A stretch of DNA of 64,000 nucleotides from Candidatus Anaerobutyricum avicola (GCA_019113845.1 DXGQ01000032.1:22834-86833); one strand, 5' to 3'. Counted from the first letter of the stretch, positions 1 to 64,000 are shown. Numbers and translations are program-made. The notes: generated by a model from the sequence alone, not told the origin.

Positions 1-809
1 AGTACCACGTAAAGCACCGGCTGATGGAGAAGATAAAAAAGCAGACTGTGCCGTCCCAAAAAGCCCAAAAGCGGAAGACGTTTTTTCCGTAAAAACTGTT
101 TCACACGTTCCCCATGTGAAACATACTCTATTCGTTCTTTTTGCATAAAATGTTCCCCGGACTGTCTTCCCGGAAGCGTCCCGTCTGGCTCCGAATGGAG
201 AACAAAGCGCCCGAGAAAACAGCCGCAGAGGAATAAAAAGATCCATGGGAGAAAAGAAAAATAATCCGTAGAATAAAAATCTGCCGGAGGAAACCCGAAG
301 AAAGCAGTGCCAAGATTCTGGTACAGGCCTTCCGGCAGTTTCATAAACTGCCACCCCTCAAAACCTGCGAATCCACTGTTTACATTTCTTGTAAGCACAA
401 AAAGAAATGCGCTGATCAAAAATCCCGGCAGAGGGCGGCAGCGGGACAAAAGAGGCGAGCATACCGTCGCCACAAAAGAGGCCGTGCCGAGAAAGGTGAG
501 CACACCGAAAACAACCCGGTCTTCCGGCAAAACAAGGCAGGTGACCGCCGTCACCAGCAGCCCCGCCCCGAAAACGATACCGGCGCGGCGGTATTTTTTC
601 CGCCCCAGACACTGGCAGAAGCCGGACAGCAGGATAAACGTCCAGCAAATGCTCTGCTGCCATACATAGCCGACGGTACTCCGGTACCACGGCACGTCCA
701 CTCCGAACATATACACGAGGTCCCACATGCCGTGGTAGAGTACCATGCTGATGAACACCAGCCCCCGAAGTTCATCCAGGGCATGATACCGTACATTTTT
801 TTCTGCCAT
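1..809 (-). CDS. DUF1624 / heparan-alpha-glucosaminide N-acetyltransferase-like membrane protein (partial, runs off window start)
   Basis: ATG at 809 (minus), open frame to position 1: MAEKNVRYHALDELRGLVFISMVLYHGMWDLVYMF...LGFLGRHSLLFYLLHQPVLYVV; absent from ORF track because no stop lies in the window. Confidence 0.75.
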   Translation of the reverse strand, partial: MAEKNVRYHALDELRGLVFISMVLYHGMWDLVYMFGVDVPWYRSTVGYVWQQSICWTFILLSGFCQCLGRKKYRRAGIVFGAGLLVTAVTCLVLPEDRVVFGVLTFLGTASFVATVCSPLLSRCRPLPGFLISAFLFVLTRNVNSGFAGFEGWQFMKLPEGLYQNLGTAFFGFPPADFYSTDYFSFLPWIFLFLCGCFLGRFVLHSEPDGTLPGRQSGEHFMQKERIEYVSHGERVKQFLRKKRLPLLGFLGRHSLLFYLLHQPVLYVV

Positions 810-916
810 TGCGTCCTTCCTTTCTTTCTGTCAGATATGAAATAACTATTGACTCCTCCGTATCCACTTCGATCATGCAGTCATCTACCTGTTCCGGCAA
901 AACACAACGACATGAT

Positions 917-2398
917 TTATCTGGCGGTCGCCCGTTTCGTTTTTCTTACTTTCTGATGAAAGGCATCCTTCCATAAAGACGGATGGAAGAGAATGAGCAG
1001 CGGGAACAATTCCAGCCTGCCCGCCAGCATATCAAACATCAGGACCACTTTGGACAGGTCGGATAAATGCGCGAAATTTTCCATCGGTCCGACCAGAGCA
1101 AGTCCCGGTCCCACGTTGTTGATAGCAGTCGCCACCGCCGTAAAGGTCGTCACCAGATCTTTGCCCTCCAGAGAAACGAGGAAGACAGAGAGCACGAACA
1201 GAATCATAAAAGTGATAAAGTAAACGTTTGTGGAACGGACCACCTCATGTTCCACCGGCTTGCCGTCTACCTTGATCTTCTTGATGCTCTTCGGATGGAT
1301 ATAGGAGTTCAGCTCCTTTTTCACCGTCTTGATGAGCAGCACGAAACGGGACACCTTGATACCGCCTCCGGTACTGCCGGCACAGGCGCCGATGAACATG
1401 AGAAGCACCAGTATTGTCTGGCAGCTCCCCGACCAGTAATTAAAGTCAACCGTGGCAAAACCCGTGGTGGTGATGATGGATGCCACCTGAAATGCCGCGT
1501 GTTTTAACGCCTCGGCAAATCCCATGGCCGTGTTGCACAGCGACCAGGTGATGAAGGCTGTCGCCGCCGCAATGACGAGGAAATAATATCGCACTTCCTC
1601 GATCTCCACCGCCTTTTTAAACTTCCGGAACAGGATCAGGTAATAGGCGTTAAAATTGACGCCGAACAATATCATAAATATGGTGATGACCCATTGGAGA
1701 TACGAAGAATACCCCGCGATGCTGTCGCTCTTGATAGCAAAACCTCCCGTTCCCGCCGTTCCGAAGGTGATGGTCAGCGCGTCGTAAAGCGGCATATGCC
1801 CGATCAGAAGCAGAATGATCTGTACCAATGTCAGTCCAATGTAGATAATATATAAAATTCTCGCCGTATATTTGATCTTCGGCACCAGTTTGCCGACGGA
1901 CGGTCCCGGACTCTCCGCCCGCATCAGATTAATGTGGGAACCGCCACTTAAAGGAATGACCGCCAGCAGGAAGACCAGAACGCCCATGCCGCCGATCCAG
2001 TGGGTAAAACACCGCCAGAAGTTGACCGAGCGGGACACCGCCTCCACATCGGTCAGGATGCTGGAGCCGGTGGTCGTAAAACCGGAGATCGTCTCAAACA
2101 TGGCGTCCACAAAAGTCGGCGCCGTTCCGGTCAGATAAAATGGCAGACTGCCGAAAATACTCATGATGATCCAGCTTAACGCCGTCGCCACACAGCCTTC
2201 TTTTAAATAAAAAACGTGGCTTTTTGGCTTGCGGATGGTCGCCAGCGTTCCGAGAAAAAAGCAGAGCGCCGCCACCCCGAGGATGACAAATCCTTCTTTC
2301 TCTCTGTAGATTACTGCCACAATGCATGGCAGCAGCATCAAAATGCCCTCGATCCGGAGGACCTGTCCTAAAATGTATCGAATCATTGCATTATTCAT
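917..2398 (-). CDS. trkH: TrkH family potassium uptake protein
   Basis: 493 aa, repeated pore motifs (TTTGSSIL, GTAGTGGFA, STGGGIKVSR, INNVGPG). Confidence 0.93.
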   Translation of the reverse strand: MNNAMIRYILGQVLRIEGILMLLPCIVAVIYREKEGFVILGVAALCFFLGTLATIRKPKSHVFYLKEGCVATALSWIIMSIFGSLPFYLTGTAPTFVDAMFETISGFTTTGSSILTDVEAVSRSVNFWRCFTHWIGGMGVLVFLLAVIPLSGGSHINLMRAESPGPSVGKLVPKIKYTARILYIIYIGLTLVQIILLLIGHMPLYDALTITFGTAGTGGFAIKSDSIAGYSSYLQWVITIFMILFGVNFNAYYLILFRKFKKAVEIEEVRYYFLVIAAATAFITWSLCNTAMGFAEALKHAAFQVASIITTTGFATVDFNYWSGSCQTILVLLMFIGACAGSTGGGIKVSRFVLLIKTVKKELNSYIHPKSIKKIKVDGKPVEHEVVRSTNVYFITFMILFVLSVFLVSLEGKDLVTTFTAVATAINNVGPGLALVGPMENFAHLSDLSKVVLMFDMLAGRLELFPLLILFHPSLWKDAFHQKVRKTKRATAR

Positions 2399-2410
2399 GA
2401 CGTTCCTCCG

Positions 2411-3799
2411 CTAAAGTAAAATATCCCGGATATCCTCGAATCCTGTGTTTGTGGTGACGATCATTACGGAATCTCCCTCCCGGATGCAGTCCTGCCCGCT
2501 CGGAATCAGAATCTTTCCCTCCCGGAAAATACAGGCAACCAGCAGATTCTTCTTTAAAGAAAGATCCATGAGCGGCACATCGGTCACTGCCGACGGCGCA
2601 TCCACCCGGAACTCGATGGCCTCCACCTGAGAATCATACATGTGATACAGCGTCTCAATATTGCTGTCCATGGAATTCTTTCTGGCACGTACGTAGGCGA
2701 TAATCGCTTCCGCGGTAATATATCTCGGATAGATCACGCTTCCCAGGTCAAGCCGGTTGATGACATCTTTAAAGGTGATACGGTTGATCTTTGTGATCAC
2801 TTTAGCATGAGACACCTGTCTTGCGTGAAGGGTCAGCAGGATATTCTCCTCGTCAATTCCCGTCAGCGGCACGAACGATTCCACCCAGGAAAGGCCTTCT
2901 TCTTCCAGAAGCTCCTGGTCCGTACCGTCTCCGTTGATGATGACCGCCTCCGGCAAAAGGATGCTCAGTTCCTCGCAGCGCTCTTTATCCTGCTCAATGA
3001 TCTTCACGGAAAGTCCCATCGGGATCAGCTGCTTTGCCAGATAAAACGCCGCCTTGCCGCCGCCGATAATCAGGGTGTTTGCCACCCGGGTCGTCTGGAA
3101 ACCAATCTGTTTTAAGAATGGCTTCGTCATCTTTCTCGGCGCCACAAAGGAAAGGATATCCCCTTTCTGTATCTGAAAATCACCGTCCGGGATATAGACA
3201 TCCTCGCCGCGCTCCACCGCGCAGACGAGAACTTCTTTTGCCAGCTTCTCCCCCATCTGGGCAATAGTCATGCCGTCGAGCACGTTGTTGTCCGGCACGG
3301 CAAACTTAATAAGCTCTGCCTGTCCGCGGGCAAAAGGATGCGTCTCCAGCGCCGACGGGAGAAACAGGATACGCGCCGCCTCCCTGGCGGCCTCCAGTTC
3401 CGGGTTGATGATCATGGTCAGTCCCAGTTTTTCCCGCAGGTATGCCGCCTCCTGGCTGTAATCCGGCGTACGGACCCTCGCGATGGTCGCACAATCACCG
3501 ACCTGTTTTGCCACCGTACAGCACAGCAGGTTCAATTCATCGGATTCTGTCACAGCGATAAACAGATCAGCTTTTTCAATCCCGGCCTCCATCTGCACAC
3601 TGAAACTGGCGCCATTCCCCGCCAGTCCCATAATGTCATAATAATTGGCGATTTCCTGTATTTTCCCGGCATTTTTATCGACAATCGTGATATCGTGCCC
3701 CTCTTTGGATAATTGCTCCACCAAAGTTACGCCGACTTTACCACAGCCGACGATGATAATCTTCAGTCCTCTCTTCACAGAAGTTTTCTTCCCAAACAT
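2411..3799 (-). CDS. trkA: Trk system potassium transporter TrkA
   Basis: Two Rossmann/TrkA-N units (IIVGCGKVGVTLVEQLSKEGHDITIVD; LIIGGGKAAFYLAKQL) plus TrkA-C; start MFGKK at 3799 preceded by AGGAGG. Confidence 0.93.
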   Translation of the reverse strand: MFGKKTSVKRGLKIIIVGCGKVGVTLVEQLSKEGHDITIVDKNAGKIQEIANYYDIMGLAGNGASFSVQMEAGIEKADLFIAVTESDELNLLCCTVAKQVGDCATIARVRTPDYSQEAAYLREKLGLTMIINPELEAAREAARILFLPSALETHPFARGQAELIKFAVPDNNVLDGMTIAQMGEKLAKEVLVCAVERGEDVYIPDGDFQIQKGDILSFVAPRKMTKPFLKQIGFQTTRVANTLIIGGGKAAFYLAKQLIPMGLSVKIIEQDKERCEELSILLPEAVIINGDGTDQELLEEEGLSWVESFVPLTGIDEENILLTLHARQVSHAKVITKINRITFKDVINRLDLGSVIYPRYITAEAIIAYVRARKNSMDSNIETLYHMYDSQVEAIEFRVDAPSAVTDVPLMDLSLKKNLLVACIFREGKILIPSGQDCIREGDSVMIVTTNTGFEDIRDILL

Positions 3800-3905
3800 T
3801 CTGCAATCCTCCTGTATTTCTTTCATACTTTCGCAAGAAGTATAGCACAAATTTCGTCATACAGACAGCTTTGTTTAAAATTTATCTTTTCCGGCGCCAT
3901 ATCTG

Positions 3906-5444
3906 TCAGTTTTGCGGAAAAACCATCTGGGCAAGATACTGTTCCTGAAACAGCGGATTTTGCGCCAGCACAATTTCTTTCACGCTTTCTGCCACCGTCT
4001 GAAATCTCCCGGCAAGGGATGGGTTTCCGGCGAAAAGCACCGCTCCTGCCAGCGAACTGTTCCCGACAGCTCTGACCTTTGGAACAAGCGCTTCCGGAAG
4101 CAGTCCGATCCCCGCCGCCTTTCGGATATTCACTTTCTGCCCGAATCCCCCGGCGAGATAGACATGACTGATCTCTTCGTATCCTGTACCGTATTCCCGA
4201 AGCAGCACTTCTATCCCTGCCCGGATAGCCGCTTTGGCAAGCTGCACTTCCCGGACATCCCCGATGGTAAAGGTCACAGATGGCGCAATCTCATATCCAT
4301 TTTTCAGAAAATTTTCTTCCGGTCTTCCGTCCGCACCGATGAATCCTTCTTTTAACAGCTCATACATGATCTCAATCACGCCGGAACCGCAAAGGCCTGC
4401 GGGAGCGCCGCCTCCGATCGTCTTTATATGCGGCCGTCCACAGATGATATTTACCGAAGAGACCGCCCCGGCGATTCCTGCCATACCGCAGCTGATATTT
4501 CCGCCTTCCAATGCCGGCCCCGCCGCCGTGGACGAAGCGAGCATCTTATCGCAGTTGCCGAGGACCATTTCTCCGTTGGTGCCCAGATCTACCAGAAGAT
4601 TGATATCCCTGTTTTCGTCCATACCACAGGCGATGACGCCGCTCACCACATCCGCGCCGACAAAGGCGCTGACTCCCGGAAGAATCGTCATATTTCCCGA
4701 CGGATGCAAAGAAAGATCGACCGGCGTGTACGGAGCCACACCGAGGGTCCGGCAGGAATAGCCGAGAAGCAGATGCTCCATCGTCGTATTTCCTGAAATG
4801 ACAAGAGGGGTATCCGGCGAGACGCCAAGACCGTCCATGAGAGACCGGATATCTTCTCTGATACATTGCCGGAGCTGCTCTCCTTTTCCTTCCACCGAAG
4901 CCTTGATGCGGGACAATACATCCGCGCCAAATGTGCGCTGATGGTTGACGGAGGTGACTGTTTTTGTTACCTGACCGGTCGCCGTTTCCACCAAAGACGC
5001 CGCCAGCGTCGTTGTGCCAATATCCATGGCAACAACCCTTCCGCCTTCCGAAGTTTCCGTACCCTGACAGGAAATGTCCGGCTTCCTCACATTTTTTGCA
5101 GATGCTCCCTTTCCGTCCTTCCCGTAAAACGCGCTCTCCGCCGCCATGGAACTCTCATCCATCCTCTTTTCCACAGTGATCTCCGCATCCAGTTCCTCTT
5201 CTCCCCGGTTCTTTACCTGACACGCCAGCCTCCATCCGGCATCCAGCTCTTCTTTTGTAAAAAAAGTCTGCTCTGTCTCTGTCGGGACAGGCGGATCACT
5301 CAGAAACTGTACCCGGCATTTTCCACAGGTGCCGTTTCCCCCGCAAAAAGCCGGCAGAAAAGCGCCTTCCCGCTGCATGACATCCAGAAGCGTCTCGTCT
5401 TTTTTTATGATAAAATGTCTTACATCCATTTTCGTATTCTCCAA
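3906..5444 (-). CDS. 2Fe-2S / ASKHA-domain protein, RACo-like corrinoid activation protein (DUF4445)
   Basis: N-terminal ferredoxin motif CGGNGTCGKC; ASKHA motifs AMDIGTTTLAASLV, LVDLGTNGEMVLG, YLAGGFGQKVN. Confidence 0.85.
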   Translation of the reverse strand: MENTKMDVRHFIIKKDETLLDVMQREGAFLPAFCGGNGTCGKCRVQFLSDPPVPTETEQTFFTKEELDAGWRLACQVKNRGEEELDAEITVEKRMDESSMAAESAFYGKDGKGASAKNVRKPDISCQGTETSEGGRVVAMDIGTTTLAASLVETATGQVTKTVTSVNHQRTFGADVLSRIKASVEGKGEQLRQCIREDIRSLMDGLGVSPDTPLVISGNTTMEHLLLGYSCRTLGVAPYTPVDLSLHPSGNMTILPGVSAFVGADVVSGVIACGMDENRDINLLVDLGTNGEMVLGNCDKMLASSTAAGPALEGGNISCGMAGIAGAVSSVNIICGRPHIKTIGGGAPAGLCGSGVIEIMYELLKEGFIGADGRPEENFLKNGYEIAPSVTFTIGDVREVQLAKAAIRAGIEVLLREYGTGYEEISHVYLAGGFGQKVNIRKAAGIGLLPEALVPKVRAVGNSSLAGAVLFAGNPSLAGRFQTVAESVKEIVLAQNPLFQEQYLAQMVFPQN

Positions 5445-5522
5445 TTTTTGTCACAACACTGCATCCTTTTTCACTTCGCTATCTTACCATGCTTTATTTT
5501 GAAAGAAAAGAGACAAAAGCAA

Positions 5523-5549
5523 AATCAGGGAACCCTGTCGGTTCCCTGA
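5523..5549 (-). terminator. Rho-independent terminator of the acidic-protein gene
   Basis: ATCAGGGAACC-CTGTC-GGTTCCCTGAT perfect inverted repeat, T-rich on minus strand. Confidence 0.7.
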
Positions 5550-5607
5550 TCGTCATAGTACGCTTATCAGTTATGTCATTTCAGCCATATCATTGATATC
5601 CGTTATA

Positions 5608-6558
5608 TCAGTCATCCCAGTCGCGATCATCATCGTCATCGTCATGTCTGTCATCCCAGTCGTCATCATCGTCATGCCTGTCATCCCAGTCATCATCATA
5701 GCGGTCGTCATGGTCATCGTAACGGTCATCCCAGTCATCGTCATAACGGTTATCTCCGCCAGCTGCAGGATAATTTACATAACTTCCTCCATTCTGATCA
5801 TCATGCCATTCCCAGTCATCATCCCAGTCATCGTCCCAGTCATCATGACCCCAGTCGTCGTCATCGCCCCAGTCGTCATAATCTCTGTCCCAGTCGAACT
5901 TATCTTCCAGATAATCTTCCACTTCATCCAGATAATCTTCTACGCGGTCGATGGCATCATCCATCCGCTCTGCGGTCCGTCCCCAGCGGTCATCCCAGCG
6001 ATCGTTGAGTCTGTCGAGCTTATGATCGATGGCATTCAGCTGACCAATGTAAGAATAATACTGTGTTCTGCGCTGACCGGCCGATACATTCCAGTTCGCT
6101 GCCTTTGCCGCTTTAAAGATCTTTTTGATCTGTTTTCTGTACTTGTTGAGTTTCTTCTCGTCGGAATTCTTTCCCTTGGAAGTGTTCCACTTCTTTGCAG
6201 CCTTCGCTGTGCCTTTTACCTTGATCTTCATGGTCGCTTTCAGGCTGGTTCCCTTAATCTCCACGGTAATCTTCGCCGTGCCTGCCTTGCGCGCCATGAT
6301 TCTGGTGTCATCGCCTCTTTTGCGAAGAACCTTTGCCACAGATGGCTTGCTGCTCTTCCAGACGATATTGCTGTCTCTGACGTAATCGTCATCAAATGCT
6401 CCATCCGCATCCAGTTCCACGGTTCTTCCCACCCATGCGGTCCTGGAACCGTCGATGTAAATGCTTCTTGACGCTGCCTTCGTATCCACATTCGCAGCCA
6501 GCATTACCGCTGCTGCCGCCGCAAGAGTGAGCGCGCCTGCCAATACTTTTTTCCTCAT
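5608..6558 (-). CDS. Secreted protein: signal peptide, Big2-like Ig domain, helical region, D/W/R/H-rich tail
   Basis: 316 aa; tail ...DDWGDDDDWGHDDWDDDWDDDWEWHDD...RYDDDWDDRHDDDDDWDDRHDDDDDDRDWDD; paralogous to 6800..7510. Confidence 0.85.
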   Translation of the reverse strand: MRKKVLAGALTLAAAAAVMLAANVDTKAASRSIYIDGSRTAWVGRTVELDADGAFDDDYVRDSNIVWKSSKPSVAKVLRKRGDDTRIMARKAGTAKITVEIKGTSLKATMKIKVKGTAKAAKKWNTSKGKNSDEKKLNKYRKQIKKIFKAAKAANWNVSAGQRRTQYYSYIGQLNAIDHKLDRLNDRWDDRWGRTAERMDDAIDRVEDYLDEVEDYLEDKFDWDRDYDDWGDDDDWGHDDWDDDWDDDWEWHDDQNGGSYVNYPAAGGDNRYDDDWDDRYDDHDDRYDDDWDDRHDDDDDWDDRHDDDDDDRDWDD

Positions 6559-6643
6559 AAATTTTTCCTCCCACTGATTTCGGTTTTGTGCTGCGGTTGC
6601 CCGGTTACATACAGATCTCTCATACTCTCTTTACTTCATTTTT

Positions 6644-6702
6644 TCTCCTGACGCATTTACCGCGTCAATAATGGTAGATTTGAAAGTTCACTTTCAAATT
6701 TA
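6644..6702. repeat. Dispersed two-hairpin repeat, copy A
   Basis: tctccTGACGCatttaccGCGTCAataatggtagATTTGAAAGTtcACTTTCAAAT; matches copies at 36.3, 52.3 and 55.5 kb. Confidence 0.85.
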
Positions 6703-6799
6703 TTTCAATCCTGCTACTTTCCCTGTCGACGCCGGACCCGTCGGTCCGGCATCAGAAAAACTGCATTTTTGAATCATATTGACTGCGACATCAGTCATT

Positions 6800-7510
6800 C
6801 TAATCATCATACCTGTCATCATCATATCTGTCGTCATAGAAATCATCATTCCAGTCAAACCTGTGATCCAGGTAGTCCTCTACTATCTCCATGTAATTCT
6901 CCACACTGTCCACTGCTCTCTCCATAGAACGCGCGGTGCTTCCCCAACGGTCATCCCAGCGATTACTGATCACATCGATCTTAAGGTCGATTGCATTTAA
7001 CCTTCTTTCAAAGTTCTGACGCACTGCTCTGCGTTCTGCCGGAGTTGCCGGTACAGCTGTCGCTGCCATCTGCTTTCTCAGTTTTTTGATTTTTTTCCGG
7101 TATTTTTTCAGTTTCTTTCTGTCAGAATCCGCTACGCTGGAAGTGGAGGTTGCTTTCTTTACTGTGATCGTTTTTGTCGTCTTGATGTTTGTTCCGTTGA
7201 TCTTTACAACAACTTTTGCCTTTCCGACTTTCAGTCCTTTTACTCTGGTATCATCACCACGACCATTTAATACCTTTAAAACGGAAGGCTTCTTACTCGT
7301 CCATACGACATCCCAGCTGCTCACCAGATCGTCATCCGGATAAATGTTCGTATCCAGTTCAATCGTCTTGCCTACCTGTACGGAACCGGAGCCTTCGATG
7401 CGAACTCCCTGCGGCGGAACCGCTGCCTTAGCCGGAACTGCTGTCGTCAGTAAAATAGTTGCTGCCATTGCTGATGTCAATAATCCTGCGAATACTTTCT
7501 TCTTACTCAT
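6800..7510 (-). CDS. Secreted Ig-like protein with Asp-rich tail (paralogue of 5608..6558)
   Basis: 236 aa; shared SxKPSVxKVLxxRGDDTR, LNAIDxKxDxxxxRWDDRWGxTA and VEDYLxxxFDW. Confidence 0.85.
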   Translation of the reverse strand: MSKKKVFAGLLTSAMAATILLTTAVPAKAAVPPQGVRIEGSGSVQVGKTIELDTNIYPDDDLVSSWDVVWTSKKPSVLKVLNGRGDDTRVKGLKVGKAKVVVKINGTNIKTTKTITVKKATSTSSVADSDRKKLKKYRKKIKKLRKQMAATAVPATPAERRAVRQNFERRLNAIDLKIDVISNRWDDRWGSTARSMERAVDSVENYMEIVEDYLDHRFDWNDDFYDDRYDDDRYDD

Positions 7511-7985
7511 AATTCTTCCTCCTTGTTGTCTTTAATCCGTGCAGACAATTTGTTGAAATGCTTTCGATATTTCAAACTTTATTGTGTGCTCTTGTCTTGT
7601 TTTGATGATGCCATTATATAGGCCATCTTTCAATTCCCTATAACGGAAAATTAAACTTTTCTTAAATTCTATCTGATTTATAGGAAATATTTTCACATTC
7701 AGACACTATTCAGAGAAATTCTGTTATGAGTGCTCAAACTGCTGTTTTCCTCCCGCAACATGCTGTTTTTTTATCGGATGGACTCATCATACGGAGCACC
7801 TTTTAAGTAGCTATAAAGAAAATTTAAACTTTTTCTAAACTCTATTATTTTAGTGTGAAATGTAAAATATTCGTAAATTCAGGTAAAATATAAGTAACTT
7901 AAAATAAAATCAATATAAATTCTGTGTATGTTTTCCATGGGTCTCATTTATCTCTGATAACGGAAAATCACACATTTCCTTTCCG

Positions 7986-8696
7986 TTACTTCTGACGAAA
8001 ACGGTAGCCGGCTCCCCAGACCGTCTCTATCAACTTCAACGTCTTTTCATCCGGTCCGATCTTCTCCCGGATGCGGTTAATGTGCACCGCCACCGTGGCG
8101 GTATCACCGATGGCGTCCATCCCCCATATGCGGTCAAACAACGTATCTTTGGAAAAAACAATGTTCGGATTGGATGCCAGAAAATACAGAAGTTCAAACT
8201 CTTTATTGGCAAGCTCCACTTCCCTGTCTCCCACAAAGACCTGTCTGGACAACGGAAGAATCTTCAGATCTCCCACCTGAATGCTGCCTTCCTCAAATGC
8301 CTTTCTCTTCGAAGTCTCATTACTCTTCTTGAGCCGCTCATGGATGTTGATATGCGCTTTCACCCGCGCCACCAGTTCACTTGGGCTGAACGGTTTCACA
8401 ATGTAATCGTCCGCTCCCAGCCCGAGACCCCTGATCTTATCCAGGTCTTCTCTTTTGGCGGTCACCATGATGATCGCCACGTCCTTCTGCTTGCGGATCT
8501 CCCGGCAGATGGTAAACCCATTGACTCCCGGCAGCATGACATCCAGCAGGATCAGGTCATAGTCGTTGGAAAGCGCCAGTTTCATCCCTTCCTGTCCATC
8601 CTGGCAGATGGTCACTTCAAAATCTTCGATCTCCAGATAATCTCTTTCAATCTCGGCGATCAGAATATCATCCTCCACGATCAATATCTTTCTCAT
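7986..8696 (-). CDS. OmpR-family response regulator
   Basis: 236 aa, REC (ILIVEDDILIAEIE...LILLDVMLPG...KPFSPSEL) plus winged-helix domain. Confidence 0.95.
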   Translation of the reverse strand: MRKILIVEDDILIAEIERDYLEIEDFEVTICQDGQEGMKLALSNDYDLILLDVMLPGVNGFTICREIRKQKDVAIIMVTAKREDLDKIRGLGLGADDYIVKPFSPSELVARVKAHINIHERLKKSNETSKRKAFEEGSIQVGDLKILPLSRQVFVGDREVELANKEFELLYFLASNPNIVFSKDTLFDRIWGMDAIGDTATVAVHINRIREKIGPDEKTLKLIETVWGAGYRFRQK

Positions 8697-8795
8697 AAAC
8701 CTTCTCTCTCCTTTTTACTATATCTCTGTTAACTTCTCTGTCTGTTTTTTCTGGCTTCTGCATTTTTATCTGTCCATCTCTCTGTGATGACTGGT

Positions 8796-10493
8796 TCAGG
8801 CAGTTTCCATTTCAGGTATAGCTTCTTCTCCATCCACAGGAAATTCCATCACAAATTTCAGTCCTTTTCCACCGATGCCTTCTTCCGCCCAGATGCGGCC
8901 GCCGTGTCCTTTCATGATCTCCCTTACGATAGAAAGCCCGAGCCCGCTCCCGTTGCCCGGATTCCGGCGGGCTTTATCTCCCCGGTAAAAGGTATCAAAT
9001 ATCTTATCCCTCTCTTCTTCCGGCACACCCGGTCCGTCGTCGGACAGCTCCAGACGGATCCATTTTTCATCTACGGTATAGAGGGCTGCCGTCACAACGG
9101 ATTTTGGTTTTTCTCTGTATTTGATCGTATTGTTGATCAGATTGCCGAGAATCCGCTTTAACTGCTGCCGGTCGCCCTGGATAAAGAGATTGTTCTTTTC
9201 CCAGACTGTTTTTACTAGGGAAAGACCATTGTTTTTAAATTCAATGCCATGCTCCTTAAAAAAGGAATCGACGAACTCACCAAAGTCAATCCGTTCCATG
9301 GAGTAATGATACTCTCCCCGGTCAAACCGGGAAAACAGGGAAAGATTATCGATCAGGTCCGCCAGATCCTCCGTTCGGATTTTGATGGCGTCATAGTAAC
9401 GGCGTTTTTTCTCCTCCGTGTTGGCAATGCCGTCTCTCAGCCCTTCCACATAGGCTTTGATGGATGTAAGAGGCGTGCGCAGATCATGGGAGATACCGGC
9501 GAGAAGCTGCTGTTTTGCTTCCTCATATTTTTCCCTTTCCTTCACGGAATTATCGAGATACTCGATCATCTCATCAAATTCCTGACAGGCCTTTCCCAGC
9601 TCATCCTTCTTTTTACTTCGGATGCGGTAAGAAAAATTGCCGTCCTGCACCTGCCGCACACCTTCCGACAACTGTTCCAGGGACTTGTTCATACCGCCGC
9701 TCAGCCAGCGGGTCAGGATAAATATGCTGATGGCGATAGCCACCGCGAGAGCTCCCACAAAAATCCCGAGGATTGAAATAAAATCCCGGATTACCTGGGA
9801 ATCTGAGGAATTGCTCACATAATCCTCGCAGAAAGCGAGGATACTCAGGGTGGTATTTTCCGCCGCATAGGAACGTTTTACTGCGGAGCTGCTCCCATCC
9901 GTGACTGCAAAGCTGGCAAGATTTTTGTACTCAGTTCCGGCAATGGCCGCGATCTTCTCCTCCGAACCTTCCGGCAGATTAGACGCGATGAGCTGATCGC
10001 CGTAATATATCTCATAATAGTATCCAATATTGCTCAATTCCCTTATCACTGTTCCAAAGGCGTTATTCTGCCGCCGGATTTCTTCTTCCAGCAGTGCCTC
10101 GCTGTCAACGCTCCCGCTCTGACCTTCGTCGTCTTCATCTTCGTCCCAGTCATCATCATCCCACTCGTCATCGTCCCACTCGTCGTCTTCGTCGGTATAA
10201 CCGGACGGATTATACACTTCTTCCACAGGCTGATAAGTCAGAATCTGATTTTGATAATTATATAGTATCGTCTGCACATTTAACAGACCGTTATCGTTAT
10301 TGTATAAAGCTTCCAGCCGGTTCAGCGTCCCGCTTCCGTGAAAAAAAAGTACGACGACACTGAAAAAACAAGCCACCACGATGGGGATTAAGATCATTAA
10401 GATGCTGGCCAGCGCTATTTTTTTACGTAAATTCAAACGGCTCCCCCCCTTTTTATAGTTATGTCCCTGCAATTTATTACACATTTTAAGCAT
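8796..10493 (-). CDS. Sensor histidine kinase with acidic D/W-rich extracytoplasmic loop
   Basis: HAMP, HisKA (GISHDLRTPLTSIKAY), HATPase; sensor segment DEDDEWDDDEWDDDDWDEDEDDEGQSG. Confidence 0.93.
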   Translation of the reverse strand: MLKMCNKLQGHNYKKGGSRLNLRKKIALASILMILIPIVVACFFSVVVLFFHGSGTLNRLEALYNNDNGLLNVQTILYNYQNQILTYQPVEEVYNPSGYTDEDDEWDDDEWDDDDWDEDEDDEGQSGSVDSEALLEEEIRRQNNAFGTVIRELSNIGYYYEIYYGDQLIASNLPEGSEEKIAAIAGTEYKNLASFAVTDGSSSAVKRSYAAENTTLSILAFCEDYVSNSSDSQVIRDFISILGIFVGALAVAIAISIFILTRWLSGGMNKSLEQLSEGVRQVQDGNFSYRIRSKKKDELGKACQEFDEMIEYLDNSVKEREKYEEAKQQLLAGISHDLRTPLTSIKAYVEGLRDGIANTEEKKRRYYDAIKIRTEDLADLIDNLSLFSRFDRGEYHYSMERIDFGEFVDSFFKEHGIEFKNNGLSLVKTVWEKNNLFIQGDRQQLKRILGNLINNTIKYREKPKSVVTAALYTVDEKWIRLELSDDGPGVPEEERDKIFDTFYRGDKARRNPGNGSGLGLSIVREIMKGHGGRIWAEEGIGGKGLKFVMEFPVDGEEAIPEMETA

Positions 10494-10597
10494 TTAGGCA
10501 TTATTAGTTTAAATTGTACCATGTATTTTTAAATAAAAAATAAATTTATCCTCAACTTTTATCGGTTTTTACGGGTCGCCGGCGCCGCGGCATAAAA

Positions 10598-10652
10598 ATG
10601 GCGGCGAGACGGGAACATTCTTTAAAGAACATTTTTCCCGCGTCGCCGCCGT
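10598..10652 (-). terminator. Strong hairpin downstream of the aldo/keto reductase
   Basis: GGCGGCGAGACGGGAA...TTCCCGCGTCGCCGCC near-perfect stem. Confidence 0.6.
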
Positions 10653-10670
10653 TTATTTTTGTTTTATATA

Positions 10671-11819
10671 TTATTTTCCGAATATCTTCGCTGCTTCCGC
10701 CATATTTTCCATGATCGGTACCTCGAACGGACAACGGGTCTCACATCCGCCGCAGCGGATGCATTCTCCTGCATGATGCGGAAGGACTTCGTAGTGCTCC
10801 CGCACCGTCTCCGGCACTTCTCCCTGTGCCTTCGCCAAATTGAGAAATTTGGTGACGGAGGCCACGTCGATCTTCTCCGGACACGGAGCGCAATGACTGC
10901 AGTACATACAGTGTCCCTTCCAGCTGATATTCGGAAAGGAAGCCAGCGCCATCGCATAATCTTTCTCTTCTTCCGGTGCGTCTTCATAGGCAAGACTCTC
11001 ATGAAGCTGCTCCACGGTACGCGCGCCGGCAAGCACCGTCGCCACCGCCGGCCGTGTCAGCGCGTAATGCAGGCACTGCGGTACGGTCAGAGCTTTTGCC
11101 GCCGGTGAGAGCGTCTCATCCAGCAGATCTCCTCCGCCGAAAGCCTTCATGACGGTGATTCCCACACCCATCTCCTGACAGATTTCGTACAGTCTTTGTC
11201 TCTCCGGATCCATATTAATCAGATGACGGGCATAGTTTTCCTCCCGCCACAAATCTTCCACGTCTTCTGTGGACGGCTGCAGATCATAGCACGGATTGAC
11301 GCTGAACATAAGAACCTCTATCTCCCCGCTGCAAACGGCGGCCAGAGCCACCTGCGCGTTATGACTGCTCAGACCGATATGATGAATGACTCCTTTCGCT
11401 TTTAATTCCCGCGCATACTCCATCACAGGACCATTTACAATCTCTTCCCAGTCTTTCATGGAATCCACATAATGAATCATTCCCACATCAATATAGTCTG
11501 TCTGCAGAAGAGAAAGCATTTCCTCAAAACCATTTTTCACTTCCTCCATGTTCCGGCTTCTTTTATACTGCCCGTCCTTCCAGATGGAACAAAGATGCGA
11601 CTGGATGATGAACTTCTCCCGTCTTCCCTTTAACGCCTGTCCTACGCTGGCGCGTACTTCCGGATTCGATGTATACAAGTCAAAGTAGTTGATGCCGTTC
11701 TTCTCAGCTATATCAAAAAACAGCTGCGTATTTTTACAGTCATTTTCTGCAAAACCCTCACAGCCCATGGCGATTTCGCTTACTTTTAATCCTGTTCTGC
11801 CAAGATTACGATACTGCAC
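10671..11819 (-). CDS. Aldo/keto reductase with C-terminal 4Fe-4S cluster motifs
   Basis: RNLGRTGLKVSEIAMGCEG; CMYCSHCAPCP and CIRCGGCETRCPF. Confidence 0.92.
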   Translation of the reverse strand: MQYRNLGRTGLKVSEIAMGCEGFAENDCKNTQLFFDIAEKNGINYFDLYTSNPEVRASVGQALKGRREKFIIQSHLCSIWKDGQYKRSRNMEEVKNGFEEMLSLLQTDYIDVGMIHYVDSMKDWEEIVNGPVMEYARELKAKGVIHHIGLSSHNAQVALAAVCSGEIEVLMFSVNPCYDLQPSTEDVEDLWREENYARHLINMDPERQRLYEICQEMGVGITVMKAFGGGDLLDETLSPAAKALTVPQCLHYALTRPAVATVLAGARTVEQLHESLAYEDAPEEEKDYAMALASFPNISWKGHCMYCSHCAPCPEKIDVASVTKFLNLAKAQGEVPETVREHYEVLPHHAGECIRCGGCETRCPFEVPIMENMAEAAKIFGK

Positions 11820-11960
11820 CCTGATCCCTTCTTTCTATAATTATTTCTTTTATCATACTACACCGACCGGGACCGGACCGTCAAATGCTTCTTTTCTATT
11901 TATTAAAATAGTTGACAGACATTTCTCTTTACATGACAAAGTCCGCCGCCGACTTTCCTT

Positions 11961-14078
11961 TTATCGGCCGAGATATACGTCAAGTACTTCTTTATCTTTC
12001 TGTACCACATAGCCGCTGCCGCCCAGTCCTTTTACATTTTCCACCATGCTGACCAGAAGAATCGGTTTTTCCAGATTTTTTTCTGTGGTAAAGACGGAGA
12101 ACCAGCCGATCTCCGTGCCGTCGGTATCGTCTTTGGAATCTTTCAGCTCGGCAGTACCTGTCTTTCCCGCCAGGGCGGCCGAAACACTGTGGGCGGCGTA
12201 CCCGGTCCCGTCCGGATGGTTGACCACACCGGAAAGACCTTCCATAATCTGATCCACCGCCTCTTCGGAGAACGCCTGCGGCAGCCAGATGTCTGCCTGC
12301 GATTTCTCTCCCAGGCTCAGGCGGGGTGCCAGCACATTTCCATCGTTCAGAAAGGCGGTGTAGAGTGCCGCCAGGTGCAGGGGATTCATGAGAATCTGTC
12401 CCTGTCCGTAGCCGCTGTCGGCCAGCTGAATCTCGTTTTCGATGGCATCTGTGTTGGAATATTGGGACTTCGCCATGAGAATCTCAAAAGGGAGCTGTTT
12501 ACCAAATCCCAGACGGTCCAGATTCTCGGTCAGGCGGTCCGCGCCGATACGCAGAGCCAGCTTCGCAAAGTAAATGTTGTCGGAATAGATGAGGGCGTTT
12601 TTGAGATTCGCCGGGTAGCCTGAATGAAGGGTCGTCACCTCGTACGCTCCCCAGGATTCGTCCTTCTGCCAGGAAAGTCCCTCATTGCCAAAGTCCTCTC
12701 CGGCGTCAAGTACGCCGGTATCAAGCCCGATGGCCGCCGTCACCGGCTTAAAGGAGGAACCCGGACACCAGACCTGCCGGAACCGGTTATAAAGCGGGCG
12801 GCTCTCGTCCTCATTGAGTCCGGTCCACTGCTCCTCCGACATTCCAGAAATAAAGTCATTGTTATCATAGGAGGGCGTGCTGACAAGGGCGAGCACCTCG
12901 CCGGTATAAGGGTTCATCGCCACAGAGCAGCCCGGGTCTTCCCGGAACTGTTCGTATAACTGCTCCTGCAGGGAGGCGTCGATGGTGAGAGTTATATCTT
13001 GTCCGTCTTCTTTTTCCACGGAGGCTATCGTCTCCGCAATCTCGCCGTTCTCATCCACTATCGTGATCTCACAGCCGTCCTGCCCTTTCAGTTCTTTTTC
13101 GTACAGGCTTTCCATGCCGCTGCGCCCGATGACGCTGCCGGCGCTGTAACCTTCACCTGCATGTTCTTCCAGATCTTCCGCCGTCACCTCCTGCACATAG
13201 CCGACCAGATGCGCGGCCGCCTCCGCCAGCGGATAGGTCCGGACCGTGATATCCGAGAGCATGACGCCGGGGATATTTAATAATTCTTTCTGGCGCTCCT
13301 GTTCTTTAAACGCCTCCCCGGCAGTCTCTCCTTCCATCAGCGCCCGCTGCTGTACTTTGGGGATCGTGGACACGGGAACAAAGGAATCATCCTGTACCCA
13401 GGCAGCCGACAGCTTATTTTCAATGGTCTCCGCGTCTGTGCCCAGAAGCTCCGCAATCTGTTCGAGCGACTTTTCTCTGTCCTCCAGCTTGCCCGGAACG
13501 ATTCCCACAGAGACTGCCGTTCCCTCTCCAGCCAGCATTCGGCCGTTCCGGTCGAGAATCTTTCCCCTGTCCGCATCATCGACAGACACCTGTACCTTGT
13601 CGGTGGAACGGAGCGAAGGGTAGATCAGGTCGTGATTCCAGCGAAGCCGGCAGGCGTCTCCGTCTTTTACGAACACTGCCGTGTTGGCAAATGTGACGGC
13701 TCCTGCCACGGTGTCAAATGACATATCATAGGATACGGAAACCTCCCCGTGTTTTACCTTTCCCACCTTCACATTACTGATTTTTATTTTATCAGTTTCC
13801 ATCCCCTCATAAATGCGGGAATTTCTCTCGATGAAGTCTCCACGGCTGATGCTGCCTGAGTCAGCCGCCTCCGTCATGTCGTACATTTCTTTGTATTCCT
13901 GTTTCTCAATATGCGCCATATACTCCCGCAAGCACTCCTCCGCCTGCACCCGGAAACGAATCCGGCTGCCCTGAAGCGTCCAGGCAGCGGCGCCGGCCGC
14001 CGCCAGCAGGAGAAGAAGCAGTATGACGAGTCCTGCCCGCCTTTTTCCCTTGCGCATACCTCTTTTCTGCCTTTTCAT
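11961..14078 (-). CDS. Class B penicillin-binding protein with MecA-type NTF2-like N-terminal domain
   Basis: 705 aa; SxxK motif PGSSFKPVTA, KTGTAE motif, N-terminal NTF2-like segment before DRGKILDRNG. Confidence 0.9.
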   Translation of the reverse strand: MKRQKRGMRKGKRRAGLVILLLLLLAAAGAAAWTLQGSRIRFRVQAEECLREYMAHIEKQEYKEMYDMTEAADSGSISRGDFIERNSRIYEGMETDKIKISNVKVGKVKHGEVSVSYDMSFDTVAGAVTFANTAVFVKDGDACRLRWNHDLIYPSLRSTDKVQVSVDDADRGKILDRNGRMLAGEGTAVSVGIVPGKLEDREKSLEQIAELLGTDAETIENKLSAAWVQDDSFVPVSTIPKVQQRALMEGETAGEAFKEQERQKELLNIPGVMLSDITVRTYPLAEAAAHLVGYVQEVTAEDLEEHAGEGYSAGSVIGRSGMESLYEKELKGQDGCEITIVDENGEIAETIASVEKEDGQDITLTIDASLQEQLYEQFREDPGCSVAMNPYTGEVLALVSTPSYDNNDFISGMSEEQWTGLNEDESRPLYNRFRQVWCPGSSFKPVTAAIGLDTGVLDAGEDFGNEGLSWQKDESWGAYEVTTLHSGYPANLKNALIYSDNIYFAKLALRIGADRLTENLDRLGFGKQLPFEILMAKSQYSNTDAIENEIQLADSGYGQGQILMNPLHLAALYTAFLNDGNVLAPRLSLGEKSQADIWLPQAFSEEAVDQIMEGLSGVVNHPDGTGYAAHSVSAALAGKTGTAELKDSKDDTDGTEIGWFSVFTTEKNLEKPILLVSMVENVKGLGGSGYVVQKDKEVLDVYLGR

Positions 14079-14122
14079 TTTTCGCCCTCCTTTTTCTTTG
14101 CAGAATTGTCTTTGTTAAATCT

Positions 14123-14170
14123 TACATATGTAATATTTAATATTATGCGCCACAGGTTTCTATTTGTCAA
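14123..14170 (-). promoter_or_regulatory. Promoter plus BlaI-type operator for the PBP at 11961..14078
   Basis: Minus strand TTGACA (14170-14165) -17- CATAAT (14147-14142), followed by TACATATGTA (14123-14132). Confidence 0.75.
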
Positions 14171-14193
14171 TTGTTTCAATTATTTTCTCTTGA

Positions 14194-14250
14194 TTGACCT
14201 TTTCCTCTCCCTGTCGTATAATAACCTTAGTTTTTCCTACATAAGTAAGA
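14194..14250 (+). promoter_or_regulatory. Promoter plus degenerate BlaI-type operator for blaI-blaR1
   Basis: TTGACC (14194-14199) -17- TATAAT (14217-14222), then TACATAAGTAAG. Confidence 0.7.
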
Positions 14251-14278
14251 ATAAGTGAAAAAACAGGAGGATTCGACT

Positions 14279-14668
14279 ATGGGGCAATTACCGCAGATAT
14301 CTGAGGCGGAATACGAAATCATGAAAATTCTCTGGGAAGAATATCCCCTCAGCACCAACGAGATCTGTGAGCGGGCGCAGCAAACGCACAGCTGGAATCA
14401 GAAGACCATTCACACACTGCTGTCCAGGCTCAACAACAAGCGGGTGATCTCCTATGAGAAGCGGGGACGTATGTACTATTATTTTCCGATCATCTCCCAG
14501 AATAAGTATCTGGAACAGGAGAATCACCATTTTCTTGACCGGTTCTATGACGGAAAGGCGGCGCCGATGCTCTCCGCCCTTTTGTCCAACGAGACGCTTA
14601 CTGATTCTGATCTGCAGGAAATGTACGACATGATTCAGTCAAAAATAAAGGGGGATGATGGCGAATGA
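14279..14668 (+). CDS. blaI: BlaI/MecI/CopY family transcriptional repressor
   Basis: MGQLPQISEAEYEIMKILWEEYPLSTNEI...WNQKTIHTLLSRLNNKRVISYEKRGRMYYYFP; AGGAGG upstream of ATG 14279. Confidence 0.93.
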   Translation: MGQLPQISEAEYEIMKILWEEYPLSTNEICERAQQTHSWNQKTIHTLLSRLNNKRVISYEKRGRMYYYFPIISQNKYLEQENHHFLDRFYDGKAAPMLSALLSNETLTDSDLQEMYDMIQSKIKGDDGE

Positions 14669-16554
14669 TCTCACCGGTTCATTTTCTGATGTGCAATGTG
14701 CTTCTCAGCATGTTTCTGGGAATCGTACTGCTCGTCCGCAAAATCAGCAGCCGGCATCTGACGATCCCTGTACGCTACCGTCTGTGGCATCTGTTTACCG
14801 CGGCTTTATTTCTGCCGTTTCTGCCATGGCGGCAGCTCTCTCCTCAGGAGTTTCTCTTTTGGATACAGGATCTGCTGACCCAGGACACCACAGCTTCGGC
14901 GGTCACTCACACAGCGGAGAATGCTGTGCAGAGCAGCTCTTCCGGCACCGTGATCCGGGATTTTTCCACGGCGGTGACTGCTTCCGGCATATCGCTCTCC
15001 CGGATACTCGGCATTATCTGGATCGTCGGTATGACAGCCGTGACGCTCTATTTTGCCGTCACTTTGCTGAGCATCCATAAAATAAAACGGAACGCATTTC
15101 TTGTCACCGCGGAATCGGAGCCGGACCTGTACCGGCAGTTTTCCTCCTGCGTCCGCGAACTGTCTCTCCGGCAGGACGTGAAGCTTTATGCTTCCTGCGA
15201 CATTCAGAATCCTGTGTCCTGCGGATGGCTGAGACCGACGATTATCATCCCTCAGGATCTGGATATCGTGTCCTCGGCAGAAGAACTCCGTTTCATTTTT
15301 CTTCACGAACTGCAGCACTGCAAACATAAGGACGCCCTCCTTAATCTGCTGGTCTGCGTACTGGAAACTCTGTACTGGTTCAATCCGCTCATCTGGTATG
15401 GGTTTTACCAGTTCCGAAAGGACCGGGAGATTGCCTGTGACCACGCTGTCCTCCGTCTGATAGGCGGCGGGGAGCGGATGCGCTACGGCCTCACTATCCT
15501 GCAGTTCGCGCAGCACGCCAAAAGCGGTGTCTTTGCCTCCCCGCTTTCCGGTATCAGCAGCAGCGCCGCCACCACCAAACAGCGTATCACGGAGATCGCG
15601 GAATACCGGCCGGTCACTGCCCTGCAGCGGCTCAAAAGCGCAGGCATCTTTCTTTTAATCTTCCTGCTTCTTCTTGGCACAAGCCCTCTTTTGTCCGCCT
15701 ACGCTTCCGGTTCCCCGGTCTTTCATCTGGCAGAGGGAGCATGGAAGGAAGCCGATGTGGCTGAGAGTTTCGACGGCCGGGACGGCTCCTTTGTGCTGTA
15801 CGACATGGAAACCGACGAGTATTACATTTACAACAAAGAAAAAAGCGAGAAGAGAATCTCTCCCGCTTCCACCTTTAAAATATACAGCGGCCTTTTCGCT
15901 CTGGAGAAAGGACTCATCACCCCGGAATCCTCCACACAGCAGTGGGACGGCTCCGCGCAGCCTTTCTCTGCGTGGATGCAGGACCAGACTCTCACATCCG
16001 CCATGCAGGATTCCGTCAACTGGTATTTCCAGAATCTTGACAGACAGATGGGGCTTGCCTCCCTCGCTTCCGATTACAGTCGGATCGGCTACGGCAACTG
16101 CGATCTGAGCAGCGGCGTCGAGAGCTATTGGTCAGATTCTCTTGCCATATCGCCTCTGGAACAGGTACGGCTTTTGTCCGGCCTGCTTCGCAACCAGTGG
16201 GATTTCGCCCCGGAAAATGTACAGGCCATCAAAAATGCATTGCTTTTATCCGAAGATTCCGTATCCGGCGGCAGACTGTACGGAAAGACCGGAACGATCG
16301 GAAGCAGCGGTGAAACTTCCTCAGGAAGCAGCAAAACCACAGGCAACGGCACTTCTGCGGGCAGTGATAAAACCGCCAATGGCATTTCCGCCGATGGCAG
16401 CGGCCAGCAGATGGGCTGGCTTGTGGGCTTCCTGGAAACCAGCGAGACTACCTACTGTTTCGCCGTCAATCTGCAGGGCGAGGGATGTGACGGCAGCACC
16501 GCCGCCGATGTGGCGCTGCAATCTCTGACAACGATGTTGTCCCAGACAGAGTAG
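14665..16554 (+). CDS. blaR1: BlaR1-family beta-lactam sensor/signal transducer (M56 peptidase plus class D-like sensor domain)
   Basis: HELQHCKHKD zinc peptidase motif; sensor domain SPASTFKIYSGLFAL, KTGTIG. Confidence 0.93.
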   Translation: MISPVHFLMCNVLLSMFLGIVLLVRKISSRHLTIPVRYRLWHLFTAALFLPFLPWRQLSPQEFLFWIQDLLTQDTTASAVTHTAENAVQSSSSGTVIRDFSTAVTASGISLSRILGIIWIVGMTAVTLYFAVTLLSIHKIKRNAFLVTAESEPDLYRQFSSCVRELSLRQDVKLYASCDIQNPVSCGWLRPTIIIPQDLDIVSSAEELRFIFLHELQHCKHKDALLNLLVCVLETLYWFNPLIWYGFYQFRKDREIACDHAVLRLIGGGERMRYGLTILQFAQHAKSGVFASPLSGISSSAATTKQRITEIAEYRPVTALQRLKSAGIFLLIFLLLLGTSPLLSAYASGSPVFHLAEGAWKEADVAESFDGRDGSFVLYDMETDEYYIYNKEKSEKRISPASTFKIYSGLFALEKGLITPESSTQQWDGSAQPFSAWMQDQTLTSAMQDSVNWYFQNLDRQMGLASLASDYSRIGYGNCDLSSGVESYWSDSLAISPLEQVRLLSGLLRNQWDFAPENVQAIKNALLLSEDSVSGGRLYGKTGTIGSSGETSSGSSKTTGNGTSAGSDKTANGISADGSGQQMGWLVGFLETSETTYCFAVNLQGEGCDGSTAADVALQSLTTMLSQTE

Positions 16555-16605
16555 AGAGGACGAAAGATCCTCACGCTCAGTATTGCATACCTGTAAACAT
16601 AATTT

Positions 16606-16642
16606 CATCCCGGACAAAGTGATTCGTCCGGGACTTTTTTGT
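16606..16642 (+). terminator. Rho-independent terminator of blaI-blaR1
   Basis: TCCCGGAC-AAAGTGATTC-GTCCGGGA followed by CTTTTTTG. Confidence 0.8.
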
Positions 16643-16714
16643 TTCGCAGGAACAGGATTTTTTCTTATTTATTTTTCACTCTTCATTTTCGCTGTGGAAG
16701 TATGAAAAGCTCTT

Positions 16715-19696
16715 CTATTTTTTATCCTTTTCCTTTCCATCATGGAAATATGCGGCAAGAATCTCTCTTCCGCAGGCCACGGCATTTTCAGAAGCATACC
16801 CATTGACGATCCGGACAGCCAAAGAGATCTCCGGCTTGTCCGCCGGCGCATAACCGATAAACAGAGCATGGTCCGGGCGGAGCCGGCTTTCCTGAGCGGT
16901 TCCGGATTTCCCTGCCACCGGGATGCGGAATCCCTCAAATATCCCGGTGTTCGCCACATACATCTCCATTCCCCGGTGCACGCTGTTCCAGGTGTTCTCC
17001 GACAGTTCAATATGATTTTCCGGCCGGGCGGCGGTCTCACCGGAAATGTCAGTCGCAGCCTCAGCGTCCACATTGCCGGAAACACCGTCCCCATCTTCAC
17101 CACCATCTGCCCCGGAAGCGCCGGTATCGGCGATTCCCTCCGGTCCGACATCTTTCACGAGCGTCAGTTTATAACAGTCGCCCTCATTGGCGACGGTGTT
17201 CACATATCGTCCCAGCTGCACCGTGGCGTAGTTGTTCGTTCCCTGTCCGATGGCGGAAGGAATCGCGTAGGAATCCGTCACCTGCGGACTGCTCTCCGTA
17301 AGCTCGATGCCGCTTTTTTCGTTTAAGTGAAACAGTTTTGCATATTTTTGCAGGTATCCCAGTGCCTGGGCGTCGGAAAATTCCCGGTTTCCTTTCATGC
17401 CAAGCCGGTATGAGACTTCACATAGATAGTCGTTGCAGGAATGGCGCAACGCCGCGGATACCGAAGTGACCGGCCCGTGTCCCGCGTGATTCCAGCATCG
17501 CAGCGCCGGGGATACCTTGTCAAAGATACCGTCGCACACCACGGTCGTGTCCGGGTCAATGACGCCCTCTTCCAGACCGGCGATCACCGTCACCGGCTTA
17601 AATGTGGAACCCGGCGCGGAAAGCTGCTGGGTCGCCCGGTTGTAAAGGGGCAGAGATTTATTCTGCGAAAGGCTGTAGTAATAGTCGTTATCCATGTTGT
17701 TGGCGAGACGGTTGTTGTCATAGCCCGGATAGCTGACGCACGCCAGCACTTCCCCGGTATCCGTGTCCGTCACCACGGCGGAACCGGAACACGGGTCCAG
17801 CGCCAGATCTGCCGGGGTGATCTCCAGACTTTCGATCTTTTCCCGGATAAATGTGTAAGCGGACATTTCTCCCGCTTTCCATGCCTGATAAGTATCGTCT
17901 TTCTTCGTCAGGATCTTCTGGTCATAGAGTAACTGACAGATCTCTCCCGGCGAAATCACATCCTGCATCACCATGCGCTCATACACAAGTTCATCAAAAT
18001 CACTATCTTCCCGCAGAGCATCCACGATATAGTCCACAACACTTTCATACATTTCTTCCTGGGTGAGATAGGCATCTTCTCCCGTAAAAATCTTATCCCG
18101 CACCCATCCTTCTGCGATGACCGCATTCAGATAACCGCGCAGGGAGAGAGTACCGTTCTCCCACTGTTTTTCATACTCCGCGGCGTCCTCCTCATACTCC
18201 TCATAGAGAAGGTCGACCTGCTCCATAATAAATGTCCCGTATTCCTGAAGAACCTCTTCTTCTCCGGAAGACTGCCCACCGTCTGTACCAGTCTCCGTCT
18301 CTGAAGACTGTCCGCTGTCTGTGTCCTCTCCGGCATCCCCCTTCCCAGTCTGCCCGGCTTTCGCGGAAAGCGCCTCCGCGATTTCCTGACAAATCGCTTC
18401 CTTTTGCTTTTCGTATCGCTCCTGAATCTCTTTTTCCAGCTTCGTGGCATCCCTTTCCACAAAATGCGCCGTGTCGATGAGGTGATTGTGAAACAAAGCG
18501 CAGTAAACCTCGTAGATGGGAATCCGGATTTCCGTGGTATCTGAAATATGTTCCTTATCAAATGTTTTCGCATCTGTGATATTTTCCAGCAACACTTCTG
18601 CGATCTTTTTCTCCAGGATATCGTAAACTTTCCGCTGCAGATCGGAATCGATGGTCAGATACACGTCCTGCCCGGTCTGCGGCTCTTCGCTTTTTCCGGT
18701 ACTTCCGATGATGCGGCCCATGTTATCCACCAGCACCTCCTTACTCCCGTCTTCGCCGTGGAGTTCTTCTTCCAGATACTGTTCCATACCGGCTTTTCCG
18801 ACAACCGCGTCCGACGCATATCCTTTCTCCTCCTTTTCTTCCAGTTCTTCCGGGGAGATCTGTCCGGTGTAGCCGATGATGGAAGCGCAGGCTTCCCCGC
18901 CGTCATAGACCCGCATGGTATCTTCCTCGATGGACACCCCCGTAAATTCCGTCTGATTCTCCGAGATGGCGGCAACCGAAGTGTCCGATACATTTTCTGC
19001 CACCGTGACCGCAAGATATTTCTGGTACGCCTGCAGGGAAAGCGCATAGCGGATATGAAGAATCCCCAACACTTCTTCTTCGGAAAGCTTCTCCGGCAGA
19101 CCATATTGCTGCTTTTCCCCGGACGTATATTCTTTTCCGCCCTGCGAGAAGAGACAGAAGCGATCCTCTCCGCTCAGATAGGCAATGATATCCTCCTCGT
19201 CCGCCCGGCTCTCTTCCTCGCTCATCTCATCGATGGACGCCTTCCCGAAAACATCCGCCCGGAATCTGGCCAGCGCTGTCCCCTCCACAGTAAATGTATA
19301 TCCGCCCTGCCTGTCCCATGTCAGTTCCAGATACTGCGAAGGCGTATCTCCGTTTTGTTTCAAAACTTTCAGAAGCCGGTAGATGGTTCCGTTGAGCGAC
19401 AACTGCCGCTCACGGCTGCCGGGATATGTCTGACTGTCTTCCATGGTCAGATCATAGACCAGCTCATTTCGCGCCAGAGGCTTTCCATTGCGGTCATAAA
19501 TATTTCCCCGGACGCCCTTTTGCCGGATCTCTCTTTTTGTCTTTAAGACAAAGTTCTCGGCGTACTTCTCCCCGTCCACAATCTGCAGACGATACAGCCG
19601 CCCTATGAGCAAGGCAAATAAAAAGCACAGCCCCGCGCCAAGAATCATGGTCCTCGTGATCTTAATCTGCTTTATCTTTTCCAGAATCTTCGACAT
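16715..19696 (-). CDS. Class B penicillin-binding protein (993 aa) with a large insertion before the transpeptidase SxxK
   Basis: RGNIYDRNGKPLARNE; APGSTFKPVTVIAG; SCNDYL; GKSGTAQES; ~250-aa acidic/low-complexity insertion. Confidence 0.9.
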   Translation of the reverse strand: MSKILEKIKQIKITRTMILGAGLCFLFALLIGRLYRLQIVDGEKYAENFVLKTKREIRQKGVRGNIYDRNGKPLARNELVYDLTMEDSQTYPGSRERQLSLNGTIYRLLKVLKQNGDTPSQYLELTWDRQGGYTFTVEGTALARFRADVFGKASIDEMSEEESRADEEDIIAYLSGEDRFCLFSQGGKEYTSGEKQQYGLPEKLSEEEVLGILHIRYALSLQAYQKYLAVTVAENVSDTSVAAISENQTEFTGVSIEEDTMRVYDGGEACASIIGYTGQISPEELEEKEEKGYASDAVVGKAGMEQYLEEELHGEDGSKEVLVDNMGRIIGSTGKSEEPQTGQDVYLTIDSDLQRKVYDILEKKIAEVLLENITDAKTFDKEHISDTTEIRIPIYEVYCALFHNHLIDTAHFVERDATKLEKEIQERYEKQKEAICQEIAEALSAKAGQTGKGDAGEDTDSGQSSETETGTDGGQSSGEEEVLQEYGTFIMEQVDLLYEEYEEDAAEYEKQWENGTLSLRGYLNAVIAEGWVRDKIFTGEDAYLTQEEMYESVVDYIVDALREDSDFDELVYERMVMQDVISPGEICQLLYDQKILTKKDDTYQAWKAGEMSAYTFIREKIESLEITPADLALDPCSGSAVVTDTDTGEVLACVSYPGYDNNRLANNMDNDYYYSLSQNKSLPLYNRATQQLSAPGSTFKPVTVIAGLEEGVIDPDTTVVCDGIFDKVSPALRCWNHAGHGPVTSVSAALRHSCNDYLCEVSYRLGMKGNREFSDAQALGYLQKYAKLFHLNEKSGIELTESSPQVTDSYAIPSAIGQGTNNYATVQLGRYVNTVANEGDCYKLTLVKDVGPEGIADTGASGADGGEDGDGVSGNVDAEAATDISGETAARPENHIELSENTWNSVHRGMEMYVANTGIFEGFRIPVAGKSGTAQESRLRPDHALFIGYAPADKPEISLAVRIVNGYASENAVACGREILAAYFHDGKEKDKK

Positions 19697-19706
19697 GTTT
19701 TCATCT

Positions 19707-19755
19707 CCTACGTTTGTAATATTTATATCTTACATATGTAGGATTAAGATGTCAA
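19707..19755 (-). promoter_or_regulatory. Promoter with overlapping BlaI-type operator for the PBP at 16715..19696
   Basis: Minus strand TTGACA (19755-19750) -17- TAAGAT (19732-19727); TACATATGTA at 19731-19740; second half-matched site TACGTTTGTA at 19709. Confidence 0.75.
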
Positions 19756-19836
19756 CCTGTTTTTCAAAAAGAATCTCTTTCACAGAGATTGCAGGCTGAT
19801 TGGAATCATTTTTTTGATGACGTTCTTCTGGAGCAA

Positions 19837-19935
19837 AAAAAGCTGCCGCCAGACATTCTCATACGAAACATTATCATTTCACTGATTGAAATCATTTACT
19901 CTTTGTATGAGAAATCCGTCTGACGACAGCTTTCC
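19837..19935 (-). terminator. Long hairpin terminator downstream of the Na/Pi cotransporter gene
   Basis: Arms AAAGCTGCCGCCAGAC..TTCTCATAC / GTATGAGAA..GTCTGACGACAGCTTT; T7 run on minus strand. Confidence 0.65.
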
Positions 19936-19968
19936 TATATCTTTTTTCTTTTTACTCTCTGCCAGCTC

Positions 19969-21600
19969 CTACGGCTGAATGGTTGCCAGTTCCTGACCGA
20001 TGTTTAAGACATGATCGCCGATGCGTTCAAAGTCCGTCAGCATCTCCGAATACAGGATGCTGGCCTCTCCCTCGCAGGCTTCCCGGCGCATTCTGTCCAT
20101 CTGGTTCTGACGGTATTCTTCCGTCATCTGATCGATCTTCTGTTCCAGATCAGAAACTTCCTGCAGTTCGCTCTTCGTCAGACTGTTCAGATCATGCAGA
20201 CAGTCCAGAGCGGCCAGACTCGTATCCCGCATCTTTTCTATCTCTTTTCTGGCGTCTTTTGAAAAGGCGATTTGCTTTTCTTCCAGCATCTTCGTATACT
20301 CGCAGATATTCATGGCATGGTCGCCAATCCGCTCAAGATTACTGCATACCCGGAAAAATCCGTTAAAATTCACCGCATCTTTTCGGTTTGTCTCATGGAC
20401 GATCGCACGGGAAATATATTTTGATATCTCTTTATTGAGATAATCAATATAATCCTCGTTCTCCTCCACTTTTGCGAGACGCTGTGCACTGCCCTCCAGG
20501 ACTGCCGCAAAGCTTTGCTCGATATTTTCTCTCGTCAGCTTCTCCATCCGGCGCAGCTCATTCCAGATGCCGTTTAAGGCGATGGCTGCGTTACCCATCT
20601 GATACTCGGCTCCGGCTTCCAGCGGCTTAATGTACATAAGCCCCATCGTATCCGGTTCCTCGCCGACTTGCTCCGGCAGAACCTTCGTCGCAAACTTTGC
20701 CAGCGTTGTGCCAAATGGCAGCAGCAACAATGTCGTCACCACGTTAAAGAGGGTGTGCATGTTGGCGATCTGCGCTGCCGGGTTGTCCGGCGTGAAGCCC
20801 TGCACGATGGTAGTGAGCGGCGTCACGATACATACGATGGTAAAGATGATCGTACCGATGATATTAAAGGTCAGATGAATGATCGTCGTCCGCTTGGCGT
20901 TTCTGCTTGTTCCGATGGCCGCCAGTACTGCCGTGATACATGTACCGATGTTCTGACCAAAGAGAACGAACACAGCATTTGGCAGGTCAATGAGTCCACC
21001 GATCGCCAATGTCTGCAAAATACCGACAGAGGCGGAGGAGGACTGGATAACGGCGGTGAACACCGCACCCACCAGAATACCGATGAGCGGATTGCCAAAC
21101 TGGGTCATCAGATTGATGAAGGCTTCCGAATCCCGAAGCGGCGACATGGCGCTGCTCATCATTTCCATTCCGAGGAAGAGGATACCGAGTCCTGCCACAA
21201 TCTGACCATAATACTGCACCTGCGCTTTTTTGCTGAACATGATGACCGCCACACCCGCAAAGGCGAGGAGCGGCGCGATGGCGCCCACATCCAGCGCGAT
21301 AAGCTGCCCGGTAATGGTGGTTCCAATGTTGGCGCCCATGATGATCCACACTGCCTGCTGCAGTGTCAGCATACCTGAGTTTACAAATCCGACCACCATT
21401 ACGGTCGTAGCAGACGATGACTGGATGACTGCCGTGATACCGGCTCCCACCGCAACGCCAAGGAAGCGGTTCGAAGTCAGCTTCTCCAGAATTCCTTTCA
21501 TCCGGTTTCCGGCCGCTGCTTCCAGTCCGGAACTCATCATCTGCATACCGTAAAGGAACAGGGCAAGACCGCCCATCAATCCTAATACGATACCTGTCAT
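19969..21600 (-). CDS. Na/Pi cotransporter family protein with PhoU-like domain
   Basis: Duplicated QSSSATT/QSSSASVG motifs; C-terminal PhoU-like helices. Confidence 0.93.
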   Translation of the reverse strand: MTGIVLGLMGGLALFLYGMQMMSSGLEAAAGNRMKGILEKLTSNRFLGVAVGAGITAVIQSSSATTVMVVGFVNSGMLTLQQAVWIIMGANIGTTITGQLIALDVGAIAPLLAFAGVAVIMFSKKAQVQYYGQIVAGLGILFLGMEMMSSAMSPLRDSEAFINLMTQFGNPLIGILVGAVFTAVIQSSSASVGILQTLAIGGLIDLPNAVFVLFGQNIGTCITAVLAAIGTSRNAKRTTIIHLTFNIIGTIIFTIVCIVTPLTTIVQGFTPDNPAAQIANMHTLFNVVTTLLLLPFGTTLAKFATKVLPEQVGEEPDTMGLMYIKPLEAGAEYQMGNAAIALNGIWNELRRMEKLTRENIEQSFAAVLEGSAQRLAKVEENEDYIDYLNKEISKYISRAIVHETNRKDAVNFNGFFRVCSNLERIGDHAMNICEYTKMLEEKQIAFSKDARKEIEKMRDTSLAALDCLHDLNSLTKSELQEVSDLEQKIDQMTEEYRQNQMDRMRREACEGEASILYSEMLTDFERIGDHVLNIGQELATIQP

Positions 21601-21775
21601 AATTTTTTCTCCTTTTCGTACTTTTAACCCCTGTCAGCGTGACAGGGACAGATCTTCTCTCTTCTTATCCATTACAGGCTGGATAACTCTTTTCTTTCTT
21701 TTCTTCATCCATTCTAAGGCGGATGACCCTTCTCTCTTCTTCATCTTATACAGGGGCCGTTTTGTCATTCCGGCT

Positions 21776-22465
21776 TTATAATGCTTTTTCTTTCTCGATC
21801 CATTCTGTGAGACGATGCAGATTCTCCGTGCTTCCCGACAGATATAAAATGTCATCCTGCTGCATCACGTATTCCGGACGCACATCCTCCATGACATTGT
21901 CATTATTCTCGATGGCGATGATGTTTAAGCCCAGTTTGGAACGGATATCCAGTTCCATGATGGACTTGCCCACCATTTTGGCAGGAACTACCACCTTGGT
22001 GATATTAATCTTCTTGCTGAGCTGCACATAGTCAAGAATCTGAGAGGATTCCAGGCGGTGCGCCAGACGGATCGCCATATCTCTTTCCGGATAGACAACC
22101 TCGGCGCCAAGAGTTCTCAAGATCTCCCCGTGCTCCGCGCTGTTTGCCTTGGCGATGACCGTCGGGATGCCGAGGCTCACAAGGTGAAGAGTGGTCAGGA
22201 TGGAGGTACCCATCTGTTCACCGATGCAGACGACTGCCACTTCACAGTTTTTGATGCCCGTCTCCTCCAGAGACTTTTTGTCAAGATTTCTGACCACATA
22301 GGCATTTTCTGTGAGATCGCGCAGCTCACGCACTTTCTCCTCATCTCTGTCAATGACCAAAAGCTCCGCGCCGGACTCTGCCAGTTCTGTCGCCAGCGCA
22401 TATCCAAATCTTCCAAGACCTACAATACCGTATGTTGTGCTTTCTTTTTTCTGTTTTCCAAACAT
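21776..22465 (-). CDS. ktrA: KtrA/TrkA family potassium uptake regulatory protein
   Basis: TYGIVGLGRFGYALATELAESGAELLVID RCK domain plus TrkA-C. Confidence 0.92.
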   Translation of the reverse strand: MFGKQKKESTTYGIVGLGRFGYALATELAESGAELLVIDRDEEKVRELRDLTENAYVVRNLDKKSLEETGIKNCEVAVVCIGEQMGTSILTTLHLVSLGIPTVIAKANSAEHGEILRTLGAEVVYPERDMAIRLAHRLESSQILDYVQLSKKINITKVVVPAKMVGKSIMELDIRSKLGLNIIAIENNDNVMEDVRPEYVMQQDDILYLSGSTENLHRLTEWIEKEKAL

Positions 22466-22475
22466 AATAATCTCC

Positions 22476-23774
22476 TTAACCGATTGCAATATTTCCTTCC
22501 GGATAGCTGACTCTGTCTCCCCTTGTAAAGTACCAGAGGGAAGCGATTGTCAGAGGTCCGAGTCTGCCAATATACATGATGACGATGGATAAAAACTTTG
22601 CTCCATCACATAAATCCGGGGTAATTCCTGTCGAAAGACCCACGGTGCCAAAGGCGCTGGTAATCTCAAATAAGAGATCGACCAGAGGGATCTCCGGCTC
22701 CAGAATCGTCATGATATATGTGCCTATAATAACAACAAACAACGCCAGTGAGGCGATGACTGCCGCCTTTCGGAACGCGTTTTTCGGAATCGCGTAATGA
22801 AACGCCTTCTCATCCTTGTTGGTCGCCGCCGACTTGATGCCCTGCAGCAACACAAAAAAAGTACTGGTCTTGATACCGCCGCCGGTGGAACCCGGGGAGG
22901 CACCGATGAACATCAGCACGGTAAGCACCAGCAGACCGGACTGGGAAAATGTTCCCAACGGATAGGTCGAAAAGCCCGCCGTTCTCGCAGATACACTGTG
23001 GAAAACAGCCGCCATCCAGGTGATATCTTCCGTGAACTTTAACATGACCGCGCCCACGATAATGAGGACGATACTCATGGTGATGACCACCTTCGCGTGC
23101 ATGGAAAACTTCTTCCAGCGGAACCGTTTGGAACAGACCTCACGGATGACAAGGAAACCGATACCGCCCAGGATGATGAGCGCGCATGTCACAACATTTA
23201 ACAGCACGTTATGGCGGTAAGGGATCAGATTCTGAAAATTACCCAAAATATCAAATCCGGAGTTATTAAATGCGGCAACGGAATGGAATAAACTGATCCC
23301 GATCGCCCGAATCGGCGGATAATCCTGTACAAACACAAGAAAACTCAACACAGCGCCGGAAAGCTCGATGATCACCGTCGTGATAAAAATATCCCGCACA
23401 AAAACGACCAGCCCTTTTCCGGAGTCCAGATTCATCGCCTCCCGGATCAGATTCCTTCCCTTCATATTGACCTTTTTGCCGATGGCGATGATCACGCCGG
23501 CGCCCACTGCCGTCACGCCCAGACCGCCGATCTGGATCAGCATGGCAAGGAAGGTCTGTCCGAGGGGAGTAAATGTGTCCCCAGCATCCACCGCGATCAG
23601 TCCCGTCACGCACACCGCGCTGGTCGATGTGTACAATGCGTCAATATACCGCAGAGTCACACCGTCTTTTACGCTGCACGGCAGCATGAGAAGTACGGAA
23701 CCGATCAGAATTACAGAAAGAAATCCCAGGGCAATGAGCCGTCCCGGAGATTGTCTTTTTAGCAACCTAAACAT
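22476..23774 (-). CDS. ktrB: KtrB/TrkH family potassium transporter
   Basis: 432 aa; TSTSAVCVTGL, AAFNNSGFD, SVSARTAGFST, GSTGGGIKTST, SAFGTVGLSTG selectivity-filter repeats. Confidence 0.92.
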   Translation of the reverse strand: MFRLLKRQSPGRLIALGFLSVILIGSVLLMLPCSVKDGVTLRYIDALYTSTSAVCVTGLIAVDAGDTFTPLGQTFLAMLIQIGGLGVTAVGAGVIIAIGKKVNMKGRNLIREAMNLDSGKGLVVFVRDIFITTVIIELSGAVLSFLVFVQDYPPIRAIGISLFHSVAAFNNSGFDILGNFQNLIPYRHNVLLNVVTCALIILGGIGFLVIREVCSKRFRWKKFSMHAKVVITMSIVLIIVGAVMLKFTEDITWMAAVFHSVSARTAGFSTYPLGTFSQSGLLVLTVLMFIGASPGSTGGGIKTSTFFVLLQGIKSAATNKDEKAFHYAIPKNAFRKAAVIASLALFVVIIGTYIMTILEPEIPLVDLLFEITSAFGTVGLSTGITPDLCDGAKFLSIVIMYIGRLGPLTIASLWYFTRGDRVSYPEGNIAIG

Positions 23775-23805
23775 TGTAATATCCTCTTTCTTCTTTCAAG
23801 TCTCA

Positions 23806-24513
23806 TTATGCTTCGTCCTGCATCCGATATCCAACGCCCAGCTCATTGACGATATAATTCTTTTCTCCTGGTCTTGAGCCTAATTTTTTTCGGATATTTG
23901 CCATATTTACCTGCAGCTTTTTGATACTGCCCGCATCGGAGCTGCCCCACACTGCCTGAATGATGGAAGCGTAGGTGAGCACCCGTCCCGCGTGCTGCGA
24001 GAGCAGCGCCACGATATTGTACTCCGTCTGCGTCAGCTTGATCTCCTTTTCCTGTACACGGACGAGACGTCTGGCATAATCAATCTCCAGATCATGGAGT
24101 CTGTATCTGCCGCTGACACCCTCGTCGCCCTGGAGACCTTCATAGCGCCGGTTACGCAAAGCCGCCCGCACCCTTGCCAGAAGCTCCGCCGTCCCAAAAG
24201 GCTTCGTGATATAGTCGTTGGCGCCGCAATCCAGTGCGGTCACCTTATCTTTTTCCTGGGTTCTTGCTGACAGGACGATGACCGGAGTGGAATCTGTCTG
24301 CCGTATCTTTTTAATAAAATGCATCCCGTCCTCATCCGGAAGTCCCAGATCAAGGAGCACCAGATCCGGATTGTGGGAAGAGTACACAAGAAGCCCCTGC
24401 TTCACACTTCCCGCCGTCAGAACCTGATATCCGTTCGTATCCAGGATCGTCTTTACAAAGCTGCGGATATTCGTCTCATCTTCAATTACCAGCAGTTTAT
24501 ATTTGTTGTTCAT
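23806..24513 (-). CDS. KdpE-like response regulator
   Basis: KLLVIEDETNIRSFVKTIL..., OmpR-type winged helix. Confidence 0.9.
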   Translation of the reverse strand: MNNKYKLLVIEDETNIRSFVKTILDTNGYQVLTAGSVKQGLLVYSSHNPDLVLLDLGLPDEDGMHFIKKIRQTDSTPVIVLSARTQEKDKVTALDCGANDYITKPFGTAELLARVRAALRNRRYEGLQGDEGVSGRYRLHDLEIDYARRLVRVQEKEIKLTQTEYNIVALLSQHAGRVLTYASIIQAVWGSSDAGSIKKLQVNMANIRKKLGSRPGEKNYIVNELGVGYRMQDEA

Positions 24514-25564
24514 CCATTTCCTCCATTTCCAATGAGAAACTGAAACGCGCCCCTCCTTCTCTGCGATTTTCAGCCTTTATGCTTCCTCCGTGTGCCCGGA
24601 TTATGGTCGCACAGACAGAAAGGCCGATACTCATATTGTTTCTCTTCCCATCTGCAGGTTCTTCTGTTCTTTCCTGATATCCCTCAAACAGTCTGTCAAG
24701 CAGTTCCGGTGCAATGCCGCAGCCGTCGTCTTCAATCTCAAAGACAGCATGACTGCCCACCGTGCGCACCCGGAAGATAAGCCTGGTCATCCCTTTCGCA
24801 TGGAGCACCGCATTTTCCAGAAGGTTCATGAGAACCTGCACGATCAGAAGCGGGTCCATCGGTATGCTGATGAACTCCTCAGGGATCTCCACTTCCACTT
24901 TCTGGTCCGGGTATCTCTTGTGAAACTTGATGAGCGTATCATCTATGAGTTCCTCAAGCACCGTCGGCGTCTTGATGACCTGCACCTGTTTGCTGCCGAT
25001 CTTCGTGATGGAAAGAAGATTCTCCATCATCCGGATCAGCCACTCCGCATCCTCTCTGATCTCTCCCAGCAGCTTGATCTGCTGCTCCTTTTTCAGAGAG
25101 TCATAATTCTCAATGATCGCGGAACAGGAACCATAAATGGTCGTGAGAGGTGTTCGCAGATCGTGGGAGATGGCCCGGAGCAGATTTGCCCGCACTCTCT
25201 CCTTTTCTGTCTCCGCCTTTGTCCTCTCCTGCTCCTTGATCTTGGTCGTGAGCGCGCTGGTCGCCGTGGCGACAACCAGCATGACGATCGCCGAGGAAAG
25301 GCTCTCCACCGCCACAAAATCCAGCGCAAAGTACGGAAATGTGAAGGCAAAATTCTCCGCAAGGACACTTACAAGCGACGCCGCGATCCCCCACAGGTAC
25401 CCTTCTGTTTTCAGTGATATCAGAAATACTCCCAGAATAAACACATCCGAAGAAAATGACTGCGCCTTAAATATTCTCTGCAGGACCAGATTAATCAGAA
25501 AGGTTACGCCCAGAATGACGATGGTAACGATAAAATCTCGTATACATTTTCTATATCTGCTCAT
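24497..25564 (-). CDS. KdpD-like sensor kinase lacking the N-terminal KdpD/USP domains (DUF4118 plus HisKA/HATPase)
   Basis: 355 aa starting at the four-TM DUF4118 region; AISHDLRTPLTTIYGS. Confidence 0.88.
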   Translation of the reverse strand: MSRYRKCIRDFIVTIVILGVTFLINLVLQRIFKAQSFSSDVFILGVFLISLKTEGYLWGIAASLVSVLAENFAFTFPYFALDFVAVESLSSAIVMLVVATATSALTTKIKEQERTKAETEKERVRANLLRAISHDLRTPLTTIYGSCSAIIENYDSLKKEQQIKLLGEIREDAEWLIRMMENLLSITKIGSKQVQVIKTPTVLEELIDDTLIKFHKRYPDQKVEVEIPEEFISIPMDPLLIVQVLMNLLENAVLHAKGMTRLIFRVRTVGSHAVFEIEDDGCGIAPELLDRLFEGYQERTEEPADGKRNNMSIGLSVCATIIRAHGGSIKAENRREGGARFSFSLEMEEMDEQQI

Positions 25565-25624
25565 ATCTTTTTGTAACCTCCGCTAACGACTATATCATTT
25601 TTCTGGCTAAGATGTAGTAAAGAT

Positions 25625-25666
25625 TAAGGGACAGCCTGTTTCTTTTAAAAACTGGCTGTCCCTATT
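25625..25666 (-). terminator. Hairpin between CMD-family gene and KdpD-like kinase gene
   Basis: GGGACAGCC...GGCTGTCCC. Confidence 0.55.
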
Positions 25667-25761
25667 ATATACCTTTTTTGTTTATTTTGTTGTGCCTATT
25701 GTAAAATTAATCGATGAAATGTAAAGTTTTTTTATTTTCTGTGTAAAATATCAGAAGTATT

Positions 25762-26454
25762 TTACATTTCTGCCGCCTTAGTAATGCAGGAAATCGCGTT
25801 CAGGCTCCTCGGATACCCGATATACGGAAGACACTGCGATACCACCTTTGTGAGAAAAGCCGCGTCATTTCCGAGGTTCATATTTCCTTTGGCGTGCGCG
25901 GTAAGCTGCGGCTCGCATCCTCCCTGCGCAGCGAGGAAACAGAAGGTAATCATCTCTCTCTGTTTTAAGTCAAGACCGGTTCTCGTATAATAATCACCAA
26001 AACAGTTGGCCGCCAGCCAGCGGTTCACATGTCCGCTCCTCCACGCCTCCAGCATATGCTCTCCGAAAATATCCGCCTGCGCCTGCGCGCCCTTCTCAAG
26101 ACGGTTTTCCATGGTCGTGGTGGCCTGTCCGGCAAGCGGCAGCTCCACGCCCCTCTCCGTGAGAACGGCATTGACAACATCCAGAAACGGACGAACCCGT
26201 CCCATGCCGAGATAATCCACCGCCTGATAGACCATTTCCTTGACCATCACCGGCGTCAGACCGGCGTCAAGCGCCTTCGGCAGCGTCTCCTTAAACATGT
26301 CCACGCCCTGGCATCCGGCAAGCGTCGCCAGGATTGCCAGATATCTGGTAGGATCATCGAGTTCCTGCCCCGGCTCGTTCACCACCTCGTCCAGAGCAAA
26401 ATGTTCATATCGTTCCATAAATTCCGGATCTGTTTCGCGCAAATTCATTCTCAT
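25762..26454 (-). CDS. Carboxymuconolactone decarboxylase family protein
   Basis: Duplicated CMD-like segments (RYLAILATLAGCQG; REMITFCFLAAQGGCEPQLTAHAKGN). Confidence 0.88.
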   Translation of the reverse strand: MRMNLRETDPEFMERYEHFALDEVVNEPGQELDDPTRYLAILATLAGCQGVDMFKETLPKALDAGLTPVMVKEMVYQAVDYLGMGRVRPFLDVVNAVLTERGVELPLAGQATTTMENRLEKGAQAQADIFGEHMLEAWRSGHVNRWLAANCFGDYYTRTGLDLKQREMITFCFLAAQGGCEPQLTAHAKGNMNLGNDAAFLTKVVSQCLPYIGYPRSLNAISCITKAAEM

Positions 26455-26574
26455 ACACCTCTTCTGTTTTTACAGGGTTCTTCCCGTTTTTTGCTTGCCT
26501 CAATCTCCTCTGCCACATTCTGACCGGCACTTCGTCGAAGAAATCTTACCGTCTCTTTTCTGCTCCGTCTTTGA

Positions 26575-27015
26575 TCACTCCGGCAGTTTTGCGTACTCTT
26601 CGTCGGATACCGGCTCGCACCACTCGTTGGATGTCTCCTCGCCCGGAACCTCCACAGCGATGTGGGAGAACCAGGAATCCTTCTTCGCGCCGTGCCAGTG
26701 CTTTACTTCCGCCGGGATCGTGATGACCGTTCCCGGTACAAGGCTCACTGCCTCTTTGCCTTCTTCCTGATACCAGCCCTCGCCTGCCGTGCAGATCAGA
26801 AGCTGGCCGCCACCGCTCTTTGCATGATGGATATGCCAGTTATTGCGGCATCCCGGCTCAAAAGTCACATTTGCCAGGAAAACGTTCGTCTCCTTCGGAT
26901 TTGTCAGCGGATTTAAGAAAGACTGTCCGATAAAAAACTGCGCGTACGCGTCGTTGGACTGACCCAGCCCAAACACATTCTGTTTGTCAAATTCTGCTTT
27001 ATCCATGATCTTCAT
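26575..27015 (-). CDS. Cupin domain-containing protein
   Basis: VTFEPGCRNNWHIHHA...GQLLICTAGEGWYQEEG...VITIPAEVKHWHG. Confidence 0.9.
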   Translation of the reverse strand: MKIMDKAEFDKQNVFGLGQSNDAYAQFFIGQSFLNPLTNPKETNVFLANVTFEPGCRNNWHIHHAKSGGGQLLICTAGEGWYQEEGKEAVSLVPGTVITIPAEVKHWHGAKKDSWFSHIAVEVPGEETSNEWCEPVSDEEYAKLPE

Positions 27016-27059
27016 GATACTATATCCTCCATTTTTTGTTTTTCCTGTATCTGGATATA

Positions 27060-28670
27060 TTATAGTCCTGCGACGCTTTTTCTGTCTAATGCCTGTTTTT
27101 TATTTGTGGTCATGCCTGGGGTGTATGATTCCCATTCCCAACTCTGTCCCGCATCCTCCGACACGAAAACAACGGCAAAGGTTCCCATATCCGCAGAGCT
27201 TGTGGACACCTGTACCTTGAGCAGACCGTCCTCCTCATAAGGCGTTCCGATATAGTCCAGATCTTCGGTTGTGAATCCATAGGCATTGCCGGTTATGGCT
27301 TCCGCCGCCTCTCCTGTCGGAAGTGTGACCGATTGAAATTGTTGCCCGCCATCCGTTGTGCGGTACATGGAAGAAGCGTCCCCGGAGGCGCCACCAAGCA
27401 GGATGAATCCGATATCTGCATCCATAAAGTACATGCCCTCTGCCACGCCGATATTTCCGGCAAACGGGTCCGCATTATGAATCTCTCCATTATAAAATTC
27501 ATAGAACCGGCTTCCGGCGGCGGCGTCCGTCACTTCCAGTCTCATGGAATGTTCCGCATCCAGATAGAAGGTCATACTGCCGTCCTGATCGGTGAGAAGC
27601 GTCTGCCCTTCTTCTCTGGCTTCGCTGATCTCCTGTTCTTCGCTGCTCCGTTCCTCCATCTCTTCCTTCGTCTTCATAGAATCTTCACCGCAGAAAACGA
27701 CTGACACTTCTTTTTCTTCCCCTGTCTGCCCGTCATGCAGAGAAACAGTCAGAACGTAGGCATCTTTACTCTCCCCATAACTGTCCCGGTAATAAAGCGA
27801 CAGTCTTCCTTCTTCGTCAAGACGGTACCATGGATTTTCACAGACCTTTGTAGTATAGCCGCCATACCGCAGGACGATGGACAAGTCATTCTCGTCTTCG
27901 TTCACCGGCGCAGTATCTGTCACAGCCTCGCTGCCGTCTGTGCCGGACTCTCCGCCTTTTCGGTCATTCACCCTTCCCGAAAAGCCCTGTTCCCGCAGCG
28001 CGCCAATCATATCAAACATTGGTTGCATTCTCTCCTGCCTGCTGTATTCCGTATGGACCGCGCCGTTTAGACGGACGGTCATGTCCGGGCTTTCGGCGGC
28101 GTCGTAGGTAATCAGATAGCTTTGTGGCGCTTCCCCGGAAAGGGTGTAAAGATAGCCGTCGACAGCTTCAATCTGTCCGTCGGCGATGGTCACCGAAAAT
28201 GTGTTGGCAGTGTACAGCTCACTGTCTTCCGGCAGACCCGCTCCTTCTTCCAGCGCTGTCACGATGCCAGAAAGTCCGTACCGGGAAAAATCCCTTTCTT
28301 CAAACGCAATCTTTTTTGTATTTCTCATCTCTTCGAGAATCCAGGACAGCTTTCCGTAATAGGGCTGGGCGCTTTCGTAAATCTGCCGGCCGGCATAGCC
28401 GGTCAGAAGCACGAAAATCAGAAGTTCCGCCGTCAGCAGAACGGTGGCGCCTCTTTGTACCTCCCGCTTTTTTCTTCTCTTTTGCCGAAAATATACAATC
28501 GTCCAGATAATAAACCACAAAACCCCCGCAAAACCAAGCGCGATCAGCACCGGCAGCCTTCTTGCGACGCCGCCCCACTGAAAAAGCCGGGTGAGGACCC
28601 GAAGACCCGCGGCGTAGAGGATCAGCGCCAGTGGATTTAACAAAATCGTCCAGTATAATTTTCTGTTCAT
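27060..28670 (-). CDS. Uncharacterised membrane-anchored protein with BNR/Asp-box-like motifs
   Basis: N-terminal TM segments; C-terminal YRTTDGGQQF and VSEDAGQSWEW. Confidence 0.75.
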   Translation of the reverse strand: MNRKLYWTILLNPLALILYAAGLRVLTRLFQWGGVARRLPVLIALGFAGVLWFIIWTIVYFRQKRRKKREVQRGATVLLTAELLIFVLLTGYAGRQIYESAQPYYGKLSWILEEMRNTKKIAFEERDFSRYGLSGIVTALEEGAGLPEDSELYTANTFSVTIADGQIEAVDGYLYTLSGEAPQSYLITYDAAESPDMTVRLNGAVHTEYSRQERMQPMFDMIGALREQGFSGRVNDRKGGESGTDGSEAVTDTAPVNEDENDLSIVLRYGGYTTKVCENPWYRLDEEGRLSLYYRDSYGESKDAYVLTVSLHDGQTGEEKEVSVVFCGEDSMKTKEEMEERSSEEQEISEAREEGQTLLTDQDGSMTFYLDAEHSMRLEVTDAAAGSRFYEFYNGEIHNADPFAGNIGVAEGMYFMDADIGFILLGGASGDASSMYRTTDGGQQFQSVTLPTGEAAEAITGNAYGFTTEDLDYIGTPYEEDGLLKVQVSTSSADMGTFAVVFVSEDAGQSWEWESYTPGMTTNKKQALDRKSVAGL

Positions 28671-28712
28671 GACACACCTCCTGTTACCTTTTCATTTTAT
28701 TTCCTTCTTTTT

Positions 28713-28742
28713 AATCTTACATTTGTAAGATTATTTTGTCAA
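28713..28742 (-). promoter_or_regulatory. Promoter with overlapping BlaI-type palindrome in front of 27060..28670
   Basis: Minus strand TTGACA (28742-28737) -17- TAAGAT (28719-28714); AATCTTACA-TT-TGTAAGATT at 28713-28732. Confidence 0.7.
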
Positions 28743-28885
28743 TCTTTTTCCTGACTTTCCACATATCCGTTCTCTCCCGATAAACACGTCATACGTATTG
28801 AATGCGCCTCTGTTTTTTTACAATGAGTAACCCCCCATATCCTGTTAATCAGCTCATAAATGATAAAGCCCATCATAGCAGACGA

Positions 28886-28952
28886 GAAAACCAGGGGTAT
28901 CGCACAATGATGTTTTGTTCTTCCATCATTGGCACGATACCCCCGGTTTCGT
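28886..28952 (-). terminator. Long hairpin downstream of 28994..30088
   Basis: AAACCAGGGGTATCG.CACAATGATG / CATCATTGG.CACGATACCCCCGGTTT. Confidence 0.55.
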
Positions 28953-28993
28953 TTGTTCCCTGTATTTAATATAGTAGATTTCTTACAATCTCT

Positions 28994-30088
28994 TTACACC
29001 ACGCCCAGTCCTTTTGCCACGATCATGATAAAGTCCTGCACGTTGGTGACGATGGTGGTCGCCGCCAGGCTGCCACGGTCTAAGAGCTTGTTGACCACGA
29101 ACTCGTCGGCGTCCACGGTGTAGAGGAAGACCGGACGAACCGTTCCGTCCTCTAAAACGCGGTAGGACGGCGTCATATTGCCGGTGGCGATGGTGTGGAG
29201 CATGGTTGCCAGGCAGACAACGGTGGTCGCTTTTTTTACCATATTCCGCATGGCGGTCTGTCCTTCGTAGGCGTCGCCGATCACTTCCGGCAGAGGGCCG
29301 TCGTCACGGATGGAGCCGGTCAGCACAAACGGTACCTTTTCTTTCACGCAGCTGTACATGATGCCGTTGTCGATCTTGTAGTCGTCGATAAACTGCGGGA
29401 TCGAGCCGCTCTTTCTCACACGGTTGATGACGTCCAGGTGATTGTAATGGCCGTTCGGCTGGGATTTCTGGGTGTAAATGTCCTGACCGAGAGCGGTGTG
29501 GAACATCGCCCCTTCCAGATCGTGGGTTGCCAGTGCGTTTCCTGCCATCAGACCGTCCACATAGCCGTTTTCCACCATGGCCTGCATGGCTCTTCTGGCG
29601 TCGGCGTCAAAGGAGAAGGCCGGACCCATGACCCAGAGGATATTTCCATGTTCTCTCTCGTATTTTAACAGTTCAAACAGGCGGTCATAGTCTCTGGCGT
29701 AGGAAGTCTCACGGCTTCTGCCCTGACGGAAGACAAACTGGTCGCCTTCTCCCTCTTCCGGGTCTTCAAAACCGGTGCTGTGAAGATAGATTCCTTCTTC
29801 CGCATTTTCTGTTCTTCCAAGGATGACCTTGTCGCCGACCTGCAGGTTCCGGTTTTCCACCACCCGCAGCTCGCCGTCTTCTCCCAGTACCACGCTGGAA
29901 TCCATGCGGCTTTCTTTTGCCAGCTTCCACTGGCCGTCAATCTTAAAATACTCCGGATACATGGAGGTGCTGTGATAGTTCTCCGGCGCCACGCCTTTGA
30001 TGGTCACTTTTTCCCACGCCGCGTCCGGCGCATTGGCAAATCGCTCTTTCGTAAAATCCGGTTCTCTGTATTCTGGCATATGAAACAT
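28994..30088 (-). CDS. LOR/SDH-type conserved protein (TIGR00300-like; possibly ornithine cyclodeaminase/AgrE-related)
   Basis: 364 aa; VGDKVILGRTENAEEGIYLHSTGF, VDGLMAGNALATHDLEGA; family from memory. Confidence 0.6.
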   Translation of the reverse strand: MFHMPEYREPDFTKERFANAPDAAWEKVTIKGVAPENYHSTSMYPEYFKIDGQWKLAKESRMDSSVVLGEDGELRVVENRNLQVGDKVILGRTENAEEGIYLHSTGFEDPEEGEGDQFVFRQGRSRETSYARDYDRLFELLKYEREHGNILWVMGPAFSFDADARRAMQAMVENGYVDGLMAGNALATHDLEGAMFHTALGQDIYTQKSQPNGHYNHLDVINRVRKSGSIPQFIDDYKIDNGIMYSCVKEKVPFVLTGSIRDDGPLPEVIGDAYEGQTAMRNMVKKATTVVCLATMLHTIATGNMTPSYRVLEDGTVRPVFLYTVDADEFVVNKLLDRGSLAATTIVTNVQDFIMIVAKGLGVV

Positions 30089-30158
30089 ACTTTCTACCTC
30101 TCTTCTATATTATAATCACTGTCATTTCTTTTACTATGGGACTATCGCAGTTATGGCT

Positions 30159-31763
30159 TCATCGGCGGTATACGCAGACTCCATCGGCATATGTCTCTGC
30201 CACCTGCACTTTGTCAATCTCCTCAGATGGTATCGTTAAGATATCCCGGTCGAGGACGGCAAAGTCCGCATGGTATCCCGGTGTCAACACGCCGACATTC
30301 TGGAATCCGGCTGCCTGTGCCGCGCCTTTTGTGTAGAGCGTGATTGCTGTCTTTATATCCACCGCCTGTTCGCTGCCGCAGTCTGTTCCGTCGGCGGCAA
30401 TGCGCGTCACTGCCTGTTTTAATCCCGGGAACGGGTCCGATGGCACTGCCCAGAATGTTGCCGGCGCGTCGGTGGAAAATCCGGTCACCACGCCTTCTTT
30501 TAACATGGTGCGTACCGGATAACACTGCCGCATCCAGTCTAAGCCTAAGTTCTTCCGGTAGCTGGCGGTCTCCGCATACATGAAGATTGGTTGTGTCACG
30601 AAGGAGATGCCGCAGGCTGCCGCCTTCCTGATGCTGTCCATGGTCGGGTCCGTCACATGCTCCACCCGCACATACGGGATGCCGTCGGTCGTCCACGGCG
30701 TTTCTGCCGCCGCCCGGTTCACCATCCGCTCGATGGCGCGCCCGCCCATGGCATGCATGGAAAGCTGGCAGTGATTCTTTTTACAAAATGCCACGGCAGA
30801 TTCCACCAGATCGTCGCTGCACACGGAGATACCGTATTCGTCGGTGGAACCCTTGAACGGACGGTTCATCCAGGCAGTCCTTCCCGAGATGCTGCCGTCG
30901 CCGATGAGCTTTAAGCCGGCGGCAAAGATCTGCTGATTCCGGTTCAGTTTTTCCGGCGACAGGGTAAAGCTTCCATCTTTCGCAAAGAAATCCCACATAT
31001 AGTAAACGCCCACCTTCTGCGCGAAGCCTTTTTTCGCTGCCGCCTCATAGATCGGTATATTATCCGTGGCGTCCAGATTACCCATGTCGCAGACGGACGT
31101 CACTCCCTGGGAATTAAGCAACGCGCCCAGTTCCAACAAATTCTCCACCTTCTGCTCCTTCGAGGCCACCGGCAGCAGGGGAGCGAGAAGATTTCTCGCA
31201 TTTTCCTTCAGAACGCCGGTCGGCTCGCCGTTTTCATCCCGCTCGATCTCTCCGCCCGGAGGGTCCGGCGTGTTCCGGTCGATGCCCGCCAAAGACAGCG
31301 CTATGCTGTTGACACAGCGGATGTGAGCGCAGGTACGCATGAGGGATACCGGAGCGTCGCTGCACACCGCATCCAGATCGTACCGGTTCGGCGAACGCTT
31401 TTCTAAAAGGCCTTCCTCGTCATACCCCCAGCCCTCGATCCATTTTTCAGGACCCTGTTCCTCTCTTTTCTCCTTTATGGCTTCTTTCAGTTCCTCAATG
31501 GATGTGATCTTTGGCGGCATGATGGTGATCTGCTTCTGAAAATCAGCCAGGATCACCGGATGCATGTGGGCATCCACGAATCCGGGGATCACTCTTCTTC
31601 CCTGCAGATCCACAACGGGCGCATCGCCCCCATGTACCTCTTCCGTCTCGCCGATCCAGCAGATGCGTCCGTTCTCCACCGCCATGGCGCTGGCTTCCGG
31701 CGTCTTCTCATCCGCTGTAAATATCTTTCCATTTACAAAAAATGTTTTTTCTGTCTGTTTCAT
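30159..31763 (-). CDS. YtcJ-like amidohydrolase family protein
   Basis: VIPGFVDAHMHPVILA, LSMHAMGGRAIE, GFSTDAPATFW; start MKQTEKTFFVNGKIFTAD at 31763. Confidence 0.9.
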   Translation of the reverse strand: MKQTEKTFFVNGKIFTADEKTPEASAMAVENGRICWIGETEEVHGGDAPVVDLQGRRVIPGFVDAHMHPVILADFQKQITIMPPKITSIEELKEAIKEKREEQGPEKWIEGWGYDEEGLLEKRSPNRYDLDAVCSDAPVSLMRTCAHIRCVNSIALSLAGIDRNTPDPPGGEIERDENGEPTGVLKENARNLLAPLLPVASKEQKVENLLELGALLNSQGVTSVCDMGNLDATDNIPIYEAAAKKGFAQKVGVYYMWDFFAKDGSFTLSPEKLNRNQQIFAAGLKLIGDGSISGRTAWMNRPFKGSTDEYGISVCSDDLVESAVAFCKKNHCQLSMHAMGGRAIERMVNRAAAETPWTTDGIPYVRVEHVTDPTMDSIRKAAACGISFVTQPIFMYAETASYRKNLGLDWMRQCYPVRTMLKEGVVTGFSTDAPATFWAVPSDPFPGLKQAVTRIAADGTDCGSEQAVDIKTAITLYTKGAAQAAGFQNVGVLTPGYHADFAVLDRDILTIPSEEIDKVQVAETYADGVCVYRR

Positions 31764-31934
31764 TCTACTAACACTCCCTTTTAGCCGGATGATGATTATC
31801 TCTGTCATCCGCCAGACGGCGGCGACAAAAGCTCCGTATCCGGCCTTTCCATACTATAATAACAGAACCTGTCCGGTTTGTCAGGAATTTTTGGAGAAAT
31901 ACGTAGAAAAAAATGTATTTTTAAATAAAAATTC

Positions 31935-32050
31935 TTGCAAATATCACAAAAAAATGATAACATAAATATTAACGTGTTTTTAATATTTATGACATGATAC
32001 GACTCCGAAGCTGGAAAAATCAATCATTCGGAGTCTTTTCTTTTTATCAG
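31935..32050 (+). promoter_or_regulatory. Putative promoter, AT-rich palindrome and intrinsic terminator in the leader of the M20 gene
   Basis: TTGCAA-17-TAACAT; ATAAATATTAA-CGTGTTT-TTAATATTTAT (31962-31990); GACTCCGAA...TTCGGAGTC + TTTTCTTTTT (32001-32045). Confidence 0.5.
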
Positions 32051-32076
32051 ACAAAGAAAAGGAGGAGTACATAATT

Positions 32077-33318
32077 ATGAAGATATCCACCGAGGAGATC
32101 CGTCAGGCTGCGCAGGACATCCGGGAACAGATGATCATGGACAGACGCCGCCTGCATCAGATACCGGAGATCGGCACTGATCTGCCGCAGACCAGCGCTT
32201 ACGTGAAAGAACGTCTGGACGCCATGGGGATTTCCTGGCAGGACTGCGGCGGTCCCCTTCCGGAAAAAATGACCAGAGATTACATGACCGCGGGTTTCCC
32301 GCGGATGGAGAAAGAAACCGGCGTCGTCGCCACCATCGGCAGCGGAAGCCCCTGTATTCTTCTGCGGGCGGACATGGACGCCCTTCCCATCCGGGAAGAT
32401 AATGGCCTTGATTTCAAGTCAGAAAATGGCCTTGGACACATGTGCGGTCACGACGCGCACACCGCCATGCTCCTTGGAGCGGCGCAGATTTTAAAAGACA
32501 GGGAGGAACAGCTGCCGGGCACGGTCAAACTGATGTTCCAGCCCGGCGAGGAGACCGGCGCAGGCGCAAGGATCATGGTGGAAAACGGCCTTCTCGAAGA
32601 TCCGAAGCCGGACGCCGCCTTCGGCATCCATGTGGAACCTTCCGATCACACGGGCAGAGCCGGCTATGCCGTGGGGGTCAATTCCTCTTCTCTTGATACA
32701 TTTATTCTGAAGATCAAGGGCAAAGGCGGACACAGCTCCATGCCGCAGCTTTGCACAGACCCGCTGATGGTCATGAACCAGGTATATCAGGCCGTGAATC
32801 TGCTGGTAAGCCGGGAGACAGACCCGTCCGCCATGGTCGCTTTAACCTGCGGCGTGGCAAAGGGCGGCACCGCCGTCAATATCATCCCCGATGAGGCGGA
32901 GCTTCATATCGGCGTGCGCACGCTGGACGTCGAGGCCGCCAATCATCTCACCAGACGGATTCCCGAGCTCATCGACCACTACGTGAAGGCGTGGAACGCC
33001 GACTATGAGCTGACCACTTTCCACACGCCATGTACATGGACCGACGAAGGTCTGTGTCAGGAACTGGTCCCTTATCTTGGCGAGGTTCTTGGCAGCAGCA
33101 ACGTCCATCAAATCCCGGCGCTGTCCGCCACGGAAGATTTTGGCTACGTCACGGAAAAAATCCCGGGGATGTTTATCTTCCTCGGCGCCGGCGCTCCGGA
33201 AAACGCGCCGCTGCACAGCCCGCAGATGGTACTCGATGAAGACGTGCTGCCGCTGGGGGCCGCCCTTCATGCCAATGTGGCCATCTCCTGGCTCAACACA
33301 CACAGCGATTCCCGGTAA
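32077..33318 (+). CDS. M20 family metallopeptidase / amidohydrolase
   Basis: ILLRADMDALPI, HMCGHDAHTAMLLGAA, FQPGEETGAGA; AAAGGAGG RBS. Confidence 0.94.
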   Translation: MKISTEEIRQAAQDIREQMIMDRRRLHQIPEIGTDLPQTSAYVKERLDAMGISWQDCGGPLPEKMTRDYMTAGFPRMEKETGVVATIGSGSPCILLRADMDALPIREDNGLDFKSENGLGHMCGHDAHTAMLLGAAQILKDREEQLPGTVKLMFQPGEETGAGARIMVENGLLEDPKPDAAFGIHVEPSDHTGRAGYAVGVNSSSLDTFILKIKGKGGHSSMPQLCTDPLMVMNQVYQAVNLLVSRETDPSAMVALTCGVAKGGTAVNIIPDEAELHIGVRTLDVEAANHLTRRIPELIDHYVKAWNADYELTTFHTPCTWTDEGLCQELVPYLGEVLGSSNVHQIPALSATEDFGYVTEKIPGMFIFLGAGAPENAPLHSPQMVLDEDVLPLGAALHANVAISWLNTHSDSR

Positions 33319-33439
33319 ATCCTGCCGCCTGTGAATCATCGGAAAGGATGACACAGGCAAAAAGGATTCTACTGAAATAAAAACTTTGCAGAGCCTCACA
33401 AAAGTCAGACTCCGCAACCACAACTAGAAAGGAACAAAC

Positions 33440-34840
33440 ATGAACACACAAGCAAAAGCAAAGAAAGGCTTCCACATGCCGCATGTCTTCATCATTCTGC
33501 TGCTGATCATGCTCTTTGTGGTCGTTCTCTCTTACATCATCCCAAGCGGAAGCTATGAGAGGGTGACAGACAGCGCCGGCATCACCGTCGTTGATCCGGA
33601 TACCTTCCAATATGTGGAAAATGAAACACCGATCACTTTTATGGACTATTTTGAGGCGGTCTACAACGGCTTTGTCAACGGAGCCACCATCATGGGCACG
33701 CTCTTTATCAGCTCCGGCGTCATTTATCTTCTGGAAGTGAGCGGCGCATTCGGGGCCGGCATCAACCTGATCTTACAGAAGACCAAAGGAAAAGAATTTT
33801 CCGTGGTATGCATTTTTTATACGATTTTCGTCATTTTCGGCGTGCTCGGCTACGGAGAAGCCGCCTACCCATTTTACCCGCTGGCAGTGACTATCGGCTT
33901 TGCCCTGGGCTATGACCGGATGGTCGGCACAGGTCTTGCCATCATCGGAAGTACCGTCGGTTTTACCTCCGGTCTTATGAATACCTTTACCACCGGTGTG
34001 GCACAGCAGATTGTCGGTCTGCCGATGTTCTCCGGCATCGGTTTCCGCTGCGTCGGTCTTGTGGTCTTTTATATAATCGGTCTTGCCGGTCTTTACGCTT
34101 ACTGCCGCAAGATCAAAAAGAACCCGGAAGCAAGCCTTATGAGCGAGGAGTACTTAAACCAGAATAAAGAGGACCATGTGTCCGGTATGGAAGAGATGAC
34201 GCTGCCGCGGATTCTCGGCCTTCTCGTCTTCCTCTGTATCATCGTTATCCAGGGATTCGGCTGTATCCGCCTTGGCTGGAGCTTTCCGCAGATTGCCGCC
34301 ATTTATGTGATCATGGGGATTTTGCTGACCATCATCTTCCGCTTTGAGCCGAGCAAAGCCTGCCAGCTTTTCTGTCAAGGCGCTGTGCGGGTATTCGCCG
34401 CCGCCTTTGCGGTCGGTCTGGCGCAGTCCGTGGTCGTTCTCATGAACCAGGCGTGCATCATGGACACCATTGTGCATGCCATGTCCGTCCTTCTGGAACA
34501 TAAGAGTGCCATTCTTGCCCTGCTGATCATCTTTGTCTTTGTGACGCTGTTTAACTTCCTGGTCGTATCCGGAAGCGGCAAGGCCGTCATCGTCATGCCG
34601 ATCTTGCAGCCGCTGGGCGAGATCCTTCACATCAACCAGCAGGTGTTAGTGCTCACATATCAGTACGGCGACGGCATCACCAACAGCTTCTGGCCGGGAA
34701 GTTCCCTCGTGCAGCTTTCCATGTGCGGCGTAGACTACGGTTCCTGGATCAAGTTCTGCTGGAAGATCTATCTGGGATTTATCGTGAGCGCTTTCATTCT
34801 CGTGATGATCGCCCACGGCATCGGATACGGGCCGTTCTGA
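33440..34840 (+). CDS. YfcC family transporter
   Basis: 466 aa; MPHVFIILLLIMLFVVVLSYIIPSGSYERV, multiple TM segments, VVSGSGKAVIVMPIL. Confidence 0.85.
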   Translation: MNTQAKAKKGFHMPHVFIILLLIMLFVVVLSYIIPSGSYERVTDSAGITVVDPDTFQYVENETPITFMDYFEAVYNGFVNGATIMGTLFISSGVIYLLEVSGAFGAGINLILQKTKGKEFSVVCIFYTIFVIFGVLGYGEAAYPFYPLAVTIGFALGYDRMVGTGLAIIGSTVGFTSGLMNTFTTGVAQQIVGLPMFSGIGFRCVGLVVFYIIGLAGLYAYCRKIKKNPEASLMSEEYLNQNKEDHVSGMEEMTLPRILGLLVFLCIIVIQGFGCIRLGWSFPQIAAIYVIMGILLTIIFRFEPSKACQLFCQGAVRVFAAAFAVGLAQSVVVLMNQACIMDTIVHAMSVLLEHKSAILALLIIFVFVTLFNFLVVSGSGKAVIVMPILQPLGEILHINQQVLVLTYQYGDGITNSFWPGSSLVQLSMCGVDYGSWIKFCWKIYLGFIVSAFILVMIAHGIGYGPF

Positions 34841-34892
34841 TACAATCTTTTTTAATTTACACTGAATCAACACAGGCTTGCATCACTTTTCA

Positions 34893-34958
34893 TAAGAAAT
34901 GCTCTCCAGCGTCGGCGTACACTACAGTACTTCCGACAGGGAGAGCATTTCTTTTATA
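34893..34958. terminator. Bidirectional terminator between converging genes
   Basis: AAATGCTCTCC...GGAGAGCATTTCTTTT. Confidence 0.65.
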
Positions 34959-34983
34959 AAGCCGCACTGTTTTTACAGAAAAC

Positions 34984-35961
34984 TTACTGTCCTTCTCTTA
35001 CAAGAGACATCACCTTTCTTGCTGTCTTTTCGTCCGTATAAAGTACATTGACATAGTCGCCTCGCAGCGCGCCCAGTATTCCGGCTGCCTTTCTCTCGCC
35101 TACGGCAATGGCAATGTTATACTTCTTATCTCTAAAATCTTCCAAAGCAAGTCCCACCACTCTTTCATTTAAATTCTCATTGACGATTCTTCCCTGCACG
35201 TCAAAAAAACGAAGAGCGATATCGCCTGCCGCATCCGCTATTTTCAACTGTTCCAGGTCATCGTCGCCCAGATAGCCTGTTTCATATAAAATAGACGTTT
35301 TTTCCACGACACCTACACTGAAGATCGTCACTTCCGCCTCTTTTGCCATATGAAGGACACTGTTGATAGTGGAATCTTTTTTTAAGACGTCAAAGATTTC
35401 TTTGGAATCCACCAGAGCCGGTACGGGAAACATGTATCCCGTTCCCTTTCCTGCCTTCGTCACAGCATCCACGATCTTCCCGGCGCCGGTCGGCACGGTA
35501 TGTTTGGACACACCGCCGTTTAACTGTACTACTTTGATGTTCTTTGCCTGCATTTTGTCAATGTACTCGGACAGGCAATTCAACGTTTTTCCCCAGGAAA
35601 CTCCCACAATACAGTCATCATGGATGTATCTGTCCAGGCGATCTGATAACGCCCGGCAGGTATCCTGCAAAGAAATGTCTTCGTCATCTATGACATTGGG
35701 AGTGATAAATACATCCTTCAGATGAAATAATTCTTTCATCTGTCTCGCGATTTCATTGACGGATTCCAGCGGATATTCCACTTTTATTTTTACATATCCA
35801 AGATCCATTGCTTTTTGGAGCATCCGGCTGATCGTGGACTTTGATACACCCTCTTCTCTGGAAATCTCAAGCTGCCCCTCATGGAGCTCATAATATTTCC
35901 TGGCCACCCGCATAATCTGATATTGTTTGTTTACTTCCATATTTCCTCCCTTTATTTCCAA
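34984..35961 (-). CDS. SorC/DeoR-type sugar-binding transcriptional regulator
   Basis: N-terminal HTH (EGQLEISREEGVSKSTISRMLQKAMDLGYV) and sugar-binding domain (GVSWGKTL). Confidence 0.92.
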   Translation of the reverse strand: MEIKGGNMEVNKQYQIMRVARKYYELHEGQLEISREEGVSKSTISRMLQKAMDLGYVKIKVEYPLESVNEIARQMKELFHLKDVFITPNVIDDEDISLQDTCRALSDRLDRYIHDDCIVGVSWGKTLNCLSEYIDKMQAKNIKVVQLNGGVSKHTVPTGAGKIVDAVTKAGKGTGYMFPVPALVDSKEIFDVLKKDSTINSVLHMAKEAEVTIFSVGVVEKTSILYETGYLGDDDLEQLKIADAAGDIALRFFDVQGRIVNENLNERVVGLALEDFRDKKYNIAIAVGERKAAGILGALRGDYVNVLYTDEKTARKVMSLVREGQ

Positions 35962-36114
35962 AATAAACCAATGAATTTATTATGCAGTTTGTTATTATAT
36001 TATCAGATAAACCGGTTTCATTTTACATGAAAATGAAACAAATTGCAATGAAAGAAAAGGGTTTCCTTCAATTTTTTCGAGATATCACGGGAAAACGGTG
36101 ACAATTTTTTCGTC

Positions 36115-36180
36115 AAAAAAGGCACTGCCTCAAGGAAAAACAGCCCCCTCAGGATTCCTTTTTGAAGCAGTGCTTTTTTG
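36115..36180 (-). terminator. Hairpin downstream of the deoC operon
   Basis: GGCACTGCCTCAAGGAA...TTCCTTTTTGAAGCAGTGC. Confidence 0.55.
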
Positions 36181-36298
36181 TTATTTTTCTCCTGGCCCAC
36201 TTTTATCAAAGAGCCGCCGCAAAATTTTCTTCTGTTTCTTCCGGAAACGGGCAGTCATTATACCGTGGAAACAAAGTGTCTTTATGTCATTTTTCCTC

Positions 36299-36357
36299 TT
36301 TCCTGCCGCACTAGCTGTGTCAAGAATGGTAGATTTGGAAGTTCACTTCCAAACTTA
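36299..36357. repeat. Dispersed two-hairpin repeat, copy B (touches the deoC stop codon)
   Basis: tcctgccgcactagctgtgtcaagaatggtagatTTGGAAGttcaCTTCCAAact; compensatory change versus TTTGAAAG/CTTTCAAA. Confidence 0.75.
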
Positions 36358-37005
36358 TTCTTCTTTCAGCATACTGACCGCAGAGCTGGTGCCAATTCTC
36401 TCACATCCGGCTTCCAAAAACATTTCCAGATCTTCTCTGGTTTTCACTCCGCCGGCTGCTTTCATTTTTACGTTTGGCCCGATATTGGCGGCGAACAGAC
36501 GAATATCTTCGATGGTCGCTCCTCCTGTGCCGAATCCCGTGGATGTCTTGATGTAATCGGCTCCGGCGTTGGTCACGCACTGACACAGTCTGATCTTCTC
36601 TTCTTCGGTGAGATAGCAGGTTTCCACGATTACTTTGAGAATCTTATCGCCCGCTGCCTCTTTCAGCGCCTTGATTTCTTCCTCGACTTTGTCAAAGTCG
36701 CCGTTTTTCACATCGCCGATGTTGATGACCATATCCACTTCGCTGCAGCCTTTCGCGATGGCATCTTTTACTTCAAAAACTTTTGTCTCTGTGGTATTAT
36801 AGCCGAGAGGGAATCCGATTACGGTGCAGATGTTGATTTTGTCCCCGTAGGTTTTATGGATTCTTTCGATATAAGACGGCGGGATACAGACAGACGCCGT
36901 CTTATATTCTATGGCTTCGTCACATAATTTTTTAATATCTTCCCATGTACAAAAGGCTTTCAACTGCGTATGGTCAATATGAGATAATATTTCCTGTTTT
37001 GTCAT
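36355..37005 (-). CDS. deoC: Deoxyribose-phosphate aldolase
   Basis: MTKQEILSHIDHTQLKAFCTW...ASVCIPPSYI...VIGFPLGY...KTSTGFGTGGAT. Confidence 0.94.
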   Translation of the reverse strand: MTKQEILSHIDHTQLKAFCTWEDIKKLCDEAIEYKTASVCIPPSYIERIHKTYGDKINICTVIGFPLGYNTTETKVFEVKDAIAKGCSEVDMVINIGDVKNGDFDKVEEEIKALKEAAGDKILKVIVETCYLTEEEKIRLCQCVTNAGADYIKTSTGFGTGGATIEDIRLFAANIGPNVKMKAAGGVKTREDLEMFLEAGCERIGTSSAVSMLKEE

Positions 37006-37018
37006 TTTTTTCCTCCAA

Positions 37019-37162
37019 TTAATCACGATAGGTTTCCTGGAATTCGGCAATCATATCAAATGCTTTATTTGCCAGGTCTTTATAAACTTGTCTCCACACC
37101 TTAAATGCATTTTCATATATTTCCACATTTTTCGGGTTCGGTGTGTAAACATCATCAATTCT
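37019..37162 (-). pseudogene. 3' remnant of an FGGY-type carbohydrate kinase
   Basis: Frame +1 relative to upstream ORF: KRIDDVYTPNPKNVEIYENAFKVWRQVYKDLANKAFDMIAEFQETYRD* (stop 37019). Confidence 0.55.
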
Positions 37163-38415
37163 TTTTTACCTTTTATCTGTTCCAGTTCTTTTCTTCCAAG
37201 CGTAATCTCCTCCATTTCGCCCGGAGCAAAGATTCGTTTTTTCTTCCGCATCATCGGTTCTCCGTCCACATAGACCCGGATCGCCGCGTTTTCATAAATC
37301 TGTTTTACGCGGAAACGGATTTTCATGGCGTCTTTTACTTTATCCGGATGAATGTATTTCGGAACTGTATAATTGATGCCTTCCTGCGGAACGATGGTCA
37401 GTACTTTCTCCGGCTGAGCCGGGGATGTTTTTTCACCCGACGCTTCTCTCTGCACATATTCCGCTGCCCGTATTCCGGCGGCCTTTGCCTCTTCCGAGAC
37501 AAAATCCACCAAATCGTGGACGTGGAGTACATTTCCGCAGGCAAACACACCCGGCACCGATGTCTCAAAACTCTCGTTGACCACAGGACCGTTTGTCCTG
37601 GCGTCCAGATTCACATGTATCTTCTCTGATAATTCATTTTCCGGAATGAGCCCCACCGACAGCAGCAGGGTATCGCAGGTGTAGGTCTCCTCGGTTCCCG
37701 GCACCGGCTGCCGATTTTCGTCCACCTGGGCGATCGTCACGGCTTCCACCCGCTCTCTTCCCTTGATGTCCACCACCGTGTGGCTGAGTTTTAACGGGAT
37801 TCCGAAATCATCCAGGCACTGGACGATATTTCGTTTAAGACCGCCGGAATATGGCATGATTTCCGCCACCACCTTCACTTTGGCTCCCTCCAGGGTGAGA
37901 CGGCGCGCCATGATCAGCCCGATATCGCCGGAACCTAGGATCACCACTTCTTTTCCCGGCATATACCCTTCGATATTGACCAGTCTCTGAGCCGTTCCCG
38001 CATTGTAAATGCCCGCCGGACGGTATCCCGGAATATTCAGGGCGCCTCTCGGCCGCTCCCGGCATCCCATGGCCAGAACGATGGCTTCCGCTTTGATATG
38101 TCTGAGACCCTCTTTCTCACTGACTGCAGTGATGACCTTATCTTCTGAAATATCAATGACCATGGTATGCAGACAGTAGGTAATTCCCAGCTCCTTCACC
38201 CGCTCAATAAATCTCGCCGCATATTCCGGTCCTGTCAGTTCTTCTTTAAACGTATGCAGTCCAAATCCGTTGTGGATACACTGGTTTAAGATTCCACCGA
38301 GCCTGTCGTCCCGCTCCAGAATCAAAATGTCATCCACACCCGCCTGCTTTGCGGAAATCGCCGCGGCAAGGCCGGCAGGACCGCCGCCGATAATTACAAT
38401 CTTATAACAATCCAT
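37051..38415 (-). CDS. GlpB-like FAD-dependent oxidoreductase, C-terminus probably altered by deletion junction
   Basis: YKIVIIGGGPAGLAAAISAKQAGVDDILILERDDRLGG; CGNVLHVHDLVDFVSEEAKAAG. Confidence 0.88.
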   Translation of the reverse strand: MDCYKIVIIGGGPAGLAAAISAKQAGVDDILILERDDRLGGILNQCIHNGFGLHTFKEELTGPEYAARFIERVKELGITYCLHTMVIDISEDKVITAVSEKEGLRHIKAEAIVLAMGCRERPRGALNIPGYRPAGIYNAGTAQRLVNIEGYMPGKEVVILGSGDIGLIMARRLTLEGAKVKVVAEIMPYSGGLKRNIVQCLDDFGIPLKLSHTVVDIKGRERVEAVTIAQVDENRQPVPGTEETYTCDTLLLSVGLIPENELSEKIHVNLDARTNGPVVNESFETSVPGVFACGNVLHVHDLVDFVSEEAKAAGIRAAEYVQREASGEKTSPAQPEKVLTIVPQEGINYTVPKYIHPDKVKDAMKIRFRVKQIYENAAIRVYVDGEPMMRKKKRIFAPGEMEEITLGRKELEQIKGKKELMMFTHRTRKMWKYMKMHLRCGDKFIKTWQIKHLI

Positions 38416-38431
38416 CGTTTTCCTTCCTTCC

Positions 38432-39874
38432 TCACACTTTGACTTTTCCGGTCAGCATATATGAATTTCCGCCTTTTTTCGTAATCTCCGCCATGTCCAC
38501 GCCCAGCTCCCTTGCCAGAATGTGCATGGTCTTCGGGGTACAGAAACCACCCTGACAGCGTCCCATGCCCGCGCGCACCCGGCGCTTCACGGCGTCGAGA
38601 GAGGTGGCCGGAATCGGACGGTGGATGGCATCCACAATCTGTCCTTCCGTCACCAGCTCACAGCGACAGACGATATTTCCGTACATCGGATTTTCTTTGA
38701 TCAGCTTCTCTTTCTCCTCATCCGGCAGATCGGAAAACTTCACGAATCCTTTTCTCCGGCTGATAAAGTTCTCCTTTTTCTCCAAATGCATTCTGTCCGC
38801 GATGATTCCGGCGAGCATCTCGCCGATGGCCGGCGAGCTGGTCAGTCCCGGCGATTCAATACCCGCCGCATCGAAGAAATATTCCGCGTCCTCCAGCTCT
38901 TTTACGATAAATTCATGGTTATCTTCGTGGGCTCTGGCCCCGGCAAAAGAGGTGATGATCTTATTGAGCGGAAGCGGATTCTTCGTCAGATGGTTGTTGG
39001 ACTGCGCCATGTCGGTCAACTGGTCAAGAATCTCCTTTGTCGTATTGAGTTCCTCTTTGTCTTCCACATCGGTGGCCGTCGGACCGATAAAGAAGTTGCC
39101 GTTAATAGTGTAGGACGCCGCGATGCCCTTTCCCATTTTTCCAGGCAGCGGCACCACGGTCGTATTAAAAATCGTTCCGATAGACTTATCAAAGAAAATG
39201 TATTCTTCCTTTCTTGGAGTAATATGAATCTTGTTTTCGCTGACCATGTTATGGAATTTATCTGCGTAAAGTCCGGCAGCGTTGACCACTGCCTTGGTCT
39301 CGATCGGTCCCTTACTGGTATCAATCCGATACCCGTTATCCGTTTTTTCAATGTTCGTTGCTTCTGTCTCAAACTGGAATTTCACTCCGTTTACGCAGGC
39401 ATTTTCTCCCGCCGCGATAGCAAGATTAAAAGGACAGACGATACCTCCCGTCGGCGCCCACAGAGCGGCCACCGCCCGGTCGGTGAGGTTCGGTTCTCTT
39501 TTTAAAAGTTCTTCCCTGCCGATAATCTCACAGCCCGGCACTCCGTTGGCATTGGCGTGGTCAAGCTGTTCCTGAAGCAGGGGCATATCTTCCTCATTCG
39601 TACAGACGATCAGTTTTCCATTTTTCTCTGCCGGAAATTCCAGCTCCTTGGCCCACTGATACATCAATTCATTTCCTCTGACGCAAAGCTTTGCCATGGG
39701 GCTTCCCGGAGCCGCCTCCAGACCGGTGTGAATGACTCCGGTATTGGCTTTGGAAGTTCCCGACGCCACGTCATCGCCTCTTTCGATGACCAGCGCGTTT
39801 ATTTTGTATCGCGATAGTTCCCGCGCGATACAGCATCCGCTTACTCCAGCGCCTATAATTACGATATCATACAT
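38432..39874 (-). CDS. NAD(P)/FAD-dependent oxidoreductase (GlpA-like, with BFD-like [2Fe-2S] domain)
   Basis: YDIVIIGAGVSGCCIARELSRYKINALVIERGDDVASGTSKANTG; CRCELVTEGQIVDAI...GRCQGGFC. Confidence 0.92.
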   Translation of the reverse strand: MYDIVIIGAGVSGCCIARELSRYKINALVIERGDDVASGTSKANTGVIHTGLEAAPGSPMAKLCVRGNELMYQWAKELEFPAEKNGKLIVCTNEEDMPLLQEQLDHANANGVPGCEIIGREELLKREPNLTDRAVAALWAPTGGIVCPFNLAIAAGENACVNGVKFQFETEATNIEKTDNGYRIDTSKGPIETKAVVNAAGLYADKFHNMVSENKIHITPRKEEYIFFDKSIGTIFNTTVVPLPGKMGKGIAASYTINGNFFIGPTATDVEDKEELNTTKEILDQLTDMAQSNNHLTKNPLPLNKIITSFAGARAHEDNHEFIVKELEDAEYFFDAAGIESPGLTSSPAIGEMLAGIIADRMHLEKKENFISRRKGFVKFSDLPDEEKEKLIKENPMYGNIVCRCELVTEGQIVDAIHRPIPATSLDAVKRRVRAGMGRCQGGFCTPKTMHILARELGVDMAEITKKGGNSYMLTGKVKV

Positions 39875-39939
39875 AACATTATCACCTTCTCAACTTTTCC
39901 TTTTCCGGTCAGATTGCCTGACCGCTCCTCCTTTTCCTG

Positions 39940-41130
39940 CTACGATAACCGCTCCAGCAGTTCGGAAAGCCGCATGCCATCTTCCGGAATATACTGTTTC
40001 CAGTACCGGCATGTCTCTGTAAATCTTGCCTTTATATCACGGGGATGATCCACATTGGACGTAAACAATTCCAGCGCGAGAACAATCTTATCCACCTTCG
40101 GCGGCATTCCCGGCTCCTCTTTTTCATAAGAAGCGGCAATGTTTTCCAGTATCTTCTTTCCGTCCACAATTCCTTTTTTATTATTCTCTCTGGTAAACGG
40201 CGCATGGGAAGCAGTGATTCCGTCTGTCTGCTGAATGTGCATGATCGGGGAATAGCATCCGAGTTCTTCAATCCAGGCATACAGGTCAGAATCTCTCTCA
40301 TCGGTGGAAAACTGATAAGGATAGCGTTCCACTTCCCTCATCACCAAAGCTGCCGCCTCCTCTTTCGGCATCTTTTTTCTCACACAGTCCGCAAAAATGT
40401 CATACGCCCGATCTGAGCCGAGCCACAGACTGGAAGAATCCGTCCCCGTCTCAATCGCTTTCTGAAAATCTTCCTGCACCTGCTTATCTGTCGGCTTCCT
40501 GAATTTTCTTTGTCCGGTCATGTGTCCTACATCTACTGTAGTGTAAATCGGATGTCCGGCAACTGCATAGATGTTTTTCAAAAAGTCTTTGGTTCCCTCA
40601 ATGGTCCACGGCGTCTGCTGCGGCGCGTACATCGCCTCAACACAAACCTTCACATTGCCATTCTCCTCGGCAAACGCCCCGATATCCGAATAAATCCGGT
40701 AAAGTTTTTCCTGAAGTGCCTTATACTGTTCCGGGTCCTCCATGACATTTTCCGGGATGCAATGCAGGGACACACCCATATCATTTCCCCGTTTTCCCAT
40801 CATGGTAATCGCCGGTTTCATCCAGTTTTCAATCAATTGATTTACGATTTTTTCATTGGGATGCGCCAGTCCCGCCGTGCGGTAGGTCTGATATCCGGTA
40901 TAGAAACTTTCTACCTTTACGCCATATTTCTTTTCTGCTTTTTCCAGAGCGGCCAGCCATTCCTCTCTGTATTCTTTCGTATTATACAAAGGATCAATCT
41001 CGTTATCGAAGCTTGCTTCCATGCTGGTATATCCCATTTCCGCCGCCAGGGAGAGCCAGGTTTCCGGCTCCACCCAGCGCTTGATGGCAAAACAGTTATC
41101 AAGCGCGATATAAATTTTTGGATCTTTCAT
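39940..41130 (-). CDS. TIM-barrel sugar phosphate isomerase/epimerase
   Basis: 396 aa; CVEAMYAPQQTPWTIEGTKDFL, TVDVGHMTGQ. Confidence 0.85.
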   Translation of the reverse strand: MKDPKIYIALDNCFAIKRWVEPETWLSLAAEMGYTSMEASFDNEIDPLYNTKEYREEWLAALEKAEKKYGVKVESFYTGYQTYRTAGLAHPNEKIVNQLIENWMKPAITMMGKRGNDMGVSLHCIPENVMEDPEQYKALQEKLYRIYSDIGAFAEENGNVKVCVEAMYAPQQTPWTIEGTKDFLKNIYAVAGHPIYTTVDVGHMTGQRKFRKPTDKQVQEDFQKAIETGTDSSSLWLGSDRAYDIFADCVRKKMPKEEAAALVMREVERYPYQFSTDERDSDLYAWIEELGCYSPIMHIQQTDGITASHAPFTRENNKKGIVDGKKILENIAASYEKEEPGMPPKVDKIVLALELFTSNVDHPRDIKARFTETCRYWKQYIPEDGMRLSELLERLS

Positions 41131-41148
41131 AGTACCTCCGTTTTGTTG

Positions 41149-42198
41149 TCATCCCTGTGGATGGATCACTACCTTCATCACATTCTCATCGCGGATGGCG
41201 GCAAAGGCATCTAAAATGTGGTCCATATCCGTAAATCTCTCAATATATTTTTTGGCGTTCAGCTTTCCTTCTTCCATAAGCTTCATGATCTCTCTCATAA
41301 ATCCTGCTGTCGTCGCATGGACACCGCAGACCTGAAGCTCTTTGTAATGAATGAGATTGGAATCCAGATATCCTTTGCTCTCTCCCGGAAGACCGCCGAA
41401 CAGTGAAATCCTTGCCATCTTTGCCGCGATCTCCTGTGCTTCCGTGTGTACGGACGGAGCGGAGGTGGCAGTAATGACGACATCCGCGCCATTGCCGTCG
41501 GTGAGCTTTTTCACTTCTTCCGCCGTATTCTGCGTGTTCGGATTGATCCAGATCACACCCGGCACCTTTTCCATGGCAATGTGTCCCCGCTTCTCCACCG
41601 GTTCCACGATGATGACTTTGGACGCTCCTTTGATAAAAGCCAGCTCTGCGTGAATGCAGCCGATGATACCGCTTCCGTAGATCACAACCGTATCGCCTTC
41701 TCCGATATGCAGATAGCTCTGTCCGTTTAAAGCGCAGGCAGCCGGCTCGATCAAAGTGGCATCGTCATAGCTGATGGAATCATCCAGCCGGATCACGTTA
41801 TTCATGAGGATCGCCTGTTTCGGAATCTCCGCATACGGGGCAAACACGCCTTCATACTGAAAACCGATGGTCTTTAAGTGATCGCACATATTGGTGTGTC
41901 CCTTCTTACACGGAACACATTCTCCACAGCCGACAGCCGGCGCAACCGTGATCCGGTCTCCCACTTTCCATCCTTTTTCTTTCGCGAATGCTCCGGCATG
42001 GATAATCTCTCCGGCACATTCATGTCCCATGATCCTCGGAGGGGTGATTTTTGCATTTCCTTTTAAAAATGTCCGCATATCCGTTCCGCAGATGGATGCG
42101 GAATGTACCTTAATGATGATATTATCTTCTGAAGCTTCCGGTTCCGGCATCTCTTTTACCATCATCTTCCGCTCTTCATCCATGATTAATGCTTTCAT
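41149..42198 (-). CDS. Zinc-dependent medium-chain alcohol dehydrogenase
   Basis: GHECAGEII, CGECVPCKKGHTNMC, YGSGIIGCIHAELA. Confidence 0.93.
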   Translation of the reverse strand: MKALIMDEERKMMVKEMPEPEASEDNIIIKVHSASICGTDMRTFLKGNAKITPPRIMGHECAGEIIHAGAFAKEKGWKVGDRITVAPAVGCGECVPCKKGHTNMCDHLKTIGFQYEGVFAPYAEIPKQAILMNNVIRLDDSISYDDATLIEPAACALNGQSYLHIGEGDTVVIYGSGIIGCIHAELAFIKGASKVIIVEPVEKRGHIAMEKVPGVIWINPNTQNTAEEVKKLTDGNGADVVITATSAPSVHTEAQEIAAKMARISLFGGLPGESKGYLDSNLIHYKELQVCGVHATTAGFMREIMKLMEEGKLNAKKYIERFTDMDHILDAFAAIRDENVMKVVIHPQG

Positions 42199-42209
42199 GA
42201 CCGTCCTCC

Positions 42210-43268
42210 TTATTCTTCTTCCCGTCCGTTCGGGAAAAACATGATCTTACTGAAAAAGAAATCTTTCTCCGTCGCGATCTTCTCAAATATCGCCGGGGCT
42301 TCATCCAGGCTCAGCCGGTGGCTGATAATATCTTTTGCTGTGGCGCCCTGAGCGAATAATTCCAGAGAACCTGTCCAGTCGCTGCCCGGGAACGGCTTCG
42401 TAAAGGAGTTCCAGGAACCTTTCAGGCTGATCTGTCTTCTCATGAGCATATCCACTTCTTTTTCGGATAAATCCAGTCCCTGATGAGAAATGCCAAGATA
42501 AACGACCCTTCCCAGCTTCGCTGCTGACAAAATCGCTACCTTCTGACAGGATGGCGCGCCGGAAAAATCAATGACACAGTCAGCGCCCAAACCGTCGGTC
42601 GCATCCATGATCACCTTCACCGGGTCTTCGTTCCGGGAATTCACTACCACATCGGCGCCGTTCTTCTTTGCCATCTCCAGCTTCTCATCAAAAATATCCA
42701 CGGCGATGATCTTCTTGGCGCCTTTTACCTTCGCGTACTGCACACCGAAAAGACCAATCGGGCCCGCCCCGTAAATCGCTACGGTATCGCCCGGATGGAA
42801 CTCCGCTCTCTCCATGCCGTGAAGCGCGTTGGCACAAGGGTCTGTGGTCGCGGCATCCTCATAAGAAACATTGTCCGCCACCTTAAGAAGATTCCCTTCT
42901 TTCACGGCAATATACTGGGCGAAAGCGCCGTCTCTTCTCGAACCGTAATAATCATAGTCTTCGCAGAGGGAATACTGTCCCATCTGGCAATATTTACATT
43001 TGTAACAAGGAATCAGCGGCGGACAAGTCACCTTGTCGCCCACCTGGAACTTTGTGATATCCGCTCCAACCTCCACGACCTTGCCGCAGAACTCATGTCC
43101 CGGTATGATTGGAGAAACATGGGCGCCATACTGATTGATGCGGGGTATATCGGATCCGCAGACACCGACCGCCATCACCTTAATCAGGCATTCATCCGCC
43201 TTATAAGAAGGAATATCCACTTCCTCCACTCTCAAATCTCTTGGTGCATACATTCTGACTGCTTTCAT
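42210..43268 (-). CDS. Galactitol-1-phosphate 5-dehydrogenase-like zinc alcohol dehydrogenase
   Basis: MKAVRMYAPRDLRVEEVDIP, GHEFCGKVVEVG, CYKCKYCQMGQYSLC. Confidence 0.88.
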   Translation of the reverse strand: MKAVRMYAPRDLRVEEVDIPSYKADECLIKVMAVGVCGSDIPRINQYGAHVSPIIPGHEFCGKVVEVGADITKFQVGDKVTCPPLIPCYKCKYCQMGQYSLCEDYDYYGSRRDGAFAQYIAVKEGNLLKVADNVSYEDAATTDPCANALHGMERAEFHPGDTVAIYGAGPIGLFGVQYAKVKGAKKIIAVDIFDEKLEMAKKNGADVVVNSRNEDPVKVIMDATDGLGADCVIDFSGAPSCQKVAILSAAKLGRVVYLGISHQGLDLSEKEVDMLMRRQISLKGSWNSFTKPFPGSDWTGSLELFAQGATAKDIISHRLSLDEAPAIFEKIATEKDFFFSKIMFFPNGREEE

Positions 43269-43335
43269 ATGTAACCTCCTCACGTCATTTTTTGCAATTA
43301 ATTTCATGTTATAAGATTAATTTCTTAATAACGTT

Positions 43336-43415
43336 ATATTATCACTGTAAAATGGGAAAGTCAATCACTTTATGAAAATTTTTTCATGCTTTTATCTTTT
43401 GTGAAATTATTTTCA
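43336..43415 (-). promoter_or_regulatory. Promoter and upstream paired palindromes of the polyol operon
   Basis: Minus strand TTGACT (43364-43359) -17- TAATAT (43341-43336); TGAAAATTTTTTCA (43373-43386) and TGAAATTATTTTCA (43402-43415). Confidence 0.6.
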
Positions 43416-43492
43416 TTCTTAGTACAAAAACCGCACCAGTGTACTAACCTATTCATTTTCAGCATAGTGGGTCGATACACCAGATTTGCTCA

Positions 43493-43528
43493 CAAAAAAA
43501 TCGCCACAGATTCGTGACGATTTTTGAT
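43493..43528 (-). terminator. Small hairpin next to the GNAT remnant
   Basis: AAAAATCG...CGATTTTT. Confidence 0.4.
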
Positions 43529-43568
43529 ATTACGATTTCAAAACTACTCTTTTCCCGAAAACAATTGT

Positions 43569-43892
43569 CTAAACAGGCATTTCCAGTTGTATGTTTACAC
43601 GCTCATACTCCATATTATCAACAGGAACTTCTTTAAAACCAACCTTAGTATATAAATGCATGGCTGCGGATAAAATGGTATTGGTAACTATCATAAGTTT
43701 TACTGCACCATGTTCTTTTGCATAATTTATACATTCTTTTAATACTGCTAAGCCGGCGCCACGGCTCATATAATGTTCATCAGTGGCAAGTTTGCATATT
43801 TCCCAAACCTGATTTTCTCTTGGCATGACCATACAAGTTGCAATTGCTTTTCCATGTTCAACAGCGAAATAAACCATTGCTCCTTTTGCAAG
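43569..43892 (-). pseudogene. GNAT acetyltransferase, N-terminally truncated
   Basis: ENFLAKGAMVYFAVEHGKAIATCMVMPRENQVWEICKLATDEHYMSRGAGLAVLKE...; in-frame stop just upstream, no N-terminal third. Confidence 0.7.
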
Positions 43893-43922
43893 AAAATTTT
43901 CTTTTCAGGACCCTCCTGCGAT

Positions 43923-44602
43923 TTAGTCATGAATCTTCAGGCTGTGCAGCATTTTTGTAAATGCGGGATCATCATGGTTGACGATCTCACTGTGTCCGAG
44001 ATCCAGTTTTGCGATCTCTTCCATATCTGCATCGCTGAGGCTGAAATCCCAGACATCGATGTTCTGCTCCATGCGGTCTTTGTGTACAGATTTCGGGATT
44101 ACCACGACGCCTCTCTGGATATTCCAGCGAAGGGCTACCTGTGCGGCGCTCTTCCCGTATTTCTCACCGATCTTTGTCAGCACCGGATGTGTAAAGATCC
44201 CATGGTTACCTTCTGCGAAAGGTCCCCATGCTTCCGGAATGACGCCATACTCTTTCATCAGGGCAAGGGCATTGTCCTGCTGGAAGAACGGGTGCAGTTC
44301 CACCTGATTAACTGCCGGGATCACTTCCACCGTCTCGCACAGATCGGCAAGACGTGCCGGATAGAAGTTGCACACGCCTATGGCTTTCAGTTTTCCTTCC
44401 TTGTATGCTTCTTCCATTGCACGGTATGCGCCGACATAATCACCCATTGGCTGATGGATCAGGTAAAGGTCCAAATATTCAAGCCCAAGCTTGGAAAGGG
44501 AGGTCTCAATTGCTTTTTTTGCTTCCTCGTATCCGGCACCTGAAACACTCCGAATCCTTCCTTTGGCATTTTTACTCCGTTATTTAATGTTACAAATTCC
44601 AT
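43923..44602 (-). pseudogene. Aldo/keto reductase with out-of-frame internal deletion
   Basis: MEFVTLNNGVKMPKEGFGVFQVPD joined out of frame to AGYEEAKKAIETSLSKLGLEYLDLYLIHQP... Confidence 0.85.
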
Positions 44603-44794
44603 GAGGAAACAGGGTGCTGGTGCCGATCCTGGACCCGGAAGCTCGGGTTACTTACTACAGAGTCTGTCTGAAAGAGGTATTTCCGAAAGTCCGGAAACTG
44701 TTTTTATGATCCTAACATCAAGGCATTTTCTCTTCTCATAGCATCCCGTTCTTTCTCATGAAGCAGGAGGACTCTTATGGCCTTTTGCTGTAGA

Positions 44795-45802
44795 TTACTT
44801 TGAAAAAGCAGTCCCTCCAAACACTGCGGACATCTTCATGTGATCCAGCGCCTCATTCAGCGCATTCACTTCATCACCTGACAAAACTATACCGGCGGCG
44901 CCGGCATTTTCTGCCATCCGCTCCTCCTTGCGTGTTCCGGGGATCGGCACGATCCAGTTTTTTTTGCACAGCATCCACGCCAGAGAGATCTGCGCGGGTG
45001 TTGCCTTTTTCTCCGCAGCCATATCATAAAGCAGTTTCAAAAGGGCAGCGTTTTCGCTCACTGCCTCATCGGTAAACTGTGGCATAAAAGCGCGGTAGTC
45101 TGTTTGAGGGTCAAACTGTTGACCTTTGCCGTACTTGCCGGTAAGGAATCCGTTGGCCATAGGGGAAAAGGCCACAAAGCCGATCTCTAATTCTTCCAGT
45201 ACCGGAAACAGGCTCTCATAGTGACGGGCCATCATGGAATACCGGTTCTGCACTGCCGTCACCGGACATACCCCGTTGGCGCGGCGAAGGTAATCTTCGG
45301 TTGCCTCTGAAATACCCCAGTGAGTGATCTTGCCTTCTTTTATTAAATCTGCCATCACACCGGCAACTTCCTCCGGCTCCACCGTCGGGTCCATGCGATG
45401 CTGAAAATACAGGTCAATGTGATCGACGCCCAGACGCTTTAACGAACCCTCCACCGACCGGCGTATAGTTTCCGGACGGGAATCGGGAACTAACGGCAGC
45501 GGTACTTTGCCGCTGTCCCGGTCAAACCGCAGGCCAAATTTCGTGGCAATCACCACATGCTGTTTTACATCGGCCAGAGCCTTGCCCACCAGCTCCTCAT
45601 TGACATGGGGATCGTCTGCCGTTCCATAAATTTCAGCAGTATCAAAAAATGTATATCCCAGATCAAATGCCCGGCGCAAAAGCCGGATGGCCTCTTTTTC
45701 GCTGGTCGGCGCGCCGTAGGCATGAGAAAATCCCATACATCCCAGACCTACTGCGGAAACGGTTAAATCTTTTCCTAAAATACGAGTCTCCATCTTGTAC
45801 AC
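44795..45802 (-). CDS. Aldo/keto reductase
   Basis: 335 aa; TVSAVGLGCMGFSHAYG, YTFFDTAEIYG. Confidence 0.93.
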   Translation of the reverse strand: MYKMETRILGKDLTVSAVGLGCMGFSHAYGAPTSEKEAIRLLRRAFDLGYTFFDTAEIYGTADDPHVNEELVGKALADVKQHVVIATKFGLRFDRDSGKVPLPLVPDSRPETIRRSVEGSLKRLGVDHIDLYFQHRMDPTVEPEEVAGVMADLIKEGKITHWGISEATEDYLRRANGVCPVTAVQNRYSMMARHYESLFPVLEELEIGFVAFSPMANGFLTGKYGKGQQFDPQTDYRAFMPQFTDEAVSENAALLKLLYDMAAEKKATPAQISLAWMLCKKNWIVPIPGTRKEERMAENAGAAGIVLSGDEVNALNEALDHMKMSAVFGGTAFSK

Positions 45803-45948
45803 CTCTTTTTCTTTTTTTATATTGTAAATCTGAACAAGACAAAGCAGAAGTCTCCATTAGTTATGCAGTTAAAACCTGAAGGTTATATCCTGTAAAATAA
45901 AAAAGGCCAACCCGCACAAAGCAGATTGACCCCTTTGGTAACAAAACT

Positions 45949-46508
45949 CTATTTTGCAAAATATTTCTTTATCTCCATCATACGTTCGCTTTGCTTCACA
46001 TGAAATGGACAACGCCCGTCACAATGACCACAGTGAACGCAGTCAGAAGCGTGCTTTTCCAACTTGGCATAGTGGTCGGCAGCCATCGCATCGCCAATTT
46101 TAGCCAGATCATAATACTTGTTTATAAGGCCGATATTTAATCCGGCAGGGCATGGTGCGCAGTGATTACAGTACACGCAGGTTCCCGTCACATCTTTTGG
46201 AGTAAAAGTGCCAAGGGCGGAATAATCCCGTTCCTCTGGTGTGGCGTCCAGCCATACTCTCCGGTTTCATAATTGGTCCCAAAGTGAATCTGGTAGAACA
46301 TTTTGCTCCTCACGGATGCAAAAGCCAGTCCGGCGTAACGAAAGGTTTTTGCTCCGGCAGTGGCAAAATCCACAAAATTAACTCCTTGTTCACAGGCATA
46401 AGTCAGCGTATCAACGGCTTCTTTCTCCGGCGCCTCAAAAACAGGGCCCGTGCCAATGCCTATCACGCTGATCCGATCTTTCGTTTTGGGATGAATTCTG
46501 TATTTCAT
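45949..46508 (-). pseudogene. 4Fe-4S aldo/keto reductase with large out-of-frame internal deletion
   Basis: MKYRIHPKTKDRISVIGIGTGPVFE...GEYGW joined to LDATPEERDYSALGTFTPKDVTGTCVYCNHCAPCPAG...CVHCGHCDGRCPF in another frame. Confidence 0.85.
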
Positions 46509-46517
46509 AGTAAACTC

Positions 46518-46643
46518 CTATACGCCGCAGGCAGATACCCTGATCTCAATCTCGCCCGATTTTAATTCCGGGACAGGCTCCTCTCTTACTTCTATCTGTT
46601 TCGGTCCTGCCAGTACGGCAGCCTTCATCATTCTTGGTTCCAT
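46518..46643 (-). pseudogene. Zinc alcohol dehydrogenase, N-terminal fragment only
   Basis: GGAGG RBS + MEPRMMKAAVLAGPKQIEVREEPVPELKSGEIEIRVSACGV* (not in ORF track). Confidence 0.75.
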
Positions 46644-46723
46644 GATTCATTCCTCCTCTTAAATTAAAATTTCTTCCCAGCTCATTGTAAAGGTTCAGGT
46701 GACATCATTGTTCAGAATGCGAT

Positions 46724-47050
46724 TTATAAGAAAGATTTCAGCAGCCGGAGCAGGAAGGGCTTTGTCAGTTCATGAATCGTGCAGTCGCCATCCTTTACCC
46801 CTGCCTGTTTCATCGCTTCCAACTGTTTTTCCGTATGGGATGTGAAGGGATGTACCCCAAACAAAAAGGGGAAAAAGGCGTAAAGGAATCCCTTCCTGTC
46901 CTCCTGTGTCATGGACGGGAAAAACTTTTGCAGACACACATCCAGCGTATCAAAAGCTTCCGCGTAAGATTTCTTAAAATCCACCAGATTTTCCATCCGG
47001 CTGTTGACTTCCATATCGTAGATGTTCATGGTCGTCGGACACATTGTCTT
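46724..47050 (-). pseudogene. TetR-family C-terminal fragment
   Basis: TMNIYDMEVNSRMENLVDFKKSYAEAFDTLDVCLQKFFPSMTQEDRKGFLYAFFPFLFGVHPFTSHTEKQLEAMKQAG without N-terminal HTH. Confidence 0.65.
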
Positions 47051-47400
47051 CATTTGGCTCGCTGAAATACGTTTCCATGATGTGACTGAGAATATCAAAA
47101 CTGCCGGATACCATCTGCTTTTCTGGTACTGAAAAGGTGTAGGTAGGATCCATCAGGGCAAAGCGAGGGTTTAGCGCAGGGTAATCCCGGGCCAGCTTCG
47201 CGCCCTCCTGCACTTTGGCGTAAGTAGGATTGGGCATAATGCCCGGAAACTCCACGATCACCTTACCGGCTTCTTTCAGAATCCCTGTGATCTCATCATA
47301 CACGCCGTTGCGTTTGATGCTGCCGCCGCCGTAGGCGAGCAGGATGGTTCTGGCGTCTTTGGTCAGACAAGCCAGATATTCCTTCACGCATCCTTTACCA
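47050..47400 (-). pseudogene. Iron-containing alcohol dehydrogenase fragment, N-terminus, middle and C-terminus missing
   Basis: LLAYGGGSIKRNGVYDEI...IMPNPTYAKVQEGAKLARDYPALNPRFALMDPTYTFSVPEKQMVSGSFDILSHIMETYFSEPNEDNVSDD. Confidence 0.8.
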
Positions 47401-47413
47401 GTTTACAGTGATT

Positions 47414-48319
47414 TTAACCGGCATAAACCGCTTTTTTTACCGCCCGGAGAAATTTCTCCACCACCGGCGAAGGCTCCGGAGCATGGAGAAGACCGTAAGG
47501 AATCGTGTAATTCCACTCCACAGACAAAATTTTAAGCAAGGGATGGACGTACTGCCATTTCGGGACAGCCATCAAGATGCAGTTGTTGTTTTCACACTGG
47601 TTAAATACTTCCGTATTATAGAAATCAAAATCTATGATCTGTATCTGCGGATGGTTCTTCCACAGTTCATCCCGCAAAAAATCCACATAATGACTCCAGT
47701 CACGTTTTATCAACATCAGTTTTTCGCCATACAGATCCTGTATCGCCAGTTTATCCTTTTTCGCCAGCCTGTGATGAACGGACACCGCACAGCAGATTGG
47801 CTCTCTGGAGATTTCCAGTCCCTCGCATTGCCGCAGACTGAGCATGGTCTCATCAAAAATACCGGCCACCACATCGATGTTCTGTCCCAGATTTGCAAGG
47901 ATCTCTCTGGCATTTTCCGGGGTGTTGTCAAAAGGAACCAACTGAAATTTGACGCCCGGACAATCATCCTGCAGCTTTGGCCACAAATCCACCAGCACCT
48001 GAGCCGGAGTCATCGGAGAAGTTCCGATACGGACGATCTCTTCATCCTTCTGCATGGCATTTCTCGCCCGCGTCACAGAATCCTTGCAATACTGGATGAT
48101 ATATTTTGCGTCCTGTTCCAGCGATTTTCCCGCCTCTGTGATCTGCAATCCACGATGTGTGCGGACAAAAAGCTGCAGATCCAGATTCTCTTCCAGAAGA
48201 TTGATCTGTTTAATGACCGCCGGTGGGGAAATGTACAGTTTCTCTGCGGCCTTGTTAAAGCTGCCGCACTCGGCCACGCATAAAAAAGTTTCAAGCTGCG
48301 GATTATACAAGGGAATCAT
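47414..48319 (-). CDS. LysR family transcriptional regulator
   Basis: QLETFLCVAECGSFNKAAEKLYISPPAVIKQINLLEENLDLQLF. Confidence 0.93.
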   Translation of the reverse strand: MIPLYNPQLETFLCVAECGSFNKAAEKLYISPPAVIKQINLLEENLDLQLFVRTHRGLQITEAGKSLEQDAKYIIQYCKDSVTRARNAMQKDEEIVRIGTSPMTPAQVLVDLWPKLQDDCPGVKFQLVPFDNTPENAREILANLGQNIDVVAGIFDETMLSLRQCEGLEISREPICCAVSVHHRLAKKDKLAIQDLYGEKLMLIKRDWSHYVDFLRDELWKNHPQIQIIDFDFYNTEVFNQCENNNCILMAVPKWQYVHPLLKILSVEWNYTIPYGLLHAPEPSPVVEKFLRAVKKAVYAG

Positions 48320-48418
48320 TGCTCCTTTCCTTACATTTTTGCTTTTTCATAAAGTATATCATGGCAGTCAATCAGGGACAACACGATATGTACGAACCAG
48401 CTTGTACGTAAAAAACGA

Positions 48419-49312
48419 TCAGTCTCCAAACCTTTCACGAAGTTTATTTAAGAACAACTCCGCCGCAGAGGAAAACACCTGATATTTTTTCCATATGACA
48501 TTTAAGCCCGAATCCAGCCGTGGTTCCAGCGGGCGGAAACAGAGATTGCTGCTTTCGGCGGTATTGACTATCCTGTCAATGGTCAACGCATAACCGATTC
48601 CGGCTTCCACCATGATCGCGGCATTATAAATGAGATTGAATGTTGTTACGATGTCCAGCCTGTCAAAATCCTCGCCAAACCACTCGGCAAACTCATTCCC
48701 TCGCCGTTCCCCGGAGATGGCCTGCCGGGAACAGATCAGCGGAACACCCAGCAAATCTTCTTTTCGGATCACTTCTTTCTCAGCCAGAGGACTGTCCCGC
48801 CGCATAATAACACCCCATGTATCTCTGGCCGGAAGATTGATATAGTCATATTTCGATATATCTGCGGGCTGAATCAGGATCCCAAAATCCAACAATCCTT
48901 TATCCAGTCGTTCTGTTACATCCTCCGAATTTCCGCTGTATAAATGATAATGAATTCCCGGATAACTTACCCGCAACTCGTAGGCAATCTGCGCCACCAG
49001 CTTGATCACATCCGTTTCACCGCTGCCGATATAAATATCACCGCCCACCATGTTTTCCATAGAATTAAATTCTGCTTCTGTTTTATCAACCATAGAGATG
49101 ATTTCTTCGGCGCGTTTGCGCAAAATCATGCCCTCCGGGGTCAACGTCATGCTGTGGCTTCCGCGGATGAAAAGTTTTTGCCCCAGTTCTTCCTCCAGAT
49201 CGCGAATCTGCCGGGAAAGCGTTGGCTGTGTCACATGCAGAAAATTAGCCGCATTTGTAATGCTGCCTTCTCTGGCAATCGCCAAAAAATACCGTAGCAC
49301 TCGGATCTCCAT
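48419..49312 (-). CDS. LysR family transcriptional regulator
   Basis: MEIRVLRYFLAIAREGSITNAANFLHVTQPTLSRQIRDLEEELGQKLF. Confidence 0.94.
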   Translation of the reverse strand: MEIRVLRYFLAIAREGSITNAANFLHVTQPTLSRQIRDLEEELGQKLFIRGSHSMTLTPEGMILRKRAEEIISMVDKTEAEFNSMENMVGGDIYIGSGETDVIKLVAQIAYELRVSYPGIHYHLYSGNSEDVTERLDKGLLDFGILIQPADISKYDYINLPARDTWGVIMRRDSPLAEKEVIRKEDLLGVPLICSRQAISGERRGNEFAEWFGEDFDRLDIVTTFNLIYNAAIMVEAGIGYALTIDRIVNTAESSNLCFRPLEPRLDSGLNVIWKKYQVFSSAAELFLNKLRERFGD

Positions 49313-49443
49313 ATTCCGTTCTCCCTCGCACGTTTTAGGTTATTATGCCATAGTACAGTGACAACTTCAATGTTGTATTTAGGATTTCAATTAACCAGGA
49401 CTTTTCCGGAACTCTTTGGCGTCCGGCTTGATGCCGGTGACTT

Positions 49444-50430
49444 TTATGCGGGTTGGCTTTTCAGTTGGTTGAGAATCGCCCCGATATCTCCATTGATACA
49501 GATAGATTTCTCTTTGATCTCGTCGGGAGCGAACGCCTCTCCAAAGTTCAGGCAGGCATACGTTGCGTCCGGCCAGTCGTATGTCATCCTCCAGAAACTG
49601 TACTTTATGATCGCTGGCGTATTGAAGCCGACGGCCAACTCCAAAAACAGCACTCTCCTGTTTTGGTATCTGCGAAGATAATCAGAATATCGTTCTGACG
49701 CCCGGTGCCAGCCCGCGTCCTCCACAAATGTATCGTCAGCCCTGAGATTCATACTCATCGGTCTGCCGCACTTCGGGCAACGGGGAACCAGCGCAGAGGG
49801 AATCTTCATTTCCGGCACAATCCCTTCCGGCAAATGTAACGCACCGTTTTTTGCGATCGCATAGCCCTGCGCCTCAACCATTTGGCGGATCAACGCTTCA
49901 TTGTCATAGGTTTCCTGATGGCACGGCGCAGAGCACTGGAACAGACCGTAATCCCCCTGCGTATAAAACAGACGTTTTTTATCAAATCCCGCTTTCTGGA
50001 AACAGTGGTCCACGTTGGTGGTAAGGACAAAATAATCTTTCTCTTTTACGAGAGCGTACAGGTTATCATACACCGGTTTCGGCGCGTCCATATGCCGGTT
50101 AATGTAAATGTAGCGGCTCCAGTAGGCCCAGTGTTCCTCCAGCGTCTCATAAGGGTAGAATCCGCCGGAGTACATATCCTGAAAGCCGTATTTTTCTGCG
50201 AAATCTCCAAAATATTTCTGAAAGCGTTCCCCGCCGTAAGTAAATCCCGCCGAGGTGGAAAGTCCTGCTCCGGCGCCGATGACCACTGCGTCGGCGGATT
50301 CCAGCAGATGTTTCAAAACAGCGATATTGTCTTCTCTGCACAGCTCTGTCTGTCCTCTTTCCGGCCATCCTGTTCTGCGTTTTCCGCTTATTTCTTTTTT
50401 ACCTTTTTTCTGTAATCGTTCCAATAACAT
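49444..50430 (-). CDS. Sir2-family protein, SirTM (class M sirtuin)-like
   Basis: VVIGAGAGLSTSAGFTYGGERFQKYFGDFAEKYGFQDMYSGGFYPYETLEEHWAYWSR...LTTNVDHCFQKAGF...FYTQGDYGLFQCSAPCH. Confidence 0.85.
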   Translation of the reverse strand: MLLERLQKKGKKEISGKRRTGWPERGQTELCREDNIAVLKHLLESADAVVIGAGAGLSTSAGFTYGGERFQKYFGDFAEKYGFQDMYSGGFYPYETLEEHWAYWSRYIYINRHMDAPKPVYDNLYALVKEKDYFVLTTNVDHCFQKAGFDKKRLFYTQGDYGLFQCSAPCHQETYDNEALIRQMVEAQGYAIAKNGALHLPEGIVPEMKIPSALVPRCPKCGRPMSMNLRADDTFVEDAGWHRASERYSDYLRRYQNRRVLFLELAVGFNTPAIIKYSFWRMTYDWPDATYACLNFGEAFAPDEIKEKSICINGDIGAILNQLKSQPA

Positions 50431-50475
50431 CGGTATCCCTCTTCTCTGTCTCTCCTGGTTTCCTTCCGTTTTTTA

Positions 50476-51261
50476 TCAGATTGCTCCGCTGTAGGCGCAG
50501 TCGCCCAGTTTTTCTTCCGGCAGATGGCACCGCCGGCGCTCTTTCTCCACTAATTTTTTTACATAATCGGTCGCCGGATCGTGTAAGATCTCGCGAGGAG
50601 GGGCAAACTGCTGCACACTGCCCTGATCCATGACCAGCACCTTTGTTCCAAGCTTCAACGCCTCCCCGATATCATGGGTCACAAAGAGAATGGTGATCCC
50701 TGTCTCCCGGTGAATCCGGGCAATCTCGTCCTGCAGGCTCCCTCTCGTGATCTCGTCGACTGCCCCGAAAGGCTCATCCATCAGAAGGATGTCCGGGGAG
50801 GCTGCCAGCGCCCGGGCAATGCCGACTCTCTGCTGCTGTCCGCCGGACAGTTCTGACGGATACCGGCTGCGAAGAGAATCGTCAAGCCCTACGATACCCA
50901 TCCATTTGACGACGGCCTGCGCGGTTCGCTTCTTATCTTTTCTGTTGAGAAGATTCGGCACATAGGCAATATTTTTCTCCACCGTCATGTGGGGGAAAAG
51001 CACGCTGCCCTGAATGGCGTAGCCGATGTTTCGCCGCAACATGGCTAGATCCACTTCCCGGGTATTTCTTCCCTCCACGAGCACTTCTCCGCCCACCGGC
51101 TGCACCAGCCCGTTCACCATCTTTAAGATCGTCGTCTTTCCGCAGCCCGAAGAACCGATGATCGTGACAAACTCCCCTTTTTCGATGGAAAGGTTAAAGT
51201 TATCAATGATCACTTTTTCTCCGTAAGCCATACGGACCTGTCTGTATTCTACCACACTCAT
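50476..51261 (-). CDS. Osmoprotectant (Opu/Pro-type) ABC transporter ATP-binding protein
   Basis: Walker A GSSGCGKTT, LSGGQQQRVGIARAL, start MSVVEYRQVRMAYG. Confidence 0.93.
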   Translation of the reverse strand: MSVVEYRQVRMAYGEKVIIDNFNLSIEKGEFVTIIGSSGCGKTTILKMVNGLVQPVGGEVLVEGRNTREVDLAMLRRNIGYAIQGSVLFPHMTVEKNIAYVPNLLNRKDKKRTAQAVVKWMGIVGLDDSLRSRYPSELSGGQQQRVGIARALAASPDILLMDEPFGAVDEITRGSLQDEIARIHRETGITILFVTHDIGEALKLGTKVLVMDQGSVQQFAPPREILHDPATDYVKKLVEKERRRCHLPEEKLGDCAYSGAI

Positions 51262-51361
51262 ATCCTGTCTCTCCTTCCCTGCTGCCAAAAAAGTATTTTT
51301 GCCCGCATTTTCCTGAAACATTCTCCACATTTTCCGGCGGACACCGCCGCCCTTCCGTCTG

Positions 51362-52303
51362 TCACTGATCCAGCAATCCTTTTTCCTGTAAAAATGCAGT
51401 GGCCACATCTTCCGGCTCCTGCCCTTCTGTCTCTACCTGATAATTCATCTTCGCCATCTCTGCGTCTGTGATGAGATTTTCCACTTTGTCAAACACCTGC
51501 TGTAACTCCGGATGTTCTTCAAGCACTTCATTTCTTACCACAAAACCACACATATAGGATGGATACAGTCCCTTGTCATCCTCAAGAACTACCGCGTCCG
51601 CGGCAGAGAGCTGTCCGTCTGTGGTAAAGATATTCATGACGTCAATCTCCTTTTGTGCCAGCGCGTCATATTTCAGCCCGATATCCAGATCCATCGTATC
51701 TTTAAAGGTCAGTCCGTAGGTGTCGCAGAGGGCGTCGTACCCGTCTTCCCTCTCAAAGAAATCGTACTCTGCTCCAAACACCAGCTGATCGGATACTGCC
51801 GCCAGATCGGAATACGTTTTCAGATCGTACTGCTGCGCGATGTCACTTGCCACCACCAGACCGTACGTATTATTAAATCCAAGCATTCCCGTCCAGGTCA
51901 TATCAAGCGCATCATATCCTTCCTGCAGTTGATCAAACATACTCTCATCGTAAATGCTCTCTTCTTTTAAGACTTCATTCCAGCCGCTGCCGGTATACTC
52001 CGGATAGAAATCAAACTCTCCCTCTTCCATGGCCGGCTGGATATTGGCGGTTCCTCCGCCGACGCCCTCTGTGACCTCCACAGTAAGATCGGTATCCTGC
52101 TCTATGAGCGTTTTCATCATACTTCCCATAATGTACTGCTCCGTCATCGGCTTCGTCGCCATGTGGATTGTCTCGCTGCTCTGCCCGCAGCCCGCCAGCA
52201 TGCCTGCCGCAGTGATCGTCGTCAAAAGCACCGCCATTCCCTTCTTACATTTTCCTCTGCTTTTCTTTGCTTCCTCTCTGCATCCATTTTCCAAATTTCT
52301 CAT
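51362..52303 (-). CDS. Glycine betaine/choline-type substrate-binding lipoprotein (OpuCC/OsmF-like)
   Basis: Lipobox AAGMLAGCG; TKPMTEQYIMGSMMKTLIEQDTDLTVEVTEGVGGG. Confidence 0.9.
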   Translation of the reverse strand: MRNLENGCREEAKKSRGKCKKGMAVLLTTITAAGMLAGCGQSSETIHMATKPMTEQYIMGSMMKTLIEQDTDLTVEVTEGVGGGTANIQPAMEEGEFDFYPEYTGSGWNEVLKEESIYDESMFDQLQEGYDALDMTWTGMLGFNNTYGLVVASDIAQQYDLKTYSDLAAVSDQLVFGAEYDFFEREDGYDALCDTYGLTFKDTMDLDIGLKYDALAQKEIDVMNIFTTDGQLSAADAVVLEDDKGLYPSYMCGFVVRNEVLEEHPELQQVFDKVENLITDAEMAKMNYQVETEGQEPEDVATAFLQEKGLLDQ

Positions 52304-52312
52304 TTTTTCCCT

Positions 52313-52377
52313 TTCCTGACACCTTTACTGCGTCAATAATGGTAAATTTGAAAGCTAACTTTCAAACTTTGTCTCCT
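52313..52377. repeat. Dispersed two-hairpin repeat, copy C
   Basis: tcctgacacctttactgcgtcaataatggtaaaTTTGAAAGctaaCTTTCAAActttg. Confidence 0.8.
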
Positions 52378-52470
52378 CTTTTCCTTTCAGGAGAAGACCT
52401 GTCTGTCTCTCCTGTAATTTACTTCTTCCATATATTTTATGACTTCAACATGTTCTATCATTCTCCGACT

Positions 52471-53109
52471 TTATATCGCTCCGTGCTTCCGGGTCAGCTT
52501 CTCCGCCCGCCCGATCAGAAAATCTACCACAATGGCAAGAACGGCGATCAGAAGGCTTCCCATCAGTGTCATCGCCTTATTATTTGTCGTGATGCCCCGG
52601 TATATCGCCACGCCGAGACCGCCTGCCCCGATAAAGGAAGCGATACCGGCAAGAGCGATGGTCATGACCGCCATATTCCGGATGCCGGAGATGATCACCG
52701 GCATCGCCAGCGGCAACTTCACTTTTACAAGGGTCTGTACTCTCGTACTTCCCATCCCCGTGGCCGCCTCCACCAGCAGAGGACTTACATTGGTAAGTCC
52801 GGTGTGCGTGTTTCTCACCATCGGCAAAAGCGCATACACACTTAAGGCGATCACCGCCGTGGTATCTCCCACCCCGGAAAGCGGGATCAGGAATCCCAGC
52901 AGGGAGATGGACGGGATCGTGTAAATGAAATTCACGATTCCGATGACTACTTTGGAACTTTTCTGATACTCGCTGATGAGGATACCGATCGCCAGTCCGA
53001 TGACCATGGCGATGGTGATGGACAACAGCGAGATCTGCACATGTTCTATGAGAAGTTCCAGAAAGAAATCCCAACGGTTTTGGGCTAAATCAATAATCTC
53101 TGTCAACAT
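52471..53109 (-). CDS. Osmoprotectant ABC transporter permease (OpuCB-like)
   Basis: HVQISLLSITIAMVIGLAIGILISEY...IYTIPSISLLGFLIPLSGVG. Confidence 0.92.
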   Translation of the reverse strand: MLTEIIDLAQNRWDFFLELLIEHVQISLLSITIAMVIGLAIGILISEYQKSSKVVIGIVNFIYTIPSISLLGFLIPLSGVGDTTAVIALSVYALLPMVRNTHTGLTNVSPLLVEAATGMGSTRVQTLVKVKLPLAMPVIISGIRNMAVMTIALAGIASFIGAGGLGVAIYRGITTNNKAMTLMGSLLIAVLAIVVDFLIGRAEKLTRKHGAI

Positions 53110-53206
53110 AATCTGCACTCCTTTTTCCATCTAAACTTCTTTTTGCAGCCACATTTTCCTTCACCTGTTGTTTCCATGCAGCTGCATTTTGCACCGCAGC
53201 ACATTT

Positions 53207-53899
53207 TCATTTCCCACTCAGACGCTCTATGGCTGAGACAGGGCAGTTTTCAAAGCACAGCCCGCAGTGCAGACAATGCTCCTGCGTGATGCTGTACGGA
53301 GTTCCCGGCTCGATACATTGCTGCGGACAGACACCGGCGCATTTTCCACAGCCGATGCAGGCGTCCGTGATCACAAACCCTTTTTTTACCGCTGTCTTTT
53401 TCCCGGCTTTCTCTTCCTGTTCCTCCCGGTTTCGGACATCTTCTTGTTTCACATCCTGCTCTCCGTCGTGGCTGTCGCTTCCCAGTGTAAATGTCTCCCG
53501 GTAAATCGGACTTTTACCCAGATCAAAGAATTCCACCTCGCCCTCTGCGATGCAGAAAGCTTCCAGAATGTAGCGGCTCTCTCCCGGATAGACGTCGTTC
53601 ATGGAAGGATTCTCCTCAAAAATCCGGTCAATCCAGAATTTGTGATCGCTTAATTTTTCCGCTTTTCCGTTCAGCCGGATCATCTGCCAGTCTTTTGTGA
53701 GAACGGTGACCGCCACGTCGCCGGAGCGCATGAGCTGCTCACAAAAGTCTTTTCCCCGCGCTGTGCAAAAATACAATTTTTCGTTTTCCACAAGCATTAC
53801 GTCAATAATGCGGATCTGCGGTTTCCCGTCCTCTGATACCGTGGCAAAAGCCACATCTTTGATCTCCCGTAATACATTAAGACAATTTTGTGCGTTCAT
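53207..53899 (-). CDS. Pyridoxamine 5'-phosphate oxidase-like / ferredoxin fusion
   Basis: DVAFATVSEDGKPQIRIIDVMLVENEKLYFCTARGK + CIGCGKCAGVCPQQC, CLHCGLCFENCPV. Confidence 0.9.
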   Translation of the reverse strand: MNAQNCLNVLREIKDVAFATVSEDGKPQIRIIDVMLVENEKLYFCTARGKDFCEQLMRSGDVAVTVLTKDWQMIRLNGKAEKLSDHKFWIDRIFEENPSMNDVYPGESRYILEAFCIAEGEVEFFDLGKSPIYRETFTLGSDSHDGEQDVKQEDVRNREEQEEKAGKKTAVKKGFVITDACIGCGKCAGVCPQQCIEPGTPYSITQEHCLHCGLCFENCPVSAIERLSGK

Positions 53900-53993
53900 T
53901 CTTTCTTGTATGATGTTTACAGAAGCAAAAACACCATATTTCCTTTCTTTTGATATCGTGGTTTAATACAACTCAGATACTGTGGACTTTTGA

Positions 53994-54179
53994 TTTTTTC
54001 CTGTAGCCTTGACTACTTAATAGGAGTGTATTGCCACTACCTTTATCTGAATTGTTTATTAGCTGGATGTTGCCGGGAGGACCTCCTCCCATTGAGTACT
54101 TATTTCAATCAAGTCTACGATGATAATCGTTGGTGGATATCACGGTATCAGACTATTTTTGAAAGGGAGGTATTTCCTC
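53994..54179 (+). ncRNA. Candidate bridge-RNA region in IS110 left noncoding end
   Basis: ~190 nt noncoding between the left end and transposase; hairpin GGGAGG-ACCT-CCTCCC at 54075-54090; RNA itself not demonstrated. Confidence 0.4.
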
Positions 54180-55346
54180 ATGATTTATGTTGGCATTGAT
54201 GTAGCTAAACTCAACCATTTCGCATCTCTCATCTCTTCTGATGGCGAAATCCTTGTTGGGCCGTTCCAATTCTCAAATGACGGTGATGGCTTCCAGTATC
54301 TCGTTTCCGCCTTCGAACCATTCGACGACGAAGAGATCATCATCGGTCTTGAATCAACGGCTCATTATGCCGACAACCTGATCCGCTACCTTGTTGCGGA
54401 GGGCTACAACGTTTGTGTCCTTAATCCCATCTCTACTTCTTCCATGCGGAAGAATAACATCCGCAAAACGAAGACAGATAGGATTGACACTTACATCATC
54501 GCCCAGACTCTTATGATGCAGAAATCCTACCGGTTCGTTACCTTTGAAGACCTGGATCTGATGAACCTCAAAGAACTGGGGCGTTTTCGTCAGAAAACGG
54601 TCAAGCAACGGACCCGGCTGAAGATCCAATTAACTTCTTATGTGGATCAAACCTTTCCGGAACTTCAATATTTTTTCAAGTCCGGCCTGCATCAGAAATC
54701 TGTCTACGCTCTCCTGAAAGAAGCGCCGACAGCAAAATCCATTGCTTCCATGCACCTGACCCATCTTGCCTCTCTCCTTGCGAAGACTTCCCACGGTCAT
54801 TTCAAAAAGGAACAGGCGGCAGAATTAAGAGTTCTGGCACGGAAGTCGGTCGGTCAATCCGACCAGGCGCTGTCCATCCAGATCACTTCTGTGATTGCTC
54901 AGATCGAGCTTCTGGATGCTCAGATTGCCCGAGTGGAGGCTGGAATGACAGATATCATGCGTTTCAATGATTCTGTCATCATGACCATTCCCGGCATCGG
55001 TTATCTCAATGGCGGGATGATCCTTGGCGAGATCGGTGACATCCACCGGTTCTCCACTCCCAAAAAACTGCTTGCATTTGCCGGTCTGGATCCGTCTGTA
55101 TACCAATCTGGCAATTTCAATGCCAGACGCACGCGGATGTCCAAACGCGGCTCCAGGGTTTTAAGATATGCCCTGATGAATGCAGCTCATAATGTCGTTA
55201 AGAATAACGCCACCTTTAAAGCTTACTATGATAAAAAGATGGCGGAAGGCCGGACTCATTACAATGCTCTGGGACATTGTGCCGGCAAACTTGTCAGAGT
55301 CATCTGGAAGATGCTGACTGACGAAGTAGAATTTAACCTCAATTAA
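54180..55346 (+). CDS. IS110 family transposase (DEDD N-terminal, transposase_20 C-terminal)
   Basis: [22 protein letters not shown]..., [47 protein letters not shown]. Confidence 0.95.
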
Positions 55347-55473
55347 GAGGTTTGGATACCAATATCGATAGATTTTGAAAAGCACCCTGAGGGAGCTTTA
55401 TTAAAGTTACCTTTTTTTACCATCGATAATAAAAAGAAATTTTTTGCTAATTTATACTTGACTTTTCATAGCT

Positions 55474-55533
55474 GGTCTCCTGACGCATTTACCGCGTCAA
55501 TAATGGTAAATTTGAAAGTTCACTTTCAATCTT
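55474..55533. repeat. Dispersed two-hairpin repeat, copy D, abutting the IS110 right end
   Basis: tctcctgacgcatttaccgcgtcaataatggtaaatttgaaagttcactttcaat; one difference to copy A over the core. Confidence 0.85.
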
Positions 55534-55791
55534 CTACCCCTTTTCTTTTTTATGCCGGAACATCCATTTCATACATTTTTTCTGCTTCCGGCGCCTATAT
55601 GCTTTGCTGTGATTTTATCTGTTTCTTTTTATACTTTTATTATACCGATACATTTTCAGAAAAAAAGTACGCACTTTTTTATGCCCTGGTCACCTTTTGG
55701 TAACCATCCTCGTCTTGCAAATCCGGAAAAATATTACTATAATACAACTATTAGATTTCAAAAGAACAACATAGAGAAAGAAGGGACAACC

Positions 55792-56124
55792 ATGCTGACA
55801 AAAGAAGAATTGCCGGAATGCCCGGTGGCAACGACCGTACAGCTGATCGGAAGTAAATGGAAGCTTTTGATCATAAGAAATCTTCAGATGCGCCCGTGGC
55901 GTTTTAATGAATTGAAAAAAGATCTGGAGGGTATCAGCCAGAAGGTGCTCACGGACAGTCTGCGCTCCATGGAGGAGGACGGCATCATCGTCCGCACCGT
56001 GTACCCGGAAGTACCGCCGAGGGTGGAGTACAGTCTCTCTGAGCTGGGACACTCCATGAAACCGATCCTCGACGCCATGAGCAAATGGGGAACCGATTAT
56101 AAAGCGAGTCTGGAGACAGACTGA
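55792..56124 (+). CDS. HxlR family transcriptional regulator
   Basis: CPVATTVQLIGSKWKLLIIRNLQMRPWRFNELKKDLEGISQKVLTDSLRSMEEDGII. Confidence 0.94.
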   Translation: MLTKEELPECPVATTVQLIGSKWKLLIIRNLQMRPWRFNELKKDLEGISQKVLTDSLRSMEEDGIIVRTVYPEVPPRVEYSLSELGHSMKPILDAMSKWGTDYKASLETD

Positions 56125-56142
56125 GGGAAAGAAGGAAATGTT

Positions 56143-57516
56143 ATGAAGTCTCATCAGACGGACTTTTCAAAAGGAAATGTATACAGAAATATCTGTGAAG
56201 TAGCTGTGCCGATGATTTTCGCACAGCTTTTAAATCTTTTATACAACGTGGTCGACCGTATTTATATCGGAAAGATTCCAGAGATCGGCGCCACGGCTCT
56301 GACCGGCGTAGGGCTCTGCTTTCCCATTATCACGCTGGTATCCGCCTTTACCTATCTGTATGGGAACGGCGGCTCGCCGCTTTGCGCCATGGAACGGGGC
56401 CGGGGCGATGACAGGGAGGCGGAAGCTTATATGGGGAATTCTTTTACCCTGCTGGTGACCACCGGTCTGTTCCTCACCATTCTCGGCCTTCTGATCTATA
56501 AGCCGGTCCTCTATCTGTTCGGCGCCAGCGACATCACCTTTCCTTATGCGGAGGAATACATACGCATCTATCTCCTGGGGACGGTGTTTGTGATGATCTC
56601 TGTGGGCATGAATCCTTTTATCAACTGCCAGGGCTTTGGCAGCATGGGCATGCTCACCATCCTGATCGGCGCGGTCTTAAATATCATTCTGGACCCGCTA
56701 TTTATTTTTGTGTTCGACCTGGGCGTCTCCGGCGCCGCCATCGCCACCGTTTTCTCCCAGTTTTGCTCCGCTCTCTGGGTGCTTCGCTTTCTCACCGGCT
56801 CCAGGGCGGTGCTTCATCTGAAAAAAAGCACCCTGCGTCTTCAGTGGACGAGGATGAAAAAAATACTGGGACTCGGCGTCTCCGGCTTTTTTATGGCTTT
56901 TACCAACAGTCTGGTACAAGTTGTCTGCAACGCCACCCTGCACGTTTACGGCGGCGACCTCTATGTGGGCGTCATGACCGTGTTAAATTCCGTGCGGGAT
57001 ATCTGCACCATGCCGGTGCAGGGATTTACCAACGGCGCCTCCCCGGTCATCAGTTTTAACTACGGAGAAGGCGCTTATCAGAAAGTGCGAAAGGCGATCA
57101 AGTTCACCACCATCGTCTGCGTGGCGTATACGCTGTTCATGTGGGGAATCCTGAAGTTGATCCCGGACTTTTTTATCCGGATCTTTAATGACAGCCCGGA
57201 ACTTCTGACGGAAGGCATTCCCGCCCTGCACATTTATTTTTTCGGCTTCTGCTTTATGGCCTTACAGTTTACGGGACAGAGCGTTTTCGTCGCCCTCGGC
57301 AAATCCGGATATGCCACCTTTTTCTCCCTGCTTCGGAAAGCGATCATCGTCGTTCCCCTCACCATCTTTCTTCCGGGCGTGGCAGGACTTGGAACCGACG
57401 GCGTATTCTGGGCGGAGCCGATTTCCAATCTTCTGGGCGGCTGCGCCTGCTTTATCACCATGCTCCTCGCGGTGCTTCCGGAACTGAAATCCCGGAAACC
57501 AAGATCAGTCATCTGA
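56143..57516 (+). CDS. MATE family efflux transporter
   Basis: 457 aa; VAVPMIFAQLLNLLYNVVDRIYIGKIPEIGATALTGVG. Confidence 0.94.
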   Translation: MKSHQTDFSKGNVYRNICEVAVPMIFAQLLNLLYNVVDRIYIGKIPEIGATALTGVGLCFPIITLVSAFTYLYGNGGSPLCAMERGRGDDREAEAYMGNSFTLLVTTGLFLTILGLLIYKPVLYLFGASDITFPYAEEYIRIYLLGTVFVMISVGMNPFINCQGFGSMGMLTILIGAVLNIILDPLFIFVFDLGVSGAAIATVFSQFCSALWVLRFLTGSRAVLHLKKSTLRLQWTRMKKILGLGVSGFFMAFTNSLVQVVCNATLHVYGGDLYVGVMTVLNSVRDICTMPVQGFTNGASPVISFNYGEGAYQKVRKAIKFTTIVCVAYTLFMWGILKLIPDFFIRIFNDSPELLTEGIPALHIYFFGFCFMALQFTGQSVFVALGKSGYATFFSLLRKAIIVVPLTIFLPGVAGLGTDGVFWAEPISNLLGGCACFITMLLAVLPELKSRKPRSVI

Positions 57517-58890
57517 AACAACCGGAAACCACAGGGTAAGCCGAAACACTTGCCCTGTAGTTTCTTCTATACATTTCCCGCCCATTTTTTCCATCATGCT
57601 CTTGATATTCTGTATACCGATCTCCGTGCTCTCTGTTTTTTCTTCCAGAAAACGAACATGGTTTTCAACGATAAAACCAATCGGTGTTTTCGCTGACGAT
57701 ATCCGCACCGGAAAGGCGGCGTCCGCATACTTTATGATATTGGAAGTAATATTATCCATAATGCGGATAAGATAATCTCCGGAAATCTGTACCCTGTCTT
57801 TTCCCCATTCCACCCGAAAATCTACAGAAAAACCTTTTTGTTCCAGATATCCACAGGTCTCCGAAAATAAATCATAGAATATTTCCTCTGCCTCTTCCGG
57901 CTCTTCCAGAGAAATCTCCTCTTCCCCTGTCTCAAAGGAATACGTAAACAGATGATCGGCAAGCTGTTTCATCCGCTGCGCCTTCTTCTCAATAATATCC
58001 ATATATCTTTTCTGCTGTGCTGCATCCAGATTCCGGCTCTTTTTTAAGATCTCCGCGTACAACAAGATGGATGTCACCGGCGTGCGCAGATCGTGAGACA
58101 TTTCTGTCACAATGCGCTGATTTTCCTTCACCATCTCTGCTTCTTTTTCCCGCATTGTCAGAAAAGAAAGGCGCATGTTCTCCAGTCCGGCTGCCAGTGC
58201 GCCCAGTTCATCTTTTCCTTTTACAGTGATGGCATACTCCAGACTTCCGCCTTCCAATATCTCTATCTCCTCGCTGAGCGTCCGGATATACTTCATTTTT
58301 TTCCGAATGCCCAACAAAACCAGACTCAGAAAGACAGCAAAAGCCAGCAGCAGGCTGGCAATAAAAATAGAATTGTAGGCCTGATACCCGTAAGCGCCCA
58401 TTACATTTACCAGTGCGTTTCCATCCGCAAATCTCACTGTATAAAGCGTGTCCGACATTTTCTCCACGCTCTGTGCCGACCGGTTCTCCTGCTGTGTGCT
58501 TTGTTCTGACACGTCCTTTCCGGTCACTTCCACGAGCTCCGGATACAGGGAACTGAATACCAGATTTCCATCCTTATAGATATCGACAGCTATGATTTTC
58601 TGTTTCGTTACCCAATCTGTGATAGCGGATGTATCTTTAAAGGATAACTGTTCTTTCTCCACATAGTCTTGCAGTCCCTCTGCGTACCGGGCATCCTGTT
58701 TTGCCTGATAACCAGACGACATCAGGGCCCTGTCCAGAAAACAGGTCCCTGCGGTGTCCACCACAAGAAAAAGGAGCACGGATACGAACGCTGCAGCAAG
58801 CAGAAGGCGCAGCAGTTGCAAATAGATGGAATCTTTTTTATTGATCTCCTGCGTCAAACTTATACCCCTTTCCCCACACGGTCTTAACAT
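57505..58890 (-). CDS. Sensor histidine kinase
   Basis: Two TM segments, HAMP, MSHDLRTPVTSILLYAEIL. Confidence 0.93.
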   Translation of the reverse strand: MLRPCGERGISLTQEINKKDSIYLQLLRLLLAAAFVSVLLFLVVDTAGTCFLDRALMSSGYQAKQDARYAEGLQDYVEKEQLSFKDTSAITDWVTKQKIIAVDIYKDGNLVFSSLYPELVEVTGKDVSEQSTQQENRSAQSVEKMSDTLYTVRFADGNALVNVMGAYGYQAYNSIFIASLLLAFAVFLSLVLLGIRKKMKYIRTLSEEIEILEGGSLEYAITVKGKDELGALAAGLENMRLSFLTMREKEAEMVKENQRIVTEMSHDLRTPVTSILLYAEILKKSRNLDAAQQKRYMDIIEKKAQRMKQLADHLFTYSFETGEEEISLEEPEEAEEIFYDLFSETCGYLEQKGFSVDFRVEWGKDRVQISGDYLIRIMDNITSNIIKYADAAFPVRISSAKTPIGFIVENHVRFLEEKTESTEIGIQNIKSMMEKMGGKCIEETTGQVFRLTLWFPVVSDD

Positions 58891-59554
58891 ATTCCGGATT
58901 TTTCGGATCCTTTTCTATTTTCACTCTGAGTTTTCGGATATGCACCATGATCGTGCTGCTGCAGGAATAAAAATATGGCTCCTCCCAGACGCTTTCGTAC
59001 AGATTCTGTGCGGAAAATATCTTGCCCGGATGACGCATCATCAACAGAAGCATCTGATACTCTATCTCTGTCAGATTTTTCTCCGCGCCCCGCACAAATA
59101 CCTCATTAAATCTCTTATGGATCCGCATTCCTCCCATCTCGAGATAAGGTTCTTCTGTTTTCCCTTCCGGTGTATTCTTCCCCATATAGATTCTGTAACG
59201 TCGTACCAGGGCTTTGACCCGTCCCAGCAGCTCCGCATAAGAAAATGGTTTTATCAGATAATCATCTCCTCCGGCCATAAGCCCGATGAGTTTATCGGAC
59301 TCCTGCGCCTTTGCCGTCAGAAACAAGATCGGCACATTGGACACTTTTCGGATTTCCTCACAGGTACGCAGTCCCGACATTCCCGGCATCATCACGTCGA
59401 GAATCACAAGGTCCGTCTCCTTCTCAAGAAGTTCCAGTCCTTTCCTTCCATTTTCTGCCTCCTGCACTATATAATTTTCACTTTCCAGAAGAATCCGCAC
59501 ACCCTCACGGATATCTGCATCGTCCTCCACGATCAGTACCTGCTCTCTTCTCAT
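58838..59554 (-). CDS. OmpR-family response regulator
   Basis: QVLIVEDDADIREGVRILLESENY...LVILDVMMPGMSG...KPFSYAELLGRV. Confidence 0.95.
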   Translation of the reverse strand: MRREQVLIVEDDADIREGVRILLESENYIVQEAENGRKGLELLEKETDLVILDVMMPGMSGLRTCEEIRKVSNVPILFLTAKAQESDKLIGLMAGGDDYLIKPFSYAELLGRVKALVRRYRIYMGKNTPEGKTEEPYLEMGGMRIHKRFNEVFVRGAEKNLTEIEYQMLLLMMRHPGKIFSAQNLYESVWEEPYFYSCSSTIMVHIRKLRVKIEKDPKNPEYVKTVWGKGYKFDAGDQ

Positions 59555-59633
59555 ATGTATGCTACCTTTCTGCCTTCCCGCGAAAAACGATGCCCTATCC
59601 GTATTTCATGATGTTTTACCGCTCTGGCTCCTC

Positions 59634-60188
59634 TTATCTTTTCTTTATGCTGCTTCCTGTTCCCTTTTTCCTGTCTTTCTTTTTGTTCTTCTTTTTAGTA
59701 TTCTTTCTGTTCTTTTTTCCTGTCTTTTTTTTCTTTACCTGCACAGACGCTTCTTTTTGGGCATCCTGATTTCCGGCTGCCGTAGTATTCTTCCGGGCTG
59801 TACTCGTACTCTGACTGCTGAAATCCACCTTCTTATCTTTTCCGGCATCTGTCTGCGTTGTCTTACTTCCGGAATTTTTTCCGGACTGTGTCACTGTGCT
59901 GCCGGATGACTTCTTTCCGGATTGCATCGCTGTGCTGCCGGATGACTTCTTTCCGGACTGTGCCGCTGTGCTGCCGGATGATTTCTTTCCGGACTGTGCC
60001 GCTGTGCTGCCGGATGATTTTTTCTGTGTCGTAGCTGTCGCCTGTGTTTTGGAAACACCGGCAGCGCCTCTCTTTTTATGACCGCCGCAAGCTGCCATAC
60101 TGAGCGCCATCACTCCCACGATACAAAATACCATTCCTTTTCTTACAATACTTCTTTTTGCATTTGCCTGTCTGTTTTTCATCATCAT
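59634..60188 (-). CDS. Predicted lipoprotein with 12-aa tandem repeats and Lys/Arg-rich C-terminus
   Basis: Lipobox ALSMAACG; (GKKSSGSTAAQS)n; tail VQVKKKKTGKKNRKNTKKKNKKKDRKKGTGSSIKKR. Confidence 0.75.
   Translation of the reverse strand: MMMKNRQANAKRSIVRKGMVFCIVGVMALSMAACGGHKKRGAAGVSKTQATATTQKKSSGSTAAQSGKKSSGSTAAQSGKKSSGSTAMQSGKKSSGSTVTQSGKNSGSKTTQTDAGKDKKVDFSSQSTSTARKNTTAAGNQDAQKEASVQVKKKKTGKKNRKNTKKKNKKKDRKKGTGSSIKKR
59877..60029. repeat. 36-bp tandem repeat, about four units, inside the lipoprotein gene
   Basis: gctgtgctgccggatgaYttctttccggactgtgcc repeated. Confidence 0.85.
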
Positions 60189-60375
60189 CGTTCTCCTTTC
60201 TCAAAAGACAATAACCTCGTCCCTTCACCGGTCTGTTCCGATGACCCGGACATTTTCCCTATCAAAGCAATGTTCTTTGATGATCCTATTATCCCAGAGA
60301 AATCTGAACGGTTCATAAAAGAAATCTTAATGAATCTGAAATCGCAGCGCAGCCCCCATGGGGCTACCGCTGCTC

Positions 60376-60612
60376 TCAGTATATTTTCTTAATCTCTCCC
60401 TCGATGCCATACTGCTGCCGGAACTGTCTCAGGTCTTCTTCACTCCGTATGAACATGACCTCCTCACATTGTCCCGTACGGATGTCCTGAAAGGCAGCCA
60501 CCTTCTCTCCGTTACAAATGCTGCACTTTAAGACCGGACGCTGCACCGCCGGATCATACGTCTTTTTTTCCATCGCGCTTCCACTTTTCTGATTCTTTTT
60601 TCTGAAAAACAT
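60376..60612 (-). CDS. Small conserved protein of unknown function
   Basis: MFFRKKNQKSGSAMEKKTYDPAVQRPVLKCSICNGEKVAAFQDIRTGQCEEVMFIRSEEDLRQFRQQYGIEGEIKKIY. Confidence 0.65.
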   Translation of the reverse strand: MFFRKKNQKSGSAMEKKTYDPAVQRPVLKCSICNGEKVAAFQDIRTGQCEEVMFIRSEEDLRQFRQQYGIEGEIKKIY

Positions 60613-60980
60613 TGTTTTCCCTCCCCTTCCGTATAACCGTCTGACAGATCCTTTCCGTCTGATCTGCCACGCTCTCCATGCTCCGCATCGTATCATCGTA
60701 TCAATGTACTTCTTATATCTTTATAAAGGATTTTCATGTATTCGTCAATTAGTTTGTGCAGGAAATGGAAAAAGAGCCCCGGGAGTTCCGAAGCTCTTCT
60801 AAAAATCAATATAAAATTATCTTTCAGATCTACATTCCCATCTGTTTTGCGAAGTTTCGTCTACATATCGACCTTTTTTCGAATTATTCCGCTTATTTAG
60901 AGCGTTTGCCTCTATTTTCAAATCATATTTAAAATATGTTCCTTATTAAGTTACTCATTTTTGTTGAGTACAAATGAATC

Positions 60981-62237
60981 TCATAAAATTCCAATTAATC
61001 CATCGTACTCCATCCGCTCATTATTGTCTTTATTTTGTAAAAAATTACCCACTCGCTCAGCTTCTTTAGCTTTAATATCATCTAACACATGGGTATATGA
61101 CACGGTGGTATTATAGTTAGCATGTCCCATAATTTCCTGCACTGTCCGAGGTGTCATACCTTTTTCAAAACATCTTGTAGCAAAAGTATGTCTTAAAGCA
61201 TGTGGATGAACCCTTTCAAACTTTTTTGGAATTCCTCCTCTGTATAATGCTTCTGTCCGTAATATCTCATTAATCTGCTTAGTTATATGACGCATATCAC
61301 TCTCAACACTATACCTTCCAATTGGTGATCCCAACGAAGTTAAAAACACTAAATTACCAAGCTCTTCAGGCTGTCTCCAACGTTCTCCTAAATCCAAACG
61401 TTTTCTGTTTACTTTCTCAAACTGTTTTTGCAGAATATCTTTTGTTTCACCAAAAAAAGGAATTTTTCGCACAGAATTTTCTGTTTTAGGTGATGTCAGC
61501 CTCATTGTTTTTTTCCCATTTTCATATTGATACGATAGCGTCCTCTTTACATAGATGAACCTTCCTTGGAAATCAATATCTCCCCACTGTAGTCCACCCA
61601 CTTCACCGATACGCATACCTGTGAGCAGCATAAATTTATACATTTCCTCATACCAACTTTTTGTAGTTGCTAAATAAGTGAGGAAAATCTCCTGCTCTTC
61701 GACAGATAATACTCGGCGCTCTACTTTTTCACATTTAGGAACTATCGTACCTATAACTGGATTTATAGTCATTAAACCATTTGCTATTGCTGCCTCTATA
61801 CAATTCTGCAAGATACCCGTTGCTTCTCTGATTGACTTTGATGTTCTTCCCACTTCCAACATATCTGCAATCGCTGTTTGTACATGGAGCTGCTTAATAT
61901 CCGCTAACGCCTTAGACCCTATTCTCACACCATAATAATTTAAAAACTTACGCTTATAAGAAGCTGACCCTCCATTTTTCAATGTTGGAGCTTTATATTT
62001 CTCATACCACTCCTCAAACCATTCACTTAATGTAAGAGTTCTTCCATCTATTTCTGGTAACAGATTATTACGTTTTGCCTCGTCTATAGCGATAGCCAAT
62101 TGCTTTTTCAGTTCTTTTAGTTTCCAGTTATATAGTACAATGCGATGTCCTGCTACCTGAGCCCGACCCATATACCGGCCATCAGGTCTTTGCGACAAAC
62201 CTCTACCTAATTCTTTTCCTTTTAAATTTTTACCCAT
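60981..62237 (-). CDS. int: Tyrosine-type site-specific integrase
   Basis: LLTGMRIGEVGGLQWGDID, HPHALRHTFATRCFEKGMTPRTVQEIMGHANYNTTVSYTHV. Confidence 0.95.
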   Translation of the reverse strand: MGKNLKGKELGRGLSQRPDGRYMGRAQVAGHRIVLYNWKLKELKKQLAIAIDEAKRNNLLPEIDGRTLTLSEWFEEWYEKYKAPTLKNGGSASYKRKFLNYYGVRIGSKALADIKQLHVQTAIADMLEVGRTSKSIREATGILQNCIEAAIANGLMTINPVIGTIVPKCEKVERRVLSVEEQEIFLTYLATTKSWYEEMYKFMLLTGMRIGEVGGLQWGDIDFQGRFIYVKRTLSYQYENGKKTMRLTSPKTENSVRKIPFFGETKDILQKQFEKVNRKRLDLGERWRQPEELGNLVFLTSLGSPIGRYSVESDMRHITKQINEILRTEALYRGGIPKKFERVHPHALRHTFATRCFEKGMTPRTVQEIMGHANYNTTVSYTHVLDDIKAKEAERVGNFLQNKDNNERMEYDGLIGIL

Positions 62238-62314
62238 AATCCTCACCTTTTTTAATTGCTGTTGCAATTTTGGAAAAGTTCAAATTATCAGTAATTTTTG
62301 AAATTGCAGGAAAA

Positions 62315-62539
62315 TCAGATGCCGTCCTTATTTTTCAAATCAGAATACTTTCCTTTTCTAAACTTTACATCACTATAGAAATCACTCATTCCTGAATTTT
62401 TTTCAAAAGTTTCCAGACTCATAATTACCATATCCCCATAACCATTTTTAGTAATAAAGACTGGTTCATCCGTACTATGACATAATTCTGATATAGCATT
62501 CGTATTTCTTAGTTCTCTGATTGGAATTATTTTGGGCAT
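62315..62539 (-). CDS. Phd/YefM-type antitoxin
   Basis: MPKIIPIRELRNTNAISELCHSTDEPVFITKNGYGDMVIMSLETFEKN. Confidence 0.85.
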   Translation of the reverse strand: MPKIIPIRELRNTNAISELCHSTDEPVFITKNGYGDMVIMSLETFEKNSGMSDFYSDVKFRKGKYSDLKNKDGI

Positions 62540-62621
62540 CGTTTCATCTCCTTTCCTTTGTTATAGTAGCATAATTATGCTACAAATACAAGTTAATTTC
62601 ATGTGTACTGATAATCCTTTT

Positions 62622-62822
62622 TTACATTATTAATTGAAATTTTGCATTCTTTTTCAATTCTTCGTCTAACAATTCTTTATGGATAAATACTCTCCGACCA
62701 ATTCGTACAACGAATTTACAACAAGGACTAGATATTACTTCTCTTGCTTTTGTCTTTCCTATTCCTATGTATTCACAAAATTCATCAAAAGTCATCAAAT
62801 TTTTCTCGTAATCCATATTCAC
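62622..62822 (-). CDS. xis: Excisionase-type DNA-binding protein
   Basis: MTFDEFCEYIGIGKTKAREVISSPCCKFVVRIGRRVFIHKELLDEEL. Confidence 0.88.
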   Translation of the reverse strand: MNMDYEKNLMTFDEFCEYIGIGKTKAREVISSPCCKFVVRIGRRVFIHKELLDEELKKNAKFQLIM

Positions 62823-63064
62823 CTCTTTTTGTAATCTAATAATTTTTTCTCATACTCCATTTTCATAAAAAAACTGCATCGTTTTCAATTTCGATTACTT
62901 TACGACACGTTGACGCATAGTAATAAATATAGATTGCTTTATATTATACCTGCTACATAATTTAAAAACATTTTTTCTTTTTCCAGGATAAATATTCATT
63001 TGCCAAGGTACAACGATTCCATTAAACTCTGTCAAACATTGAAAGGGAAATATCTGACAAAATA

Positions 63065-63259
63065 TCATGCAATCTTAAAATTCAACACTTTAGTAATCAA
63101 TTTTGTTTCTAGTCTCCGACGCAATGACTCATCTACACAATAATGTGTATTTCCATATTCATCATATAACTTTCTAGTAGATAAAACTGCTATGTATCCT
63201 TCATAATGCTTTAATACTTTATCAATCGCTTCAATATCACCTTTGGACGCAGCTTTAAT
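63065..63259 (-). pseudogene. Conjugative-element HTH_16/sigma-like ORF truncated by IS66
   Basis: IKAASKGDIEAIDKVLKHYEGYIAVLSTRKLYDEYGNTHYCVDESLRRRLETKLITKVLNFKIA*; reading stops at 63259 where IS66-like end begins (not in ORF track). Confidence 0.7.
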
Positions 63260-63394
63260 GTAAACGGTAGATAGCCCGTACCTCGAAAATTATAGTCATA
63301 TGTGAGATAATAGACTCCAATTCTAATGAACGGGTATCAATAGTCTCACACTCAACTTTTGATACCATCTGTAGAAATGAGGTGAGTCTACACT

Positions 63395-63769
63395 ATGAGA
63401 TCAGAAACATCTGTTGTAGCAACGCAGTACCGGCTCCAGGAATGGGCCGCACAGATCAAAGACTGCCAGAACCGTCCGGAAGGCATGAAGGTCTCGGATT
63501 GGTGTGAGATCCATGGAATCTCAAAATCCAATTATTATTACCGCCTCCGGCAGGTAAGACGGGCATGTCTGGAGACCTTTCCCGAAGAGCAGCTTCCCGG
63601 TCAGATCGTCCCGGTAGATCAGGGACTGCTCGCAAAGGTCCCATCCGACACAACTTCCATGGAGTCCGGGTTGGATATCTGTCTCCGGGATTATAAGATC
63701 CGTGTGACAGAAGCGACTCCGCCAGACCTCCTGTCCACGGTGCTCAGGGTGATCCGGGATGCTAAATGA
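63395..63769 (+). CDS. tnpA: IS66 accessory protein TnpA
   Basis: WAAQIKDCQNRPEGMKVSDWCEIHGISKSNYYYRLRQVRRA. Confidence 0.88.
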   Translation: MRSETSVVATQYRLQEWAAQIKDCQNRPEGMKVSDWCEIHGISKSNYYYRLRQVRRACLETFPEEQLPGQIVPVDQGLLAKVPSDTTSMESGLDICLRDYKIRVTEATPPDLLSTVLRVIRDAK

Positions 63770-64000
63770 CGCTACCTGTTTCCAGGCCGTCTATATCGTT
63801 TGCGGCTATACCGACTTACGTTTCGGTATGGACCGTCTGGCGGCAGTGATCGAAGCCAAGACAGGGAGCAGTCCCTATGTCCCCGGGACCCTGTACCTGT
63901 TTTGCGGGAGACGGTCGGACCGCATCAAGGGATTGGTCTGGGAAGGGGATGGATGGCTCCTGCTGTATAAAAGATTATCGGAAAGCCAGTTCCAGTGGCC
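63759..64000 (+). CDS. tnpB: IS66 accessory protein TnpB (Orf2), partial
   Basis: MLNDATCFQAVYIVCGYTDLRFGMDRLAAVIEAKTGSSPYVPGTLYLFCGRRSDRIKGLVWEGDGWLLLYKRLSESQFQWP; overlaps tnpA stop. Confidence 0.9.
   Translation, partial: MLNDATCFQAVYIVCGYTDLRFGMDRLAAVIEAKTGSSPYVPGTLYLFCGRRSDRIKGLVWEGDGWLLLYKRLSESQFQW

Follow-up and report, generated by a model that had tools for sequence, protein, structure and literature searches.

The locus described here raises the question of how a sensor histidine kinase with an extremely acidic extracytoplasmic loop is related to the two secreted proteins encoded beside it. The window, that is the whole 64,000-nucleotide stretch of Candidatus Anaerobutyricum avicola DNA that was analysed, carries on its minus strand genes for the sensor kinase, an OmpR-family regulator and two secreted proteins, SecB and SecA, followed by a probable terminator, a corrinoid-activation-like gene, TrkA and TrkH. 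The kinase (8796..10436, minus strand) has HAMP, HisKA and HATPase_c domains above the Pfam cut-offs. Its longest open reading frame spans 8796-10493 on the minus strand, with an ATG at 10493. Because the orthologues and a GGGGGGG ribosome site fit TTG 10436, the kinase probably starts at that codon rather than at the ATG. The regulator (7986..8696, minus strand) contains Response_reg (5.7e-30) and Trans_reg_C (1.8e-25) domains. Kinase and regulator thus have the make-up of an OmpR/PhoB-type two-component system (TCS), with all four domains (HisKA and HATPase_c, receiver and winged helix) above the Pfam cut-offs. The probable terminator 3′ of SecA (5523..5551, minus strand) has a 12-bp stem and a T-rich tail. 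Read from the sequence, the gene at 3906-5444 is presumably of a ferredoxin-type, corrinoid-activation-like kind, and we take the genes at 2411..3850 (minus strand) and 917-2398 to be those of TrkA, for K+ uptake, and TrkH. The gene at 3906-5444 sits here between SecA and trkA; it is missing from that place in loci L005 and L045.

SecB (6800..7510, minus strand; 236 aa) and its paralogue SecA (5608..6558, minus strand; 316 aa) are 49% identical and are the sole two full members of their family in the genome. The initial annotation had described them as secreted paralogues, and the signal peptide, the Ig-like region and the helical block were all recovered in both reading frames. It had also given both proteins Asp/Trp/Arg/His-rich tails. 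This holds for SecA, which has the same body as SecB plus a long tail, but not for SecB, which has a short D/Y tail only. The SecA tail (5611..5889, minus strand) is built of short DNA repeats. Its 93 residues include 49 Asp and 10 Trp and carry a net charge of -43, as against +12 for the SecA body. Read directly, the tail consists of D/W/R/H repeats, and neither an RTX (GGxGxDxx) nor a dockerin motif was found in it. SecB is basic overall (pI 9.4). An AlphaFold2 model computed from four sequences (mean pLDDT 80.7) shows a beta sandwich, a three-helix bundle and a disordered tail. Using Foldseek, the sandwich (SecB 7157..7408, minus strand) matched the Big_2/Ig-like domains 7quz (E 6.3e-5), 2l04 and SbsC. 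The N-terminal half of the Sec proteins therefore resembles the domains of Big_2 surface proteins in predicted fold. The Sec proteins differ from these in joining a single such domain to an undescribed helical bundle and in staying below the Pfam cut-off (PF02368, 14.4 vs 22.8 bits in SecA). The helical block of SecB (6857..7144, minus strand) comprises three helices, at positions 94-121, 128-157 and 162-189 of the mature protein, the first of which is strongly basic; Foldseek gave no convincing match for these helices.

As the initial annotation had stated, the sensor kinase carries an acidic stretch, TDEDDEWDDDEWDDDDWDEDEDDE, in its extracytoplasmic region. It occupies residues 100-123 of the long reading frame (10125..10196, minus strand), between TM1 and TM2, and is an insertion with respect to homologous loopless sensors, lying as a separate element in a TM1-TM2 region of roughly 180 residues. 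In its most acidic 25 residues, this kinase has a net negative charge of 20; the other histidine-kinase-like reading frames among 30 HATPase_c loci of the same genome reach at most 8. The second-highest acid score among these 30 loci, 16, belongs to a 673-aa reading frame without predicted TM segment. The extreme acidic loop is therefore unique among the histidine kinases of the genome, beyond chance. A single-sequence structure model of the sensor was too poor for a fold search (pLDDT 47.6).

The association of loop and secreted protein was followed in related genomes, whose assemblies are drafts with contig breaks. All seven complete kinases beside a Big2-type Sec gene carry the loop (G000, G023, G001, G008, G011, G389 and G687; acid scores 16-23), as against none of nine complete kinases with a homologous sensor and no Sec neighbour (acid scores 4-9). 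The loopless homologues had been gathered by a sensor-domain search with the loop removed from the query. An incomplete kinase at a contig end in G060 has an intermediate acidic stretch (13). Within the genus, Sec genes occur in G000, G001, G023, G007, G008, G011 and G013, and the kinase sensor in G000, G001, G023, G008, G011 and partly G022. In G007, the TCS lies directly upstream of one Sec gene, and a contig end cuts off the N-terminus of the kinase. The full module is also present in a second genus, in G389 (acid score 19) and G687 (acid score 23). Kinase and Sec genes thus co-occur in related genomes. This speaks for the conserved cell-surface module proposed in the initial annotation, which had named lack of such co-occurrence as grounds for rejection. 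In a tree of the kinases, however, all seven loop-bearing members fall on one side of a fully supported branch, so that the association may reflect a single event rather than seven independent ones.

Comparison of window positions 9750-15144 with L005 DNA showed 97-100% identity along about 5 kb; inside the kinase gene, the identity falls to about 71-85%. This sharp junction near 9750 suggests, at the level of sequence, either a recent homologous exchange or an assembly chimera. In the CHKCI004 response regulator (L005:6827-7516), an in-frame deletion of 7 residues (MRKILIAEIERDY vs MRKILIVEDDILIAEIERDY) takes out the acidic pocket of the receiver domain.

The helical block is described by none of the entries in Pfam, NCBIfam, PHROGs or the PDB, in agreement with the earlier remark that no described family with this architecture was recognised, and a described system of this kind was not found in open-licence papers. 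Sub-threshold matches in Pfam, NCBIfam, PHROGs and the PDB (haemagglutinin stalks, tropomyosin, EzrA) were of coiled-coil type and were taken as chance; weak profile matches (roughly E > 1e-8) and coiled-coil repeats such as L128 were likewise dropped as coiled coils. With a helical-block profile, 38 of the 397 genomes sampled from the same family gave members at E <= 1e-3, about half of them strong; order-level sampling gave weak members only. Two architectures were distinguished. One combines signal peptide, Big2-like domain and helices; the other consists of the helices alone, in lipoproteins or short secreted proteins. Of the strong members of lipoprotein type, about half are encoded no more than a few genes away from a kinase or regulator (L113-116, L118, L121, L122, L126, L127 and L129), a count in which the L113-116 sequences are near-identical. 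These lipoproteins have the same C-terminal helical domain, ending in FGIDD, make up a wider undescribed family and often stand beside other kinase/regulator pairs. Members of the lipoprotein branch are acidic (pI about 4.1), and the kinases next to them show no such loop (acid score at most 12), so that the pairing of opposite charges does not extend to the helical domain in general.

Some neighbouring arrangements were also recorded. In the second genus, a lipoprotein is encoded directly 3′ of Sec, with PepSY domains at L112:7919-8578 and a similar N-terminus at L277:3590-4228. In another genus (G356, L058:2359-6035), PepSY-like and Ig-like secreted proteins are encoded 3′ of a kinase/regulator pair and end in Asp/His-rich tails that recall the D/W tails of the window. 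In G202, the secreted protein lies 3′ of an RsgI-like transmembrane regulator (PF23750) whose long C-terminal tail is acidic: at L052:7201-9620, a SigI-like sigma factor and an RsgI-like anti-sigma factor, the latter with a long extracellular tail rich in D/E, precede the Sec homologue. This regulator is possibly a second kind of acidic sensor beside the Sec family, although it uses a different signalling machinery from the window TCS and represents one case only.

The promoters point to a common control of these genes. The proximal promoter of SecB (7613..7666, minus strand) contains four boxes at an 11-bp period (TTTA, TTTA, GTTA, TTGA) and a TATAAT, and is conserved in relatives. A distal array (7786..7839, minus strand) is a copy of it with TATGAT. 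In front of the kinase operon (10513..10555, minus strand), TTGA, TTTA and TTTA at the 11-bp period are followed by TACAAT at the same offset. At most one mismatch being allowed, the window contains seven three-box matches, compared with 0.31 expected. Exact three-box sites number only two in the whole genome, one of them in front of SecB. Genome-wide and at two mismatches, sites outside the locus were about as common as control sites, and no clear wider regulon emerged. In the Sec promoters of relatives, TATAAT begins 15 nucleotides past the start of the fourth box. The array and this fixed -10 offset are found in G000, G001, G023, G007 (at both Sec copies, on contigs C71 and C351), G008, G011, G389, G687 and one gene of G688. 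At the kinase promoters, the final two or three boxes of the array precede TACAAT or TAAAAT, again at the Sec-type offset, the array being present in G000, G001 and G023 and as two-box versions in G008, G011 and G389. Compared with dinucleotide shuffles, box scores are higher at almost all Sec sites; for the two-box kinase sites of G008 and G011, taken alone, the result is borderline (p 0.06-0.07). The array is absent at the Sec genes of G013 and G202, which do not have this TCS beside them, and no clear array at this spacing was seen for the second Sec copy of G688 or for the Sec copies of G689 and G690. The first Sec gene of G688 (L276:6830-7537) has a perfect promoter, matching 18 of 18 box and -10 positions, and no adjoining TCS, which suggests control in trans.

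Boxes at an 11-bp period with a fixed -10 offset are the geometry of an OmpR-family activated promoter, and tandem direct repeats of about this period, as expected for OmpR/PhoB regulators, are present in sequence at both the Sec and the kinase promoters. We infer that the response regulator may bind the TTTA boxes, and the kinase operon and the Sec genes are apparently co-regulated. The shared promoter architecture thus argues for the control of both secreted-protein genes by the TCS, on which the initial annotation had made its proposal depend.

Which property of the secreted proteins is conserved could be read from the orthologues. Those of G007, G008, G011, G389 and G687 end at FNYEFD(D) and are tailless, while their readable kinases keep the acidic loop. 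D/W tails are limited to the clade of the window (G000, G001 and G023). These three tailed genomes, as well as G022, have Trp in the sensor loop, and Trp is absent from the loops of G008, G011, G389 and G687. The acidic tail is therefore ruled out as a hallmark of the family, and the initial idea that it is the common denominator of sensor and secreted proteins had to be given up. The Sec body itself has a pI of 8.9-10.1 in genomes with the TCS, 7.9 in G013, where the search found no such TCS, and 8.8 in G202. As judged from these sequences, the conserved relation is one of opposite charge, between a basic secreted body and an acidic sensor loop. This runs against the earlier picture of sensor and secreted proteins as acidic parts sharing a ligand, and favours direct docking.

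The reading that we prefer, with a probability of roughly 0.4, is that of a TCS whose co-regulated secreted partner docks on the acidic loop, in competition with polycations or salt, with mimicry by the tail in one clade. It is suggested by co-occurrence, shared promoter architecture, opposite charge and the clade-specific resemblance of loop and tail. The basic Sec body, through its first helix and Ig domain, would hold the acidic loop of the sensor and so fix the state of the kinase. The partner would be freed, and the kinase switched, by a competitor, either a polycation (for instance a cationic peptide) or high ionic strength or divalent cations. The response regulator would then bind the 11-bp-period TTTA boxes and activate its own operon and the Sec genes, and fresh Sec protein would reset the sensor. 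In the clade of the window, the D/W tail of SecA may mimic the sensor loop and compete with it for the basic surface. We infer the contact between Sec and loop, the sign of the feedback, the ligand and the binding of the regulator. A more specific form, in which the feedback is charge-coded, a TCS-induced basic Ig/helical-bundle protein docking on a disordered acidic loop with the tail of one lineage as built-in competitor, is rather doubtful.

Docking is favoured by two systems that act alike. In Enterobacteria, CpxP is a secreted, all-helical, TCS-linked accessory protein whose positive inner surface is thought to contact negative residues of the CpxA sensor and which is detached by salt (PMC4160245). 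The Sec module belongs to a Gram-positive-type host group and differs by an added Ig domain, by the disordered acidic loop insertion and by acidic tails in one clade; Pfam and NCBIfam scans did not place Sec in the CpxP/Spy family. In staphylococci (GraS/ApsS with VraG), the acidic extracellular loop of GraS, which senses host defence peptides, is masked by the lysine-rich extracellular loop of the functionally linked protein VraG, cationic peptides being the signal (PMC7951975). There, the loop has 9 residues and the partner is a permease; here, a loop of about 20-100 residues is part of a larger ectodomain, and a free secreted protein stands in the place of the permease. With a TM1-TM2 region of roughly 180 residues, the window kinase does not have the roughly 9-residue extracellular loop of the GraS/ApsS type.

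The main rival is direct ligand sensing, which we regard as possible if somewhat improbable. The acidic loop would itself bind cationic peptides or divalent cations, and the Sec proteins would be an output that binds the same ligand as a decoy or protects the wall, without contact to the sensor. ApsS/GraS and PhoQ are precedents for direct sensing by an acidic region of a kinase. The acidic loop and the shared regulation are as expected from such sensing, the acidic D/W tail of SecA suits a decoy in the clade of the window, and the short acidic loop of GraS is known to sense host defence peptides (PMC7951975). However, most Sec orthologues are basic and tailless, and a shared cationic ligand therefore cannot be their general function. 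We consider it unlikely that the Sec proteins are ordinary envelope proteins under a stress TCS, with loop and tail as disordered, repeat-expanded linkers of no specific role. The DNA of both consists of slippage-prone short tandem repeats, and within the loop-bearing clade the loop is not conserved in sequence, being unalignable and varying several-fold in length. Yet in all seven loop-bearing kinases the loop has stayed acidic although its sequence has changed completely, and homologous kinases with no Sec gene next to them are loopless. A circuit in which the loop senses ionic strength or K+ on behalf of the neighbouring potassium transporter TrkAH is very unlikely. Sec does adjoin trkAH in G000, G001, G023, G007 and G013, but four genomes (G008, G011, G389 and G687) have the module away from it, and in the window SecA and trkA have a terminator and another gene between them.

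Few accessory proteins of sensor kinases have been characterised well. This locus offers an undescribed secreted family, a predicted regulator site and a predicted docking partner, and the homologous kinases without loop or partner form a natural control set. The helical domain is common to a wider set of lipoproteins, many of them beside other TCSs. Overall, the data suggest that in some gut Lachnospiraceae an acidic-loop sensor and oppositely charged secreted proteins form an electrostatic signalling pair, and the tuning of a sensor by charge complementarity becomes directly testable in these bacteria.
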